Source: Tunturibacter gelidoferens (GTDB taxonomy: Bacteria > Acidobacteriota > Terriglobia > Terriglobales > Acidobacteriaceae). From it: a stretch of DNA of 64,000 nt. Location: NCBI RefSeq assembly GCF_040358255.1, contig NZ_CP132938.1, positions 4,526,001 to 4,590,000 on the forward strand. The letters run 5' to 3'. The translations under genes and the position numbers were made by a program. The notes beneath the pieces were generated by a model that saw only the letters and a list, made by a program, of their open reading frames with translations, searched no databases and was not told where the DNA came from. Every line of letters starts with the position of its first letter. Position 1 is the stretch's first letter. Shown one piece after another: positions 1-64,000 of this stretch.

Positions 1-1426
1 GGGTCTTCATCTGGAGTACCGCGCTGGCCCGATCCTGATTCAGCGCTACCGCCAGCCGCAGCAGGACCACCGCCCGCGTAACGTTGGCATGCTCTTCCAC
101 AGGAATCCATCGCATCGGCCGGTCCAGCGGATCCGGCCGGCTCTTCCCCATATAACGAGCCACGGCGCTCACAATCATTCGCTGCTCTGGAGAAAATCCG
201 AAGATCTCCGAGTTCGCAATAATGTACTGCGTATGCCGGTAGTGTCCCTGGTGGTTCATAAACTTGCCGACATCCTGCATCATCGCCGCCGCCTCAAGCC
301 ACAGCCTGTACTCCTCCGGCAGCTCATGCACTCGTGCCAGCGCATCGAATAGCTCCACCACATGTTGCCGTACCGGCTCCACCTGCCGCTGTTCGATTCC
401 ATATCTCTCGCAGACCTCCAGCACTCCCGCCCAACGCTCGCTCTCAATCTTCTGGTGTACCGAGGTCCGTAGATCCACCTCCGCCAGCATCTGCGCCAAC
501 ATCCCATCCCGCAGCCCCAGCGGCGAGTAGCGAAAGCCCTTCAATCCCATCTTTTCCAGCAGGCTCGCATACACCAGCGACCCGCCAATAATGATCTCCG
601 ACCGCCGCGGACCGATCCCCGGAACAGCCTCCCGCTCCGCATTGTTCATCTTCGCCAATCGATCAGCCAGCCTCCGCACATCCGGAGTATCCGCAGTCAA
701 CGCCCCCACGCGCTCCAGCCGCTTCTTGGCCAGCGTCTTCTTCACCGTTCTGCCTATGCGAACATGACCGCTCGCCTCCGCCAGCGCCGACGCCGTCCCC
801 GAGGTCGCAATCACCAACCCCACCCTCGGCGTCCCCAGCTTCTTCTCTGCCCGCTTCAACTCGCGGTCGATGAACTGTTTCAACCGTGCAACATCCTCCT
901 TCGACGGCGGATCGGTTCGCAGAAACTCCTCCTGCAGCCGTACCGCGCCCAATGGCATGCTCACCATCGTCTTGATCCGTCCACCATCGGAGAGCGTCAC
1001 CTCACAGCTCCCGCCACCCAGATCAATCAGCAGGCAACGACCCCGTGCCCCGACCTCATGCGTCACCACCCCCAAATGAATCAACCGCCCTTCCTCGAGC
1101 CCCGAGATCACCTCAACGCTCCATCCCGTCGTCGCCTTCACCCACTCGGTAAACGCCGCGGCATTCCGCGCATCCCGCATCGCGCTCGTCGCCACCACAC
1201 GGACCTTATCCGCCACATGGAGCTGTACCGCTTTATGAAACCGCTTGAGCGCCCGAATGGTCGCCGCCATCGCCTCCGGTGAGATCACTCCGGTCTGAAA
1301 AACACTCTCCCCCAGTCGTGTAACTTCACGATCTTCGTGCAAAGTCTTCAATCGGTGCATCTGAACCGTAGCAATCTTCAACCGGCAAGAGTTCGACCCA
1401 ATATCGATCGCGGCAAACGTAGGCAT
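1..1426 (-). CDS. Ppx/GppA phosphatase family protein (exopolyphosphatase / pppGpp phosphohydrolase), 3' end cut by window edge
   Basis: Translation of the minus strand from the ATG at 1424-1426 gives about 475 residues with no stop before the left edge. The start MPTFAAIDIGSNSC carries the ASKHA phosphate-1 motif of the Ppx/GppA family, and LLIDLGGGSCEV near residue 135 is the second glycine-rich loop. The last 150 residues (AAAMMQDVGKFMNHQGH and following) resemble the helical HD-type domain found C-terminal in longer exopolyphosphatases. The family hydrolyses inorganic polyphosphate and/or pppGpp in the cytoplasm; which substrate applies cannot be told from sequence alone. The neighbour to the right is divergent, so promoters for both should lie between about 1427 and 1560. 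Confidence 0.93.
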   Translation of the reverse strand, partial: MPTFAAIDIGSNSCRLKIATVQMHRLKTLHEDREVTRLGESVFQTGVISPEAMAATIRALKRFHKAVQLHVADKVRVVATSAMRDARNAAAFTEWVKATTGWSVEVISGLEEGRLIHLGVVTHEVGARGRCLLIDLGGGSCEVTLSDGGRIKTMVSMPLGAVRLQEEFLRTDPPSKEDVARLKQFIDRELKRAEKKLGTPRVGLVIATSGTASALAEASGHVRIGRTVKKTLAKKRLERVGALTADTPDVRRLADRLAKMNNAEREAVPGIGPRRSEIIIGGSLVYASLLEKMGLKGFRYSPLGLRDGMLAQMLAEVDLRTSVHQKIESERWAGVLEVCERYGIEQRQVEPVRQHVVELFDALARVHELPEEYRLWLEAAAMMQDVGKFMNHQGHYRHTQYIIANSEIFGFSPEQRMIVSAVARYMGKSRPDPLDRPMRWIPVEEHANVTRAVVLLRLAVALNQDRASAVLQMKT

Positions 1427-1561
1427 ATTTCGAAATCACCTCAGGGAGTAAAAATCCCACCACCAGCAGATTACATCCCGCGATCCATTCTCTGGATCCG
1501 GCTGGCTCGTGTCAGCAGCTCACCCTCTCATCCATTTATGCTTAGAGAGCCTCACAAAATC

Positions 1562-3769
1562 ATGATCACAGACACAGCACTAGAAACAATCGCCGAACCC
1601 AGGGCCTCCCTCGACTCCTGCACCCCCCGACGCTCCACAGCCCTCCTCGCTCTGACCGGCCTCTGGCTCATCATCTTCTTCGCAGCCCTCTTCTCTCCCC
1701 CGCTGCTCGATGATGCCGACGCCACCCATGCGGACGCAGCTCGACACATGGTCCTCTCCGGCGACCTCGTTACCCTCCGCGTCGACGGCATCCGTTATCT
1801 CGAAAAGGCACCGCTACCCTACTGGCTGGGGGCACTCAGCTTCCGACTCTTCGGATTCAACACCTTCGCAGTGCACCTTCCGCAGGCAATCGGCGTCTTT
1901 CTCCTGGCTCTACTCGGTTATCAATGGGCCTATCGCGCCTTCAACCCCCGCACTGCCTTCTACACCGGCCTCGCAACCCTCACTACAGTCGGCGTCTTTC
2001 TCTTCACCCGCTACTACATTCCCGAGGTCCTGCTCTCGCTCTTCCTGGCCCTCGCCCTCTTCTGCCTCCTCCGATCGCTCGTTCCCCAAACGAGTCAGAC
2101 AATGACAGCTCAACGGCCACTAAAGATCGACCCTGCCTCTTCCAACGCCGAAAAAATAGTAGCCATCGCGCCCGGAGTCCAGCCGAGTAGAGAGGCTTCC
2201 TCATCTTTCTCTCCAGCTGTCTATGCCTACGGCATGTGGACAGCTCTCGCTCTGGCTGTCCTCACCAAAGGCCTTGTAGCTCTCGTTTTCTTCTTTGGCA
2301 CAGCCATCGCCTACCTCGCTCTCAGCGGGGAGTACAAAAACTGGCGCAGTCTCAAGCCCTTCACAGGCATCTTGCTCTTTCTCGTCATAGCAGCGCCTTG
2401 GCACATCCTCGCCGGCCTGCGCAATACCGGCGGTATGAACGGGCACGGCTTCTTCTGGTTCTACTTCATCAACGAGCACGTTCTCCGGTTCCTCGGTCGC
2501 CGTTATCCCAAGGACTACAACAAGCTACCGGGCTACCTCTTCTGGAGCCTTCATCTCGTTTGGCTCTTCCCTTGGTCGCTCTTCTGCGGAACCTTGTGCC
2601 GCCAGGCCTACGTCGCCTTCCAGCGCTATCGCGTCTCGAACCCCGCTCCCGCAGACGAAGCAAAAACCTTCTACTGGCAGCCCTACGCAGTCGTCGTAGT
2701 TGGCCTCGTTCTGCAAAACGCCCTGAAAGTCCCTTACATCTTCACCCTCTTTCTGGCACTCATTCTCTTCCTGCTCCACGGCCTCCGTCGCAGACAGTCG
2801 CACTCTCCCTCTGGCACTCCGCTGATCAGCGTCGAGACCTTCGCCCAGCGCAGCACTCTCGTTCTAAGCCTCTTCGCCTCACTCGTCCTGGTCTTCTTCT
2901 CCCTTTCCACAAACCAGGAGTACTACACCTTCCCCGCCTACCTCGCGATCATCATCCTGCTCGCCGCCGCCCTCAACCGCGCCGAGCAGACCTTCGCCGC
3001 CGACCGATCCTCCCGTCTCTGGATCATGGTCGGCCACGCCACCCTCACCGTCCTCGGCATCGCCATTGCCATCACCCTCGCCTACGGCCTCTGGACCTCC
3101 CGCCACCTTCCCTTCGTTCCCGACATAGGCGACCTTCTCGCCCATCGCGGTGTCGGCGACTACACCCTCTCCATGTCAGGCATCTTCGATCTCACTGGCC
3201 CCAGCTTCGCCGCGCTGCGCCTTCCAGCCGCACTCGCCGCCATCGCCTTCCTTATCGGTCCCTCGGTCGCGTGGCTTCTTCGTACCCAGCGCAGGCACCT
3301 CGCCTCAACCGTGGCCGTCGCCGTCACCGCTACCACCTTCTTCATCGCAGCCCACATCGCCTTCGCCCGCTTCGCCCCCATGCTCTCCTCCAAGAGCTTT
3401 GCCGACACAATCCAGCATCTCGAAGCCAGTCACGCCATCTCCCCTGAAAACAAAGTCATCTTCTACGGTGACCAGTCCTACGGATCCTCGATCACCTTCT
3501 ACCTCGGCCGTCAGATCGACCTCGTCGACGGCCGTGCCTCCTCCATGCTGTTTGGCGGCACCTTTCCCGACGCACCACCCATCTTCCTAACACCGCAGGA
3601 TCTCCTGAACATCTGGAGGCAAGGCGAACGCAAGCTTCTCTTCGTCCCTCTCGATCAACGTGGCGCAGTCGATCGACTCCTCGGAAACCACAAAATCCTT
3701 CTCTTCGAAAGCTCTGGCAAGGCCCTCTACACCGATCGTCCCCTCGAGAACTCAGGCAGGACTCCCTGA
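1562..3769 (+). CDS. ArnT/PMT-like membrane glycosyltransferase (GT-C fold), paralog 1
   Basis: About 735 residues with a dozen or so hydrophobic segments separated by short loops. The first periplasmic loop has LLDDADATHADAAR near residue 49, the acidic pair typical of the GT-C catalytic site in the ArnT/PMT_2 family. These enzymes move a sugar from a polyprenyl-phosphate donor to a lipid or protein acceptor on the outer face of the inner membrane. I chose the ATG at 1562. An in-frame ATG at 1538 is possible, and the frame is open further upstream but would overlap the divergent phosphatase. The next gene is a clear paralog with the same N-terminal motif and the same C-terminal SSITFYLGRQ / DAPPIF block, so the pair arose by tandem duplication. 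The sugar and acceptor are unknown. Confidence 0.88.
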   Translation: MITDTALETIAEPRASLDSCTPRRSTALLALTGLWLIIFFAALFSPPLLDDADATHADAARHMVLSGDLVTLRVDGIRYLEKAPLPYWLGALSFRLFGFNTFAVHLPQAIGVFLLALLGYQWAYRAFNPRTAFYTGLATLTTVGVFLFTRYYIPEVLLSLFLALALFCLLRSLVPQTSQTMTAQRPLKIDPASSNAEKIVAIAPGVQPSREASSSFSPAVYAYGMWTALALAVLTKGLVALVFFFGTAIAYLALSGEYKNWRSLKPFTGILLFLVIAAPWHILAGLRNTGGMNGHGFFWFYFINEHVLRFLGRRYPKDYNKLPGYLFWSLHLVWLFPWSLFCGTLCRQAYVAFQRYRVSNPAPADEAKTFYWQPYAVVVVGLVLQNALKVPYIFTLFLALILFLLHGLRRRQSHSPSGTPLISVETFAQRSTLVLSLFASLVLVFFSLSTNQEYYTFPAYLAIIILLAAALNRAEQTFAADRSSRLWIMVGHATLTVLGIAIAITLAYGLWTSRHLPFVPDIGDLLAHRGVGDYTLSMSGIFDLTGPSFAALRLPAALAAIAFLIGPSVAWLLRTQRRHLASTVAVAVTATTFFIAAHIAFARFAPMLSSKSFADTIQHLEASHAISPENKVIFYGDQSYGSSITFYLGRQIDLVDGRASSMLFGGTFPDAPPIFLTPQDLLNIWRQGERKLLFVPLDQRGAVDRLLGNHKILLFESSGKALYTDRPLENSGRTP

Positions 3770-3894
3770 TCCGAACCGCGGCAATCCTTAAATCACAGCT
3801 CATCGCAGCACGGGGTTTATCTGGCAAAGCGTCTAACAGTAAAAGCCAAAAACCGCACACGCAGAACAAACCAAAACCCGACGAAGAAACCCTA

Positions 3895-5850
3895 GTGCAC
3901 GAGACCTCTCCCCATAACGCCAGACCGCGCCGCCTCTGGAACCCGGTCTCTCTCGCCGTCATCTTCTTTCTCTGGCTCATCCTTCAGATTGGTGGCCTCT
4001 TCAGCCCCGGCCTCCTCGACGATGTCGACTCCATCTACATCGAGATCGCCCGCGAGATGCTCCAGCGCCATGATTTCGTCACCCCCTACATCGACGGCGT
4101 TCGTTTCTTCGATAAGCCTCCCCTGATGTACTGGATGGCAGCCGGCTCCATGCACCTCTTCGGCATTCACGACTGGGCCGCACGCCTTCCTCTAGCTCTC
4201 GCGGTTCTCGCACTGCTCCTCGCCGTCTACGCCCTCGGCATTCGCCTCTTCACAACGATCTCTCCGGCCGAAAACCCTGATCGCGGAGGCTTCTACGCTG
4301 CCGTCGCCATGGCCACCAGCATCGGCCCCTACCTCTACACTCGTTTCTACATTCCAGACATTCTCATCGCTCTCTGGATGACCTTCGCCGTCCATCTCTT
4401 CCTCATCGCCCTGAATCGCGTCCAACCAGTCCGCCTTCAACCAGGTTGCACCTCATCGGCCTCCCAGCCGCAAAAATCATCCCTCCTGCCATGCCTCTCG
4501 TTCGCCGCCGTCATGGCCGCGAATGTCCTGACCAAGGGCCTCATAGGCCTCGTCTTCCCCATCGGCTTCGTTCTCCTCTACCTGGCTTTCACAAAACAAC
4601 TTCGCGCCCTCCTGAAGCTCCACCCTCTTCCCAGCGCGTTGGTCTTCCTCTCACTAGCGGCGCCCTGGCACATTCTCGCCGCCCTCCGCACCCCGGCGAT
4701 CCCCCTCCCCGCGAACCTGGGCCTCCCTGCAACCGGCGGCTGGGCCTGGTTCTATCTCTACAACGAGCACATCGCCCGCTTCCTCTCCAAACGCATTCCC
4801 CACGACTACGGCCAAACCCCTCTCTTGCTCTTCTGGGTTTATCTCGCCATTTGGATCACGCCTTGGACGGTCTTCCTGCCCGGAGCTATCGCCGGCCATA
4901 TCCGAAACCTCCGCCACCGCGCGGCCAGCATCACCACAAACACCCTCACCCTTGCACGCGAACACGAAGCATCGCTCTCCCTTCTTCTCTGGTCTCTCCT
5001 CGTTATGGGTTTCTTCTCCCTCTCAAGTCGCCAGGAGTACTACTCCATTCCCGCGATTCCCGCCCTGTGTCTCATGGCCGGCGGGCTCCTCGCTCGAGCC
5101 GACCAATCTCCAAACTCCATGCCAATCGGAGTCGACGCAGCGAAGAGCGCCCTCCGCTGGCATCTTTACCTCCTCGTCCCTCTCACTACGGTCATCGCTA
5201 TCGCCTGCGGATACTTCGCCCTCACCGCACCGCACCCGGCCCCCGGCGCCGACCTCGCATCTCTTCTCAACTCCAACCCGGACTTCTACAACCTCTCTCT
5301 CGGCCATCTCTTCGACCTAACCGGAGACGCGATGGGACTATTCCGCGCACCACTCACCGCCGTCGCTCTCAGCATGCTTGGCATCGGCATCGGCAGTTAC
5401 CTCCTGCGCCGCCGCTCCTTCACCTACGCCGCTAATCTCGTCTTGGCCGCAGCCATGACGGTCTCTCTCCTGGCCGCACACGAGGGCCTCGTCCGCTTCT
5501 ATCCCATCCTCGGTTCGAAGGACCTTGCCCTCGCCGTCAACCAGGAACTTCGTCCCGGCGATCGCGTCATCATCGACGGCTGGCTCTCCTCAGGATCTTC
5601 CATCCTCTTCTACACCGGCCAACAGGCAGGCCTTGTCAACGGGCGAATCTACGGTCCCTGGTACGGCTCCTTCTGGCCCGACGCTCCACCGATCTTCGGC
5701 ACCGACGACGGACTCCGCCAAGCCTGGACCGGTTCCCAACGAATCTTCCTACTCACCTTCAGCAAGCAACGTGCCGCCGACCTCGCTCGCTTCGCTCCCG
5801 TTCACCTGCTCGCAACAGAAGGCGGTAAATTCATCCTCTCCAACCGCTGA
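3895..5850 (+). CDS. ArnT/PMT-like membrane glycosyltransferase (GT-C fold), paralog 2
   Basis: 651 residues beginning at a GTG codon (3895), multi-spanning, with GLLDDVDSIYIEIAREM near residue 40 corresponding to the catalytic acidic pair of the preceding paralog. Shared blocks include RFYIPDILIALWM (compare RYYIPEVLLSLFL in paralog 1), AAPWHILA, a FFSLSSRQEYYSIPA segment, and C-terminal SSILFYTGQQ with DAPPIFGT. It has the layout of undecaprenyl-phosphate-sugar transferases. The gene sits 125 bp after paralog 1 and 104 bp before hpnI on the same strand, so the three may be one transcription unit acting on envelope lipids. A GTG start is likely but no strong ribosome binding site is visible. 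Confidence 0.88.
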   Translation: MHETSPHNARPRRLWNPVSLAVIFFLWLILQIGGLFSPGLLDDVDSIYIEIAREMLQRHDFVTPYIDGVRFFDKPPLMYWMAAGSMHLFGIHDWAARLPLALAVLALLLAVYALGIRLFTTISPAENPDRGGFYAAVAMATSIGPYLYTRFYIPDILIALWMTFAVHLFLIALNRVQPVRLQPGCTSSASQPQKSSLLPCLSFAAVMAANVLTKGLIGLVFPIGFVLLYLAFTKQLRALLKLHPLPSALVFLSLAAPWHILAALRTPAIPLPANLGLPATGGWAWFYLYNEHIARFLSKRIPHDYGQTPLLLFWVYLAIWITPWTVFLPGAIAGHIRNLRHRAASITTNTLTLAREHEASLSLLLWSLLVMGFFSLSSRQEYYSIPAIPALCLMAGGLLARADQSPNSMPIGVDAAKSALRWHLYLLVPLTTVIAIACGYFALTAPHPAPGADLASLLNSNPDFYNLSLGHLFDLTGDAMGLFRAPLTAVALSMLGIGIGSYLLRRRSFTYAANLVLAAAMTVSLLAAHEGLVRFYPILGSKDLALAVNQELRPGDRVIIDGWLSSGSSILFYTGQQAGLVNGRIYGPWYGSFWPDAPPIFGTDDGLRQAWTGSQRIFLLTFSKQRAADLARFAPVHLLATEGGKFILSNR

Positions 5851-5954
5851 TTGTCTCGCAGCCACCGCTTCAACAGACCCCGCATAAGACCACAGTACCC
5901 CCCGAATCCCCGCAGTGGCACAACAGGACACGAGCCGATATCCTTATAGAAGCC

Positions 5955-7130
5955 ATGTCTCCCATCCTGCTCCTGATCGCTCGAGGTGCCCTCATAGTTG
6001 GCATCTTCGGCACCCTGACCTCCGGAGTATCTTTTCTTCTCGCCTTCCTGGGCGGCCTTCACTTTCGCTCACGTCGCAACGATCAGGGCAACTACTCCCC
6101 GCCGGTAAGCATCCTCAAGCCCCTGCACGGCAAGGAGGCAGGACTGGAGGAAAACCTCGAGAGCTTCTTCACCCTCAACCACCCGGAGTTCGAACTCATC
6201 TTCTGCGCAAGATCGCTCTCTGATCCCGGAATCCTCTGCGCTCAGGAGGTCGCTCGTCGATTCCCATCCATCCCCACGCGTTTTCTGGCCTCGGGCGAGC
6301 CGCTCTGGCAGAATCCCAAGACCTTCTCCATGTCGCTCCTGGTCGAAGCAGCGAAGCACGAGGTCATCCTCTTCTCTGACAGCGATGTCCGCGTCGGCCC
6401 ATCCTACCTTCACGAGATCCTGCAGCCTCTCGCCGATCCAGCCGTAGGGTTGGTCACCTGCGCTTTTCGGGGCCAACCAGCAGGAAACAGCTCACTCCTG
6501 ACCGCGCTCACCCAAACTGTCGAATTCTCCAGTGGAGTCCTCACCGCAAATCTACTCGAAGACATCAAGTTCGGACTCGGCCCAACTCTTCTCACTCGAA
6601 AGGCCTTGATCCGCGAAATAGGAGGTCTCAAAGACATGGGAGATCTGCTCGCCGACGACTTCTGGCTCGGCAACCGGATCGCAGATAAAGGCTACAAAGT
6701 AACCCTTTCCACGACCATCGTCGATCACTTCATCAACTACGGAAGCATCATCGGCGGATTGCACCACCAGATCAGCTGGATGAAGAACACTCGCTGCTCC
6801 AGACCCGCCGGACATCTTGGATCCGGCCTCACGTTCGCCATGCCGTTCGGCATCATCGGCTTCCTCTCCGCACTCGCCATCGGACGACCCGTGATCGGCT
6901 TCTGGCTTCTGTTTGCCGCGCTCGTCAATCGCTGGCTTCAGGCCCTGCTCGTCGGCTTCGTCATCATGCGCGACAAGCTTTCTCTCTCTTTCTTCTGGCT
7001 CTACCCACTCTGCGATCTACTCGGCTTCTACAGTTGGGCGGCCAGCTACTTTGGACGAGAGATCGTCTACCGCGGCGAGCGCTATCGCATCAACCCAGGC
7101 GGCGTCCTGGTTCGCCTTGGTCCCTTGTAA
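5955..7130 (+). CDS. hpnI: HpnI-type glycosyltransferase (hopanoid / ceramide-glucosyltransferase family, GT21)
   Basis: 391 residues. One N-terminal transmembrane helix (residues 1-35) precedes a GT2/GT21 catalytic domain with SILKPLHGKEAGLEENL, then the metal-binding DSDVRV near residue 142, LLADDFWLG near residue 232, and a QISWMKNTR motif matching the Q/RxxRW-type box. Two to four hydrophobic helices close the protein. In bacteria with hopanoids, HpnI transfers N-acetylglucosamine to bacteriohopanetetrol; the same fold makes glucosylceramide elsewhere. No hpnJ, hpnK or shc gene is in the window, so the hopanoid assignment rests on sequence resemblance. It follows two GT-C transferases on the same strand. 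Confidence 0.82.
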   Translation: MSPILLLIARGALIVGIFGTLTSGVSFLLAFLGGLHFRSRRNDQGNYSPPVSILKPLHGKEAGLEENLESFFTLNHPEFELIFCARSLSDPGILCAQEVARRFPSIPTRFLASGEPLWQNPKTFSMSLLVEAAKHEVILFSDSDVRVGPSYLHEILQPLADPAVGLVTCAFRGQPAGNSSLLTALTQTVEFSSGVLTANLLEDIKFGLGPTLLTRKALIREIGGLKDMGDLLADDFWLGNRIADKGYKVTLSTTIVDHFINYGSIIGGLHHQISWMKNTRCSRPAGHLGSGLTFAMPFGIIGFLSALAIGRPVIGFWLLFAALVNRWLQALLVGFVIMRDKLSLSFFWLYPLCDLLGFYSWAASYFGREIVYRGERYRINPGGVLVRLGPL

Positions 7131-7185
7131 CGCATTCACTGTCCACTCGACACACGGCCCCAACCGACCCGTTCCAACGCTGTCC

Positions 7186-7587
7186 TCAGCTGCCTCTCTT
7201 ATCCTTCCGCCCAGGAATCACCACCTGCCTACGCATTGGAACCAAGCCAGCGCCCGGCGCCTGCTGTTGCTGCATCCGCGTCAGCATCTCCGTCCGGACA
7301 TAGTCGACAAAACCCTGCATCTGTCGATTCATCTCCTCCATCCGCTCCCGCATCTGCAACACAATCGCAATTCCGGCAATATTCACCCCAAGATCCCGCG
7401 CCAGGTTCAAAATAAACTCCAGCCGCTCCAGATCCTCATCGGTATACAGCCGCGTATTTCCTTCACTTCGCGACGGCCGCAGCAACCCCTCCCGCTCATA
7501 CAACCGCAGCGTCTGCGGATGAATCTCGTACATCTCCGCCACCGACGAGATCATGTACGCGCCCTTGGTCTTCCGCTTTGTCGCCAT
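7186..7587 (-). CDS. hspR: HspR, MerR-family heat-shock repressor
   Basis: 133 residues. The MerR-type winged helix-turn-helix begins at YMISSVAEMYEIHPQTLR and includes YEREGLLRPSRSEGNTRLY, very close to HspR. A LARDLGVNIAGIAIVLQM helix and a glutamine-rich stretch (MQQQQAPG) follow. HspR represses dnaK operons by binding HAIR inverted repeats, usually with DnaK as corepressor. Here it lies downstream of dnaJ and dnaK on the same strand, as in actinobacterial dnaK-grpE-dnaJ-hspR loci, but is separated from dnaJ by a convergent SDR gene, so it probably has its own promoter. A candidate target site is upstream of dnaK at 14212-14232. Confidence 0.9.
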   Translation of the reverse strand: MATKRKTKGAYMISSVAEMYEIHPQTLRLYEREGLLRPSRSEGNTRLYTDEDLERLEFILNLARDLGVNIAGIAIVLQMRERMEEMNRQMQGFVDYVRTEMLTRMQQQQAPGAGLVPMRRQVVIPGRKDKRGS

Positions 7588-7705
7588 AGTCCCAACCCCT
7601 GAAGTCCCAACCCTGATCAGATGCCTTACCGAAGTCTAGCTCTTCACGACATACGCAAGTCAAACAAACTCCACTATGCTCCGGATCAGCATCTCACCTA
7701 CAACT

Positions 7706-8725
7706 ATGAAGACCTCCAGAGCCTTACGTCACGCCACGCAAATTCTCACCGGAATCGCCGCCATCGCCGCAGCCCGCGCCTTTATGCCTCACACCGAAAA
7801 GCGCCACCGCAGCCGAGTCGTTCTCATCACCGGCGGCTCCCGAGGCCTGGGTCTTGCTCTCGCGCACCGCTTTGGCAAATCCGGCGCAAAACTCATCCTC
7901 GTCTCCCGAAACTCCGACGAACTCACCCAGGCTCGTGACACCCTCCTCTCCCACAACGCCGTTCAGCATCCCGACGACATCCTCCTTTTACCCGCCGATC
8001 TCACCGACGCCGCCCAGGCAGCCATGCTCGTCGACTACGCCGTTGGCTTCTTTGGCCACATCGACATCCTTATCAACAATGCCGGCGTCATCGAGGTCGG
8101 CCCCGTCGAAAACCAGCCGATCGCCGCCTACCGCCGTGCCATGGCAACCAACTTCTTCGCAGCGCTCTACACCACCAACGCCGCTCTTCCTCACCTGCTC
8201 CAACGCAACCCCATGTATGGTGATGCCGCCATCGTCAACATCGCCAGCATCGGTGGCAAATTCGCTATGCCTCACCTGCTTCCTTACGTTGCCAGCAAGT
8301 TCGCCCTGGTGGGCTACTCCCAAGGGCTTCACGCCGAACTGCGCCACAAGGGTATTCGCGTCACCACCGTCTGCCCGGGCCTCATGCGCACCGGCGGAGC
8401 GGTTCATGCGAACTACACTGGACAGGCCAAAAAAGAGGAGCGCTGGTTCAAACTTGCCGCCAAAACTCCCATACTTGCAGCCTCAGTCAACCGCGCCGCC
8501 AACAAGATCTACGACGCCGTAACCGCTGGCCGCGCCGAGATCACCATAACCCCACAAGCTTGGCTCGCGGCCCGCATAGCCGGTCTCGCCCCCGAAGCCA
8601 CTCAGTACCTCGCAAGCCTTGCCAACCAACTCCTCCTGCCGGCCCCCTCCGGCAACAACGAGGTTCCGCTCGGTTTCACCGTGAAGGTGTCGGCACACAA
8701 AGCCAGCGAGGTATTCGAAACATAA
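7706..8725 (+). CDS. Short-chain dehydrogenase/reductase (SDR) with N-terminal hydrophobic segment
   Basis: 339 residues from the ATG at 7706 (an in-frame ATG at 7676 would add ten residues). A hydrophobic stretch (ILTGIAAIAAARAF) precedes the Rossmann domain, which shows TGGSRGLG for NAD(P) binding, ILINNAG, and the catalytic pair YVASK with a serine in NIASIGG. It therefore looks like an active oxidoreductase of the classical SDR type. About 80 C-terminal residues extend beyond the fold. The gene is inserted between hspR and dnaJ on the opposite strand, and its stop is followed by a hairpin that would end both this gene and dnaJ. The substrate is unknown. Confidence 0.88.
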   Translation: MKTSRALRHATQILTGIAAIAAARAFMPHTEKRHRSRVVLITGGSRGLGLALAHRFGKSGAKLILVSRNSDELTQARDTLLSHNAVQHPDDILLLPADLTDAAQAAMLVDYAVGFFGHIDILINNAGVIEVGPVENQPIAAYRRAMATNFFAALYTTNAALPHLLQRNPMYGDAAIVNIASIGGKFAMPHLLPYVASKFALVGYSQGLHAELRHKGIRVTTVCPGLMRTGGAVHANYTGQAKKEERWFKLAAKTPILAASVNRAANKIYDAVTAGRAEITITPQAWLAARIAGLAPEATQYLASLANQLLLPAPSGNNEVPLGFTVKVSAHKASEVFET

Positions 8726-8780
8726 TCAAAATCACACCAAAGCCGACCTGACAACAAATAATCCCGCATCCAATTACGAG

Positions 8781-8811
8781 AAAAGGGGCTGATCGAACCA
8801 AGATCAGCCCC
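8781..8811 (-). terminator. Rho-independent terminator of dnaJ, probably bidirectional
   Basis: A perfect 10-bp stem GGGGCTGATC (8785-8794) and GATCAGCCCC (8802-8811) with a 7-nt loop. Read on the minus strand the stem is followed by TTTT (8784-8781), giving a terminator 30 bp after dnaJ. In the plus direction it follows the SDR gene with a weaker CCTT tail. Confidence 0.85.
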
Positions 8812-8840
8812 GCCTTCAAAACAAACGCACATTCAGTTCA

Positions 8841-10091
8841 TCAAACCGCCGTAAACAATCCGTCCCGCGGATCTTCCGGATTCAACTTCGCCAACTCCCG
8901 CAGGATTTCCTTGCTCCGCTCATCCTGCACCTTCGGCACCACGATCTTCACCTCCACAATCTGATCGCCCCGCACTCCCTCCCGCGAAGCCGAAGGCACT
9001 CCCTTCTCTCGCAGTCGCAACTTCTGCCCCGTCTGGGTTCCAGGAGGAATCTTCAACTGCGTCCTCGCCCCACCCTCATGCGTATCGATAGTAGGCACTT
9101 CAATCTTCGCTCCCAGCGCAGCCTCCGTCATCGTAACCGGAACGGTTACATATATGTCATCCGCGCTCCGAGTAAACACCGGATGCGTCCCCGCCTTGAT
9201 AATCAAAAACAGATCCCCGGAAGGCCCACCATTAATCCCGGCATTTCCCTTTCCCGCCAGCCGAATTCTCTGGCCATCGCGCGTCCCCGCCTTGATGCGA
9301 AACTCGAGCGGCTCCCTCTTCGTCACCACTCCCTCACCATCGCACGTCGGGCACGAATTCTGCACCTTCCCCGACCCGCCGCACCGTGGGCATTGAATAT
9401 TGAACTTCATCCTCCCACCCATCTGTGTCACCTGCCCAGACCCATGGCACTCCGGACACTCCACACTCCCGCCCGTAGTCGACTTACCCTTGCAAGTCGG
9501 ACAAACCTCCTGCCGCTGAATCTCCAGCCGAGTCACGCCACCGCGCACCGCCGTCCAAAAGTCCACACTCACCTGATACTCAAGATCGGTCCCCGGCTGC
9601 GGCCCGCGCGAAGCCTGCTTCCCGCCATTGAACATCCCGCTGAAGATGTCCTTGAAGCTCCCGCCAAACCCACCACCCTGCTCCTGCTGCGCCGATCGTC
9701 CGCTCTGAAAATCCGAAAAATCGAACCCCCCAAAGTCGAACGGAACCTCCTGACCCGCTCCCCGGCCTGCGCTTGGACGCCCGCCGCCATATCCAGCAGA
9801 AGATGCACCGCCGCCATAGCCGCCACGAGCAGCTGCCTCCGCCGCAGCCGGATCGATATTGTCCGAGTAAAACCCAAACTGGTCGTAGATCTTCCGCTTC
9901 TTCTCATCACTCAATACATCGTTCGCCTCAGAGATCTCTTTAAACTTCTCTTCAGCTTTTTTGTCATTCGGATTCACGTCCGGGTGATACTTCCGCGCAG
10001 CCTTCCGAAACGCCTTGCGAATCTCATCTGCCGTCGCCGTCTTCTTCACGCCCAGCGTGCCGTAGTAGTCTTTCGTCTGTGTCGTCGCCAT
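8841..10091 (-). CDS. dnaJ: Molecular chaperone DnaJ (Hsp40)
   Basis: 416 residues starting at [15 protein letters not shown]. The J domain (about 6-75) has the HPD motif in [16 protein letters not shown] Gly-rich linker ([15 protein letters not shown]) follows, then four zinc-binding CxxCxGxG repeats near residues 195-260 ([32 protein letters not shown]; the first and last deviate from the final Gly) and the C-terminal substrate-binding domain. DnaJ stimulates DnaK ATPase and delivers unfolded clients. No grpE lies between dnaK and dnaJ; instead three unrelated genes do. The start gives a J domain at the usual distance; an ATG 24 bp further upstream is less likely. Confidence 0.97.
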
Positions 10092-10140
10092 AATCTTCTT
10101 CCATTCTCTTACCAATGCGCCTCACGCGCATCTCTAAACC

Positions 10141-11043
10141 TTACCCAACCTTCTCCTCAGGTGCCGCTTGGCAAACCGGACACCAGAACAGATTCCGTCC
10201 CGCCATTACCTTCGTCAAAATCTTCGTCCCGCTAATCCAACAGGGCCGCCCCTGCCGGCGATACACATAATGCGCCTCTTCCTTCAGCACCGGCCCACTC
10301 TTATGTGGCCGATCCTTAGGCTTCGTCGTCACAATCCTCCGGTCAACCATCCCCGCCTTCATCAACACGCCCGCCTCCTTCCATATCGACCGCAGCGTGC
10401 GCTCCTCTACCTCCTTCCCCGGCGTAAACGGACTCAGCCTCGCCCGAAATAGCAACTCCGCGCGAAAGATATTCCCAACTCCCGCCACCACCGATTGATC
10501 CATCAGCAGCTCACCAATCGCCTTCTTACTCTTCGCAATCCTCGCAACCATCTTCTCCGGGCCGTCTCCATTCAGCGGATCGGGCCCCAGCCGCTCCAGC
10601 AGCGCATCCCACTTCGCCTGCGAATAGATCGAGCAGTCCATCGGCCCGCGCAGCTCCACCCAAGCCACCTTCGCCGCCTCGATGTGTCCAATCCCATCGT
10701 CATCCGAGTACCACGCATGCCGCTTACTCACTCCCGGAGCAGCCGGCTTCTTCACGGCCGCCTCATTCCACATCCGCAATCGCAGCGCGCCGCGTACATC
10801 AGGCAGCGGCCCGGAGCCCTCCGTAAAGTCCCCTTGCAAGCCAAGATGCACATGCAGAATCAAGTCCTTTCCAAAGTCGTACCCCAGATGCTTCCCCACA
10901 GCCAGCACCCGCCTCAGCTTTCGCCCATCGATCATCCCCGAATCAACAAACCGCCCCTGCGGCCCATCCACTCGAACAGTCTTCCCCGCAAATGCCGCAG
11001 CATGCCTCTCGGCCCATCGATGAATCTCATTTCCCTCAGGCAT
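10141..11043 (-). CDS. nei: Nei/Fpg-family DNA glycosylase (Nei1-like), zinc finger lacking one cysteine
   Basis: 300 residues. The N-terminus MPEGNEIHRWAERHA gives the catalytic Pro-Glu of the Fpg/Nei family (nucleophile Pro2 after Met removal). The helix-two-turn-helix region near residues 165-195 reads LLMDQSVVAGVGNIFRAELLF. The C-terminal segment VYRRQGRPC...RNLFWCPVCQ corresponds to the zinc finger of mycobacterial Nei1, but the first pair is CWIS instead of CxxC. The enzyme would excise oxidised bases in base-excision repair. The start ATG overlaps the end of the upstream membrane-protein gene by 8 bp, suggesting translational coupling. Whether zinc is still bound, or a zincless finger is used, is open. 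Confidence 0.9.
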   Translation of the reverse strand: MPEGNEIHRWAERHAAAFAGKTVRVDGPQGRFVDSGMIDGRKLRRVLAVGKHLGYDFGKDLILHVHLGLQGDFTEGSGPLPDVRGALRLRMWNEAAVKKPAAPGVSKRHAWYSDDDGIGHIEAAKVAWVELRGPMDCSIYSQAKWDALLERLGPDPLNGDGPEKMVARIAKSKKAIGELLMDQSVVAGVGNIFRAELLFRARLSPFTPGKEVEERTLRSIWKEAGVLMKAGMVDRRIVTTKPKDRPHKSGPVLKEEAHYVYRRQGRPCWISGTKILTKVMAGRNLFWCPVCQAAPEEKVG

Positions 11044-11698
11044 CGTCTCTCAACCTCGTCGCAGTCAACTGTGTCTGATGGCGCCGCCGAATACGCCGCG
11101 GCCGCCCACTCGTCTTCAACTCATACTGGTAGTGCTCAATAATGCGCTCCGGAGTCCACAGCGCCCAGTGCTCGCCCTTCTGGGTCTGCATTCTGTCCAT
11201 CTGAATCTCATCCATCTGACGCATCATTTTCTGCAAATCTCTATAGTGCTCTGTATAAGAGCTCTCTTCACTCTCTATCAGAGGCTGCATATCCACATAG
11301 ACCGGCTGCGCCCACTCATAGAATGTGTGCCACACGTCATATACATCCAGGTGTCCCTTCTTCACCAGCAACGACAGGTGTTCATAAAAATCCAGCACCT
11401 CGAACGCGCTCACCGGAGGCTCCTCCACCGTCCAGGGCTTTAATCCCTCATCGTCCAGCCGCGACTCCGCAAGCCTCCGCCTTACCGCGACAAACTTCTC
11501 CGACAAAAAGAAGCTCAACTGTTTCTCAAGGTTCTCAACTGCGCGGTAATCCCGCTCATGCCGCAGTTGCAAACCTGCATAAGAGATAGCCGCAACACTC
11601 GTAACTACCAGAGCTGCCGTTGCCACCGCCTGAACCGCCTCCCAATTGACCACCAGGTGTCCTCCAGCCTCCTTTGATGCATCCACGCAGGATCCCAT
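11036..11698 (-). CDS. Hypothetical single-span membrane protein (DUF4760-like layout)
   Basis: 220 residues with one transmembrane helix near residues 18-42 (VQAVATAALVVTSVAAISYAGLQL), followed by a charged cytoplasmic domain rich in Glu, Arg and Met. The layout (short N-tail, one helix, HERDYRAVENLEKQLSFFLSEKF helical region) resembles DUF4760-type proteins of unknown function. The coding frame overlaps the downstream nei start by 8 bp, so the two are probably cotranslated. An in-frame GTG nearer the helix (HLVVNWEAVQ) may be the true start; the upstream ATG has only a weak ribosome site. No function is assigned. Confidence 0.65.
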   Translation of the reverse strand: MGSCVDASKEAGGHLVVNWEAVQAVATAALVVTSVAAISYAGLQLRHERDYRAVENLEKQLSFFLSEKFVAVRRRLAESRLDDEGLKPWTVEEPPVSAFEVLDFYEHLSLLVKKGHLDVYDVWHTFYEWAQPVYVDMQPLIESEESSYTEHYRDLQKMMRQMDEIQMDRMQTQKGEHWALWTPERIIEHYQYELKTSGRPRRIRRRHQTQLTATRLRDDA

Positions 11699-11842
11699 CT
11701 AACCGCTGCCCATAAACAGCGAGGACGACGGCCAACGCACTTGAAGTCGCGCCTGCCTTCGTCCTCACCAACTGCTTAATCTCGATCTCCTACCAGTACC
11801 AGGAAGCACGTCGGCTCATTTCAACCGCGCTTCATCCAAGCA

Positions 11843-12013
11843 TTAGTTCCAAACCTGCCGTGCCTCAATCGCCTCAATCTGAAACATCTGGTCCGGCTCC
11901 ATCTGCTGCATCCGCTGGGCGAACTGCATCGCTTCTTCCTTGGTGTCGAACATCATCCGGTTGTACAGCCGGCCTGCTCGAACCTGGTCGCACTTCCACA
12001 TCGTCTCGGTCAT
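11843..12013 (-). CDS. Small hypothetical protein, 56 aa
   Basis: The ATG at 12011-12013 is preceded by GGAGG with a 7-nt spacer (12021-12025 on the plus strand), a near-ideal ribosome site. The frame remains open upstream, but the extension lacks a ribosome site. The protein (MTETMWKCDQVRAGRLYNRM, then a Met/Gln-rich helix and EAIEARQVWN) is soluble, has one cysteine, and has the look of a small conserved acidobacterial protein. It lies between dnaK and the DUF4760-like gene within the chaperone block. No function is known. Confidence 0.65.
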   Translation of the reverse strand: MTETMWKCDQVRAGRLYNRMMFDTKEEAMQFAQRMQQMEPDQMFQIEAIEARQVWN

Positions 12014-12162
12014 GGTCTTCCCTCCAAGCAATCGATTGAGTTCCAGGTTCTCCATCCAAAACGTCTCTGCGTACCTATCTTCGCTTTTTCCCTTGCTCAC
12101 TGCTACACACCTTTCTGGTGATAGACGCACTCTACACGCCAATCGCCGTCAGCCGGCCTGAT

Positions 12163-12196
12163 AAAAAGGAGGGGCACCCCGTCAGGAACGCCCCTC
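12163..12196 (-). terminator. Rho-independent terminator of dnaK
   Basis: Stem GAGGGGC (12169-12175) pairs with GCCCCTC (12190-12196) and is extended by GG/CC across a one-base bulge. On the minus strand it is followed by a TTTTT run (12163-12167). It sits 40 bp past the dnaK stop and separates dnaK from the genes that follow. Confidence 0.75.
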
Positions 12197-12234
12197 ACCT
12201 TTATTACGTCAAAACCAGACCTTCCGGATTACAC

Positions 12235-14151
12235 TTATTTCTTTTCATCGACGTCGACGTACTCGGCATCGATCACGCCTTCATCCTTCTTCGGCTCTTC
12301 ATGAGATTCGGTCGTGCCTGTCGCACCATCGGTCGGTGCTGAAGCTGCTGAGGCCTTGTACATCGCCTCAGCCAGCTTGTGGCTAACCGTAGTTAGACGA
12401 TCCTTCGCAGCATTCAGCTCAGTCGCACTCGGCGAGCCAGCCAGAGTCGTCTTAGCCTCAGCCAGCGCCGTCTCAACCTCGGTTTTGTCCGACGCCTGAA
12501 CCTTATCGCCCGCATCCTTCAACATCTTTTCGATGTTGTAGACCAGCGAATCCAGTCCATTCCGCGCCTCAACCGCATCGCGCTGCTCTTTATCTTCAGC
12601 AGCATGAGCCTCGGCATCCTTCGCCATCCGCTCAACCTCTTCCTTGCTCAGGCCCGACGAACTCGTGATCGTAATCTTCTGATCCTTACCCGTGGCATTA
12701 TCCTTCGCCGTCACATTAAGAATGCCGTTCGCGTCGATGTCGAACGTCACCTCGATCTGCGGCACGCCACGCGGAGCCGGAGGAATTCCAGCCAGCTTGA
12801 ACTTGCCCAGCGTCCGGTTCTGCGCCGCCATAGGTCGTTCCCCCTGCAACACATGCACCTCAACCTCAGTCTGCGAGTCGGCCGCCGTAGAAAATGTCTC
12901 CGTCTTCTTCGTCGGTATCGTCGTGTTCCGGTTGATCATCGCCGTGGCAACACCGCCCATCGTCTCAATCGACAACGTCAGCGGAGTCACATCGAGCAGC
13001 AGCAGGTCCTTCACCTCGCCAGCCAGAACACCAGCCTGAACCGCCGCACCGATCGCTACAACCTCATCCGGATTCACACCCTTATGCGGCTCCTTGCCGA
13101 ACAGGTCCTTCACCAGCTGCTGAATCTTCGGCATACGAGTCTGACCGCCGACCAGAACCACCTCGTCGATCTTGCTTGCGTCCACACCGGCGTCCTTCAT
13201 CGCCTGCTTGCAAGGTCCAATCGACCGCTGCAGCAGATCATCGACCAGCGACTCCAGCTTCGCACGAGTCAACTTCCGCACCAGGTGCTTCGGCCCACTC
13301 GCATCGGCAGTAATAAACGGCAGATTGATCTCCGTCTCCTGCGCCGTCGACAACTCGATCTTCGCCCGCTCCGCAGCATCCTTCAGCCGCTGCAGCGCCA
13401 TCTCGTTGCCCTTCGAGTGCAGATCAAGCCCGGTCTCCGACTTGAACTCCGCAATCAACCAATCCACAATGCGCTGGTCGAGATTGTCGCCGCCAAGGTG
13501 TGTATCGCCATTGGTCGACTTCACCTCAATCACGCCTTCGCCAACCTCGAGGATCGAGATATCGAACGTACCGCCGCCGAAGTCATAGACCGCAATCGTC
13601 TCGTCCTTCTTCTTATCTAGCCCATACGCCAGCGCAGCCGCCGTCGGCTCGTTCACAATGCGCTTCACATCAAGCCCGGCAATCTTGCCGGCATCTTTCG
13701 TCGCCTGACGCTGTGCATCGTTGAAGTAAGCCGGAACCGTAATCACAGCCTCGGTCACCGAAGTCCCCAGATAATCCTCCGAAGCTTTCTTCAACTTCTG
13801 CAGAATCATCGCCGAGATCTCAGGCGGCGTGTACTCCTTGCCCTGCGCCACAATGACGATGTTGTCGCCCTTCGCCACCACCTTGTACGGCACCATCTTC
13901 ATCTCATCGCCAACCTCGTTCAACCGGCGACCCATAAAGCGCTTGATCGAATAGATCGTGTTCTCCGGGTTGGTAATCGCCTGCCGCTTGGCCACCTGGC
14001 CCACCAGCCGCTCCCCGCCCTTGGTAAACGCAACCACCGACGGAGTCGTCCGGCCACCCTCTTCGTTCGGGATCACCTTTGGCTCGCCACCTTCCATCAC
14101 CGCCACACATGAGTTCGTTGTTCCCAAGTCAATTCCAATAATCTTCGCCAT
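12235..14151 (-). CDS. dnaK: Molecular chaperone DnaK (Hsp70)
   Basis: 638 residues beginning [16 protein letters not shown]. Hsp70 signatures are present: GIDLGTTNS (phosphate 1), [13 protein letters not shown] near residue 195, and [15 protein letters not shown] near 335; the substrate-binding domain follows and the C-terminus ends EYVDVDEKK as in canonical DnaK. It is the ATP-dependent hub of cytoplasmic protein folding and probably the corepressor for HspR. The start matches the universal N-terminus; an upstream in-frame ATG (14175) would add eight residues of no conserved type. Expression is likely controlled at the HAIR-like site 60 bp upstream. Confidence 0.98.
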
Positions 14152-14211
14152 CCCAAATCCCCATTCCGGGCGCACAGCCCATCAACATTTTTGACCTCTT
14201 AAGAATCTCAC

Positions 14212-14232
14212 CTTGAGTCACTTATTGTCAAC
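14212..14232 (-). promoter_or_regulatory. HAIR-like HspR operator overlapping a TTGACA -35 box of dnaK
   Basis: On the minus strand the sequence is GTTGACA, seven bases, ACTCAAG. The HAIR consensus is CTTGAGT-N7-ACTCAAG: the second half matches 7/7 and the first 4/7, with the exact 7-base spacer. The first half contains TTGACA, a perfect sigma-70 -35 hexamer, in the correct orientation for dnaK, so a bound repressor would cover the promoter. No convincing -10 hexamer was found at 16-18 bp. Confidence 0.6.
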
Positions 14233-14511
14233 TATTCTGATGTACCTAGCCACTCTTAGGATTCAGAACCCTTACCCCTTCTTTCAAATAGCTTTAGATC
14301 CCCTTCAGCCATTACAAAAGAACCGAAACCTGACCCCAAAATCCTCTCGAAGAACCTCCAGTCCCCCACAGCTACTTCCGATAAACCAAACACGTGATCC
14401 GCCAAAACATCCCGGCGCCCTCACCCAATCGGTCCCTCGAAGGTGTCATTGTCGCCCTTGATGCCCCCGGTTACGCTTCCTTCAATTAATGCATCACTTG
14501 GAGCTCTGCTC
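14233..14511. other. Intergenic region between divergent dnaK and the small lipoprotein gene
   Basis: Together with 14152-14232 this makes a 360-bp gene-free stretch. The left end holds the dnaK control region. The rest is rich in C and T on the plus strand and has no frame with a plausible start and ribosome site. It presumably also carries the lipoprotein promoter, which I could not place. Confidence 0.5.
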
Positions 14512-14793
14512 ATGCCTTCCCTTACTGCAAGCCGCACCGCACGCCGTCTTTTGAAAGTCGCCTCCCTGGGCCTCGCAGGCCTCCTAGCCGGTCTTCTCTC
14601 GGGTTGTAACGCCACCGAAGACTCCCCCAACATCTCGACCACCACCTACACCTGGTCCACCCACCTCCCCAAGAGCCTCGACGCCGTTCAAGTCCCCCCA
14701 CTCCGCCACTCCCCCTCCACGCGGAGGCTTCAGATTGGCTCTTATCACAACGTCTCCCAGTCGATGGGCCCGATGGGCCGCAACCCCTCCTAA
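14512..14793 (+). CDS. Small lipoprotein of unknown function, 93 aa
   Basis: The ATG at 14512 follows GGAG by 8 nt. The protein has a basic N-terminus (MPSLTASRTARRLLK), a hydrophobic core (VASLGLAGLLAGLL) and a lipobox LLSGC with Cys at residue 32, so it should be lipid-anchored after signal peptidase II cleavage. The mature part is only about 60 residues, Ser/Pro/Thr-rich, with no recognised domain. A strong terminator follows 57 bp after the stop, supporting a single-gene unit. Confidence 0.75.
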   Translation: MPSLTASRTARRLLKVASLGLAGLLAGLLSGCNATEDSPNISTTTYTWSTHLPKSLDAVQVPPLRHSPSTRRLQIGSYHNVSQSMGPMGRNPS

Positions 14794-14849
14794 AGTCCGT
14801 CGACACAGAACCGGCAGCTCGAGCGCCGGATAACCATAACCAACAAAGC

Positions 14850-14887
14850 GCGGCAGGCTCCATCCAACGGGCCTGCCGCCTTTTTTT
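14850..14887 (+). terminator. Rho-independent terminator after the lipoprotein gene
   Basis: A 9-bp GC-rich stem GCGGCAGGC (14850-14858) and GCCTGCCGC (14871-14879) with a 12-nt loop, followed by a run of seven T (14881-14887). Confidence 0.9.
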
Positions 14888-14989
14888 GCGCCGCTAACCG
14901 CACGCGGGAACTCGAAATGCATCCATCAACTCCTTTTTTGCCTCTATTTAGGAGACAATCACTGCACCCAAGGAACCCCTCTAAAGACC

Positions 14990-16576
14990 ATGGCCTCGGC
15001 TGCGACCGCACCACCCGATCAATCCGCTTCAGTCACCCAGGGTGTGAACCCCTGGCTCATCGCCGCCTCGGTCATGCTCGCCACGTTCATGGAGGTGCTC
15101 GACACCGCCATCGCCTCGGTCGCCCTTCCCTACATTGCCGGCTCCCTCTCTGCCTCGAACGACGAAGCCACCTGGGTCCTCACCAGCTACCTCGTCGCCA
15201 ACGCCATCGTTCTCCCCGCGAGCAACTGGTTTTCCCTCAAATTCGGCCGTAAGCGCTTTCTCCTCTCCTGCATCGTCATCTTCACCGTCGCCAGCTTCGC
15301 CTGCGGAGCAGCTCCCACCCTCGGCATCTTGCTGCTCGCCCGCATCGTTCAAGGCGCAGGCGGTGGCGCCCTGCAACCTCTCTCCCAGGCCATCCTCCTC
15401 GAATCCTTCCCACCCTCCAAACGCGGAGCTGCCATGGCCGTCTTCGCCTTCGGAGTCGTCGTAGCCCCCGTCCTCGGACCCACCCTCGGCGGCTGGCTCA
15501 CCGACACCTACTCCTGGCGCTACGCCTTCTACATCAACATCCCCATCGGCATCATGGCCATTCTCATGATCAGCCGCTTCGTCCACGACCCGCCGTACAT
15601 CAGCAAAGCGCGAGTCCCCGCCTTCGACCGCTACGGCTTCGCCGCCCTCGTCGTCTGGACCGGCTGTCTCCAGGTCGTCCTCGACAAAGGTCAGGAAGAC
15701 GACTGGTTCGGAGCCACCTGGATCCGCTGGGCCGTCTTCTTCCTCGTCACATCTTTTATTTACTTCTGCTGGCACTGCTGGCGCGACAAAGACACCATCG
15801 TCGACCTAAAAGTCCTCAAAGACCGAAACTTCCTCCTCGGCTCGATCCTCATCTTCATGTTCGGCGTTGGCATCTACTCCACCGTCACCGTCCTGCCACT
15901 CTTCTATCAGGAGCTCCTCGGCTACACCGCCTTCACCGCTGGCCTCGTCGTCGCGCCGCGCGGCATCGGCGCCGTCTGCGGCATGCCCATCATCGGTTAC
16001 CTCTCCAACAAAGTAGACCCGCGCTATCTGCTCACCTTCGGCTTCTTCACCTTTGGTCTCACCACCCTCTACTTCGGCAACGTCACCCTCGACATCTCCC
16101 CCACCACCCTGCTCCTCCCCATCCTCATTACCGGCTTCGGTCTCAGCTTCATCTTCGTCCCCATCAGCACCGCCGCTTACGGCACCCTTGATGCAAAACA
16201 GATCGGCAACGCCAGCGGCCTCTTCAACCTCATGCGCAACGTCGGCGGCTCCATCGGGATCTCCATCGCCTCCACCCTGCTAACCCGACGCTCCGACGTC
16301 CACCAGAACGAGATCCTCAACTCGGTCCCCCGCACCGGCCAGCAGTTTCAAAACTCCCTCGGCAGCATGACCCAGTTCCTGACCAACCCCTACGGACAGT
16401 CGAACGCTGCCGATCCCGCCCAGGCCTCCCTCTATCAGCAGCTCGGCCGCCAGGCCTCCCTCTGGTCCTTCGTCGACGTCTTTCGCTGGCTCTCTCTCCT
16501 CTGCTTCTTCTGCGTCGGCATCGTCTGGCTCTTCAAAAAAGTAAAACCAGGCAAGCCCCCCGCCGGCGCTCATTAG
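14990..16576 (+). CDS. MFS transporter, DHA2 (EmrB/QacA) drug:H+ antiporter family
   Basis: 528 residues, about 14 transmembrane helices. Family motifs: FMEVLDTAIASVALPYIAG in helix 1 (DHA2 motif D1-like), LKFGRKRFLL (motif A), RIVQGAGGGALQPLSQA (motif B region) and GPTLGGWLTDTYSWRYAFYI (motif C). It should export hydrophobic or cationic compounds using the proton gradient. Most DHA2 exporters partner with an EmrA-type adaptor, but none lies next to it. The next frame starts 4 bp after its stop, so the broken acetyltransferase behind it was once cotranscribed. Confidence 0.93.
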   Translation: MASAATAPPDQSASVTQGVNPWLIAASVMLATFMEVLDTAIASVALPYIAGSLSASNDEATWVLTSYLVANAIVLPASNWFSLKFGRKRFLLSCIVIFTVASFACGAAPTLGILLLARIVQGAGGGALQPLSQAILLESFPPSKRGAAMAVFAFGVVVAPVLGPTLGGWLTDTYSWRYAFYINIPIGIMAILMISRFVHDPPYISKARVPAFDRYGFAALVVWTGCLQVVLDKGQEDDWFGATWIRWAVFFLVTSFIYFCWHCWRDKDTIVDLKVLKDRNFLLGSILIFMFGVGIYSTVTVLPLFYQELLGYTAFTAGLVVAPRGIGAVCGMPIIGYLSNKVDPRYLLTFGFFTFGLTTLYFGNVTLDISPTTLLLPILITGFGLSFIFVPISTAAYGTLDAKQIGNASGLFNLMRNVGGSIGISIASTLLTRRSDVHQNEILNSVPRTGQQFQNSLGSMTQFLTNPYGQSNAADPAQASLYQQLGRQASLWSFVDVFRWLSLLCFFCVGIVWLFKKVKPGKPPAGAH

Positions 16577-16579
16577 CTC

Positions 16580-17076
16580 ATGGTCACTCTTCACCGGGTC
16601 ACTCCAACCCTATCCGCCAGCCACAAAACAGTTCGCCTTTGCGCTCTCCAGGACACACCATCCGCCTTCGGAAGCACCTCCGCCCGCGAATCTCAATTCT
16701 CTGAAACCGACTGGCATAGCCGCGCCGCCAATCTCTGCACCCCACAATCGATCGGATACCTCGCATATCATCAGGACGAGTATTGCGGCATCGCCTGTGG
16801 CTTCCTCGATCAACAAGTCCGCACAGCGCCGAACTCGTATCCATGTGGGTTGCGCCCAACCACCGTCGCGCTGGAACCGGCAGGCTCCTTGTCAAGGCGA
16901 TCGAATCCTGGGCTCGCCTCTGTGCAGCGCACACCCTTCGTCTCATGGTCACCAACAACAATCTTGCTGCCATATCTTTCTACGAGCGCCTTGGATTCAC
17001 CAAAAACGACCGAACAGAGCCGTATCCCAACGATCCCAATCTGATCGAATACGAAATGTCCAAATTGCTTCTTTGA
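16580..17076 (+). pseudogene. GNAT N-acetyltransferase, broken by a single frameshift
   Basis: Frame 2 from ATG 16580 encodes the N-terminal half (TVRLCALQDTPSAFGST ... GIACGFLDQQ). Frame 1 then carries SPHSAELVSMWVAPNHRR with the acetyl-CoA loop RRAGTGRLLVKAIESWA and the C-terminal NNNLAAISFYERLGF typical of the family, ending at 17076. The junction is at about 16810-16822, where removing the effect of a one-base deletion restores one continuous GNAT of about 165 residues. It lies 3 bp behind the DHA2 exporter gene. Either it is a genuine recent pseudogene or a base was lost in assembly. Confidence 0.82.
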
Positions 17077-17088
17077 TCTTCCCGCCCT

Positions 17089-17112
17089 CAGACCGATCGA
17101 CAGACCGATCGA
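17089..17112. repeat. Two tandem copies of a 12-bp unit
   Basis: CAGACCGATCGA occurs twice in direct succession (17089-17100 and 17101-17112), followed by CAG. It lies between the broken acetyltransferase and the next gene. Possible slippage product; no function suggested. Confidence 0.8.
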
Positions 17113-17166
17113 CAGCAGTCAACATCACGTAATGCCCACGTCTGACTCTGCGATACCCTCAAAGAC

Positions 17167-18954
17167 ATGCAGCGCGACCGGCTCCCCTATCTCCTGATCC
17201 CACTAGCCGCCTGCATCGCCATCCTCCCTCTCATCCTCCACGGCTGCTCCTGCGGCCACGACTTCGATTTCCACCTTCTCAACTGGATGGAGGCCGCTCA
17301 TCAGTTCTCTCACGGCAACCTCCATCCCCACTGGGCCTACACCGCTGCCTATAACGCCGGCGAACCACGCTTCGTCTTCTACCCTCCACTCTCCTGGACC
17401 CTCGGCGCCATCCTCACCGTCATCTTCCCAATCACCGCAACCCCCATCCTCTACACATGGCTAGCCCTAACAGCCAGCGGCCTTGCCTTCCACCGTCTCG
17501 CCCGCGCCTTCGCTCCCCCCACCGCTTCTCTCCTGGCCGCGATCCTCTACACGGTGAATCCCTACATGCTCTTCACAGCCTACGAGCGCACCGCGTACGC
17601 CGAACTCCTCGCCGCCGCCTTCATCCCGCTTCTCCTCCACGCCATACTCCGGGAGCGAGTCACCATCCCCGGCATCGCGATCCCCATCGCCCTCCTCTGG
17701 CTCACCAATGCTCCCGCCGCCGTCATGAGCTGCTACGCTCTAGCTCTCCTCACCCTCCTCCGCCTTGCCAGGCCCTCCGACACGCCTCGCAAAGATATTG
17801 CAGTCAACACAATCTCCGGCACTATCCTCGGCCTCGGACTAGCCGCCTTCTACATCGTTCCCGCCGCCTATGAACGCCATTACGTCCAGATCGCCATGGC
17901 CATCATCCCCAACATGCGCATCCAGGACAACTTCCTCTTCCATCACACCGGCGACCTCCCTCACGATCAGGTTCTCCACACCGCATCCCTCCTCGCCGTA
18001 ATCATCCTCGCGCTAACCGTCCTCGCTATCGCCATCAGCCGCCTCCACTGCCCTGCGATCGCGAAGGCGCGAACAAAGTTGTCGAACACGCGAGAGCAAC
18101 CAACAAAGAACCAACACGAACTAGTCAAAGAAGCGTCATCTCGACCGAAGCGCAGCGAAGTGGAGAGACCCCCGCATTTTGCCAAACCCGCCGTCGCCCC
18201 CGACCATTCGCACAACAGCTCTCCCCTGGCGTCCCTCGCCACCCTCACCATAGCCATTACTCTTCTCCTCACCCCTCTCACCGCTTTCATCTGGAACCAC
18301 GCCCCCGAGCTCGCCTTCCTGCAATTCCCCTGGCGCTTCCTCGCAATCCTAGCCGCCGTCTTCGGCCTATCTGCCGCACTTGCGCTAACCCGCGTGCATC
18401 TCAAACCCCTCACCTGCACACTCATAGCGATCACGCTCGCCGCAGCCCTCACCTACCCCGCCTACACCCTCTTCCGTCAATCCTGCGACGAAGAAGACAC
18501 ACCCGCAGCCCGCGAAGCTCTCTTCCACTCCAACCAAGGCACCGACCCAACCGACGAATACACCCCCACCACCGCCGACAACGACTCCCTCGCCCACAAC
18601 GACCCCGCCTTCTGGCTCTCCCCGAATCCAAACAGCAAAGCCCCAACCGACACCCAACCCAGCCCCACTCCCACACACCTCACCATCGACGCCCCCATCG
18701 CCGAAGACCTGATCCTAAATCTCCGCGACTACCCAAGCTGGCACATCACCCTCAACGGCGCGTCTGACTCAACCCGAGACCAACGCGACGACGGCCTCAT
18801 AGCTCTCCCCATCCCCGCCGGCTCCTCCACCGTCACGATCACCCACGTCCAAACTCCCGACCAAACCCTCGGCGACGCGATCTCACTCATCGCCATCGCC
18901 ACTCTGCTCCTGCTCCTCTTCCGCAAACCGAAACCTCAACCTGCGCTTCCGTAA
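17167..18954 (+). CDS. PTPS-related multi-spanning membrane protein (6-pyruvoyl-tetrahydropterin synthase-related family)
   Basis: 595 residues, about ten hydrophobic segments. The first loop has CSCGHDFDFHLLNWMEAAHQF and NAGEPRFVFYPPLSW, characteristic of the bacterial PTPS-related membrane family, a GT-C-like group of unknown function. After the membrane part a soluble C-terminal domain (about 480-570) precedes a last hydrophobic helix. Around residues 300-350 a charged, low-complexity loop is encoded partly by a dispersed genomic repeat (18135-18180) that stays in frame. The family name does not imply pterin chemistry. Substrate unknown; a role in lipid-linked sugar transfer is a guess from the fold. 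Confidence 0.8.
   Translation: MQRDRLPYLLIPLAACIAILPLILHGCSCGHDFDFHLLNWMEAAHQFSHGNLHPHWAYTAAYNAGEPRFVFYPPLSWTLGAILTVIFPITATPILYTWLALTASGLAFHRLARAFAPPTASLLAAILYTVNPYMLFTAYERTAYAELLAAAFIPLLLHAILRERVTIPGIAIPIALLWLTNAPAAVMSCYALALLTLLRLARPSDTPRKDIAVNTISGTILGLGLAAFYIVPAAYERHYVQIAMAIIPNMRIQDNFLFHHTGDLPHDQVLHTASLLAVIILALTVLAIAISRLHCPAIAKARTKLSNTREQPTKNQHELVKEASSRPKRSEVERPPHFAKPAVAPDHSHNSSPLASLATLTIAITLLLTPLTAFIWNHAPELAFLQFPWRFLAILAAVFGLSAALALTRVHLKPLTCTLIAITLAAALTYPAYTLFRQSCDEEDTPAAREALFHSNQGTDPTDEYTPTTADNDSLAHNDPAFWLSPNPNSKAPTDTQPSPTPTHLTIDAPIAEDLILNLRDYPSWHITLNGASDSTRDQRDDGLIALPIPAGSSTVTITHVQTPDQTLGDAISLIAIATLLLLLFRKPKPQPALP
18135..18180. repeat. Dispersed short repeat inside a coding sequence
   Basis: The stretch starting GTCATCTCGACCGAAGCG and continuing CAGCGAAGTGGAGAGACC looks like the REP-type elements scattered between genes in acidobacterial chromosomes: TCTC and GAGA arms flank a purine-rich GCGAAG core. 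Here it lies within the PTPS-related gene and is translated in frame as roughly SSRPKRSEVERPPHF. A related but shorter element type occurs twice at 59874-59963. Confidence 0.6.
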
Positions 18955-19027
18955 AAATCCGCACCATCCGCATATACTGACCACATGGCCACCCTCACAT
19001 CATTCAGCTGATTTATCATCGAAGCCG

Positions 19028-20062
19028 ATGCAACCCACAGTAAAAGATCTGCTTCTCTCCGGCGCTCAGCTCACCGATGCTGCCCTCGAACGCCTCCTGC
19101 CCGCAACCGACACCCTCCCTCACTCCATCCATCGCGCCATGCGTCACAGCACCTTCGCCGGCGGCAAGCGTCTCCGTCCCATCCTCTGTATGGAAGCCGC
19201 AAGAATGGTCACAGCGACGGAAAGCTACCCCGAAGGCATCGCCGATCTAGGCGCAGCGTTGGAGATGATCCACACGTACTCCCTCATTCACGACGACCTC
19301 CCAGCCCTGGACAACGACGACCTGCGCCGCGGCCAGCCCACCTGCCACGTTGTCTTCGGCGAAGCCACCGCCATCCTCGCTGGCGACGCCCTCCAAACCC
19401 TCGCCTTCCAGACCATCGCCAGCCTTCCCATCCCATCCCCCACCACCGTTGCAATCCTCCGCGAAATCTCCCTCGCCGTAGGCACCGGTGTAGGTCGTGT
19501 CGGTGACCTCGACACAAAACTCCCTCCCGGCATGATCGGTGGTCAGGTTATGGACATCGAAGCCGAAGGCACGCCTCCAACCGCCGCCCTCGTCGAAGCC
19601 ATCCACCGTTCCAAGACCGGCGCTCTCATCACCACCAGCATTGTCTCCGGTGGCCTCTACGGTCTCAGTCTGCGGCATCGCTCAGCGAGCAGCGGCTACG
19701 GAAACGGCAACGACGAACCCGCCACCGACTCAAAGTCTCGCTCTGACACAGGCCGCACCGCCTACGCCCCCTACGCCGACACCATCGCCCGCCTCCGCAC
19801 CTTCGGCGAGAAGGCCGGCCTCGCCTTCCAAATCGTTGACGATGTCCTCGACATGACGCAAAGCTCCGAAGAATTGGGCAAGACCGCAGGTAAGGACACC
19901 GCCAGCATCAAAGCTACCTGGCCCGCCGTCTTCGGCATCGACCGGTCCCTCCACGACGCACAGGAGCTCATCGCCGACGCCTTCGCCGCCCTCGCCCCCT
20001 TCGGCCCCGCCGCCGACCCTCTCAAATCCCTCGCCCAATATCTGGTCGAACGAAAAAACTAG
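19028..20062 (+). CDS. ispA: Polyprenyl synthetase, farnesyl/geranylgeranyl diphosphate synthase type
   Basis: 344 residues. The first aspartate-rich motif is HDDLPALDNDDLRRG near residue 95 and the second is FQIVDDVLDMTQ near 275, with GGKRLRPILC near residue 45 for IPP binding and KTGALI near 196. The four-residue spacing inside the first motif (DDLPALD) is typical of bacterial IspA-type enzymes. It condenses IPP with allylic diphosphates to C15 or C20 chains, feeding quinone, undecaprenyl and hopanoid synthesis. An insertion (residues about 217-245, Ser/Gly/Asp-rich) makes it longer than the usual 300 residues. The chain length cannot be fixed from sequence alone. Confidence 0.93.
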   Translation: MQPTVKDLLLSGAQLTDAALERLLPATDTLPHSIHRAMRHSTFAGGKRLRPILCMEAARMVTATESYPEGIADLGAALEMIHTYSLIHDDLPALDNDDLRRGQPTCHVVFGEATAILAGDALQTLAFQTIASLPIPSPTTVAILREISLAVGTGVGRVGDLDTKLPPGMIGGQVMDIEAEGTPPTAALVEAIHRSKTGALITTSIVSGGLYGLSLRHRSASSGYGNGNDEPATDSKSRSDTGRTAYAPYADTIARLRTFGEKAGLAFQIVDDVLDMTQSSEELGKTAGKDTASIKATWPAVFGIDRSLHDAQELIADAFAALAPFGPAADPLKSLAQYLVERKN

Positions 20063-20151
20063 AGGTCGACCGCAAAACTGATTAGCGCCGTCGCATTCTG
20101 GTTGTTATCCGCGATCTGCGGCCTTCCTTCCCCTGCCCAGGAAAGCCACCA

Positions 20152-20556
20152 TCACCCCGCCGCACCATACTCCTCGTCCGTAACCTTCACGCCCCACGCA
20201 ACCGTCTTTCCTGAGTCATCCGCCTGCTGCATCGCCAGGTGCACCAGCGTGCGTCCGGCCTGCGCGCCATGCCAATGATTCTCTCCTGCCCCAATCACAA
20301 CCACGTCTCCAGGATGAATCGCCCGCGCCGCCTCCCCCTCAAGCTGCACCCACCCCAGGCCAGAGATCACCTCCAACACCTGCACCACCGGATGCGTATG
20401 CCACGCCGTCCTCGCCCCAGGGGAAAACGTCACGCGAGCTGCCTGCAACCGCGAAGGCGCAGCCGGCTCCGCAATTCCGTCCACCCATACATCTCCAGTG
20501 AACCAAGCCTCCGGACCCCTCTTGCTTCCTCTCTCACTGCCCGTCACAATCTTCAT
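20152..20556 (-). CDS. Cupin-domain protein
   Basis: 134 residues, single cupin_2 barrel. Metal-binding positions are visible as TAWHTHPVVQVLEVISG (motif 1, two His) and ENHWHGAQ (motif 2). It belongs to the small soluble cupins often linked to alkylmercury lyase-type or carboxymuconolactone-type oxidoreductases; no catalytic role can be deduced. It stands alone, convergent with ispA and divergent from the SufT-like gene. Confidence 0.85.
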   Translation of the reverse strand: MKIVTGSERGSKRGPEAWFTGDVWVDGIAEPAAPSRLQAARVTFSPGARTAWHTHPVVQVLEVISGLGWVQLEGEAARAIHPGDVVVIGAGENHWHGAQAGRTLVHLAMQQADDSGKTVAWGVKVTDEEYGAAG

Positions 20557-20611
20557 CTCGCCACTCTAGCACTTCTCGACTCGACACTCAGCGGGGACGC
20601 TATCATCGAAG

Positions 20612-20986
20612 ATGATGCTCACCGAACCCGACATCCTTCAGGCCCTCCGCGACTGTTACGACCCCGTCCTGCCCTGCAACGTCGTCGACCTCGGTCTCAT
20701 CCGCTCCATCACCATCACCCCCGACGCCGAAGCTCCCGGCGCAGGAATACCAGGCATCCCACAAAAACACATCGTAGAAGTCTCGCTAATCCCGAGCCAA
20801 ACCGACGAAGCCGCCAACGCCCAACTCAGCGCACAAATCTTAAACCGCCTCGCCGGCCTTGAAACAGTCAGCCGCACCACCGTCACTCTCCTCAACACGC
20901 CCATCTGGACACCCCTTAACATCACTCCCGCAGGCCGCAAAACTTTAGGCCTTAACGGCAATCCGAACCTGATCCAAATCCGCTAA
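20612..20986 (+). CDS. MIP18/SufT family protein (DUF59), Fe-S cluster assembly type
   Basis: 124 residues. LTEPDILQALRDCYDPVLPCNVVDLGLI is the hallmark start of DUF59 proteins, with the conserved aspartate and proline of DPVLP and VVDLGLI. The family helps deliver iron-sulfur clusters (SufT, MIP18) or joins hydroxylase complexes (PaaD). Compared with relatives it has a short insertion (PDAEAPGAGIPGIPQKH). The stop at 20986 is followed after one base by the next ATG, so the methyltransferase behind it is probably translated by the same ribosomes. No suf genes are nearby. Confidence 0.82.
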   Translation: MMLTEPDILQALRDCYDPVLPCNVVDLGLIRSITITPDAEAPGAGIPGIPQKHIVEVSLIPSQTDEAANAQLSAQILNRLAGLETVSRTTVTLLNTPIWTPLNITPAGRKTLGLNGNPNLIQIR

Positions 20987-20987
20987 C

Positions 20988-21767
20988 ATGCCCATGCGCA
21001 AATCAAAGTCTGCCTTGGTCATGCCTGCATCTTCTCCACCCCAGCATCCCTTCGATCAAATCCACGGCGTAGAGACCAGCGGCCTCATCGCCGCAGGCAA
21101 CCTCACCACCGGCCACCCAAACGATGCCCACGTCACCGCCTACTACGGCGTCGCCCCCAGCATCCTCCGCACCCTCATCGGCCTCTGGCGCGACACTAAT
21201 CCACCGCACCCCATCCACCACTACACATTCGTCGACATCGGAGCCGGCAAAGGCCGCGCCATGCTCGTCGCCAGCGAGCTGCCCTTCCATCAGGTGATCG
21301 GCATCGAACTCAACCCCAGCCTCGCCGACACCGCCCAACTCAACCTCGAGCACTGGCGCGCCTCCCACACCGTCGACTCCACCGCGCAGCCCCTCGCCCC
21401 CATCCGCCTCCTCGAACAAGATGCCCTCACCTTCGACTTTCCCCGCGCCCCCACTCTCGCCTTCCTCTTCCACCCCTTCGAAGCTCCCGTCCTCAAGCTC
21501 CTCCTCCGCCGCATCGAAACTCAATTCGCCCCACGCCGAGGAGCACCCACCCCTGCCTTCGACCTCCTCTACGTCAACTCCGAGTGCCGAGCCATCCTCG
21601 ACCACCATCCAGCCTTCACCAGACTCTTTCTCGGCCCTGTAGCCATGTCCCCCGAGGACCACGCTGCCGACCTAGCCGCCATCGCCCAGCAAAAAGAGTA
21701 CGGCTCCACCGGCGACGAGGAGTGCGCCATCTACCGCCTCACCGGCCGCGAGAAACAACCCGCCTGA
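20988..21767 (+). CDS. Class I SAM-dependent methyltransferase-like protein
   Basis: 259 residues. YTFVDIGAGKGRAMLVASELP near residue 80 is a good motif I of Rossmann-type methyltransferases, followed by VIGIELNPSLADTAQLN (the acidic ribose-binding residue) and FLFHPFEAPVLKLLLRRI in the motif IV-V region. The substrate is not predictable. The Gly-rich loop resembles the Dot1-like branch (VDIGAGKGR). It is coupled to the DUF59 gene one base upstream. Confidence 0.8.
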   Translation: MPMRKSKSALVMPASSPPQHPFDQIHGVETSGLIAAGNLTTGHPNDAHVTAYYGVAPSILRTLIGLWRDTNPPHPIHHYTFVDIGAGKGRAMLVASELPFHQVIGIELNPSLADTAQLNLEHWRASHTVDSTAQPLAPIRLLEQDALTFDFPRAPTLAFLFHPFEAPVLKLLLRRIETQFAPRRGAPTPAFDLLYVNSECRAILDHHPAFTRLFLGPVAMSPEDHAADLAAIAQQKEYGSTGDEECAIYRLTGREKQPA

Positions 21768-21843
21768 GTCAGAACGACTCCCGGAGCGCGACCCTAAGCC
21801 GCGCCCCGGGAATCGTAGTTTGCTGCTGATCAACCTGCCGCCA

Positions 21844-22749
21844 TCAGTGTCCCGCCGGGTAAGAAGGTGGCTTCGGCGGTCCACCAGGTACATTCAAGTA
21901 AACGCTTGGTGCATTGGTAAGCGCAGTCTGCAGCGAATACGCCGTCAACCCAGCTCCAGGCGACAAGAACGGCGTCAGCGCAGCTACAGCAGACCTCTTG
22001 CCGTTGTAGACCGTTGTCAGTAAATCCGTACGTTCGTAGTTCGTGTTGTTAGCCGGATTCTGATTCATCACCACTCTGCCCAGCACACGATGCTCCGCCT
22101 CCACGCCCATGATCGAGGCAGCCACCTGCGCAAAGTACTCCAGGTCCCGCGCCGTATAAGCAGCCCCGCTAGCATCGCGCTCAATAACCAGACCACCTCT
22201 CGTATCCGACGCCATCTGCGCAAACTCGATCGTAGCCATAAGGTAAGCCGCAATAAAAGTATTCTCCAGAGTATTCAGAACACTGATGAAGGCAGAAAGT
22301 GTATCGAACGTTCCCGTCGGCAGATAAAACGTCTGGATCGGATCGGTCGTCGAAGACGTCTTCCCAATCAGAGAACGAAGCAGATCGGCATGCTGAATCT
22401 CTTCGCTCAACGCAGCGCGAAAGTATTCAACGTTGCCCAGGTTACCGGTCGGCTCCACATGCGTCGCCGTCCCGCCAGGTCCGGCAAGGTTCGGATCCAT
22501 AACCACAGGACCCACCAGACCGTTGTAATAGAACGTACTCGCCAAGTCCTCGGCAATCAGAGCTGCAGTAAAGATCTCCTGCGCCGTATCGCCACTCTGG
22601 TTATCAACACCTGGAGTCTGCGCACGAAGAGGCGTGCCCGGAAGAAACGCCGCTGCTGTTGCAGACAAGCCGAACAACCCAGCACGGGTAACGAACGAAC
22701 GACGCGGCAACGAGCCCCTTACAGGCTCGACAAGACTTTTTCCATTCAT
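21844..22749 (-). CDS. Tat-exported ferritin-like domain protein
   Basis: 301 residues from the ATG at 22747-22749, which has AGGAGG eight to ten bases upstream; the frame is open further upstream but the first part is not protein-like. A twin-arginine signal (LPRRSFVTRAGLFGLSATAAAFLP, cleavage near LRAQ) is followed by a ferritin-like four-helix region with FTAALIAEDLASTFYYNG, YFRAALSEEIQHADLLRSL and MGVEAEHRVLGRVVM, giving the Glu and ExxH ligands of a di-iron or similar site. The family (PF13668-type) is common and of unclear role, perhaps in envelope stress. Confidence 0.87.
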   Translation of the reverse strand: MNGKSLVEPVRGSLPRRSFVTRAGLFGLSATAAAFLPGTPLRAQTPGVDNQSGDTAQEIFTAALIAEDLASTFYYNGLVGPVVMDPNLAGPGGTATHVEPTGNLGNVEYFRAALSEEIQHADLLRSLIGKTSSTTDPIQTFYLPTGTFDTLSAFISVLNTLENTFIAAYLMATIEFAQMASDTRGGLVIERDASGAAYTARDLEYFAQVAASIMGVEAEHRVLGRVVMNQNPANNTNYERTDLLTTVYNGKRSAVAALTPFLSPGAGLTAYSLQTALTNAPSVYLNVPGGPPKPPSYPAGH

Positions 22750-23096
22750 GACTTTGGCCCTCCTGAGGCCACAAAACCCTACACACTTTGTCGACTTGAA
22801 AGCTGGCCTGTACTGCGATCGAGATGCGGAAGGAGGAAGGTTGCTCGGAGAGAAACGGTGGAGACGATCCTGAATCGTGCTACTCGGTACTTTCAAAACG
22901 TGACCGGAAGCAACTTGGATGGCCTTCAATCATTAATTTTTGTCTGCTAAGTAAGTGAAGTTGCAACATCTTGCACACACAATTCAAGCCGTCTTGAACA
23001 CGGGCTCATCGGATCGATCCAATGGTTAGATCTGAGCTTCCGCCTCCAACGCTTCCCACCGCACACCGCAAGCCGCGCCTGCGATCCCCACAATCC
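22750..23096. other. Intergenic region upstream of the ferritin-like gene
   Basis: 347 bp without a supported gene. It should contain the promoter of the minus-strand ferritin-like gene. I see no terminator hairpin for the gene to its right and no RNA-like structure. Confidence 0.4.
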
Positions 23097-23549
23097 TTAC
23101 TTAATGTAATACCCCGCCACCCGCCAAACCTTATCCTTCTCCCGGCTCATAATCACAGTCTCCTGCGCTGTAGGTTTGTGGTCAAAGCTAGTCTCATAGA
23201 GAATCACGACGTACTCGCCAGAAGGAACTCCCGGTAGCAACGTCGTATACGAAGCGCTTTGCAGCTTCCTGCTCTCTAGCTTCCCCATCGGATCATGCAC
23301 AGCCTTCATCGAGGACTCAAACTTCTCCATCGTGACAGCGTTCTTTACCATCTGCGACGCCTCAGTCCAGCACTCTGCATACTTGCCGGCATCCAGCTTT
23401 GTCATCCACTCTTCCGCATCACGCGCCGCAAGTTGAACCGCATCCAGTTGCGCCTGCGGAGCGTGTTCCTGCATCGCAAAACTCAACTGTCCTCGCGTCG
23501 CTCCCACCACGACACATACTGCCAAGACGATCCTCGAAACTCTACGCAT
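23097..23549 (-). CDS. Exported DUF4019 protein
   Basis: 150 residues with a signal peptide (MRRVSRIVLAVCVVVGATRGQLSFA). The mature domain has AEEWMTKLDAGKYAECWTEAS, a KLESRKL segment and VILYETSFDHKPTAQETVIM followed by a terminal VWRVAGYYIK, matching DUF4019, a small NTF2-like periplasmic domain of unknown function. It has its own short unit between the ferritin-like gene and tsaE. Confidence 0.82.
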   Translation of the reverse strand: MRRVSRIVLAVCVVVGATRGQLSFAMQEHAPQAQLDAVQLAARDAEEWMTKLDAGKYAECWTEASQMVKNAVTMEKFESSMKAVHDPMGKLESRKLQSASYTTLLPGVPSGEYVVILYETSFDHKPTAQETVIMSREKDKVWRVAGYYIK

Positions 23550-23649
23550 GCAAGGCCTCCCGCTGATCGAAATCCTAGATTGACTTCAAACAAACCAATC
23601 GTATTACGCCTTGCCACCGTTTCCAACTGAAGCGTCACAGACAACTGCT

Positions 23650-24105
23650 CTACGCCTTCACCCGCACATAAAACATCCGCTCATCCCCACCCGCATGTTC
23701 AATCACGATCTCCCCATCGGCCCGCTCCACGACACTCGGAAACTTCTCGCCCCACTCCACCAACACCAGCGCATCCGGCTCCTCGCTCATCTCTTCCAGT
23801 CCCAGCGTCAACAACTCCCGTTCCGTCTCCAACCGGTAAAGATCCAGATGAAACAGCCGGACCTTCTTTCCTGTGTACTCGTGCACCAGCGTAAAAGTAG
23901 GACTGGTCACATCCTCTTCTGACGCCGCTCCAAGGGCCGCAGCAATCCCCTTCACCAGCGTCGTCTTGCCCGCGCCCAAATCCCCTCGCAGCACAAACAT
24001 CTTCGGCACAGGCAGCAACATCTCTACTACCCTCTCCCCCATCGCCAGCGTCCCCGCAGCACTCCGCGTCTTGAACCGTTTCTTCTCCCGCAATTCCAAG
24101 CTCAC
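23650..24105 (-). CDS. tsaE: tRNA threonylcarbamoyladenosine biosynthesis protein TsaE
   Basis: 151 residues. The Walker A loop is FVLRGDLGAGKTTLVKGIA, followed by VTSPTFTLVHEY and LFHLDLYRL, then LVLVEWGEKF, the order typical of TsaE. It is the P-loop ATPase that works with TsaB, TsaC and TsaD to make t6A at position 37 of ANN-decoding tRNAs. The other tsa genes are not in the window. The ATG chosen gives a full-length protein of the usual size. Confidence 0.95.
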   Translation of the reverse strand: MSLELREKKRFKTRSAAGTLAMGERVVEMLLPVPKMFVLRGDLGAGKTTLVKGIAAALGAASEEDVTSPTFTLVHEYTGKKVRLFHLDLYRLETERELLTLGLEEMSEEPDALVLVEWGEKFPSVVERADGEIVIEHAGGDERMFYVRVKA

Positions 24106-24377
24106 CCTTCTTGCCTCCGCCCCGTATCGTTCTTCATCTTCTCATTTTGAATGGACCATTCTCCTCCATCCTGCCGCATTTCCCTCGATACAAGATCACT
24201 ACATTGCGTTCAAAATTTCGCCAGATATTTTCGGGGTGGAAGCCAAGCGAAAATTCATATTTGGCTCTTCTAGGTGGACTATAAAATCTTCTGTCAACAC
24301 TCGATCCAAGTCGAATTTTGATCGATGAGGCAGTCGGAGTTTATCGACGATATTCGTTTACCGGCGTTCCCGAGCGA

Positions 24378-25949
24378 TCATTTCACACAGACACTCACCT
24401 CTGTCGTTGCCGTGACTGAACCGCTTGTACCCGTTACCGCAATAATATAGTCCCCGACGGTCGTACCTGAATTTGTTGTGCCGGAGCCGGTGGGTTCCAT
24501 GACTGGATTATTGATCCCGCCGCACCCGGTGGCAGTTCCGGAAACGATAGCGACTACCATCATCGGAAGTAGTGTTTGCCATCTCCATCGGATACGCCGC
24601 CGAAAAAAAACTAGAACAGCTACGGCGATGCTGTTGTAGAAGACTGAGAGTTGCTTCAGGGTGCTCAGCAACGTGGAAGCGGATGCAGTGGTGCTGATAA
24701 CGAGTGTTGCTCTCGCCGCTGTCTCCAACCACACAGTATTAGGTGCCGCAATCTTGCAGCTAGGTTGGTAAGCTGATGCTTCGGCACTGATGACAGCACA
24801 TGTCAATGCCACACTCCCACTAAATCCTTCGTTTGAAAGCACGGTGATGGTCGAATTTGCAGATGCTCCAGCAGCGACGCTGACTGGCGTGCTGGTTAGC
24901 GTGAAAGTTGGTGGAGCGCCGAGGGGCGATGCGGTGACTGTGTAGGTCCCGCGCGACAGATTGCTAAAGGTGGAGACGCCAGTCTGGTCCACGCCTCCCA
25001 ACGTAATCTCCTTCTTGCCAACAAATACGGGGGCGAAAGAAACTCTGAAATAAGCAATAACGTAGTTACCGAAGGTGGTCGCATAAGTCCCTGTACCAAA
25101 CAACGTGCATTGACTATTACTAAGGACGGCAGTTGATCCGGATGTTAGTGGCGAGCCATAGTTGGTGCCAGCGTCGTTTACAAGAAAAATGTCAGTCGAG
25201 CCAGGGTCATAACGCAACTTACATGCGTTGGCGGCGAGGGTGTTATTGCCTGAACTCTTCAGATTCAAGAAAACGGATTGAATTTGAGAGGTTACGTCTG
25301 AATATATCGCCATAAATGTCTCCTCTGAACCACTACCGGAAGAAGGCGAAATAAATACCGAGGACACACTGGCGGTGACGTTATAAGTTCCGACTTGTAT
25401 CGGTGGATTTGTATCTCCCATCCATCCTTTACTATCAGCAGACAGGTATAGTTGCTTAGCCCCCCTGAATGCAGCGGAAAACGCTACAAAAAATCTAACC
25501 GTCACACTGTCGCCGGAGATGGTTGCGGAAGATAGACTGGCCAGCACCGAGCACTGAGAGTTGCTAACACTTTGCGCAGTTTCAGCGGTGGCGGTGGTCG
25601 AGAGGAATTTACCTCCCGAGTCTTCGGCGAGCTGGATGACACCTGAACTAACGTTGTAGGTCAAAATGCATTGATCTGACGACCACCCTCTCTTACTCCC
25701 CGGAGCAACACCGTTCATAATAAAGAGAGAAAACGACTGCCCATCCGTTACACCTCTGGGAACGAAGTAGGTCGCCACAAATACCTGCTCTGAGCCATTA
25801 CCGAACGACGGAGAAAAAGACACGAGATTAACGCTTTGAGCTCTCAGAGCGATACTCGCACCTAATCCCACAAATAGAAGCGCGAGCACCTGACCTAGCC
25901 TCAACCTAGAGCGAAACGATGCGACGCCTACGAGATTGAAACGAATCAT
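24378..25949 (-). CDS. Exported protein with two repeated Cys-containing modules, Ig-like domain and a membrane hairpin
   Basis: 523 residues from the ATG at 25947-25949, preceded by GGAGG with a 6-nt spacer; an earlier ATG (26063) lacks such a site. A signal peptide ends near ALRAQ. Two modules of about 140 residues follow: SFSPSFGNGSEQVFVATY and FISPSSGSGSEETFMAIY, each ending with an SNSQC segment and a FFVAFSAAFRGAKQLYL / YFRVSFAPVFVGKKEIT strand. Then comes an Ig-like stretch (FTLTSTPVSVAAGAS), two hydrophobic segments split by FFRRRIRWRW, a GCGG motif, and a final Ig-type strand (GDYIIAVTGTSGSVTATTEV). The role is probably at the cell surface; no enzyme domain is seen. Confidence 0.7.
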   Translation of the reverse strand: MIRFNLVGVASFRSRLRLGQVLALLFVGLGASIALRAQSVNLVSFSPSFGNGSEQVFVATYFVPRGVTDGQSFSLFIMNGVAPGSKRGWSSDQCILTYNVSSGVIQLAEDSGGKFLSTTATAETAQSVSNSQCSVLASLSSATISGDSVTVRFFVAFSAAFRGAKQLYLSADSKGWMGDTNPPIQVGTYNVTASVSSVFISPSSGSGSEETFMAIYSDVTSQIQSVFLNLKSSGNNTLAANACKLRYDPGSTDIFLVNDAGTNYGSPLTSGSTAVLSNSQCTLFGTGTYATTFGNYVIAYFRVSFAPVFVGKKEITLGGVDQTGVSTFSNLSRGTYTVTASPLGAPPTFTLTSTPVSVAAGASANSTITVLSNEGFSGSVALTCAVISAEASAYQPSCKIAAPNTVWLETAARATLVISTTASASTLLSTLKQLSVFYNSIAVAVLVFFRRRIRWRWQTLLPMMVVAIVSGTATGCGGINNPVMEPTGSGTTNSGTTVGDYIIAVTGTSGSVTATTEVSVCVK

Positions 25950-26206
25950 GTCGATCCTCCGAGATTCGCGAAAGAACAAGCACGAGTTTGCACGGCTACT
26001 GTTTGCTCGTGGGATTCTGGGGCGCACAGGAACTAGTCGCCTCGCTCCCCAGCCAATAGTCAAGCTGATCGTTCGTGCTCCGTTACAAATGATCGGCTTT
26101 TACTCCCGCACAGAAATAGCAATGCGACGCGAACATCCACAATCCTGCCAATGACCTCGCTCAGCCATCAAAATGTGTTCTCCCTGCACCCTCAGCCAAC
26201 CTCTCA

Positions 26207-26968
26207 CTACTGTTTGAGGTAAGCGATCAAGTCCCGCCGCTCTTCTGCCTTGGGAACGCTAAAGCTCATATTGTTGTCCGGAACCATCAAATCGGGATCG
26301 CTCAACCACTTCTCCAGGGTCGCATCGTTCCAAGTCACGGCAGAATTTTTCAAGCCCATGGAATAAGTAAATCCCGCAATGATCCCGGCCCTTCTGCCAT
26401 ACACTCCGGCCAACCTCGGTCCCTCCCGGTCGACAGCCATCGCATGGCAGCCTGTGCACCGCTTCTCAAACACTGCTTTACCCCGCACCGCATCGCCATC
26501 CCCAGCCAATGTCGCCTCGCTCCCACCCGAACTCTTGCCGAGCATAGACAGCGTTTGCACATCGGCCTTGGAAAGCTTTGCATTCCAGTGCAGCAACCGA
26601 TACTGCAGCGGAGGCATTTCCCCGCTCTTTGCCTCTTCGAAGATCTTCGCAGTCAAAACCTCCTGCTTATCCGCCGGCATCTGCTCCCAGTATGAGAGGT
26701 CCATCTTCTTGCGTGCCTCGATGATGTCGCGCTCGATCAGCCACGATCCTGGAGCGATCCGCGCATATACTGGCCAGCGAGTCTCGCTCGAGTGGCAGTC
26801 CGCACACTTGTTCACCAGCACCGCCTTTGCGTCTGCCGGCATAGTCGCACCCTCCAGCAGCGTGCCGAGCCCCTTCGCCGGCTCGACACGCGGATTCCCA
26901 AACGGATGAACATACCCCAAAGCAACTACTACGGCTACGGTCAATGCCGCAGCAGTCCACGGGCGCAC
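26207..26968 (-). CDS. Membrane-anchored dihaem c-type cytochrome (haem-binding domain plus cytochrome c)
   Basis: 253 residues from a GTG start. An N-terminal helix (PWTAAALTVAVVVALGYVHPF) anchors or exports the protein. The first domain holds KCADCHSSETRWPVYA, the haem-binding-domain signature, with a downstream MPPLQYRLLHW axial Met candidate. The second holds RCTGCHAMAVDREGPRLAGVYGRRAG with a C-terminal MVPDNNMSF methionine ligand, a class I cytochrome c. It would carry electrons in the periplasm. Its GTG shares one base with the stop of the upstream phosphoesterase gene (TAGTG), so the two are cotranslated. Confidence 0.9.
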   Translation of the reverse strand: MRPWTAAALTVAVVVALGYVHPFGNPRVEPAKGLGTLLEGATMPADAKAVLVNKCADCHSSETRWPVYARIAPGSWLIERDIIEARKKMDLSYWEQMPADKQEVLTAKIFEEAKSGEMPPLQYRLLHWNAKLSKADVQTLSMLGKSSGGSEATLAGDGDAVRGKAVFEKRCTGCHAMAVDREGPRLAGVYGRRAGIIAGFTYSMGLKNSAVTWNDATLEKWLSDPDLMVPDNNMSFSVPKAEERRDLIAYLKQ

Positions 26969-27969
26969 TAGACAGTCCCCGCCAGGTTCGTGTCGACAAT
27001 AGCCAGATGAGTATGTCCTCGAACGACCTTGACTTTGGTCACTCCAAGCACACTCTCCAGCTTGCCCGCTGGAACCATCATCGGCCCTGGGTTCGGCGCT
27101 GCTCCCGGTGCAGGCTGCGGAAACGCCGTCGCCATTGCCGTGTGGAAGGCCACATTGCCTTCAACCTTTTGCACCACCTGGTGGATGTGACCGTTCAGAA
27201 CCGTCACCGAACCAAAGGGCTTCAGCATGGCCAGCGCCTGCTCTCCATCCTTCGTGCCCCATCCCCACTTCTCATAGACCATCCACAAAGGAATATGCGC
27301 GAAGACCACGATAGGGGTCGAGTGGCTCAACCCGGCCAGGTCAGACTTCAGCCACTTCAATTGGTCATCGCCCATATTCCCCATCGCATCTACTTGCACG
27401 CAGTTGTTCAAGCCTACAAAGTGAACCCCTTTGTGGTTGTAGCTGTACCAACCATTGCCCACAGTGCCCTTGCCAAAACGTTGTTTGTACTGCGCACCAT
27501 CGTCGATATAGTCGTGCTCTCCCGGCACATAGAACACTTCGTTCTTGAACCCTTTAATGACCTGCGACGCGGTATCGAACTCCGCTGCTTTCGAATTCTG
27601 CGTGATGTCGCCGGTGTGAAGCATGAAATCGGGGGCCTTCATGCCGGCAGGCACAATATTGGCCCTGTCAATCGCCTTCTTCAGCGTTCCTGTTACATCC
27701 GGGTTGGCACCTTTATTGAAACCAATGTGGCTGTCGCTAATCTGCACAAAGGAGAAGTCTTCCACCTTACCAACCCCAGCAGCAGCACCACCCTTCATCG
27801 TCTGCGCTAACAACGTCGAAGTTGGCACGCCGCCAGCCATCGACCACAGGAGCCCTGTGCCGGCCCATGCCATACACCCTAAAAAATTGCGCCGATCGAT
27901 GCCATCTCCCGCGGATCGCGCAGCACCCTGGTCTGCTCGCATTACTTCGTCTTCTTTGAACCGACTCAT
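26968..27969 (-). CDS. Tat-exported calcineurin-like metallophosphoesterase
   Basis: 333 residues. The N-terminus has DRRNFLGCMAWAGTGLLWS, a twin-arginine-type signal. The metallophosphoesterase motifs are all present in order: QISDSHIG, LHTGDITQN, YVPGEHDYI (the family usually has GNHD; here Glu replaces Asn), VVFAHIPLW and LNGHIHQ. The start ATG has GGAG 7 nt upstream. It forms a coupled pair with the following cytochrome c, an uncommon partnership. The Asn-to-Glu change at the catalytic GNHD motif occurs in some secreted subfamilies, so activity cannot be excluded. Confidence 0.9.
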   Translation of the reverse strand: MSRFKEDEVMRADQGAARSAGDGIDRRNFLGCMAWAGTGLLWSMAGGVPTSTLLAQTMKGGAAAGVGKVEDFSFVQISDSHIGFNKGANPDVTGTLKKAIDRANIVPAGMKAPDFMLHTGDITQNSKAAEFDTASQVIKGFKNEVFYVPGEHDYIDDGAQYKQRFGKGTVGNGWYSYNHKGVHFVGLNNCVQVDAMGNMGDDQLKWLKSDLAGLSHSTPIVVFAHIPLWMVYEKWGWGTKDGEQALAMLKPFGSVTVLNGHIHQVVQKVEGNVAFHTAMATAFPQPAPGAAPNPGPMMVPAGKLESVLGVTKVKVVRGHTHLAIVDTNLAGTV

Positions 27970-28457
27970 ATCAAGCTCCGTTTGTTTTTGATCGCCAACA
28001 CCCTCCTAAACTGGCGAGACGCGCGTTTATTCCCGTCCGTCCAAAAAAAAGCGCGAGGAATAATCCGTCATCATTATGGTTAGCAAAGATGTCTGTTTGT
28101 CTGCTGTAGCCGAGGGACGGCAAGTCTCGCGCTCATTTCTAGAACGCTGTAAATCCCATGGAATAAATCCGCCTCTCATCTTTAGTTTGAGGAGTGATAC
28201 AAGACTTCTCTTCAGCCAAGGTTCCGACATGCGTTTTCGCTACCAATCCTTGATATTCGTCTCATGCTGATCCTCACACCATGACCCCTGAAACCGTACA
28301 CAACGCCCGTTCCTCCATCCCCCGGGCATCCTGCTCGCCTGACTTTGCTATGATCCTCAAAGCTGCTGAGCCTGGTAGTCGTTGGGATCAATCCTGGTCT
28401 GGGTCCGCCCCCTGGACCGCAGTCCATAACCCCAGCCAGCTCGAGGCAAACCGCACC
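27970..28457. other. Long intergenic region between divergent phosphoesterase and sigma-factor genes
   Basis: 488 bp. It presumably holds promoters for both directions. Two short frames overlap on opposite strands (28076-28270 plus, 28027-28230 minus), but neither has a ribosome site or recognisable protein features. An A-run at about 28043 is the only simple sequence. No tRNA or hairpin terminator was recognised. Confidence 0.4.
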
Positions 28458-28994
28458 ATGCTCTCTGAAAACACCCGCAGCGCAGACTTCGAGCGACTCG
28501 CGCTTCCTCTCTTCGCATCGCTCTACAACCACGCCTTCTGGCTCACTCATGATCATGCCGAGGCCGAAGATCTCGTGCAGGAGACCTTCTCCAAGGCTCT
28601 CCGTGCCTTCGACTCCTTCCAGTCCGGCACCAACTTCAAGGCCTGGGTCTTCCGCATTCTTCGAAACACCTTTCTCACCTCGCGCACTGGCATCGCCGCC
28701 TCCCGCACCGTCTACCTCGAAGACAATCCCGAAACACTCGACACCACCAACGCTGGCCCCACCCCGGAAGACACTCTCATTCGTCTCGACAACCAGGCCG
28801 CTCTCAACATCGCACTCGATCAGCTTCCGTCACAACTTCGCGAAGTTTTGCTCCTCTGCGACGTTGAAGAGATCAAATACAAAGACATCGCCCTCATCCT
28901 CGACGTCCCCATCGGCACGGTTATGTCGCGCGTTTCACGCGCCCGCAGCACCCTCCGTCAACTCTTGCAACCGCAATTTGGGGAATCCCTATGA
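28458..28994 (+). CDS. ECF-type RNA polymerase sigma factor
   Basis: 178 residues from the ATG at 28458 (GAGG upstream); the frame is open to 28281 but the extra residues do not resemble a sigma factor. Region 2 is visible as LYNHAFWLTHDHAEAEDLVQETFSKALRAFDSFQ and FKAWVFRILRNTFL. Region 4 is LDQLPSQLREVLLLCDVEEIKYKDIALILDVPIGTVMSRVSRARSTLRQLL. This is a typical two-domain group 4 factor directing transcription of a regulon unknown here. It overlaps its downstream anti-sigma gene by 4 bp (ATGA), so they are translated together. Confidence 0.93.
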   Translation: MLSENTRSADFERLALPLFASLYNHAFWLTHDHAEAEDLVQETFSKALRAFDSFQSGTNFKAWVFRILRNTFLTSRTGIAASRTVYLEDNPETLDTTNAGPTPEDTLIRLDNQAALNIALDQLPSQLREVLLLCDVEEIKYKDIALILDVPIGTVMSRVSRARSTLRQLLQPQFGESL

Positions 28995-29797
28995 ATCAGA
29001 TGTCGCAAAACAATCGGTCAATGGAACATCTCAATCCAGACGAGCTCAACGCCTTTATCGACGGCGAACTCTCATCGAGCGAGCAGGACGGAATTCAGCT
29101 TCATCTCTCCACCTGCCATGCCTGCACGCTCCGCGTCCTCTCCGCGACACGACTCAAGGCCGCCACCGCCCGCGCCGGGCAACGATTCGCCCCGCCGCCC
29201 GAAGCCCTCGCCCGCCTTACCACCCGGCTCCATTCGCACCAAACGCAGACCGCGCAAACGCAACCGAAAACGTTTGCAACCATCTCTCACTTCCGTCCCG
29301 CAGTCTGGACAGCCCTCGCTGCGGGTATCCTTCTTACCCTCTCACTCCTCGGTTGGCGTCAGCTGCATCCAATCAACAACCTCGCCGCAGAACTCCTCGA
29401 CCAGCACCTCGCAACTCTCTCCAACGGAGCGGCCCCACAAGTCATCTCGACCGATCGGCACACCGTTAAACCGTGGTTTCAAGGTCGTCTTCCCTTTAGC
29501 TTCAACCTTCCCGACTCCCTGCCGCCCGATACCATCCTAAAAGGAGCCGACCTCACCTACCTCAACGGACAACCGGCCGCACTGCTCCTCTTCACCATTC
29601 ACAGACATGAAGTCTCCATCTTCCTAACGCAACGATCCACCAGCCCAACCCTCACAACACTGCCCAATACACGTGCAGGTTTCAATCTCCAAACCGCCAC
29701 CACATCAGACCTGCGTATTGTTGCCGTCAGCGACGTCAATCCCGCCGACCTCGATCTCCTGGTGGCCGCCTTGGTTCATATACAAAAATCCGCGTGA
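28991..29797 (+). CDS. Anti-sigma factor with zinc-binding zf-HC2 domain and single membrane helix
   Basis: 268 residues. The N-terminal domain has LNPDELNAFIDGELSSSEQDGIQLHLSTCHAC with the His-x3-Cys-x2-Cys zinc motif of anti-sigma ZAS domains. A transmembrane helix (AVWTALAAGILLTLSLLGW) near residues 105-125 places the rest outside. The extracytoplasmic domain resembles no known sensor but carries a beta-rich pattern. By family, it holds the upstream sigma factor inactive until a signal, often redox or envelope stress, releases it. The ATGA overlap with the sigma gene supports the pairing. Confidence 0.9.
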   Translation: MNQMSQNNRSMEHLNPDELNAFIDGELSSSEQDGIQLHLSTCHACTLRVLSATRLKAATARAGQRFAPPPEALARLTTRLHSHQTQTAQTQPKTFATISHFRPAVWTALAAGILLTLSLLGWRQLHPINNLAAELLDQHLATLSNGAAPQVISTDRHTVKPWFQGRLPFSFNLPDSLPPDTILKGADLTYLNGQPAALLLFTIHRHEVSIFLTQRSTSPTLTTLPNTRAGFNLQTATTSDLRIVAVSDVNPADLDLLVAALVHIQKSA

Positions 29798-29863
29798 TCG
29801 AACGAAGTCCCTCTTGGGCACAAACGAAATCCTCCGTATCTAAGCCTCATCGTTTGCAAAATC

Positions 29864-31468
29864 TCACACAATAGGAGGGGGCGCGGTCGGATATTTAGTA
29901 CCCTGAGGAATGTACTGGGCTGCAAGCGCGCCAAAGATTCTCACCTGCTCCTCGACCCACGCTGCATCCTTGCCGAGTTCTCTAGCGAGTAAAGATGCGA
30001 CCTCAGGCGCTATCGCTATTGCGGCACGCGCGTTCAATAGGAGCGCACGAGTGCGCCGCGCTAGTGCATCGTCCAACGTGCGAGACATCTCGTTTCGTGC
30101 GGCCCAAACGACCTCTGCGGCAATGTAAGGAAGATCAGGATGCAGCGGTTTGGCGAGCTCCGGGTTTTCTTTTGCAAGTTCAAGAATTGCTGGAGCGTCT
30201 GCTCCATATACTGACAAACTGCCAAATTCCTCAGGGTGCTGATGGTAGCCGTGAAGATGCATAGTAGCCGTAACACAAGGCCTTTCGTCAAGTCGCCCGA
30301 GCGTAGTGGCGTGGTCGACACAATCTTCGGCCATATGTCGATAGGTCGTCCACTTCCCACCGACGATTGTGAGCAGACCGGAGTGGTCAATGTGAATCGT
30401 GTAGTCGCGAGAGAGCGAGGAAGTTTTTCCATCGCTGGCTCCAGCAGCCTTTACTAACGGCCGTATGCCGACATAAACGCTGAGAATATCCTCTCGAGTC
30501 GGCTTGTGGCTCAGGTAGCGGCCCGCAGTCTCAAGGACGAACTCGATCTCTTCCTCAAAGGGTAGCGGCTCGTACGATACCGTCTCGATGGGCGTATCCG
30601 TGGTACCGACCAGAGTGCGGTTGTGCCAAGGGACAGCAAACAGTACGCGTCCATCGTCGGTATGGGGTACCAGCAGAGCCGTGTCCCCGATCAGGAAGGA
30701 CCGGTCGAACATAAGATGAATCCCCTGGCTGGGTGCCATCATTTGCTCGGCCCCGGGTTCGGCGAACCGGCGAATTTCATCAGTGAAGATGCCTGTGGCA
30801 TTCACCACGCAACGAGCCGTAATTTCATACTTTTCTCCGCTTTCACCATCTACCGCCACCACCCCTTGCACGAACCCCGACTCATCTTTCTTCAGCTCGA
30901 TAACGCCTGCGTAGTTCAACAGGGCCGCTCCATGCTCTGCGGCAGTTGTCATCAGATTGATCAGGAGACGCGTGTCATCAAACTGCCCGTCGTGGTACAT
31001 CACCCCGCCGCGCAAGCCGTCCTTGCGAATCGTGGGCAAAAGCTGCATCGTCTCTTCGAGTGAAAGTACCTTGGATGCGCCGAAGCTGTATTTGCCTGCA
31101 AGAAAGTCGTAGACCTTCATCCCAATTCCGTAGAACGGCGCCTCCCACCAGGAGTAGTTTGGAACGATAAATTTCAGGTCTTTCACGATGTGTGGAGCGT
31201 TCCGCAGGAGGATTCCCCGCTCCTTCAACGCTTCCATCACAAGCGAGACGTTCCCTTGCTCAAGATAGCGGACGCCACCATGAACGAGCTTGGTTGCGCG
31301 ACTCGAGGTTCCTTTGCCAAAGTCTTCCCGCTCCAGAAGCAGCACGTCATAACCTCGCGATGCTGCGTCGACGGCAACTCCGGCCCCTGTAGCTCCTCCG
31401 CCGATCACCACAATGTCCCAGGGTTCTTTCCTGTTCCGTACACGGGCTACCATCTCATCGCGATTCAT
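29864..31468 (-). CDS. glpD: Aerobic glycerol-3-phosphate dehydrogenase (FAD)
   Basis: 534 residues from the ATG at 31466-31468 with AGGAG five bases upstream. The FAD-binding start is IVVIGGGATGAGVAVDAASRGYDVLLLE, followed by SSRATKLVHGGVRYLEQGN, both hallmarks of GlpD, and a C-terminal DAO_C domain. The enzyme oxidises glycerol-3-phosphate to dihydroxyacetone phosphate at the membrane and passes electrons to quinone. The ATG overlaps the stop of glpK (ATGA), and the gene order glpF-glpK-glpD defines a glycerol-use operon. Confidence 0.96.
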   Translation of the reverse strand: MNRDEMVARVRNRKEPWDIVVIGGGATGAGVAVDAASRGYDVLLLEREDFGKGTSSRATKLVHGGVRYLEQGNVSLVMEALKERGILLRNAPHIVKDLKFIVPNYSWWEAPFYGIGMKVYDFLAGKYSFGASKVLSLEETMQLLPTIRKDGLRGGVMYHDGQFDDTRLLINLMTTAAEHGAALLNYAGVIELKKDESGFVQGVVAVDGESGEKYEITARCVVNATGIFTDEIRRFAEPGAEQMMAPSQGIHLMFDRSFLIGDTALLVPHTDDGRVLFAVPWHNRTLVGTTDTPIETVSYEPLPFEEEIEFVLETAGRYLSHKPTREDILSVYVGIRPLVKAAGASDGKTSSLSRDYTIHIDHSGLLTIVGGKWTTYRHMAEDCVDHATTLGRLDERPCVTATMHLHGYHQHPEEFGSLSVYGADAPAILELAKENPELAKPLHPDLPYIAAEVVWAARNEMSRTLDDALARRTRALLLNARAAIAIAPEVASLLARELGKDAAWVEEQVRIFGALAAQYIPQGTKYPTAPPPIV

Positions 31469-32961
31469 CTGCTCTCCTTGTTCCAGTGGCGAGAACGCTC
31501 GACGGCTTCTCTCCAATTTTCCTGCAGCTTTTGCATATGCTTCTTATCGGTCTTCGGCTCGAAGAGCGTATCAGCCTTGCGATGTTGTTCCAACTCATCG
31601 ATGCTATTCCAGAATCCGCTGGAGAGACCGGCCAGATAGGCAGCACCCAGCGCAGTCGTCTCAAGCACAGCTGGGCGGTGAACCGGGACACCCAACAGGT
31701 CGGCCTGAAACTGCATGAGGTCGTCGTTGGCTGCGGCTCCCCCATCTACGCGAAGCTCCGTGAAGGGATTTTTTGTATCGGAGTCCATCACTCGAAGAAC
31801 GTCCGCAACCTGAAATGCGATGCTCTCGATGGCGGCTCTCGCTATGTGGGCGATTTGTGTACCGCGCTGCAGGCCAATGATCAGGCCTCGTGCCTGCGCA
31901 TCCCAGTACGGCGCTCCAAGACCGGTAAAGGCCGGAACAAAAACCACACCATCCGAGTCAGGCACAGAGGCCGCAATTGCCTCCACCTCCGATGACTTCC
32001 GGAAAAACTTCATATTGTCTCGAAGCCACTGCACCACCGCTCCGCCGATGAAGATGCTGCCCTCAAGCGCATAGGCCAGCTTCCGATCGGTGCTACACGC
32101 AAGCGTTGTAATCAGCCGGTGGCCCGAAAGCGCGAACTTACCGCCAATATGCTGCAGCAGGAAGCAACCCGTACCATAGGTATTTTTGGCGTCGCCAGGA
32201 GAGACACAAAGCTGCCCAAACAAGGCCGACTGCTGGTCGCCAGCGATTCCTGCGATCTCTACCTCGCCTAGACCAAGCGAGGTCGTCACCTGCCCTACGT
32301 TCTCGTTCGACCAGACAACTTCAGGCAAAAGACTCTTTGGAATATTGAAGAGCTTCAGCAGATCGTCGTCCCACCGGTCCTCAACGATGTTGTAGAGAAG
32401 CGTCCGCGACGCATTAGTGCGGTCTGTGATGTGACGTTTCCCACTAGTCAAATTCCACACCAGCCAGCTATCGACTGTCCCAAAGGCGAGTTTTCCTGCC
32501 TCGGCACGAGCACGCGCTCCACCAACATTCTCCAGTATCCAGGCGACTTTGCTCGCGGAGAAGTAAGGGCTCAACAAGAGTCCTGTCTTCTGACGCACCG
32601 TCTCCTCCACCCCATCGTCGGAAAGCTTCTTGGTCAGAGCAGCGGTACGGCTATCCTGCCAGACGATCGCGTTATAAACCGGCTTCCCCGTCTCGCGATC
32701 CCAGACGACGGTAGTCTCCCGCTGATTGGTAATCCCAAGTGCGATGACATCTCTTGGGCGTACTCGCGCTTTGCCCATCACCTCAACCGCAGTGCCGAGC
32801 TGCGAGGTGAGAATGTCAAAAGGATCATGCTCTACCCAGCCACTGTTCGGATAGATCTGCGGAAACTCGTGCGATGCAGTCCCCGCGATCTGTCCGTCGT
32901 GGTCGAAGAGGATGGCGCGGGAGCTCGTCGTTCCTTGATCGAGCGAAAGTACATACTTCAT
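31465..32961 (-). CDS. glpK: Glycerol kinase
   Basis: 498 residues, FGGY carbohydrate kinase family. The N-terminus has LSLDQGTTSSRAILFDHDG; GIAGDQQSALFGQLC and FVPAFTGLGAPYWDAQARG are glycerol-kinase signatures. It phosphorylates glycerol to glycerol-3-phosphate with ATP. The start is preceded by GGAGACAAG, a good ribosome site. It lies 52 bp after glpF and overlaps glpD by 4 bp. Confidence 0.97.
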   Translation of the reverse strand: MKYVLSLDQGTTSSRAILFDHDGQIAGTASHEFPQIYPNSGWVEHDPFDILTSQLGTAVEVMGKARVRPRDVIALGITNQRETTVVWDRETGKPVYNAIVWQDSRTAALTKKLSDDGVEETVRQKTGLLLSPYFSASKVAWILENVGGARARAEAGKLAFGTVDSWLVWNLTSGKRHITDRTNASRTLLYNIVEDRWDDDLLKLFNIPKSLLPEVVWSNENVGQVTTSLGLGEVEIAGIAGDQQSALFGQLCVSPGDAKNTYGTGCFLLQHIGGKFALSGHRLITTLACSTDRKLAYALEGSIFIGGAVVQWLRDNMKFFRKSSEVEAIAASVPDSDGVVFVPAFTGLGAPYWDAQARGLIIGLQRGTQIAHIARAAIESIAFQVADVLRVMDSDTKNPFTELRVDGGAAANDDLMQFQADLLGVPVHRPAVLETTALGAAYLAGLSSGFWNSIDELEQHRKADTLFEPKTDKKHMQKLQENWREAVERSRHWNKESR

Positions 32962-33013
32962 CTTGTCTCCTTTGATGCTCGTGGCTTGAAGGACGACTTA
33001 CCTGCATCGAACG

Positions 33014-33823
33014 TTATGCCTTCATGGCGTCGAGCAATGCTTTCTTTCTCGCTGGCAGAAAGGGCCGGATCAGAAGTTGGTAGGTTCCGCCGCCCACAAG
33101 TCCTCCGAGCAGCGGCGCGACGATTGGAATCCACCAATAACTCTGTGGCGACGGCAACGCAGAAGCGCCCCAGCCCATGAGAAAACAGAACAGTCGCGGT
33201 CCAAAATCGCGAGCAGGATTGATCGCCCAGGCCTCCAGGTAACCCATCGAAGCGCCAATCAACGCCACCAGAAAACCAATCATCAACGCTCCCGCATTCG
33301 CACCGGGCGCCATTTCGTTGTACTGCTCAGTAATCGCGAAAATGCCAAAGATCAAAAATGCAGTCAGGATGATCTCGTCGCTAAAGGCGTGCATGGGCGT
33401 AATCGCCAGGCCGGGGTGAGTGAAGAAGACCCCCGCAGCCCCGCCGGCCGCTCTCGTAAGGTGATTCGTCAGATTGAAGTTGTCGATCACTGGGGAGAAC
33501 AGTGTGTATACGATCCCCGCGCCCAGAAAGGCTCCGGTCACTTGCGCAAGGCAATACGGGATCACTTTACTCCAGGAAAACCGCCGGTATACCGCGAGTG
33601 CCAGCGTAACAGCCGGATTACCGTGGCAACCACTCACCGAAGTCGTCGTATAGATAGCGATCGTTACGGCCAGCCCCCACGCAATGCACACTCCCCAATA
33701 TGCCTGCTGGTAGGGGCTTGGACTATAGAGCGTGTACATTGCCGCGACCGAGTCGCCGAAGGCAATAATGATAAACATAGCCATTGCTTCCGATATCAGT
33801 TGCCCCGCGAACGTCTTACTCAT
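33014..33823 (-). CDS. glpF: Glycerol uptake facilitator (aquaglyceroporin)
   Basis: 269 residues with six membrane helices and the two half-helix NPA motifs: GCHGNPAVTLALAVY and WAINPARDFGPRLFCF. The Asp after the second NPAR is the mark of glycerol-conducting channels. It lets glycerol diffuse across the inner membrane, where glpK behind it traps it. It is the first gene of the glpFKD operon, so the promoter should be upstream of 33823; no glpR repressor is nearby. Confidence 0.95.
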   Translation of the reverse strand: MSKTFAGQLISEAMAMFIIIAFGDSVAAMYTLYSPSPYQQAYWGVCIAWGLAVTIAIYTTTSVSGCHGNPAVTLALAVYRRFSWSKVIPYCLAQVTGAFLGAGIVYTLFSPVIDNFNLTNHLTRAAGGAAGVFFTHPGLAITPMHAFSDEIILTAFLIFGIFAITEQYNEMAPGANAGALMIGFLVALIGASMGYLEAWAINPARDFGPRLFCFLMGWGASALPSPQSYWWIPIVAPLLGGLVGGGTYQLLIRPFLPARKKALLDAMKA

Positions 33824-34044
33824 GCAGCGTTTTCTCCTGGCTTGCTGTTCGATTTATCTCACTCGGGAAGAGCCACAAAAGTCGGAATTGCGGCTGCCCG
33901 CTCGTTCGCCATTATCTACATTTTTTTCATTGCGCGGAGGGTTGCCGCATAATGCTGGTCAAAATCCGGATATCGACGAAGTTCTTCGTCCACTCCTCGT
34001 TGCTCCTTCTAATCCCGCATAATGGAAGATTAGGGAGTCTTCGC

Positions 34045-34686
34045 ATGGGTTTATTCAGCAAAAAGATAAAGCAGGAACACAAGATCATGCTCCAGCATGA
34101 TCGCGCCGCCGGGACGCTCCAACCCGAGTCACACCGCGCCACCCCCGAGTGCCCCCAGCCCGAGCGTTGGAGCATGATCGACTCCATGACCGCCGAGCTC
34201 GAGGTCCTGGAGTTCCTTGCTACTCTGGTCACAACCATAAAGCCCATGCTGGTCGTTGAAACAGGATCTTTCCTCGGCGTTTCCACAGAATGGATTGCGA
34301 AGGGCCTCGAACGCAACGGCTTCGGCAAGGTCATCAGCTGCGAGTTTGACCCGGTCGTTTACGCTCGCGCGAAGGAACGACTTGAAGCGTCCCCGCTCAA
34401 GCCCTGGATCGAACTTCGCAACCAGTCCAGCCTTGAGATGAAGATCGACGGCACGATCGATCTCTTCTTCTCGGACTCCGACATGCCTATCCGCGAGCAG
34501 GAGGTCAAGCGCTTTCTCCCCCAGATCAATCCCAATGGCCTCATCCTCATGCACGACGCCAGTTCGCACCACAAAGTCGTCCGTGACGCGGCGAAGTCGA
34601 TGGAATCGGAAGGTCTTCTCTCCGTCATCTTCTTACCTACCCCTCGCGGTCTTGTCATCGCGCAGCCTCGCGTCGGCCGCAGCTAA
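34045..34686 (+). CDS. Class I SAM-dependent methyltransferase (O-methyltransferase-like)
   Basis: 213 residues from the ATG at 34045, with GGGAG 7 nt before it. Motif I is MLVVETGSFLGVSTEWIAKGL, with VISCEFDPVVYARAKERL for the acidic ribose contact and IDLFFSDSDMPIREQEVKRFL, then GLILMHDASSHH. The layout resembles CmcI/O-methyltransferase-type enzymes. Substrate unknown. It is followed after 17 bp by a GT-C glycosyltransferase, so the two may be cotranscribed in an envelope-sugar function. Confidence 0.8.
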   Translation: MGLFSKKIKQEHKIMLQHDRAAGTLQPESHRATPECPQPERWSMIDSMTAELEVLEFLATLVTTIKPMLVVETGSFLGVSTEWIAKGLERNGFGKVISCEFDPVVYARAKERLEASPLKPWIELRNQSSLEMKIDGTIDLFFSDSDMPIREQEVKRFLPQINPNGLILMHDASSHHKVVRDAAKSMESEGLLSVIFLPTPRGLVIAQPRVGRS

Positions 34687-34703
34687 ACGCGGGGAATCAG
34701 CGA

Positions 34704-36026
34704 ATGCCAAGCCCACAGACACAACGACAGTCCCTTTCTTTTCGAGCGCCTTGGCACATCTTCTGGATCGGACTGCTCCTCCGCGTCCTCTACATCACTC
34801 TCGCCCACACCTATCGCATCCGCCCGTCGGAGGATCACCTTCAGTTCGGCTGGGAGATGGGCCGCATCGCCCGCGCACTAGTCACCGGCTTCGGTTACGC
34901 TGACCCCTTCACTGGTCATTCCGGGCCCACCGCATGGGTACCGCCTCTGTATCCTCTGCTGCTTGCCGGCGTCTTCAAGATCTTCGGCGTCTACGCCGCA
35001 AAGTCCGCCTGGGTAATCCTGACCATCAATAGCATCTTCTCCGCAGCAACGGCTCCACTTATATTTGAGATTGCCGCAAGATGCTTTCGACCCACCGGAC
35101 GAGCTCGTAACATCGCCCTGTGGTCAGCATGGCTTTGGGCGCTCTATCCTGCCGCTCTGCAATATGCCGTTCACTGGGTCTGGGACATGGCCCTTACAGC
35201 TCTGCTGTTCTCCGCTGTAATCACTATTGCCCTTCGTGTTCGCAACATAGGCGAAGATCCTCCAGAGCCGAACCCTCAAACCAACGTTCGATGGTGCCTC
35301 TTCGGACTTTTCTGGGGAATGATCGCGCTCCTGAACTCGACCATTCTCCTCTTCCTTCCAGTCTGTGGTGTATGGATGCTCCTTGGTGCAGCGAAGCAGA
35401 AGGCGACGCTCAGCCCCGCAATTGGAAAAGCCATCATCGCAGCACTTATCTTCGTCGCCTGTCTCGCCCCGTGGATGATCCGCAACCAAAAAGTATTTCG
35501 CGCCTTCATCCCGATTCGCGGCAACCTCGGCGCAGAACTGCACGACTCCGTTCTCGACTCCTATAACGGATTCACCGTCGGCACTAGAGTGCCCGTCTGC
35601 GACGTCTGCCCGGAGTATCTTGAATACAAAAATATGGGCGAATACGCCTACGTCCAGCGTGAAGGAAAGCTCGCGCGCGAACATATCCGCACCCACAAAC
35701 TGCGCTTCTTCGAACTCGCCCTCAAGCGGTTTTATTTTTACTGGATCAGCGTTCCCAAACCACCCGAAAAAGGAGTTCTCAACGAAGCTTTCCGCGTTCT
35801 GAACTACAGTTTTGTCAGCCTCGCCGCGCTTCTAGGTCTTTTCTTGGCGCTGAAGCAACGCATCCCGGGAGCCATCCTCTTCGCGTGGGCTTTTGCACTT
35901 CTACCGCTTACCTACTACTTCGTCACCGTCCAGGCACGCTTTCGCCACCCGCTCGAACCACTCATGACCATTCTTGCTGTCTATCTCTTCCAATCCGCCA
36001 CTCAGGTCATCGAGCCGCGACTTTGA
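34704..36026 (+). CDS. GT-C fold membrane glycosyltransferase
   Basis: 440 residues, about nine transmembrane helices. The first periplasmic loop has RIRPSEDHLQFGWEMGRIARAL and GPTAWVPPLYPLLLAGVFKIFG, the latter a strong PMT_2/ArnT-family feature. A central loop with CDVCPEYLEYKNMG has a paired Cys. It likely transfers a lipid-linked sugar outside the cytoplasmic membrane. It is unrelated in detail to the two GT-C genes at 1.5-5.8 kb. Confidence 0.8.
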   Translation: MPSPQTQRQSLSFRAPWHIFWIGLLLRVLYITLAHTYRIRPSEDHLQFGWEMGRIARALVTGFGYADPFTGHSGPTAWVPPLYPLLLAGVFKIFGVYAAKSAWVILTINSIFSAATAPLIFEIAARCFRPTGRARNIALWSAWLWALYPAALQYAVHWVWDMALTALLFSAVITIALRVRNIGEDPPEPNPQTNVRWCLFGLFWGMIALLNSTILLFLPVCGVWMLLGAAKQKATLSPAIGKAIIAALIFVACLAPWMIRNQKVFRAFIPIRGNLGAELHDSVLDSYNGFTVGTRVPVCDVCPEYLEYKNMGEYAYVQREGKLAREHIRTHKLRFFELALKRFYFYWISVPKPPEKGVLNEAFRVLNYSFVSLAALLGLFLALKQRIPGAILFAWAFALLPLTYYFVTVQARFRHPLEPLMTILAVYLFQSATQVIEPRL

Positions 36027-36067
36027 TATGAGGCCGACATAACATCGCCCTCATGAGTGTGAATGCT

Positions 36068-36871
36068 CTAGGTGTCACCTGCATGACTCCCGATCTGCCA
36101 CGCCTTCGCATACTTCCAACTGATATAGGCCGAATGGTAAAGATGAAGTAGTAGCCCCTCGCGACCGTCCAGAAAACCCAGGCGAAACCCAAAGTTCCAG
36201 ACAAACGTCAGGATCGGGACCAAAGCAACATTCCAGCAGAAAGCTACCCACGAACGGCTGACCTTCCCCTTCGCAGCAACGATCTGGCCGCCAAGACTGC
36301 TATACCGGTTCATGTGTTCAAGATAGATATTTAAATCGGGATAGCCATGGTGGAGAAAGTCATTCTTCATCGTCTCAACCCCACCCGCAATCTGCACAGA
36401 CTCATGCACCGGGCGATCGGTGAAGCAGACCGCACCAGAGCTGGTCATACGACGAAACAAGCGCAACTTAAAATCCGGATAGTAGCCCCCGTGACGCATC
36501 CAGCGCCCGAGAAAGACATGTCGCAGCCGAAGCCGGTAGCCATCTATCTGCGGCAGGGCCTGAGGATCTACCTCAAGCATCTGACCGATCTCTCTCTGAA
36601 GCTCAACCGTTAGCTCTTCGTCCGCGTCAAGCGAAAGAACCCACGTACCCACACATTTTTCAATAGCAGAGTTCTTCTGTTTCGCAAAACCCTTCCACGG
36701 CTCCGTAAAGACCTTCGCTCCGAACGACTTCGCAATCTCCGACGTACGATCAGTCGATCCCGAATCCACCACCACCACTTCATCCGCAAAATGCACGCTA
36801 GCGAGCGTCCGCGCGAGGTTGGCTTCTTCATTCAGCGTAATGATGGCAACGGATAGTGTCGACCTCGGCAT
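36068..36871 (-). CDS. Glycosyltransferase family 2, WaaE/KdtX-like
   Basis: 267 residues. STLSVAIITLNEEANLARTLASV and VVVDSGSTDRTSEIAKSFGA are the nucleotide-sugar binding start, LSLDADEELTVEL holds the metal-binding DxD, and GYYPDFKLRLFRR with HHGYPDLNIYLEHMNRYSSL matches the lipopolysaccharide-core beta-1,4-glucosyltransferase WaaE/KdtX group. A hydrophobic C-terminal part may attach to the membrane. It is convergent with the GT-C gene beside it. Confidence 0.88.
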   Translation of the reverse strand: MPRSTLSVAIITLNEEANLARTLASVHFADEVVVVDSGSTDRTSEIAKSFGAKVFTEPWKGFAKQKNSAIEKCVGTWVLSLDADEELTVELQREIGQMLEVDPQALPQIDGYRLRLRHVFLGRWMRHGGYYPDFKLRLFRRMTSSGAVCFTDRPVHESVQIAGGVETMKNDFLHHGYPDLNIYLEHMNRYSSLGGQIVAAKGKVSRSWVAFCWNVALVPILTFVWNFGFRLGFLDGREGLLLHLYHSAYISWKYAKAWQIGSHAGDT

Positions 36872-37038
36872 GTCTCTTCATTCTATTTGCCTTCACGCCG
36901 AATTCGGATACCTTCATCGTGTCGTAACAAAGTCAGACTACTGTTTTCTTGGTGCAGGAAGATTGAAAACAAGCAGATTGAACCGCGATTAATGGACTGT
37001 CCCCTCGCAATAATCCCATCCGGTCCCGGCCGCATACG

Positions 37039-38754
37039 ATGCTAAGCAGACGTCGCCTTCTCCAAAGGGGCCTCACCACCGCTGCTGGGTTCACCCTCAG
37101 CAAGACCGTGCCGGCGATGCAACAGGCGATGGCTTCACCCGCGCAGGTACGCAGCGGAGTCAAGCTTACGCCCTACGTCGATGCCCTTCCCATTCCGCCA
37201 ACTATCCGCGCAACCGGCAAACTAGCCGAAGTCATCGACATCGAAATGCGCCAGTTTCAACAGAAGGTGCATCGGGATCTCCCGCCCACAACCCTCTGGG
37301 GATATAACGGATGCTGGCCCGGTCCAACCATAGAGGCCGAAGGCGGCAAACCTCTCAGCGTCAACTGGATCAGCAAGCTCCCCTCTACGCATCTGCTTCC
37401 CATCGATCACTCCATCCACGGAGCCGAATCGTCCCTGCCTGCTGTCCGCAATGTGGCGCACCTCCACGGCGCCTGCACAATGCCGGACGACGACGGCTAC
37501 CCCGAAGCATGGTTCACCGCGCAAGGCGAACATGGGCCGCATGGGTCAAAGTTCAACCCGCGCCCCTCTGCCTATCCCAACTGCCAACCTTCTACTGCCC
37601 TCTGGTATCACGATCACTGCCTTGGGATCACTCGGCTGAACGTCTACGCTGGTCTGGCAGGCACCTATCTCATTCGCGACGACGCGGAGAGAGCACTCAA
37701 TCTGCCGCAGGGCGACTTCGAGATTCCCCTCATGCTGCAAGACCGCCTCTTCCACCATGACGGCTCCCTCTTCTACCCGAAAGTTGTCAACGGTCCGAAG
37801 GAACACCCGGTCTGGATTCAGGAGTTCTACGGCGACTACAACTGTGTCAACGGGAAAGTCGCACCGTTCCTCGAGGTCGAGCCACGCAAGTACCGCTTCC
37901 GCATCGTCAACGCCGCTAATGCACGCTTTTACCACCTGCGACTCTTCAACTCCAACGCTGCCGGCAAGGTTCAGAATGACTCCTTGGACGTGCCGTCCTT
38001 CCAGCAGGTCGGCACCGACGGCGGTCTGCTCCCTGCCCCTCTCGAACTCCACTACCTCCTCATCGGACCAGCCGAGCGCTTCGATATTGTCGTCGACTTT
38101 TCCAGCTGTGAAGGCAAATCTTTCTCGCTCGTCAACGACGCCCCTGCCCCCTATACGATGGGCGGCCAGTACCTCACCGAGGACGTCATGCTCTTCAAGG
38201 TGACCAAACCTCTCTCGGGCAGAGACACCAGCGTAGTCCCTGAAACGCTCGTACCCTTCGAGCCGCTCTCCCCCAACTACGAAACCCGGGAGCGTCTCCT
38301 CCTCGTCTCAGAAAAAGAGCGCCCCTCCGACGGCTACGTTATCATCGGCCTTCTGGGAAATGCGCGCTGGCATGAGCCCATCACCGAAGATCCGAAGGCC
38401 GGTTCGACCGAGATCTGGTCCTTCGTCAACACTACTGGCGACGTTCATCCCCTGCACGTCCACCTCGTGCGCTTCCAGGTCTTGAATCGCCAGGCCTTCG
38501 ACGTGCCAACCTACCAGCAGACCGGTAAGCTCGTCTTCACCGGAAAGCCAATGGCGCCAGAAAGCAATGAGCGCCCCGCTTACAAAGATACGATCAAGTC
38601 CTACCCAGGCTATGTCACCCGCGTCATCATGCGCTTCGATCTCCCCCACGGAGCACCGGTCTCTCCCGGCGACGAACTCCTCTACGTCTGGCACTGTCAC
38701 ATCCTGGAGCACGAAGACAACGAGATGATGAGACCCTACAAAGTCGTCGTCTAG
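37039..38754 (+). CDS. Multicopper oxidase, CotA/bilirubin-oxidase-like, Tat-exported
   Basis: 571 residues. The start MLSRRRLLQRGLTTAAGF is a twin-arginine signal. Three cupredoxin domains carry the copper ligands: HLHGACT (near residue 140), WYHDHCLGITRLN (near 190), HPLHVHLVRFQ (near 470) and WHCHILEHEDNEMM at the C-terminus, which together define the T1 and trinuclear centres. The HCHILEHEDNEMM ending is shared with CotA laccases. It would oxidise phenolic or metal substrates in the periplasm with oxygen. It stands alone. Confidence 0.92.
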   Translation: MLSRRRLLQRGLTTAAGFTLSKTVPAMQQAMASPAQVRSGVKLTPYVDALPIPPTIRATGKLAEVIDIEMRQFQQKVHRDLPPTTLWGYNGCWPGPTIEAEGGKPLSVNWISKLPSTHLLPIDHSIHGAESSLPAVRNVAHLHGACTMPDDDGYPEAWFTAQGEHGPHGSKFNPRPSAYPNCQPSTALWYHDHCLGITRLNVYAGLAGTYLIRDDAERALNLPQGDFEIPLMLQDRLFHHDGSLFYPKVVNGPKEHPVWIQEFYGDYNCVNGKVAPFLEVEPRKYRFRIVNAANARFYHLRLFNSNAAGKVQNDSLDVPSFQQVGTDGGLLPAPLELHYLLIGPAERFDIVVDFSSCEGKSFSLVNDAPAPYTMGGQYLTEDVMLFKVTKPLSGRDTSVVPETLVPFEPLSPNYETRERLLLVSEKERPSDGYVIIGLLGNARWHEPITEDPKAGSTEIWSFVNTTGDVHPLHVHLVRFQVLNRQAFDVPTYQQTGKLVFTGKPMAPESNERPAYKDTIKSYPGYVTRVIMRFDLPHGAPVSPGDELLYVWHCHILEHEDNEMMRPYKVVV

Positions 38755-38985
38755 ATCGCAAGATTCAATCTTGCATCGCTTGAACAGTGAATACCGAATG
38801 AACGGAATGTTACTTTTCAAAATGATATTTGGCGCGACGAAATGCGACGAACAATGTAATCGTAATTATTGATCATTTCATTTTGGCGTGACACATCAAG
38901 CATGCTGATACCTCTACGGTTATCCCACTGAGGTTGTATTCCCCAACGGCTCAATCCGTTCCCTCAGTTTTCCGGAGGTATCACT

Positions 38986-40929
38986 TTGAAACGTACTGTC
39001 AACGCCCCTAACGGGACCTTGAAGTGCGGCGCGATGATGTTGATTGCGCTGCAAGTGTTTGCGGGACTGCCACAATCCGCCTACGCCCAAACTGCTGTCC
39101 CCGAAACAAAGACCCCCATCAAGCACGTCATCATCATCATCGGCGAAAACCGTACCTTCGATCACGTCTACGCGACCTACAAGCCGAAAGAAGGCGAGAC
39201 CGTCTCGAACCTCCTCTCCAAAGGCATCGTTAATGCCAACGGCAAGCCCGGCCCAAACTACTCCTTCTCCGCCCAGTTCTCGGCCCTCGACACCACCACC
39301 GCCGACAATGGAAAGTATTCCAACAGCCCTCAGTCCAAGAGCATCTACAGCACGCTCCCGGCGGCTCTCGCTGGAGGTCCTGAAAAAGCCAGCGAAACCA
39401 GCGCTCCTTTCACTACGCTCAAGGTCGCCGAACTTGCAGATACCGGTCTCGCTGCTGGTTATGACAAGTTTCTGTTGACTGGCGCAACCGGTATCGCCGG
39501 CGGCAAGCCCGACACTCGCATTACGAACGACACGAACCTGCGCGAAGGTGTCTTCCAGCTCAGCGGACCCAAAATGCCGTACGACGCCTACACCAACAGC
39601 CCTGTGCACCGCTTCTTTCAGATGTGGCAGCAGACGGACTGCAACGCCGACTACGCCACCGAAGACAACGCCAGCGGTTGCTTGAACGACCTCTTCCCCT
39701 GGGTTGAAGTCTCGGTTGGCACCGGCGGCAATGGAGCCAAGCAGCCAGCCAACTTCAACGAAACGACCACCGGCGAAGGCGCCACCTCCATGGGCTTCTA
39801 CAACATGGCCCAGGGCGACGCTCCGTACTTCAAGAAGCTCGCTGACGAGTACACCATCAGCGATAACTTCCACCAGTCCGTCATGGGCGGCACCGGCGCC
39901 AACCACATCATGTTCGGCTTCGGCGACGCCATCTTCTACACCAACAGCAAGGGCGTTGCCGCGAAGCCCCCAACCAACCAGGTGGAGAACCCCAACCCCC
40001 AGCCCGCCACCAATGACTTCTATGATCAGGATGGCTACGGCGGCGGCAGCTACGTCAACTGCGGAGACATCAGCCAGCCAGGTGTCCCTGCAGTGACCAA
40101 CTACCTCCAGTCCCTCAAGCGGCCAGTGAAGTCCAACTGCGTCAAGGGTGACTACTACCTCGTCAATAACTACAACCCCGGCTACAACGGCGACGGTACC
40201 CTCACCTCGCAGTACTCGCCCTTCACCATTCCACCAACCAGCCAGAAGAGCATCGGCGACGACCTCGTCGCTCACAATGTTCCCTTCAAATACTTCGGCG
40301 AGAACTGGGATCTCTACGTAACCGATCCCACCGAGTCGAACTCCTTCGATGCGTATTGCAACATCTGCAACCCCTTCCAGTACCAGACCCAGTTCATGGG
40401 GACCCAGGCCGCCCGCCAGACCTACATCGCGGACACGACTGAGCTCTATGAGGACATCGACACCGGCAACCTGCCGCCAGTCTCCATCGTCAAGCCCAGC
40501 GGCTTCAACGATGGTCACCCGGCATCTTCCAAACTCGACCTCTTCGAAGGCTTCACCAAGAAGATCATCGACGGCGTCAAAGCCAACCCGACCCTCTGGG
40601 CCGACACTGCTATCTTCGTCACCTTCGACGAGGGCGGCGGATACTATGACTCCGGCTACATCCAGCCCGTCGACTTCTTCGGCGACGGTACCCGCATCCC
40701 TCTCATCGTTGTGTCGAAGTACTCTGTGGGCGGCCACGTCTCGCACGAGTACGGCGATCACGTCTCACTCATGAAGTACATCGAGAAGAACTGGGGACTT
40801 CCAACCATCTCCGACCGCAGCCGCGACAACCTGCCGAACCCGATCCAGAAAGCCAGCAGCCCCTACGTCCCGACGAACAGCCCAGCAATCGGCGATCTAA
40901 CGGATGACTTCCAATTCTCCTCTAAATAA
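38986..40929 (+). CDS. Secreted phosphoesterase (phospholipase C / acid phosphatase family)
   Basis: 647 residues from a TTG at 38986 with GGAGG eight bases upstream. A signal peptide ends near QSAYAQ. The phosphoesterase family signature is HVIIIIGENRTFDHVYATY near residue 46; the active-site region continues with DNFHQSVMGGTGANHIMFG, FVTFDEGGGYYD, DFFGDGTRIPLIVVS and EYGDHVSLMKYIEKNWGL. By family it cleaves phosphate esters outside the cytoplasm. A strong hairpin follows the gene, and the gene behind it encodes a beta-propeller commonly met next to, or fused with, this enzyme class. Confidence 0.9.
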   Translation: MKRTVNAPNGTLKCGAMMLIALQVFAGLPQSAYAQTAVPETKTPIKHVIIIIGENRTFDHVYATYKPKEGETVSNLLSKGIVNANGKPGPNYSFSAQFSALDTTTADNGKYSNSPQSKSIYSTLPAALAGGPEKASETSAPFTTLKVAELADTGLAAGYDKFLLTGATGIAGGKPDTRITNDTNLREGVFQLSGPKMPYDAYTNSPVHRFFQMWQQTDCNADYATEDNASGCLNDLFPWVEVSVGTGGNGAKQPANFNETTTGEGATSMGFYNMAQGDAPYFKKLADEYTISDNFHQSVMGGTGANHIMFGFGDAIFYTNSKGVAAKPPTNQVENPNPQPATNDFYDQDGYGGGSYVNCGDISQPGVPAVTNYLQSLKRPVKSNCVKGDYYLVNNYNPGYNGDGTLTSQYSPFTIPPTSQKSIGDDLVAHNVPFKYFGENWDLYVTDPTESNSFDAYCNICNPFQYQTQFMGTQAARQTYIADTTELYEDIDTGNLPPVSIVKPSGFNDGHPASSKLDLFEGFTKKIIDGVKANPTLWADTAIFVTFDEGGGYYDSGYIQPVDFFGDGTRIPLIVVSKYSVGGHVSHEYGDHVSLMKYIEKNWGLPTISDRSRDNLPNPIQKASSPYVPTNSPAIGDLTDDFQFSSK

Positions 40930-40953
40930 TAGCTAGTCTCATTCGATCAACTC

Positions 40954-40982
40954 TTCGACGGCCAGCCAAACTGGCCGTCGAA
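40954..40982 (+). terminator. Strong hairpin after the phosphoesterase gene
   Basis: A perfect 12-bp stem, TTCGACGGCCAG (40954-40965) and CTGGCCGTCGAA (40971-40982), with a 5-nt loop. The T-tract is poor (GATAACTTTC follows), so it may act as a partial terminator or as mRNA stabiliser between this gene and the beta-propeller gene. Confidence 0.7.
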
Positions 40983-41019
40983 GATAACTTTCTAAATAGG
41001 TACTTCACCGATAAATCCA

Positions 41020-42099
41020 ATGAATAACACGATCCAACATCTACAAAAACTAACGTCGAAGACGATTCCCTCAGCGATCTTCTTCCTGGTAACCCTCTCC
41101 TCTTCCCTGCTCTACTCAGCCAGTCCTACACCTCTGTCACAGTTTCATGTACGAGACCAATGGAACCTCGGCGGCACAGGGGGCTGGGGTTATATCGTTC
41201 TCGACGCGCCTGCCCATCGTCTCTACATTCCCCGCACCAATCGCGTGATGGTGGTCGATACCGACACCGGCAAACTGCTCGGCGAAGTCGAAGGCATGAA
41301 GAACATTCGCGACATCGCCCTCGATGACTCCGGAAAATACGGCTACGTCACCGACCCGACCGACGGATCAGCCGGCTTTGTCCGCGTCTTTGATCGTTCC
41401 AGCCTCAAGCTGGTCGCATCGGTGCCCACCGGAGCCGTTCCCGCTGCCATCGTCTTCGACCCCTCTTCAAAGTCGATCTTCGCCTTCAACTCGCACAGTC
41501 ACAGCGCAACCGTCATCGATGCTACGACCAACCAGGTCACCGCCACCATCCCGCTTGCCGGACGGCCAGGCTCAGCAATCACCGATGGAAACGGAACTGT
41601 CTTCGTGACCCTTCCAGCCCTCGGTGAGATTATCCGCATCGACGCTGCCTCGAAGAATGTCTCGGCTTCGTGGCAACTAACGCCCTGCACCGGACCCAGC
41701 GGACTCGCAATCGACAGCGTACGCCATCAACTATTCACCACCTGCGAAGACCACAAGCTGATCACCCTCATTTCGAAAACGGGTCAAGTAGCCGCTATCG
41801 CAGATGGTCCCGCAAACGCGGGAGACCTGGACTTCGATTCGCGCCACAATCTGCTCTTCGTCGCGGACACAACCGGCACACTTTCTATCTTTCGCCGCGA
41901 ATCACTTCTCAAATACTCTCGAATTCAGCAGGTCAAAACCCAACCCGGTGCCAGAACCATGATCGTCAGTCATAATGACGCCAAAGCCTATCTGGTGACT
42001 TCCAAGTTCGGCCAGAACACGGGCGCTGCATCCGAAGAACTACAGTTTCGGCCAACTCCAATCCCCGGCAGCTTCTCTGTCATCGTTGTCGGACGCTAA
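41020..42099 (+). CDS. YncE/YVTN-type beta-propeller protein, exported
   Basis: 359 residues with a signal or anchor segment (AIFFLVTLSSSLLYS). Propeller repeats are visible as HRLYIPRTNRVMVVDTDTGKLLGEV, KYGYVTDPTDGSAGFVRVFDRSSLKLVASVPTG, KSIFAFNSHSHSATVIDATTNQVTATIPLAG and RHNLLFVADTTGTLSIFRR, about seven blades. YncE-like propellers bind DNA or act as surface recognition modules; here location is outside the cytoplasm. It follows the phosphoesterase by 90 bp and may be its partner. Confidence 0.85.
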   Translation: MNNTIQHLQKLTSKTIPSAIFFLVTLSSSLLYSASPTPLSQFHVRDQWNLGGTGGWGYIVLDAPAHRLYIPRTNRVMVVDTDTGKLLGEVEGMKNIRDIALDDSGKYGYVTDPTDGSAGFVRVFDRSSLKLVASVPTGAVPAAIVFDPSSKSIFAFNSHSHSATVIDATTNQVTATIPLAGRPGSAITDGNGTVFVTLPALGEIIRIDAASKNVSASWQLTPCTGPSGLAIDSVRHQLFTTCEDHKLITLISKTGQVAAIADGPANAGDLDFDSRHNLLFVADTTGTLSIFRRESLLKYSRIQQVKTQPGARTMIVSHNDAKAYLVTSKFGQNTGAASEELQFRPTPIPGSFSVIVVGR

Positions 42100-42100
42100 C

Positions 42101-42136
42101 AAAAAAGCCGCACCCCGGAAGATCAGAGATGCGGCT
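42101..42136 (-). terminator. Rho-independent terminator of mqnC
   Basis: Stem AGCCGCA (42106-42112) and TGCGGCT (42130-42136); on the minus strand it is followed by a run of six T (42106-42101). It lies 24 bp past the mqnC stop. Confidence 0.8.
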
Positions 42137-42159
42137 CACAGTTCGCAATCATCCTCAAA

Positions 42160-43260
42160 CTAAACCGCAGCCAACCACGGTGGCTGCCCCAACGAAACGT
42201 GTCGATACTCCGGCGAGTATCCAAGCCCACGCGCGTAGTTCAATATCCTCTCGAAGTCTAAGCTGATCGTCGCGCCTGCCTTCTGAGTTACTTCATCTTC
42301 GATCGGAAGATCGAAGTCATCCGCGCCATAGTTCAACCCGACTAGCGCATGCTCATTCTGAGTAAGCACCGAAGTACGTATTCTCGGAATATTGTCCAGG
42401 TAGATCCGACAGAGAGCAAGATGGCGCAGATACTCCGCAGTCGTAATCTCGATACCACCAATCTGCGTGAAGTAAGGTTTATACGTCCAGCAGAGAAAAC
42501 TTCCCAGTCCTCCAGTCTCATCCTGAAACTGCCGCGTTCGCTCGAGATGCTCAAGCCTCTCCTCGAGGCCCTCATCAAATCCGATCACCATCGTCGCCGT
42601 CGTCTTCAGCCCAGCTTCCACAATCGCCCGCTGCGCTTCAATGTACTGCGCCACCGTGTACTTAAACTTAGAGTGCCGCGCACGAAAATCCTCGGTCAAA
42701 ATCTCCGATCCACCGCCAGTGATCCAACGGACGCCTGCATCCTTCAGCCGCGTCGCCGCCTCCGAATAGCTCAGCTTTGCGTGGTCGGCCAGATACATGA
42801 ACTCCGCAATCGTCAGTGCGTAGAACTCCAGCGCATCCCCATATCGTGCTCGAATCGCAGCAAATAACTCGCAGTAGTAACTCAACGGCAAATGTGGATT
42901 GAACCCTCCGTTGAAGGCCGCCAGATCCCCGCCCAGCGCAAGCAGCTCATCCAGCTTCGCAAATACTTCCTCGTGGCTCAACACGTACCCGCCGTCCTGG
43001 CTAGGTAGTTTGTAAAAAGCACAGTAGTCGCATTGCGCTACACATACGTTCGTATAGTTAATGATCCGCATCACCATATACGTACAGGAACCCGGCGCAT
43101 GAAATCGCCCGCGCACCCCGGCGGCAAGCGAGCACAACTCGGCATCGGACGCGTTCGTCCAGAGCCATCGCGCATCATCCCGTCCAATCCGGGAACCCTG
43201 TGCGACCCTAGCGGCAATCTCGGAAAACGTACTCGCGACCGAAGCGGCAATCTGGCTCAT
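42160..43260 (-). CDS. mqnC: Radical SAM enzyme MqnC (dehypoxanthine futalosine cyclase), menaquinone futalosine pathway
   Basis: 366 residues. The radical SAM motif is NVCVAQCDYCAF (CxxxCxxC) near residue 75, preceded by YMVMRIINYTNVC. GGYVLSHEEVFAKL, FNGGFNPHLPLSYY and WITGGGSEILTEDFR are the blocks shared by MqnC and MqnE; length and TATMVIGFDEGLEERLEHL favour MqnC. It would form the spiro/cyclic intermediate in the futalosine route to menaquinone. Other mqn genes are outside the window. Some clades use an F420-linked relative, a less likely reading. Confidence 0.85.
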   Translation of the reverse strand: MSQIAASVASTFSEIAARVAQGSRIGRDDARWLWTNASDAELCSLAAGVRGRFHAPGSCTYMVMRIINYTNVCVAQCDYCAFYKLPSQDGGYVLSHEEVFAKLDELLALGGDLAAFNGGFNPHLPLSYYCELFAAIRARYGDALEFYALTIAEFMYLADHAKLSYSEAATRLKDAGVRWITGGGSEILTEDFRARHSKFKYTVAQYIEAQRAIVEAGLKTTATMVIGFDEGLEERLEHLERTRQFQDETGGLGSFLCWTYKPYFTQIGGIEITTAEYLRHLALCRIYLDNIPRIRTSVLTQNEHALVGLNYGADDFDLPIEDEVTQKAGATISLDFERILNYARGLGYSPEYRHVSLGQPPWLAAV

Positions 43261-43470
43261 CCTTCTAGTCTAGTTCGCCAGCGCCAGCCAGACCACTCGC
43301 AATCCCAAAAGCAAACCGAGGGGACAAAGAAAAGGGCCCGCAATTCTCTTGACACTGGAAGTTCAATTCAACTAGTGTCGCGGCGCTGCTATTGGGAGTC
43401 TTAGACGAACGCTGACCGTCCGCGCCGTTGACTCCAAACGAAACCAGCCAGTTTCTCCGGGGAGCCACTC

Positions 43471-46400
43471 ATGAAATTCGTTACATCACGGCGTTTTCTG
43501 CGCAAGGCAGGATCCCACTTCTTCATGCTTCTACTGTGCGTCTTTGCAGCAGCCCAGGCCTTTGCGGATCCAGCCATTCCAACCGGCGATATACGTATTC
43601 ACTACCACCGGCCGGATGGCAACTATGCCGGTTGGACGATCTATGCCTTTGATAACACAACAGAAAACACTGGCAACTATGGCGGCGGCCCAGTACAGGT
43701 CACTGGCACCGACACCTTCGGCGCGTACTTCGACGTTGGAGTGACCTCCGGCGCGCAAGAAGTTGGCATCATCATTCACAACCCGACGGCATCGGGCGGA
43801 GACCAGAAGGACACTCCCAACAATCTCTTTGTCGATCCCGCGACCCAGGGCATCGAGTACTGGGCATACTCCGGGATAGCCAAGCTGTATACCACTGCGC
43901 CGAGCCTCACGAATCCCACCGCGCTGCTGCCCGGATATGTCCGAGTTCACTACCACCGGACGGACGGCAACTACGGAGGCTGGACGATCTATGCCTTCTA
44001 TGACACCACGGAGTTCACCGGCGACTACAACAGCGGACTCGTCCCCGTGACGAATACTGACGCATACGGAGCGTATTTTGACGTAGCGGTTGTCCCGAAC
44101 GCGCAGAACCTTGGGCTCATCATTCACAATCCCTCCGCGCCTGGCGGCGATCAGAAAGACCCAGGGCCGAACGAATTTGTCGATCCTTCCACGGAAGGCT
44201 TCGAGTACTGGGGCTACACCGGGATCGGCAAGCTCTACAAGAGCCCACCCAGTCTCACCAATCCCACCGCGCTCCTGCCCGGGTACGCCCGCATTCACTA
44301 CTTCCGGCCCGACGGGAACTATGCGAACTGGACCGTCTATGCCTTCAACGACACAGCGGAGTACACCGGCGACTACAACGATGGACTGACTGGAGTGACC
44401 AGCCATGACTCCTACGGCGCGTACTTCGACATAAGTCTGATTCCCAACCCGAAGGACCTCGGATTCATCATCCACAACATCTCTACCGGGGTTAAAGATC
44501 CCGGACCTGATATGCATCTGGATGTCGCCACCAATACCCAGGCTTGGGTGATCTCAGGCAACGCGACTGTCTTCCTCACAACTCCGACTCCTACCCAGAT
44601 ACTGGATAGTCTTCTGAACGTAGAGCAGGCATACTGGCTTGATCGCCAGCGAGTGGCCATCCAGCCGCAGTTTGCTCAAAGTGGTGACACCTTCGCGATC
44701 AGCTCCAGCCTCACCGGCGGCCTGTCTGTAACTCCCACCGGCGTCACTGGAGGCACCAATATTCCGCTCACCGTTGGCGGAGCCCTGACTGCAGACGAGT
44801 TGCTACGCTACCCGCAACTGAGTGGATACACCGTCCTCCAGCTACCGGAGAATACGCAGCTCTCGACCTTGCAAACCGCGCTCGAAGGACAACTCGCGTT
44901 TTCCGCGGTCGGTTCCAATGGAATGCTGCAGTATGCCACTGGCATTCAATTCGCAGGTGTTTTGGACGATCTCTACTACTACCCCGGCAAGCTAGGCGTC
45001 GTCTTTCACCATTGGGACGACAAAAACTGGCGCGATTGGCCCGACGACGAGGACTGCGCCGTCAAGCTGAAGCTCTGGGCCCCCACCGCGCAGAACGTCT
45101 CCCTCCAGCTCTTCGATCACGAATCCGACACCGCGCCTTCCGCCGTCGTCACGATGCATGAGCACGATGGAGTATGGGTAGCGAAAGGCGACCCCAGCTG
45201 GAAAGATAAATACTATCTCTACAGCGTGAAGGTGTGGGTGTCAGCCGACGGCGCGGTGGACACGAATGTCACCAGCGATCCCTATTCGATCGATATCGCA
45301 TTGAATGGCACCAAGAGCAGAATCACAGATCTCGACTCCGACAGGACGAAGCCCGCAGGCTGGGACGAGGAGACGTCACCTCCGCTAAGAAGCGTCAGCG
45401 ATATGAGCATCTATGAACTGCATATTCGCGACTTCAGCGTGAACGATCTCACAGTTCCCTTGGCTCACCGCGGCATGTACGAGGCCTTTGAGGACCAGGG
45501 CTCGGACGGCATGAAGCATCTTCGCTCGCTGGCCGAAAGCGGGCTCAAGGCAGTCCACATCTTGCCTTCGTTCCACTTCGCCAGCGTGAATGAAGACAAA
45601 TCCAAATGGATCATTCCCACCGGTCTGGGGGTATATCCACCCGATGGCCAGCAGCAGCAGGCAGCAGTAACCGCCAGCCAGACCAGCCCCGCATATAACT
45701 GGGGCTATGATCCTGTGCACTACTTGACGCCCGAGGGTAGTTACGCGATCAATCCCGATAACCGCGTGCGCGAATATCGGGTCATGGTTGACGGCCTGCA
45801 CAAAGCCGGTCTGCGCGTCGTCCAGGATGTCGTCTTCAATCACACCAATGCCAGCGGCGAGGGACCTAACTCCAATCTCGACGAGGTGGTACCAAACTAC
45901 TATCACCGCCTCGATGCGAATGGAAACCTCGAAACAGGTTCGTGCTGCCCGGATACCGCAAGCGAACATCGCATGATGGAAAAGCTGATCATCGACACCC
46001 TCGTACTCAACGCGAAGGACTACAAGATCGATGGCTTCCGCTTCGACATCCTTAGCTTCATGTTCACTTACAACGTGCAGGCCATCCAGCAGGCCCTTCA
46101 GGCACTCACTCCCGAGAAAGATGGTGTCGACGGATCGAAGATTTATTTGTATGGAGAAGGCTTCAACTTCGGAGACACCGCGAACAATCAGATAGGCCCC
46201 AATGCCTCGCAGATCAATCTGTATGGTTTTGGCGTTGGAACCTTCAACGACCGCATCCGCGACGGCATCCACGGCGGCAGCCCGTTTACTGATGAGCGCG
46301 TGCAGGGCTTTGCCACCGGGCTCTTCACCGACCCAAGCGACTACACCAACTCAAATCCGCCGCTAAACGGTCAGCAAAATCAGTTGTTGCAGTACTCTGA

Positions 46401-47268
46401 CTGGATCGATGTAGGACTCACGGGAAATCTGCGCGACTACAGCTTTACCGACAGCGCCGGGGCAACAGTAACCGGAGCCCAGGTGCTCTATAACGGACAA
46501 CCAACCGGATACACCAAGAGCCCAATCGAAGCGGTGAACTATGCCTCAGTCCACGACAACCAGGACCTCTTCGACAAGGTGCAGCTGAAGTCGAGCTACA
46601 ACGACAACATTGCCACTCGTGCCCGCAGGCAGTTGATGGGCATGAGCCTCGTAACCCTCGGGGAAGGAATTCCGTTCTTCCAGGCAGGCGACGACCTGCT
46701 GCGCTCCAAAGACATGGACCAGAACAGCTACAACTCCGGAGACTGGTTCAATAAGATCGACTGGAGCGGTAAGACCGCAAACTGGGGCATCGGTCTGCCC
46801 ATTGCAAGCCAGAACCAGGCCCAATGGCCGATCATGATGCCGCTGCTCAGTAACCCCTCCTACACCCCGCTTCCGGCAAATATCGCATACAGTAAAGCAG
46901 CATTCAGTGAATTGCTGCAGATCCGCTACAGTTCGGAGTTGTTCCGCATGCCCACATTTGAGGAAGTGCAGCGGAACCTGACGTTTCTGAATACAGGTTC
47001 AAACCAGACGCCGGGGCTGATCGTAATGAATCTCGATGCGAATGGTGGAAGCTACGGAATCTACAAACACATCCTGGTCGTCTTCAATGCAACCAATGCA
47101 TCCGTGACGTTCACCAACACTCATCTCCAGGGCTTGGGCCTGCATCTGCACCCGGTGCAGCGAAACTCCAGCGATCCCGCAACTAGGCAGTCCACGTTCA
47201 ACTCGAAAGAAGGAACCGTTATAGTCCCGGCGCTCACAACCGCTGTCTTTGTCGCCGAAAGCGAGTAG
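43471..47268 (+). CDS. pulA: Secreted pullulanase-type GH13 glycoside hydrolase with three N-terminal CBM41 modules
   Basis: 1265 residues with a signal peptide (FFMLLLCVFAAAQAFA). Three starch-binding CBM41/PUD modules begin at residues 41, 157 and 273 (IRIHYHRPDG, VRVHYHRTDG, ARIHYFRPDG), the first two exactly 116 residues apart. A CBM48-type region (CAVKLKLWAPTAQNVSLQLF) and the GH13 domain follow: YNWGYDPVHY, VVFNHTNASG, KIDGFRFDILSF (nucleophile Asp), LYGEGF (acid/base Glu) and VHDNQDLFDK. It debranches alpha-1,6 links of pullulan, amylopectin or glycogen outside the cell. The ATG is followed by a clear signal sequence, with GGGGAG upstream. Confidence 0.95.
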   Translation: MKFVTSRRFLRKAGSHFFMLLLCVFAAAQAFADPAIPTGDIRIHYHRPDGNYAGWTIYAFDNTTENTGNYGGGPVQVTGTDTFGAYFDVGVTSGAQEVGIIIHNPTASGGDQKDTPNNLFVDPATQGIEYWAYSGIAKLYTTAPSLTNPTALLPGYVRVHYHRTDGNYGGWTIYAFYDTTEFTGDYNSGLVPVTNTDAYGAYFDVAVVPNAQNLGLIIHNPSAPGGDQKDPGPNEFVDPSTEGFEYWGYTGIGKLYKSPPSLTNPTALLPGYARIHYFRPDGNYANWTVYAFNDTAEYTGDYNDGLTGVTSHDSYGAYFDISLIPNPKDLGFIIHNISTGVKDPGPDMHLDVATNTQAWVISGNATVFLTTPTPTQILDSLLNVEQAYWLDRQRVAIQPQFAQSGDTFAISSSLTGGLSVTPTGVTGGTNIPLTVGGALTADELLRYPQLSGYTVLQLPENTQLSTLQTALEGQLAFSAVGSNGMLQYATGIQFAGVLDDLYYYPGKLGVVFHHWDDKNWRDWPDDEDCAVKLKLWAPTAQNVSLQLFDHESDTAPSAVVTMHEHDGVWVAKGDPSWKDKYYLYSVKVWVSADGAVDTNVTSDPYSIDIALNGTKSRITDLDSDRTKPAGWDEETSPPLRSVSDMSIYELHIRDFSVNDLTVPLAHRGMYEAFEDQGSDGMKHLRSLAESGLKAVHILPSFHFASVNEDKSKWIIPTGLGVYPPDGQQQQAAVTASQTSPAYNWGYDPVHYLTPEGSYAINPDNRVREYRVMVDGLHKAGLRVVQDVVFNHTNASGEGPNSNLDEVVPNYYHRLDANGNLETGSCCPDTASEHRMMEKLIIDTLVLNAKDYKIDGFRFDILSFMFTYNVQAIQQALQALTPEKDGVDGSKIYLYGEGFNFGDTANNQIGPNASQINLYGFGVGTFNDRIRDGIHGGSPFTDERVQGFATGLFTDPSDYTNSNPPLNGQQNQLLQYSDWIDVGLTGNLRDYSFTDSAGATVTGAQVLYNGQPTGYTKSPIEAVNYASVHDNQDLFDKVQLKSSYNDNIATRARRQLMGMSLVTLGEGIPFFQAGDDLLRSKDMDQNSYNSGDWFNKIDWSGKTANWGIGLPIASQNQAQWPIMMPLLSNPSYTPLPANIAYSKAAFSELLQIRYSSELFRMPTFEEVQRNLTFLNTGSNQTPGLIVMNLDANGGSYGIYKHILVVFNATNASVTFTNTHLQGLGLHLHPVQRNSSDPATRQSTFNSKEGTVIVPALTTAVFVAESE
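43591..44620 (+). repeat. Triplicated CBM41 coding unit in pulA
   Basis: Units start at 43591, 43939 and 44287. The first two spacings are exactly 348 bp (116 codons). Linker SLTNPTALLPG is repeated between units 1-2 and 2-3 with few base changes. Unit 3 is more diverged at its end (VKDPGPDMHLDVATNTQ). Confidence 0.85.
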
Positions 47269-47365
47269 GCACCCATCGCCTACAACGGTGTCCGTTCAAG
47301 CGCGTGAGAGCACGCGAATCAAAGAGATAACCGCGCTGCGCACGCATTCGCGTTCTCGGCGAGCA

Positions 47366-50005
47366 CTACTCCGTGCGCAGCGCTTTTATCGGATCGACTC
47401 GAATTGCGCTCCGTGCCGGAATCGCGCATCCGATCAGCGCCACCATGGCAAGAAGAATCGCGATAGACCCGAAGGTCAGTGGATCATCAGGTCTGATCGC
47501 GAACAGCATGCTAGCCAAGAGTCTCGTTGAGAACATCGCCACGATAGCCCCCGCTGCTATTCCGGCGATCACCGGAATCATGCCACGCACCAGCACATTG
47601 TGCAGAATCTCCCCTTTCGGAGCGCCAAGTGCGATTCGTATCCCGATCTCCTTAGTCCGATGGGCCACCGCTAACGCAAGTGTTCCGCTTACCCCCACCA
47701 CGGTGATGAACAACGCCAGCGCTGCGAACAGACCCAACAGCGTAGCCGTCACCCTGGGAGTTCCCAACTGCGCGCTTCGCAGCTGATCCAACGTCCGGAT
47801 CTCGGTCACCGGCTGGTGCGGATCGATCTGGTGAATGACATCGGCGATCTGGTTGGCGGTGTGCATCGGATCGACACGCGTTCGTACCAGCAAGTGAGCG
47901 TCGGTGAGAGAAGGAGACTGATCCTGCGGCAGATAGATTCCTTCTTTCAAATCCTTATCAAGTCCATATTGATGAACACTGCTTGCCACTCCAACCACAG
48001 TGATCCATGTCTTACCATTGTCTGTCGACACGTGACGGCCGATTGGATCTTCCGTAGGCCAGTAATGTTTTGCCATGCGCGCGTTAACGATAGCTACTGC
48101 CGGAGAGTGTTCCGTATCCCCATCCGTAAATGCCCGCCCCGCAAGAATCGGCACACCGAGCACACGAAAATAGTCGGGACTTGCGAGTTCAAAGTCCACC
48201 TGCGGCATCAACTCGCCCGGGTTCAAAGCCCGTCCCTCCAGCTGCACACCTCCAGTCATTGTGCCCATGTTGCTGTTGAGCGGGACCATCACGCTCACTG
48301 CAGCGCTCTCGACTCCGGGCAGTCCCGTTACACGGCTCAGCACCTGGTGGAAGAACTGATTCAGCTCTGTGCGTTTCGCATATTTGGTCCAATCTAAACT
48401 GATACGCATCGAGAGCACATTCGCGGTCTTGAATCCCGGGTCAACTGACAGCAGCTTGTGCAAACTCTGGAGCATCAATCCCGCACACATCAGCAGCACG
48501 AAGGAGAGAGTTACCTGCACCGCAACCAGTGCCTGGCGAGCCCGCGTCACTCCTCCGCTCCCGACTGATCTTTCGCCAGAGCCAGTCAGGACACTCAGAC
48601 GGTCGCGGCTGGCTACAAATCCAGGGAGTGCTCCAAACATCACACCCGCAATAACCGAGAGGGCAGCTACAAACAGGAACACCCGACCATCAAGGTGAAT
48701 CTCTCCCGACAGCGGTGTCATTCGTGCTGCATAAGCGATCAACAGCTTCGATCCAACCGCCGCAATTCCAAGTCCCAACACCCCTCCTGCAAGGGCCACC
48801 ACCATGCTCTCGGTAAGAAGTTGTCGAAAGATATCCCAGGAGCTCGCACCCGTGGCCATGCGAATAGCCGTCTCCTGAGATCGGCGAAGTTGTCGCGAGA
48901 TGGCCAGATTCGCCAGGTTCGCGCACGCCAGCAGCAGGACCAGTACCGCCGCTCCCAGAAGCGTCAGAAAAGTAGGCCGCGCCGCATGAGTCAGCTCCTG
49001 CTCCAGGCCGGTCATTTGTGCCATGACTCCTGCGCCCGCCGGGTAAGATTTCGGATAACTGAGAGCCAGCCGATTTGTAATCGTAGCCAGATCACTCTGC
49101 GCCTGTGTTGCCGTCACCCCCGGTTTCATCCGCGCGAAGACCGTCACCATCCGCATATCCCGGTCGGCGATCATCTTCGGATTGGACCGGAAGGGGCAGG
49201 ACGTCGTCGGCATGTAAACATCGTTTGCGTCCGGATACTCCGGAAGTGGCGGAAGTACACCAACCACTGTATGAACGCGATCATTCATCTCGAACATGCG
49301 GCCCAGTATCTTCGGATCCCGGCCAAAATTCTTAACCCAGTACGCATAGCTAAGTACCAGCACAGGCTCCGCTTTCGGACTTTCATCTGCCGGTGTGATC
49401 AGCCGCCCCAGGACAGGCTTCACTCCCAGCACGTCGAAGAAGTTCGCAGAGACCACCCCTGTACTCACACGCTCCGGTACCTTTGCTCCAAGCAGGGTAA
49501 AGGTCATCGAATGATATTCGGCCAGATCGGAGAACACGTGATTCAGTTGGCGATACTCCTCCACCTCCGGCACGGAGAATCCAATCGGATCCGTTCCGAC
49601 GCGCGCTGCCGTCTGTTCAACATGCACGATCTGACCTGGCTCCGCATAAGGCAGCGGGCGCAGCAGCACTCCGTTGATGACAACAAAGATCGCCGCGTTC
49701 GCACCAATTCCCAGCCCAAGCGTCAGAATCGCCATAAACGCATATCCTGGACTGCGACGTAACGTTCGACATGCATAGCGCACGTCGCGCAGGATATTCT
49801 CAAGCGGCGCAATGCTATTCCTCCGCCAAAGATCCTCGCGAACACGTTGCGGAGAACCGAACTTCAGATAAGCCTGCCGTCGCGCTTCTTCTTCGCTCAT
49901 TCCGCGAGCAAGGTTCTCATCGCACTCCAGAGTAAGATGATTCTCCATCTCGAGACCCACCTCTGCATCGCTTAGCCGTCTTTTGAAAAATCTGCGTAAG
50001 CTCAT
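47366..50005 (-). CDS. Large MacB/FtsX-type orphan permease (ADOP family)
   Basis: 879 residues from the ATG at 50003-50005 with GGAAG upstream. The N-terminal cytoplasmic part (MSLRRFFKRRLSDAEVGLEMENHL ... EDLWRRNSIAPLENILRDVRYACRTLRRSPG) is the mark of acidobacterial duplicated orphan permeases, which carry two FtsX/MacB_PCD halves in one chain. Each half has a periplasmic loop between helices (GANAAIFVVINGVLLRPLPY; LLLACANLANLAISRQLRR; IGIRIALGAPKGEILHNVL). No ATPase gene is adjacent, so the role in export or stress is unknown. The upstream padR gene is separated by 22 bp. Confidence 0.9.
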   Translation of the reverse strand: MSLRRFFKRRLSDAEVGLEMENHLTLECDENLARGMSEEEARRQAYLKFGSPQRVREDLWRRNSIAPLENILRDVRYACRTLRRSPGYAFMAILTLGLGIGANAAIFVVINGVLLRPLPYAEPGQIVHVEQTAARVGTDPIGFSVPEVEEYRQLNHVFSDLAEYHSMTFTLLGAKVPERVSTGVVSANFFDVLGVKPVLGRLITPADESPKAEPVLVLSYAYWVKNFGRDPKILGRMFEMNDRVHTVVGVLPPLPEYPDANDVYMPTTSCPFRSNPKMIADRDMRMVTVFARMKPGVTATQAQSDLATITNRLALSYPKSYPAGAGVMAQMTGLEQELTHAARPTFLTLLGAAVLVLLLACANLANLAISRQLRRSQETAIRMATGASSWDIFRQLLTESMVVALAGGVLGLGIAAVGSKLLIAYAARMTPLSGEIHLDGRVFLFVAALSVIAGVMFGALPGFVASRDRLSVLTGSGERSVGSGGVTRARQALVAVQVTLSFVLLMCAGLMLQSLHKLLSVDPGFKTANVLSMRISLDWTKYAKRTELNQFFHQVLSRVTGLPGVESAAVSVMVPLNSNMGTMTGGVQLEGRALNPGELMPQVDFELASPDYFRVLGVPILAGRAFTDGDTEHSPAVAIVNARMAKHYWPTEDPIGRHVSTDNGKTWITVVGVASSVHQYGLDKDLKEGIYLPQDQSPSLTDAHLLVRTRVDPMHTANQIADVIHQIDPHQPVTEIRTLDQLRSAQLGTPRVTATLLGLFAALALFITVVGVSGTLALAVAHRTKEIGIRIALGAPKGEILHNVLVRGMIPVIAGIAAGAIVAMFSTRLLASMLFAIRPDDPLTFGSIAILLAMVALIGCAIPARSAIRVDPIKALRTE

Positions 50006-50027
50006 CTGACTTCCTTTCGCGTTACAC

Positions 50028-50372
50028 TTACTCCCCCATGACGAGGCCGATTGCACGCACCATCTGTCGCCAGCGATTCGTCTCCAGCGTCAGATGTTTC
50101 TTCCCTGCCGCAGTAAGCCGATAAAACTTCGCTTTGCGATTGTTTTCGCTTGTGCCCCAATACGCCTGAAGCCATCCGCGATCTTCAAGCCGGTGAAGCG
50201 CAGGATACAGTGATCCCTGTTCAACCTGCAGTACGTCCTCTGACGTCTGTTCGATCACACGCGCGATGGTGTGGCCATGCGCCGGCCCCATCACGAGCGC
50301 CTTGAGGACCAGCATGTCCAATGTTCCCTGGACCATCTCGCTGTCTTGTTTTTTGCTTCGGTCCAAAGCCAC
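50028..50372 (-). CDS. PadR-family transcriptional regulator
   Basis: 114 residues. EMVQGTLDMLVLKALVMGPAHGHTIARVIEQTSEDVLQVEQGSLYPALHRLEDRGWLQAYWG is a textbook PadR winged helix, with SENNRKAKFYRLTAAGKKHL forming the wing. It lies immediately before the ADOP permease, the usual arrangement in Acidobacteriota, and likely controls it and itself. A 20-bp direct repeat lies just upstream. Confidence 0.94.
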   Translation of the reverse strand: MALDRSKKQDSEMVQGTLDMLVLKALVMGPAHGHTIARVIEQTSEDVLQVEQGSLYPALHRLEDRGWLQAYWGTSENNRKAKFYRLTAAGKKHLTLETNRWRQMVRAIGLVMGE

Positions 50373-50377
50373 TCTCC

Positions 50378-50429
50378 ACTCGAACGTCTATGGGGAGAAA
50401 GATAACACCACTCGACCGTCTATGGGAAG
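50378..50429. promoter_or_regulatory. Direct repeats upstream of padR, candidate operator or promoter region
   Basis: ACTCGAACGTCTATGGGGAG (50378-50397) is repeated as ACTCGACCGTCTATGGGAAG (50410-50429): 18 of 20 bases match with a 32-bp period, about three helical turns. The position, 6-57 bp upstream of the padR start, suits binding sites for the regulator or RNA polymerase. No -10/-35 pair was placed. Confidence 0.55.
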
Positions 50430-50509
50430 CGAAGGCTACCGCAAACTATCGCAAAGCCTACGAAGCCCCCCACTACAATCACCACCCGTTAGCCATAGCA
50501 AGCTGTCGA

Positions 50510-50972
50510 TCAGGCAGTAGCCTTGATCGGCGGCCCAAGAAACTCCACACCCCATTCCGCGCCATAGGCGTTCAACATCGACTGCTCCGGACGCCCTGCC
50601 TTCCTAATCTCTCCCAACCCAGCGAAAAACTTCATCGCATCCATCGCCGGCAGCAGCAACACCAATTGCCGCGACGGGCGGTCGCTCACATTCACGAAGG
50701 TATGCGCCACGCCTCCCTGACAACATCTCCCGTCGTAGCCCGAAATCTTTCCCTCCACTTCATACAGATACTCTCCTTCAAGCACCCAAACACCTCAGTC
50801 TCAGAGTGACGATGCAGCGGCGGCCCAAACCCCGGCGCATTCACCGTCTCCATCAAAGTAAGCGCCTCCCCGGTTGCATCATGCTGCAGCCGCACCGCGA
50901 GCTCGAGCCCATCGCAGGAATCTTCACCATCGAAAGTTCATCGGTGGTCGAATGAACAAACTGAACCGGCAT
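50510..50972 (-). pseudogene. Cupin-domain protein gene broken by two frameshifts
   Basis: Three pieces in two or more frames reconstruct one cupin of about 155 residues: MPVQFVHSTTDELSMVKIPAMG from the ATG at 50970-50972; LAVRLQHDATGEALTLMETV ... GPPLHRHSETEVFG with the His-rich cupin motif 1; and LEGEYLYEVEGKISGYDG ... GGVAHTFVNVSDRPSRQLV with motif 2, ending at 50510. The breaks fall near 50905 and 50790. Each piece in order matches the usual fold, so this is a decayed gene or carries sequencing errors. Confidence 0.8.
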
Positions 50973-51022
50973 AGCGATCCTCCTCCTCAATTCAAGTGGC
51001 AACAAACGTAATCATTCCTCCA

Positions 51023-51358
51023 TCACTTATCCGTATCCTCAAACGCATACCGTCCCAGCGCAAACGGACGCGAAACCGCCGGCTTGCTGTCCAGCGGATA
51101 AGAAGGATAAGGATCGACGGTCCCTGTAGGGAAACCCCAGATCTTCCCGGTCCGCAGATCCACGACCACCTTCCCGTACACCTGCCCCGTCCCATCCGGA
51201 TACCGCAGATTCTGCACTCCCGGCTCGATGTAGAGCGCATGAGCCGCCGCCGAGTCAGCCGCAACCGTTGGAGGAGACACATACGGCCTCGCAGCGATCG
51301 CAACCAACGCTATCGCAATCACGGCCAGAAGAATATTTGTCAGCACATCTTTTCTCAC
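51023..51358 (-). CDS. Small membrane-anchored hypothetical protein
   Basis: 111 residues from a GTG at 51356-51358, with GGGAGG five bases upstream; a longer frame exists but lacks such a site. The N-terminus VRKDVLTNILLAVIAIALVAIAARPYV is a single membrane anchor, and the rest (LYIEPGVQNLRYPDGTGQVYGKVVVDLRTGKIWGFPTG) is a compact extracytoplasmic domain. The pattern is widespread in acidobacteria but has no known function. Confidence 0.75.
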   Translation of the reverse strand: MRKDVLTNILLAVIAIALVAIAARPYVSPPTVAADSAAAHALYIEPGVQNLRYPDGTGQVYGKVVVDLRTGKIWGFPTGTVDPYPSYPLDSKPAVSRPFALGRYAFEDTDK

Positions 51359-51495
51359 GAGAACCTCCCTCACCAACCAAAACTCAGCCGCAGCTTTATT
51401 CCCGTTTTGGACGAGAACCCGCACGTAAAGCCTCACCAGAGAGAAATAATTCTCACGAACCTAACACTCGCAACATCCCCGCCGATATAGCCCCC

Positions 51496-51705
51496 ATGTT
51501 CTCAAAGCCGAAGTTCTCCGACGGAAGATTCTGTCCCCACTGCAACACCGAATCCCTGCACCGCTCTCATCGCCGCGGCTGGGACTGGTTCTTCCATTAC
51601 CTGGCTCTGCGCCCGGTTCGCTGCACCTGCTGCTGCCAGCGCTTCTACGCCCCCAGAACCGCCTACGGTCCCCATATCCGCCCCCATACAGGCCATTCGC
51701 GATAA
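51496..51705 (+). CDS. Small Cys-rich protein, possible zinc ribbon
   Basis: 69 residues. RFCPHCNTESLHRSHRRGWDWFFHYLALRPVRCTCCCQRFYAP shows two CxxC pairs in the spacing of a zinc ribbon, with a basic middle. The gene ends 12 bp before mtnA and is probably cotranscribed with it. The ribosome site before 51496 is weak, and function is unknown. Confidence 0.65.
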   Translation: MFSKPKFSDGRFCPHCNTESLHRSHRRGWDWFFHYLALRPVRCTCCCQRFYAPRTAYGPHIRPHTGHSR

Positions 51706-51717
51706 ACTAGAAGGGAC

Positions 51718-52785
51718 ATGATCCCTACCCTCGAATGGCTCCCTACCGGCGTTAACTTCCTCGACCAGACCAAACTCCCCCTCGAGGAGACCTACGTCCT
51801 CGCCACCGACTACAAACAGGTCGCCACGGTCATCCGCGACATGATCGTCCGCGGAGCACCCGCGATCGGCGTCTCTGCCGCCATGGGCATGGCCATCGGC
51901 ATCGATCGCAGCTCCGCGACCACCCTTCCCGCCCTCACCGAAGAAGTCGCCCTCATCGCCAAGACCCTCGCCGAAACCCGCCCCACCGCCGTCAACCTCT
52001 TCTGGGGCATCGACGAGATCCGCAATCTCTACATCGAACTCGCCGCCAAAAACACCCCCATCGCCGAGATCAAATCCTCCGTCGTCGCCAAAGCCCGCCG
52101 CATGTACGACGAAGACATCGCCGCCTGCAAGCAGATGGGCGCACACGGCGCACCGCTCCTCCCCAAAGAGGGCACCGTCCTCACCCACTGCAACGCCGGC
52201 GCCCTCGCCACCTGCGGCTATGGATCGGCGCTGGGAGTGATCAGGTCCGCAATAGCCCGCGGTCACAAAATCGACGTCTTCGCCGACGAGACCCGTCCCT
52301 TCCTGCAAGGCGCCCGCCTCACCGCATGGGAGCTCATGAAGGACAACATCCCCACCACCGTCCTCTGCGACAACATGGCCGCCTCTCTCATGCGCCAGGG
52401 CCGTATCCAGGCCGTCATCGTCGGAGCCGACCGAATCGCCGCCAACGGCGACGTCGCCAACAAGATCGGCACCTACGGCGTAGCCATCCTCGCGAAAGAA
52501 CACAACATCCCCTTCTACGTCGCCGCCCCCTGGTCCACCCTCGACCTTCAAACTGCCACGGGCGACAGCATCCCCATAGAACAGCGCGACGCTCGCGAGG
52601 TCACTCACTCCAACGGCAAGCAGATGACGCCCCACGGCGTAGCCATCGAGAACCCAGCCTTCGACGTCACCCCCGCAAAGTACGTCACCGCCATCATCAC
52701 CGAGCGCGGCGTCCTCACAGCCCCCTACAACCAATCGATCCGCATCATGGCAAAGCAGACAGAACCCGAGCTCACAGCCGTCTAG
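51718..52785 (+). CDS. mtnA: S-methyl-5-thioribose-1-phosphate isomerase
   Basis: 355 residues, eIF-2B alpha/beta/delta-like family. [21 protein letters not shown] and [20 protein letters not shown] (catalytic Cys), [30 protein letters not shown] (catalytic Asp) are the family signatures. It converts methylthioribose-1-phosphate to methylthioribulose-1-phosphate in methionine salvage. None of the other mtn genes is adjacent; in relatives it sometimes acts in a shunt without them. Confidence 0.95.
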
Positions 52786-52874
52786 GCAGCTTCCTCGCGC
52801 ACCTGAATCACGCTCCTCCTACCCGTATTCACTCCGGTTTGTGGTCAACTAGGTTGGACCCAACCGGAGACCCC

Positions 52875-54749
52875 ATGCTGAGCAAGCTTCCCCTCCTGTT
52901 TCTCCTTCCCCTCACTGCCAGCCTCGCACAAACTACTTCACAAGCGCCGCAGCCCACGCAGTCCGTCGCCACGCTCCGCGCCCACACGCAGCTGGTCGTC
53001 GTAGACGTAGTCGTCACAGACAAGAGCCAGAACCCGGTCCGCAATCTCAAAGCCAGCGACTTCACCCTGCTGGAGAGCGGCCAGCCTCAGCAGATAAAGT
53101 CCTTCGAAGAACATGGCGACCCATCCGGCACCGCCGCAACGAAACCCATGCCAGTGAACTCCCCCGGCATCTTCTCCAACTACTCTCCCGCTCCCAGCGA
53201 CGCGGTCAACGTGCTTCTCGTCGACACTCTCAACACGCCCGTCACCGACCAGATCTACCTCCACGATCAATTTCGCAAATACATAAAAACTGCCAAACCT
53301 GGCGTCCCCACAGCAATCTTTGGCCTCACCACCAAGCTCCTCTTTCTGCAGAGTTTCACTTCAGATCCGGAACTTCTCAAAGCCGCCATCGACAACAAGA
53401 ACTTAGCCCACTCCCCTCTTATTGAGCGCGTCACCGGAGGCAACACCACCCAATCCGCCGATCAGATGAGCGAGACAGTCGCCACAAGTGGAGTTACTGC
53501 ACAACCCGGGTCGACGGCTTTCATGCAACAAGTCATAGCAGACCTCAAACAGTTCGACGCGCAACAAAACTCCTTCCAGTCCCAACTCCGAGCCAAATAC
53601 ACCCTCGATGCCATCAATCAGCTCGCTCGTTTCCTCTCCGGCATCCCGGGCCGAAAAAATCTGATCTGGTTCTCGGGCTCTTTTCCACTCGACGTCCTCC
53701 CCGATGGCTCCATCAACGATCCATTCACGGTAGTCGCCAGCTCCGAGGCGGAGTATCGCGAGACGACAAACCTCCTCACCCGCGCACAGGTCGCCGTCTA
53801 TCCCATCGACGCCCGCGGAGCCATGACATCCCCCAACATGGACATCTCTCAGTCCACCTCCATCTACCTCGACGACGCCAAACGCTTCAACGCCGACGAG
53901 GTTAAGTATCACCTGACAGCCGGCGCCGAAAACCTGACGATGCTCAGAATGGCCGACGACAGTGGAGGCCACGCCTTCATCAACACCAACGACCTCGTTG
54001 ACGCGATAAACAAAGCCACAGCCGCCGGCTCCCACTACTACACGCTCACCTACTCCCCTACCGACTCCAAATGGAATGGAAACTTCCGAAAAATCCAGGT
54101 CAAACTTCAGCAATCCGGTCTAAACCTCGCCTACCGTCGCGGCTACTTCGCCGATGACCCCGACATCTCACTACAACCCCATCACAGATCTGGCAAAGCC
54201 TCAGCCACCGCAGCCCCACCAGTGGATCCCATGCACGTCGCCATGATGCACGGCGCCCCCGACTCCACCCAGATCACCCTCAAGGTTCGCGTTCTCCCCA
54301 CCAGCAAAGCTCGAGAAACAGACGTAGCCAAAGGCAACACCCTCAATCCATCCTCGGACATGAAAGGTCCCTACCGCCGCTACGCCATCGACATCGCAGC
54401 CGACCCCTACTCCATCCACACCGAGCAAGCCTCCGACGGCAACTACCACGCCGAGCTTCAATTCCTCACCTATGTCTACGATCGAAACGGCAGCCTCCTC
54501 AACATGGAAAGCGACCCCGTCCGAGCGAACTTCTCACCCGATCTCTATAAACAAATCCTGCACTCAGGTCTTCCGTACCGCCAGGAGATCAGCGTCCCGC
54601 TCAAAGGCGACTTCTACCTCCGCATCGGCATTCACGATCTCGTCACCAACCGCATCGGGTCTCTCGAAGTCCCCATAGGTGCCGTCAAAGACCTGCCCCC
54701 ACTCCCCGCCTCCGCTGCCACGGAAACGCCCGCGGCACCCTCACCATAG
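52875..54749 (+). CDS. VWFA-related secreted protein of the acidobacterial type
   Basis: 624 residues from the ATG at 52875 (GGAG upstream). A signal peptide (LPLLFLLPLTASLAQ) precedes LVVVDVVVTDKSQNPVRNLKASDFTLLESGQPQQIKSFEEH, the constant N-terminal block of VWFA-related acidobacterial proteins. The VWA part follows (VNVLLVDTLNTP, LARFLSGIPGRKNLIWFSGSFP, VAVYPIDARGAMTSP) and a HYYTLTYSPTDSKWNGNFRKIQVKL region. The MIDAS motif is degenerate. It is probably a secreted or periplasmic interaction protein; its role is not known. Confidence 0.88.
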   Translation: MLSKLPLLFLLPLTASLAQTTSQAPQPTQSVATLRAHTQLVVVDVVVTDKSQNPVRNLKASDFTLLESGQPQQIKSFEEHGDPSGTAATKPMPVNSPGIFSNYSPAPSDAVNVLLVDTLNTPVTDQIYLHDQFRKYIKTAKPGVPTAIFGLTTKLLFLQSFTSDPELLKAAIDNKNLAHSPLIERVTGGNTTQSADQMSETVATSGVTAQPGSTAFMQQVIADLKQFDAQQNSFQSQLRAKYTLDAINQLARFLSGIPGRKNLIWFSGSFPLDVLPDGSINDPFTVVASSEAEYRETTNLLTRAQVAVYPIDARGAMTSPNMDISQSTSIYLDDAKRFNADEVKYHLTAGAENLTMLRMADDSGGHAFINTNDLVDAINKATAAGSHYYTLTYSPTDSKWNGNFRKIQVKLQQSGLNLAYRRGYFADDPDISLQPHHRSGKASATAAPPVDPMHVAMMHGAPDSTQITLKVRVLPTSKARETDVAKGNTLNPSSDMKGPYRRYAIDIAADPYSIHTEQASDGNYHAELQFLTYVYDRNGSLLNMESDPVRANFSPDLYKQILHSGLPYRQEISVPLKGDFYLRIGIHDLVTNRIGSLEVPIGAVKDLPPLPASAATETPAAPSP

Positions 54750-54881
54750 AAGTAGCCCCACAATCGATTTGCCGCGGTCAAAAATGCCGCCCCCGTAACT
54801 CTCTGTGCCTCCACAAGACTCGCTCCCACAAAATGGCGCCAAACCGTCTACACCCGTATCCTTATCTGTAGACACATTGGC

Positions 54882-55187
54882 GTGAGACATCCCATCTTCA
54901 ATCCGCGTGCCCACTCTCTTCTACGCGGCAGTCTCCTCGTTCTCTTCAGTCTCGCAGCCGCTCTACTCCTCTCCGACTTCCCCCACAACCGCGCCACCCC
55001 ATTCCTCATCCTTCCCGTCCTTTTTGCCATCGCCGGCACCGCCGACACCGTCCGCTGCATACAACGCCGCTGGAGCTTCTACCACGCCGGCGTCATCCTC
55101 TGCATCTACATGGACCTCATGGCCCTCTGCATGATCCTCTTCTTTCTCCTCTACCCCTACGCGCGCTGGATCGCCTCTTCGCAATAA
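54882..55187 (+). CDS. Small three-span membrane protein
   Basis: 101 residues from a GTG at 54882. Hydrophobic segments near 15-32 (GSLLVLFSLAAALLLSDF), 40-55 (FLILPVLFAIAGTADTV) and 70-92 (GVILCIYMDLMALCMILFFLLYPYARW) suggest three helices with short loops. No family recognised. It lies between the VWFA-related gene and mscL. Confidence 0.6.
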   Translation: MRHPIFNPRAHSLLRGSLLVLFSLAAALLLSDFPHNRATPFLILPVLFAIAGTADTVRCIQRRWSFYHAGVILCIYMDLMALCMILFFLLYPYARWIASSQ

Positions 55188-55330
55188 CGAACCGCGTAGC
55201 GAATTCCCGCCCTGTTCACCGATCAACACCCACTCCATCCTCTAAAAACCCACTAGGTTATACTCGCCGCACCGGAACGAGCAGCGATCAAACGGTTCCA
55301 GGCACGATCAACTTTTAGGAGACTGACCTC

Positions 55331-55729
55331 ATGTTCAAAGGATTCCGCGATTTCGTCCTGCGTGGCAATGTCATTGATCTTGCTGTCGCCGTCATCATCG
55401 GAGCAGCATTCACGGCCATCGTTACCTCCCTCACTGAAAAAGTGATTGGTCCGCTTATCGGAGCCATCGTAGGGAAGCCCAACTTCGGATATCTGGTCGG
55501 ACACGTCAACGGCGGCGAAGTCCGTTACGGCGACTTCCTCACTGCCGTCATTAACTTCCTGATCCTCGCCGCCGTCGTCTACTTCTTCCTCGTCATTCCC
55601 ACCCAATATCTCCTCAAGAAATTTCACCCCGCAGTAGTTGAACCGCCAGCCACCAAAGCCTGCCCGCAGTGCCTTGGCGACATTCCCATTGCCGCCACTC
55701 GCTGCAAGTTCTGCACCCAGCCCGTATAA
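55331..55729 (+). CDS. mscL: Large-conductance mechanosensitive channel MscL with C-terminal zinc ribbon
   Basis: 132 residues. FKGFRDFVLRGNVIDLAVAVIIGAAFTAIVTSLTEKVIGPLIG is the conserved first helix and pore lining, and LTAVINFLILAAVVYFFLVIP the second. After the usual helix end the tail CPQCLGDIPIAATRCKFC forms a two-CxxC zinc ribbon that replaces the coiled bundle of the E. coli protein. The channel releases solutes under hypo-osmotic shock. AGGAG lies 11 bp upstream of the ATG. Confidence 0.95.
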   Translation: MFKGFRDFVLRGNVIDLAVAVIIGAAFTAIVTSLTEKVIGPLIGAIVGKPNFGYLVGHVNGGEVRYGDFLTAVINFLILAAVVYFFLVIPTQYLLKKFHPAVVEPPATKACPQCLGDIPIAATRCKFCTQPV

Positions 55730-55758
55730 CTCTCCTCGACAAACGACATCGCGAGAGC

Positions 55759-55780
55759 GGCCCACAATCCGTCGTGGGCC
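55759..55780 (+). terminator. Hairpin after mscL
   Basis: GGCCCAC (55759-55765) and GTGGGCC (55774-55780) form a 7-bp GC-rich stem with an 8-nt loop, 29 bp after the mscL stop; only two T follow, so termination is likely but not certain. Confidence 0.55.
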
Positions 55781-55839
55781 CTTCCGCGTCGTCAACAACT
55801 CATTGCTGTAACTCCAAAATCAAGCCCAATAACCGCAAC

Positions 55840-55875
55840 AAAAAAGGGGTCCTCCTTCAACTGAAGAGAACCCCC
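55840..55875 (-). terminator. Terminator of the downstream-facing methyltransferase gene
   Basis: An imperfect stem of GGGGTCCTC with GAGAACCCC flanked, in minus-strand reading, by a run of T (plus-strand A-run at 55839-55845). It lies about 70 bp beyond the stop of the gene at 55945-56691. Confidence 0.65.
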
Positions 55876-55944
55876 TAAGAAAAGATCATCCTAAAGATCA
55901 GCCCGCCCAACCGCGGGTGGCGAAGGAACGATTAGCCAAACAAA

Positions 55945-56691
55945 CTAGCGTTTATGCGCCACTACAAGCATGTTCTGAGAGAGAACAAACCGCGTGTCGC
56001 TCGTCTCAGCGGCAAGCAACAACCGATACGGAAAAGTTCCAGCCTCCCACACCACACGTCGCCCCAGACTCATGAATCCATGCGGAACCGGCTTATCCTC
56101 ATAAGCCGCAACCTTCCAGAATCCGATCGTCGTCAATAGTTGGTTCGCAGAGGTAGGAGTGAAGCTCTGCTCATGGGTAAGGTCGCCGTAACGAACCCGC
56201 ATTCCGAAGATGCCCTCCGCATTCGGAACATGGATAAGACATTTGCCCCCCGGACGAAGCACCCGAAAGACCTCGTCGAGAACCACGAACGCTTCGTCTC
56301 GCGTTAGGTGCTCCACAATATCCCAAAGCAGAACGACTCCCACCGACCCGCTCTCCGTGCCTTGCAGAGAGTCCAGAAGCTCGCCCTGGGATATGCCGTC
56401 GATTCCAAGCTTGTGGGCAAGAGCCACCTGCTCTCCCGAAACATCGACCCCCGTGACCGAAGTAAACCCGTTCAGTCGCAGAACGTGAACAAACGCCCCG
56501 TGCCCGCACCCCAGGTCAAGTATCGGCGTGTCTTTATCAACCGCAAAGTGGCGACGAATGACCGGCTCGATATATCGCCTTCGATCCGCAAACATCGACT
56601 GGTTTTGTGAAGGATCAGCTTTTGCCTGCCCGCTCGTTACATACGAGGAGTACAGACGGCTTCGCCACGAATCCTGGTTAACCACGAACAC
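55945..56691 (-). CDS. SAM-dependent methyltransferase (class I, UbiG-like)
   Basis: 248 residues. ILDLGCGHGAFVHVLRLNGF is a clean motif I, with VTGVDVSGEQVALAHKLG for the ribose contact, VVLLWDIVEHLTRDEAFVVLDEVFRVLRPGGKCLIHVPN for motifs IV-VI. It is of the type that modifies quinones, sugars or lipids; the substrate is unknown. It has its own terminator. Confidence 0.9.
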   Translation of the reverse strand: MFVVNQDSWRSRLYSSYVTSGQAKADPSQNQSMFADRRRYIEPVIRRHFAVDKDTPILDLGCGHGAFVHVLRLNGFTSVTGVDVSGEQVALAHKLGIDGISQGELLDSLQGTESGSVGVVLLWDIVEHLTRDEAFVVLDEVFRVLRPGGKCLIHVPNAEGIFGMRVRYGDLTHEQSFTPTSANQLLTTIGFWKVAAYEDKPVPHGFMSLGRRVVWEAGTFPYRLLLAAETSDTRFVLSQNMLVVAHKR

Positions 56692-56990
56692 CTCGGAGTC
56701 TAGACTTTCCGCAAGTTTACCATGGTCAGAGAGTTAGCTTAGTCGTATCGGCCGCAAAGACCCTCTGCCAAGTGTTCCCTTGAATGTCATTCTTCAGCTC
56801 TTGTTCGTCAGTCCCAACCGCAGGACCACATCTCCGCTCTGATGCGAAAAGCAGTGCAAGTGTCGTCGCACTCCTCGCGTTAATTTTAAACTTCGTTAAG
56901 CATCTCAAACCCAGACAGATGCCACCCCAGCCCGCAACTCTTTTGCGATACCCTACCTCATAGTCCACAAACCACACCGAGGCCCACGAC

Positions 56991-59159
56991 TTGACCCGTC
57001 TCCGCACCGTAGCCTGCCTGCTTCCTCTCGCTGCCCTCACGCTCGCCCAGTCCCCTACCCCCCAGGTCTTCGGTTATCGCGACTTCTCGCAACAGGCAAA
57101 GTGGGACAAATCCTTCATGGCAGTTCCCGACGCTGCACTCGCCGGCCAGCACCTCAAAACCCTCACCTCCGCTCCCCACTGGGCCAGTTCGCCAGAGGAC
57201 TACGCCACTGCCGTCTACGTCGCCGACAAGTTCAAAGCCGCCGGCCTCGAAACCCAGATCGTCCCCTACAAAGTCCTCCTCAACAAGCCCGTCAAAATCG
57301 CCATAGAAGCCTTCGATGCCGACGGCAAAAAAATAATGTCCGGCCCCACCCCCGAACATGTAGATCCCAACAAATTCGGTGGCGACCCCTTTCAGGACGA
57401 CCCTCGCATCCTCCCCGCCTTCAACGGCTCCTCTCCCTCCGGCGACGTCACCGCCGAGGTCATCTACGCCAACTACGGCACCCTCGCCGACTTCCAGCAG
57501 CTCACCAAACTAGGCGTCAGCGTCAAAGGCAAGATCGTCCTCGTCCGCTACGGCGAAAACTTCCGCGGCATCAAGACCTACATCGCCCAGCAGTACGGAG
57601 CCGTCGGTGTCCTCATCTACTCCGACCCCGCCGACGACGGCTTCTTCCGCGGCGACATGTACCCCCGCGGACCCTACCGCCCCGAAACCGGCGTCCAACG
57701 CGGCTCCATCCAGTTCCTCCCCATCTACCCCGGCGATCCCACAACGCCAGGCGTTGCCTCCACGCTCGATCTCCCCGACTCCAAGCGCATCCCCGTCGAC
57801 AAGCTCGAAAACAATCAACCCAGCATCCCCACCAATCCCCTCTCCTACCACGACGCCGGCCCCATCCTCAAAGCCCTCGGCGGAGCCGAATCCCCCCGCG
57901 ACTGGCAAGGCGCACTCCCCTTCACCTACCACCTCGGAGCAGGCGGAACCCACGGCACCTCTCCAAAAATCACCGTCCACATGCACCTCGAGCAGGACAT
58001 CGCCCTCCGCACCATCTGGGACGTAGAAGGCAGGATCCCCGGCACCGATAACTCCGACGACTGGGTCGTAGCCGGCAACCACCGTGACGCCTGGGTCTAC
58101 GGCGCGGTCGACCCCAACTCCGGCACCGCCGCCATGCTCGAAACCGTCCACGGCCTCGGCGACCTCCTCAAACAAGGCTGGAAGCCCCAGCGCACCATCG
58201 TCATCTGCAGCTGGGACGCAGAAGAAGAGGGTCTCATCGGCTCCACCGAGTGGGCAGAACAGCACGAAAAAGTCCTCGCCCACGCCGTCGCCTACTTCAA
58301 CACCGACGTAGGCGTCGCCGGCCCCAACTTCGATGCCGCCGCCGTACCCTCCCTCAAGCAGTTCGTCCGCGAAGTCACGAAAGAGGTCGCCAGCCCCAAA
58401 GGCGGCACAGTCTACGACCAGTGGAAGGCCGACCAGGCCGCACCCCCTCCTACCCGTCGCACCCGCCGCCCCACCGAAGCGACCGACTCCGACGTCCACA
58501 TCGGCACCCTCGGCTCCGGCTCCGACTACACCCCCTTCATCCAGCACCTCGGCGTTCCCTCCACCGACATCGGCTCCGAAGGTCCCTACGGCGTCTACCA
58601 CTCCGTCTTCGACAACTACAACTGGTTCACCAAATTCGCCGACCCCACCTTCGTCTACGAGCAGCAGCAGGCCCGCGTCTTCGGCCTCGAAATCCTCCAC
58701 ATGGCCGACGCCGACGTCCTACCCTACGACTATCAGCTCTATGGCAAAGAGATCGTCGGTTACCTCGAAGCCGCGCAAAAACAAGCCACCACCAAAAACT
58801 TCACCCTCGACTTTGCCCCCGCCCTCGCCGCAGCCAATCGCTTCGCCGCCGCCGGCACCGCCATCCGCGCCACCCAGTCCACACCACCGGCGAACCCCAC
58901 CACCCTCAACCAGTCCCTGCGCAACGCCGAAGGCGCTCTCCTCAACCCGGAGGGCCTGCCCAAGCGCTCCTGGTACAAACACACCATCTACGCCCCAGGC
59001 GAATTCACCGGCTACGCCGCCGTCGTAATCCCCGGAGTGAACGAGGGCATCGACGCCCCCGACGCCCCCCGAGCACAATCCCAGTTAGCCGCCCTGACCG
59101 CAGCCCTCAACCGCTCCGCCACCATCTTGGAAAACGCAAACAAGGAGGCCGCCAAATAA
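56991..59159 (+). CDS. M28-family metallopeptidase, glutamate carboxypeptidase II-like, secreted
   Basis: 722 residues from a TTG at 56991 with GAGG 7 nt before it and a signal peptide (TVACLLPLAALTLAQ). A PA domain (residues about 110-330) is inserted before the M28 catalytic core. Zinc ligands in family order are His364 (GNHRDAWVYG), Asp374 (VDPNSG), Glu411/412 of DAEEEGLIGS, Asp439 (NTDVGV) and His537 (GVYHSVFDNY). A TFR-type dimerisation domain ends the chain. It should cleave acidic or short peptides outside the cytoplasm. A terminator follows. Confidence 0.93.
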   Translation: MTRLRTVACLLPLAALTLAQSPTPQVFGYRDFSQQAKWDKSFMAVPDAALAGQHLKTLTSAPHWASSPEDYATAVYVADKFKAAGLETQIVPYKVLLNKPVKIAIEAFDADGKKIMSGPTPEHVDPNKFGGDPFQDDPRILPAFNGSSPSGDVTAEVIYANYGTLADFQQLTKLGVSVKGKIVLVRYGENFRGIKTYIAQQYGAVGVLIYSDPADDGFFRGDMYPRGPYRPETGVQRGSIQFLPIYPGDPTTPGVASTLDLPDSKRIPVDKLENNQPSIPTNPLSYHDAGPILKALGGAESPRDWQGALPFTYHLGAGGTHGTSPKITVHMHLEQDIALRTIWDVEGRIPGTDNSDDWVVAGNHRDAWVYGAVDPNSGTAAMLETVHGLGDLLKQGWKPQRTIVICSWDAEEEGLIGSTEWAEQHEKVLAHAVAYFNTDVGVAGPNFDAAAVPSLKQFVREVTKEVASPKGGTVYDQWKADQAAPPPTRRTRRPTEATDSDVHIGTLGSGSDYTPFIQHLGVPSTDIGSEGPYGVYHSVFDNYNWFTKFADPTFVYEQQQARVFGLEILHMADADVLPYDYQLYGKEIVGYLEAAQKQATTKNFTLDFAPALAAANRFAAAGTAIRATQSTPPANPTTLNQSLRNAEGALLNPEGLPKRSWYKHTIYAPGEFTGYAAVVIPGVNEGIDAPDAPRAQSQLAALTAALNRSATILENANKEAAK

Positions 59160-59196
59160 CCATCAACCCACCACAAACCACCATCCTCAACACCAC

Positions 59197-59228
59197 AGTC
59201 AGCCACCACCAGAAAGCTGGCTGACTTT
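59197..59228 (+). terminator. Terminator of the M28 peptidase gene
   Basis: AGTCAGCCA (59197-59205) and TGGCTGACT (59218-59226) form a perfect 9-bp stem with a 12-nt loop, followed by TT. It lies 38 bp past the stop. Confidence 0.75.
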
Positions 59229-59370
59229 AGATTCCGACCAACGGGAGGACCACCCGAAGGAGTACACGCGTCACGAAGTGACCGCCCTCCGCGCAGGAGG
59301 CCCGTCCGGCAGGACAGCAGCGCCAAAGAAAAAGAAGACCATCCCCCAAAAGATGTATCTTTCATTGCCG

Positions 59371-59389
59371 AAGTGGGATATCCCCACTT
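59371..59389. promoter_or_regulatory. Short inverted repeat, possible operator upstream of a 33-aa gene
   Basis: AAGTGGG, five bases, CCCACTT. The dyad lies 60 bp before the small gene at 59449 and has no T-tract, so it is not a clear terminator. A regulatory site is one possibility. Confidence 0.3.
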
Positions 59390-59448
59390 AGTCACCTGCA
59401 GCATGATTACTCTCAAGACGGTCAAAGCCGCCCAAAGGAGACTCCCCA

Positions 59449-59550
59449 ATGGTCCATGATCTCGTTTTAGCTTTGGTATTTCTCGCAATGATTATTGCTC
59501 CTGCACTTCTTGCCATGCGATCTGACAAACAGGAGAAAGATATTCTCTAG
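59449..59550 (+). CDS. Very small membrane protein, 33 aa
   Basis: MVHDLVLALVFLAMIIAPAL followed by LAMRSDKQEKDIL. AGGAG lies 8-9 nt before the ATG, a good ribosome site. One hydrophobic helix (residues 4-22) and a charged tail fit a single-span small protein. It is too short to show a family. The composition and ribosome site make it more likely real than chance; no function is proposed. Confidence 0.55.
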   Translation: MVHDLVLALVFLAMIIAPALLAMRSDKQEKDIL

Positions 59551-59629
59551 ATTCACCCCTGTGCTGCCGCCCCACGGAGTAAGTTGTTGCCAGCCCACAC
59601 CAACCCGCATCCTTCACCGCATCGCGGGC

Positions 59630-59791
59630 ATGGCCTTCAACTTCAGCGCTGACCAATTCGAGCCGTCCTTCGAACCCAGCTCTGAGCTACCCCGTGCCGC
59701 CCCGCAGCCCAGTCCGATTCGCCCCCGACGCAACAAACTCGCAGCCACCGCTACGAGCCAACCTAAACCAAACTCCTCCCCAAAAAGATAA
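59630..59791 (+). CDS. Small basic hypothetical protein, 53 aa
   Basis: MAFNFSADQFEPSFEPSSEL followed by a Pro/Arg/Lys-rich tail (PSPIRPRRNKLAATA). No ribosome site is evident just before the ATG, but the stop codon abuts a strong rho-independent terminator, which argues for a real short gene. The frame is open further upstream. Function unknown. Confidence 0.5.
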   Translation: MAFNFSADQFEPSFEPSSELPRAAPQPSPIRPRRNKLAATATSQPKPNSSPKR

Positions 59792-59829
59792 AGGCCGCCT
59801 CCCAAACCAGGGCCGCGGCCTTTCTTTAT
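59790..59829 (+). terminator. Rho-independent terminator after the 53-aa gene
   Basis: AAAGGCCGC (59790-59798) and GCGGCCTTT (59815-59823) give a 9-bp stem, followed by CTTTAT. The stem begins inside the stop codon of the preceding gene. Confidence 0.8.
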
Positions 59830-59873
59830 AGGCCCACTGCCATCCCGACGAAGCAGCTTTTCCCACCTAAGCC

Positions 59874-59963
59874 GTCATCCTGAGCGAAGCGAAGGATCCC
59901 CGTATTTAGCTTTTGTCTTTCGCAGTTGCCTTTGCAGTCATCCTGAACGGAGTGAAGGATCCC
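59874..59963. repeat. Two copies of a short dispersed repeat
   Basis: GTCATCCTGAGCGAAGCGAA then GGATCCC at 59874-59900, and GTCATCCTGAACGGAGTGAA then GGATCCC at 59937-59963, 63 bp apart and matching at most positions. ATCCT and AGGAT arms can pair. This is the typical acidobacterial intergenic repeat type; the remainder of the 59830-60014 gap holds nothing else recognisable. Confidence 0.75.
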
Positions 59964-60014
59964 GACACCTTCCACCTACCCATACCGTTCGAACCCTCCC
60001 GGCAACCCGAAAGA

Positions 60015-61535
<1,521 letters not shown>

Positions 61536-61760
61536 TTATCGAGTAAGTATACGATGCACGCATCTCCGCTGACGCTTCCCGCAAAGTTTGCAGCGCTTCC
61601 GCTTCCGACTAGCCACGATCCATCTTCAACTCTGTGGAACCGTTTTCAGGCCGTTGCCGCCGCAATTAGTTTAGGGACCCGTAACGATAGTGCCTTTTTT
61701 GCACCTCGTTGCTCTGCTCAAGTAGACTGCGCAGCAAGTTCGGCTGGGAGGTGTATTTCC

Positions 61761-62720
61761 ATGATGAAATCCTGGCTCGTTTGCTTTGTATTCACGGTAA
61801 CTGTGCTCACAACTCTGGCGACTCAGAATCAACCGACCGCGGAAAAGAACAACCAAGTCGTCCTGAAATATCTGGGAACGGCAGGATGGGAGATCAGCGA
61901 CGGAACCATAACGATTCTGATCGATCCATATCTGTCGAGAATCAACGGACCTCCACCACCCGGAGGTCACCCCATGCCAGGAGATGTCCGCCGGGCGTTT
62001 CGGTGGGACGACGTCGCAACGCCGGACATAGCAACCATCGATTCGCACATTCAACGAGCAGACTTCGTCCTCGTCACTCACACTCATTACGACCACGTTC
62101 TGGATGTTCCCCACATCGCCCTCAAAACTGGCGCCGCAGTAATCGGCACCGAGAGCACCGAAAATGTCATGCGGGCCTACGGCGTGCCTGAAGAAAAGCT
62201 GATCACTGTACGTGGCGGAGAAGACTACCAATTCGGCTCTTTTTCCCTCAAAGTCATTCCCAGTATTCATAGCCCTCTGGACCACAAGCGCTACTTTAGT
62301 TCCGCGACTGCCCCGGCTGGAATGAAAGCACCGTTGACCTTGGAACAGATTCACCCAGAGGGAGGCACTCTCGCCTACCTGATCCGTTTCCACGGTCATC
62401 AGATTCTCGCGTTTGGCGGGATGAACTACATCGAACGCGAAATAGCCGAACTGGAGCCGGACGTCGCGTTGATTGGAGCCGGTGTTTCTCGAAAGGAGAT
62501 CTACGACTATAGCGGCCGCCTTATGCGCGACCTCCATTATCCAGCCATAGTTCTCCCGACTCATTGGGACAACTTTTTGGCGCCGTATAGCGCCTCGCAG
62601 CAGCCTGCTCTAGAGGCCCTACAATCCTTCGTACAGGAGATTGTGGCTGCTTCTCCGAAAACAAAGGTGATTGTGCCAAAGTATTTCGAAGCGATTCCTC
62701 TCGAAACTGTTGCAAAGTGA
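61761..62720 (+). CDS. Exported metallo-beta-lactamase-fold hydrolase (UlaG-like)
   Basis: 319 residues from the ATG at 61761, with GGAGG ten bases upstream; the frame is open much further upstream, but that part only runs antisense to thiC. A signal peptide (SWLVCFVFTVTVLTTLAT) is followed by LKYLGTAGWEISDGTITILIDPYLSR, VLVTHTHYDHVLDVPHIALK (HxHxDH), HPEGGTLAYLIRFHGHQILAFGGM and IVLPTHWDNFLAP, the metal-binding blocks of the UlaG/MBL branch. Activity is probably hydrolytic; substrate unknown. Confidence 0.85.
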   Translation: MMKSWLVCFVFTVTVLTTLATQNQPTAEKNNQVVLKYLGTAGWEISDGTITILIDPYLSRINGPPPPGGHPMPGDVRRAFRWDDVATPDIATIDSHIQRADFVLVTHTHYDHVLDVPHIALKTGAAVIGTESTENVMRAYGVPEEKLITVRGGEDYQFGSFSLKVIPSIHSPLDHKRYFSSATAPAGMKAPLTLEQIHPEGGTLAYLIRFHGHQILAFGGMNYIEREIAELEPDVALIGAGVSRKEIYDYSGRLMRDLHYPAIVLPTHWDNFLAPYSASQQPALEALQSFVQEIVAASPKTKVIVPKYFEAIPLETVAK

Positions 62721-63058
62721 ATCTCTGATGGGCTCGTTGTTGCAAATGTACGAATGGTCGGGACACCCAACATGTGGCCGATCGACTCTGCCCCAATCAC
62801 GGTCTAATAGAAACTGACCACTCCATAATTTGCGCCGCGCTCCGCCTCCATCACCTCCCCGCCCAGCAGGAATAAGCCGAATTCCACAGCCAACCCTCTC
62901 CAAAACCTCGCATCCTACCCAGCAGAACGCAGAACGACCGTGAGCACCCCGGCATGAACGTTCGCCGCTCTCACCCACACATTATCACGCAACACCACAA
63001 GACGCCTTCGCGCGCCAGCGAGACATCTCGCGATCTTTCCAAAAAAGGAGCATCACCC
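62721..63058. other. Intergenic region between the MBL-fold gene and the DUF892 gene
   Basis: 338 bp with no supported gene, hairpin or RNA-like structure. It should contain the promoter of the downstream gene, which I could not place. Confidence 0.4.
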
Positions 63059-63592
63059 ATGAAACTATTCTCAGAAAACATCGAAGACCTCCGCACCCTT
63101 TACATTGCAAACCTCAAAAAGGCCCTCGACATGGAGCAGAAGATCACCAAAGCCCTACCCACCATGATCGAGAAGTCCACCGATCCGCAGCTGGCCAGCG
63201 CCTTCCGCAACCACCTCACCGAAACCCAGGGCCATGTAGCCAAAGTGGAAAGTATCCTTCGCGACGCCACCAACGGCAACGCCGACACCTCCACATGCAA
63301 AGCCATCTCTGCCCTCGTCACCGAAGCCGAAGACAACATCAAGGACGCAGCCGACCCCAGCATTCGCGACATCACCCTCATCGCCTCCGCCCAGCAGGTC
63401 GAACATCACGAGATCGCCGTCTACGGCACCCTCCGCACCTGGGCCGAACTTCTCGGCGACGACGACGCAGCCGACCTCCTCGACAGCATCCTCGACGAAG
63501 AGAAGAACGCCGACGAGCTCCTCTCCACCATCTCCGACAGCGTCAACACCACCGCCGCCGAAACCAAAACCGCAGCCACCACCAGCCTCTAA
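63059..63592 (+). CDS. DUF892/YciE-type ferritin-like protein
   Basis: 177 residues from the ATG at 63059 with AAAGGAG eight bases upstream. The helical protein begins MKLFSENIEDLRTLYIANLKKALDMEQKI, followed by LASAFRNHLTETQGHVAKVE, IASAQQVEHHEIAVYGTLRTWAELL and LDSILDEEKNADELL, the four helices and acidic/His metal ligands of the YciE family. Known members are induced by osmotic or general stress. A hairpin follows. Confidence 0.92.
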   Translation: MKLFSENIEDLRTLYIANLKKALDMEQKITKALPTMIEKSTDPQLASAFRNHLTETQGHVAKVESILRDATNGNADTSTCKAISALVTEAEDNIKDAADPSIRDITLIASAQQVEHHEIAVYGTLRTWAELLGDDDAADLLDSILDEEKNADELLSTISDSVNTTAAETKTAATTSL

Positions 63593-63600
63593 ACCCAAGC

Positions 63601-63630
63601 GAAGCGGAGATCCCAAAAGATCTCCGCTTC
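63601..63630. terminator. Hairpin between convergent DUF892 and GNAT genes, probably bidirectional
   Basis: A perfect 12-bp stem GAAGCGGAGATC (63601-63612) and GATCTCCGCTTC (63619-63630) with a 6-nt loop, 9 bp after the DUF892 stop and 17 bp past the end of the minus-strand gene. The T-tract is weak in either direction. Confidence 0.7.
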
Positions 63631-63647
63631 GTTCGTCTCAATCCCCC

Positions 63648-64000
63648 TCAAATCAAATCGAGCTCCCAGGTCTGTCCTACGAGATCTTTCCCAAAGCTGT
63701 GGTGCGGCTCCTCTTTCACCAGTCTGAACCCAGCTCTCTCATAGATTCGATGCGCGCCGGTAAGTATGCTCTGCGTCCACAAAACCACTCTCTTATATCC
63801 CGCACCCCGCGCAAAACGAACGCACTCACTCACCAGTGCATCTCCCAACCCCATGCCTCGCGCACTTGGCTCAACAAACAGCAATCGCAGCTTCGCCGTC
63901 TCGGCTTCCGTCGGATGCTTCACCAGAAACACATGTCCCACACTCTTGCCATCCACCTCAGCAATCCAGCAGCGCTCTCGCTCAGCGTCGAAGTTCATGA
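63648..64000 (-). CDS. GNAT N-acetyltransferase, 5' end beyond the window, possibly the C-terminal domain of a MarR-GNAT fusion
   Basis: The visible 117 residues are [65 protein letters not shown] (acetyl-CoA binding loop) and [26 protein letters not shown]. An ATG at 63996-63998 begins this frame, but the region before NFD is usually present in relatives, and the pattern [12 protein letters not shown] to the C-terminus is that of proteins with an N-terminal MarR winged helix. The gene therefore probably continues to the right. Confidence 0.8.

Follow-up and report, generated by a model that had tools for sequence, protein, structure and literature searches.

Our analyses have identified, in the window examined here (the whole 64-kb stretch of DNA that was analysed), a locus of four genes that is rather likely to constitute an autoregulated periplasmic redox module, which is organised around a protein of the metallophosphoesterase (MPE) fold and is served by an extracytoplasmic function (ECF) sigma factor of its own. 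The preliminary description of this DNA covered only the MPE gene and the adjacent cytochrome gene; its coordinates (26207-27969) are correct, but they omit a sigma/anti-sigma gene pair (28281-29797) and two facing promoter-like sites, all of which we treat below as parts of the same locus. The members of this MPE family carry a characteristic Glu residue in a metal-binding motif, and a gene for an electron carrier is found beside nearly all of them.

The MPE gene (26968..27969, minus strand) begins with an ATG codon and encodes a protein of 333 amino acids (aa) with a Tat-type N-terminus, whose assignment is based upon its open reading frame (ORF), a Pfam match, alignments and a GpdQ-like predicted fold. 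The match to the PF00149 profile (E 1.2e-12) scores 49.2 bits against a gathering score of 21.5, and all 62 members of our set A2 also match this profile at E <= 0.01. Alignment with 13 close orthologues indicates that the DxH, GD, H and GHxH motifs are present in the window MPE, and a protein of 100% identity is found in Edaphobacter lichenicola M8UP30, the host of the window being a Terriglobales acidobacterium. The N-terminus, as read off the sequence, opens with the twin-arginine motif DRRNFL, and the protein is probably exported. Residues 22-42 within this Tat-type N-terminus are unusually strongly conserved, as though the segment served as a working anchor; Cys32 is found in 114 and Trp35 in 113 of the 119 main-family sequences, and both are absent from the 23 distant ones. 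Two further positions, Trp235 and Trp237, which are located downstream of the His225 motif, are occupied by Trp in every readable MPE sequence. Against the NCBIfam equivalog model for CpdA (NF008359) the window MPE scores 51.4 bits, where the cut-off is 225, and no phosphoesterase model reached its cut-off when five MPEs (those of the window and of loci L116, L173, L150 and L152) were scanned with NCBIfam; the name cyclic-nucleotide phosphodiesterase was therefore dropped for these proteins.

An AlphaFold model of the window MPE, which contains no metals and has a middling pLDDT of 64.9, most closely resembles the class III phosphodiesterases. Comparison of this model with GpdQ (2dxl) gave a Z score of 19.8 and an rmsd of 2.8 over 208 residues, with a Foldseek E-value of 4.1e-9, and Rv0805 gave a Z score of 17.7; the purple acid phosphatases follow at a Z score of about 14 (~13-22% identity among the matches listed). 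SoxB, a hydrolase of the MPE fold that functions alongside cytochromes, was also considered; its chains are 544-548 residues long compared to 333 in the window MPE, and a SoxB-like thiosulfohydrolase was set aside because the Foldseek match of the fold is weak (E 0.012). The MPE thus combines a predicted GpdQ-like fold with a metal-binding motif, normally GNHD, in which Glu takes the place of Asn, as the alignments show. It has in common with the GpdQ, Rv0805 and CpdA-type enzymes the fold and the DxH, GD, H and GHxH motifs, and it differs from them in this Glu residue, in its Tat-type N-terminus and in having a carrier and an ECF sigma factor as partners.

The Asn of the GNH(D/E) motif is a metal ligand, and the canonical form of the motif is not found in the window MPE, which has GEHD at residues 150-153 (27511..27522, minus strand), as the preliminary description had noted; in the alignment with GpdQ, this Glu is placed opposite the Asn of the GpdQ GNHD motif. 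The suggestion made there, that orthologues be examined for the same Glu, led to a clear result: GEHD is present in all 13 close orthologues that were aligned, and Glu occupies the Asn site in all 141 sequences that are readable there among 142 wider relatives. All 14 readable paralogues, on the other hand, have Asn at this site (GNHD in 13 and GNHE in one), the paralogue at L018 having a second GEHD string in addition to its GNHD. A GEHD phosphoesterase paired with an electron carrier had been called uncommon; since the Glu is invariant in these relatives, GEHD is better viewed as the mark of a family. The Glu perhaps arose only once, in which case its link with the carrier may represent one event.

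The gene adjoining that of the MPE (26207..26968, minus strand) has a GTG start codon and encodes a protein of 253 aa, which consists of a Haem_bd domain (residues 32-140; PF14376, E 1.1e-32) followed by a class I cytochrome c domain (residues 161-253; PF00034 Cytochrom_C, E 3.2e-10). Both profiles and two CxxCH motifs, viz. CADCH (26792..26806, minus strand) and CTGCH (26444..26458, minus strand), are present in this protein, and its earlier designation as a dihaem cytochrome is thereby confirmed. A hydrophobic segment can be read off at its N-terminus; this segment and the Tat motif of the MPE accord with the proposal that both proteins are exported, and on these features export is presumed. 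The MPE stop codon and the cytochrome start codon do have one base in common (GTC TAG / GTG CGC, i.e., TAGTG), as was claimed. In the 49 loci with a carrier of the same Haem_bd plus cytochrome c type, the MPE stop codon shows a 4-base overlap with the start of the cytochrome gene in 38 cases and a 1-base overlap in 2 (one of which is a damaged second copy), with neither in the remaining 9, and the cytochrome lies in the frame of the 4-base overlap in 42 of the 49. An overlap is therefore typical of the group and is mostly of 4 bases, so that the idea of TAGTG itself as a special signal was dropped. Just downstream of the cytochrome gene, at 24378-26063 on the minus strand of the window, is a gene for a 561-aa protein for which no Pfam match was found; its C-terminus resembles by eye that of a TIGR03118 protein from a genomic island described below, and the latter protein matches a 'lipo-invert' tail.

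On the opposite strand, the window contains a gene for an ECF sigma factor (28281..28994, plus strand), which is recognised by the Sigma70_r2/r4 profiles and by its orthologues, several of whose ORFs start near codon 60 (28458), and a gene for an anti-sigma factor with a zf-HC2 zinc-finger domain (28991..29797, plus strand), which is likewise supported by profiles and orthologues; the Sigma70_r2/r4 and zf-HC2 domains are found in paired genes. A strong orthologue of the MPE is present in 14 of 61 related genomes. The cytochrome gene adjoins it in all 14, and the sigma gene is near it in 13, the fourteenth locus being cut by a contig end. The four genes are arranged divergently in 11 genomes and in a single direction in two others (G002 and G051). 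Because the sigma factor, anti-sigma factor, MPE and cytochrome genes stay together despite these changes in order, they were treated as one unit. Among the 97 wider MPE loci with at least 3 kb of sequence on both sides, a sigma gene is near in 75 and absent from the vicinity in 22, and sigma and anti-sigma genes are both near in 62. The preliminary description would have been undermined if the MPE-cytochrome pair were limited to close strains; the pair is instead conserved well beyond them. Second cassettes are found in two genomes (L051 in G000, the genome of the window, and L053 in G031), and both contain a damaged MPE gene beside an intact cytochrome ORF: one of these MPE genes has a one-base frameshift near codon 226, and the other has an in-frame gap of 99 bases that starts at codon 248 and takes in the GHxH motif, plus a one-base difference near its start. 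The intact cytochrome beside a damaged MPE indicates that the cytochrome may be useful alone.

The wider relatives were obtained from several sources. A genome collection yielded 491 relatives among 539 pattern matches, and the best 80 of the 491 were taken; a sample of 396 genomes from the host phylum contained 42 with a match at E <= 1e-50; 194 genomes from the phylum of a record named Verrucomicrobia gave 6 matches at E <= 1e-90; 247 genomes from the phylum of a record named Bacteroidetes gave 2 matches; and an MPE relative was found in 17 of the 72,556 records of a plasmid collection, of which 16 were fetched and one (H17) was left out. A search through the phylum of a record named 'Nevskia soli' (L130), by which proteobacterial genomes were to be reached, gave hits identical in bit score and position to those from the Acidobacteriota, and this record name is probably incorrect. 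The resulting set of 142 loci (71 from the genome collection, 14 from the plasmid collection and the rest from the genome searches) contains MPEs that score 150 bits or more, those with an identical 120-residue stretch having been removed; it leans to the Acidobacteriota, and near copies have been removed from it in part. A carrier gene on the same strand and within 1.5 kb of the MPE is present in 138 of these 142 loci, as labelled with thresholds looser than those for the locus set and with profiles that were made from the MPE neighbours themselves and so favour near matches.

The type of carrier changes with the clade. The 138 carriers comprise 49 of the Haem_bd plus cytochrome c type, 43 cupredoxins, 16 cytochromes c, 10 Rieske proteins, 8 reaction-centre-type cytochromes, 7 CuA-like proteins and 5 of the CuA-like plus cytochrome c type, and examples of all of these types are confirmed by Pfam (viz. 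Copper-bind/Cupredoxin_1, COX2, Cytochrom_C, CytoC_RC and Rieske). The Cx3Cx3Hx2M motif of the CuA-like proteins is presumably a CuA site. No carrier was detected in the remaining four of the 142 loci (L122, L144, L149 and L154): the contig of L122 stops 486 bases downstream of the MPE, and in L144 a sequence that begins like a cupredoxin loses its reading frame, whereas the absence in L149 and L154 is unexplained. All 36 loci whose flanks extend for 7 kb or more to either side have a carrier closer than 1.5 kb, and the distance bins of 1.5-4 kb and 4-7 kb contain one locus each. The carrier is also present in 19 loci that have room on both sides and no sigma gene near. As a control, Pfam, which is independent of our profiles, was run on the neighbours of 16 paralogues with GNH in the ORF, for which ORFs of 90 aa or more on the same strand and no further away than about 1.5 kb were taken; none of these 47 neighbours matched a carrier or sigma family; our own profiles, applied to either strand, also detected no carrier or sigma gene beside the 16 paralogues.

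In six MPEs the carrier is part of the same polypeptide, as a C-terminal cupredoxin domain with a complete copper motif. The fusions are found in members of the Acidobacteriota (L116, L126, L138 and L196), in Gemmatirosa (L148) and in a locus from the search of the Bacteroidetes phylum (L208), and that of L116 is confirmed by Pfam. The fused cupredoxins contain a CxxHPxM loop, which we take to be an amicyanin-like loop; among the NCBIfam models, that for amicyanin fits the fused domain of L116 best, yet its score of 48.1 bits is below the cut-off of 110.2. On an MPE tree of 138 sequences, which omits L014 (a fragment), L154, L051 and L053, the five carrier groups require 6 changes, where the minimum possible is 4 and the mean for shuffled labels is 62.3; since the tree has several weak deep forks, and long branches that come together, only the minimum of 4 switches is firm.

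Some individual loci show additional features. In some loci from the Verrucomicrobia, a DUF2231 membrane protein is encoded beside the cytochrome c, and in one case (L139:8940-9626) the DUF2231 membrane domain is fused to cytochrome c; three histidines are shared by 85% or more of the 32 DUF2231 sequences compared, which hints that DUF2231 may be a haem b protein. A Mycobacteroides abscessus plasmid (L152) carries in a row a molybdopterin oxidoreductase gene followed by genes for a sigma factor, a Rieske protein, a cupredoxin and the MPE. L149 and L216 are Burkholderia vietnamiensis plasmids; the L149 MPE, for which no carrier was detected, is located between chromate-resistance and ABC-uptake genes, and a Tn3 transposase gene lies a few kb from it.

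A shared promoter-like motif connects the two operons of the window. One copy of GGAATAA-N15-GTT, found by motif search, faces the MPE-cytochrome operon (28009..28033, minus strand) and another faces the sigma/anti-sigma operon (28057..28081, plus strand). These are the only two GGAATAA-N14..17-GTT sites in the 64-kb window, where 0.17 are expected and two were reached in 1 of 100 shuffles, for a pattern that was picked after the motif had been seen in the relatives and in the window. Among the relatives, GGAATA-N15..17-GTT precedes the MPE gene in 36 of 49 loci with the Haem_bd plus cytochrome c carrier, 22 of 43 with a cupredoxin, 4 of 16 with a cytochrome c and 3 of 12 with a CuA-like protein, and in none of the 10 Rieske or 8 reaction-centre-type loci; upstream of the sigma gene, the corresponding numbers are 34/46, 11/20, 2/15 and 2/10 for the first four groups. 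The sigma-side site of the window is not among the 34 because it falls just past the 400-base search region. At most 0.15 such sites are expected per group from shuffles that preserve letters only and not dinucleotides, and a single spacing accounts for 107 of the 119 motif sites of the relatives; the motif was first picked from these same loci, and shared ancestry by itself preserves such similarity. The whole genome contains 16 exact matches to GGAATAA-N15-GTT compared to 3 for the reversed control, and 10 of the 16 fall within a 34-kb island outside the window (G000:C2:4914301-4948255; L235-L237). This island contains genes for a dihaem oxidoreductase (DHOR), a Tat-type Ferritin_2 protein, a TIGR03118 protein, a PhyH protein and a histidine kinase, together with another ECF sigma gene and the second sigma/anti-sigma/MPE/cytochrome cassette, a set of genes reminiscent of a periplasmic redox stress regulon. 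We consider it highly probable that the MPE-cytochrome and sigma/anti-sigma operons are under shared ECF control.

According to the reading that we favour, the ECF sigma factor would be held by its zinc-finger anti-sigma factor and, when active, would drive the sigma/anti-sigma and MPE-cytochrome operons alike through the two divergent copies of the motif. The MPE would work with a dedicated one-electron carrier, which is the dihaem cytochrome in this locus and a cupredoxin, a CuA-like protein, a Rieske protein or another cytochrome elsewhere, the association and the fusions being observed in the genomes and the coupling being presumed. The preliminary description had proposed that the pair may form a redox-linked enzyme; the six fusions and the near-constant presence of a neighbouring carrier favour a redox-linked protein, and functional coupling of MPE and carrier, as judged from genomes alone, is quite probable, although neither proximity nor fusion is proof that electrons pass into the MPE. 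Its other proposal, that the haem serves in substrate sensing, is unlikely as a general role and was dropped as such, since several types of carrier occur, of which the haem protein is but one, and the carrier in other clades is a copper or Rieske protein. The carrier would most likely exchange electrons with the two-metal site of the MPE or with the product of the MPE, and this exchange would connect a reaction in the periplasm with the respiratory chain, by analogy with periplasmic sulfite dehydrogenase, which hands electrons to cytochrome c or pseudoazurin. That the MPE itself performs redox chemistry is a tentative suggestion, and a flow of electrons in the direction from MPE to carrier is rather doubtful.

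The main alternative to such coupling is that the MPE is an ordinary periplasmic phosphodiesterase or phosphatase, and that enzyme and carrier have separate jobs within one ECF regulon for envelope or oxidative stress. The fold and most of the motifs are indeed those of active phosphodiesterases, as the Z scores for GpdQ and Rv0805 indicate, and the presence of other exported or redox genes (DHOR, Ferritin_2, TIGR03118 and PhyH) in the 34-kb island means that co-regulation may occur without contact between the products. This explanation is also helped by the strongest counter-example to a coupling, which comes from Bacillus subtilis: UpsH (YpbG), an MPE under ECF control, is described as a hydrolase, and no electron carrier is named for it in the available part of that study (PMC11898649). 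Separate jobs, however, do not account readily for the six MPE-cupredoxin fusions, for the start/stop overlap in 40 of 49 loci, or for a carrier that is kept beside the MPE whatever its type and even in the 19 loci with no sigma gene near, and we consider this explanation unlikely.

Purple acid phosphatases contain redox-active iron in a dimetal site, and their place among the structural relatives of the model brings in a further possibility, viz. that the iron centre of a hydrolytic MPE is mixed-valent, and that the carrier maintains the active oxidation state of this iron or switches the enzyme according to the periplasmic redox state. Replacement of Asn by Glu would add a negative ligand and could shift the metal potential in keeping with such a role; known purple acid phosphatases nevertheless manage without a dedicated carrier, none being known to us, and a guarding function of this kind appears quite improbable. 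A chance neighbourhood or hitch-hiking could explain any single locus, and near copies inflate the counts, but several unrelated carrier types recur beside one MPE family in records named as Acidobacteria, Verrucomicrobia, Bacteroidetes, Gemmatimonadota, Burkholderiaceae and Actinomycetota, and none of the 47 paralogue neighbours is a carrier; accident is thus extremely improbable as the explanation of the whole pattern, and a functional coupling of MPE and carrier remains our preferred reading.

Parallels to parts of this arrangement exist in known systems. The B. subtilis protein UpsH, which frees the carrier lipid undecaprenyl phosphate, is similar in being an MPE that is controlled by a stress sigma factor of ECF type, SigM, for which an anti-sigma complex exists; the authors of that study anticipate that MPEs will occur in other envelope-stress regulons as well (PMC11898649). 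It differs in that no electron carrier is named in the available part of that study, the word 'cytochrome' being absent from the main text, and in that it belongs to COG1408 and acts upon undecaprenyl-diphosphate-linked polymers, a comparison with the window MPE that is made by description (PMC11898649). The closest organisational analogue is the RpoE4 regulon of Sinorhizobium meliloti, as far as the accessible part of its description goes, in which an enzyme of the periplasm, a cytochrome c and a cupredoxin are jointly induced by an ECF sigma factor: the sulfite oxidase SMc04049, the cytochrome c SMc04048 and the pseudoazurin SMc04047 respond together (PMC6180224). The window has an MPE in the place where the sulfite oxidase stands in that regulon (PMC6180224); no sulfite oxidase caught our attention beside the window locus. 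The promoter of S. meliloti SMc01418, which is next to rpoE1, contains GGGAATAA, and the likeness to the RpoE1/RpoE4 systems is one of promoter and gene content only (PMC6180224). Our literature search, which covered openly accessible papers, found no paper on the pairing of an MPE with an electron carrier.

Metallophosphoesterases are generally regarded as hydrolases. The family marked by GEHD, which, judging by the names of the records, occurs in about six phyla and is tied to several unrelated types of carrier, could be a family of periplasmic oxidoreductases built on the MPE fold, in which the Glu would give a carboxylate-richer dimetal site suited to one-electron chemistry with exchangeable partners, many of the units having their own stress-matched ECF sigma factor; we regard this wider proposal as speculative and somewhat unlikely in its full form. 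If true, it would represent a redox-linked use of the MPE fold that was not found in print within the literature searched, and it would provide a testable function for proteins whose annotation at present is simply 'metallophosphoesterase'. The fusions, together with the small regulated operon, make this redox question directly testable.
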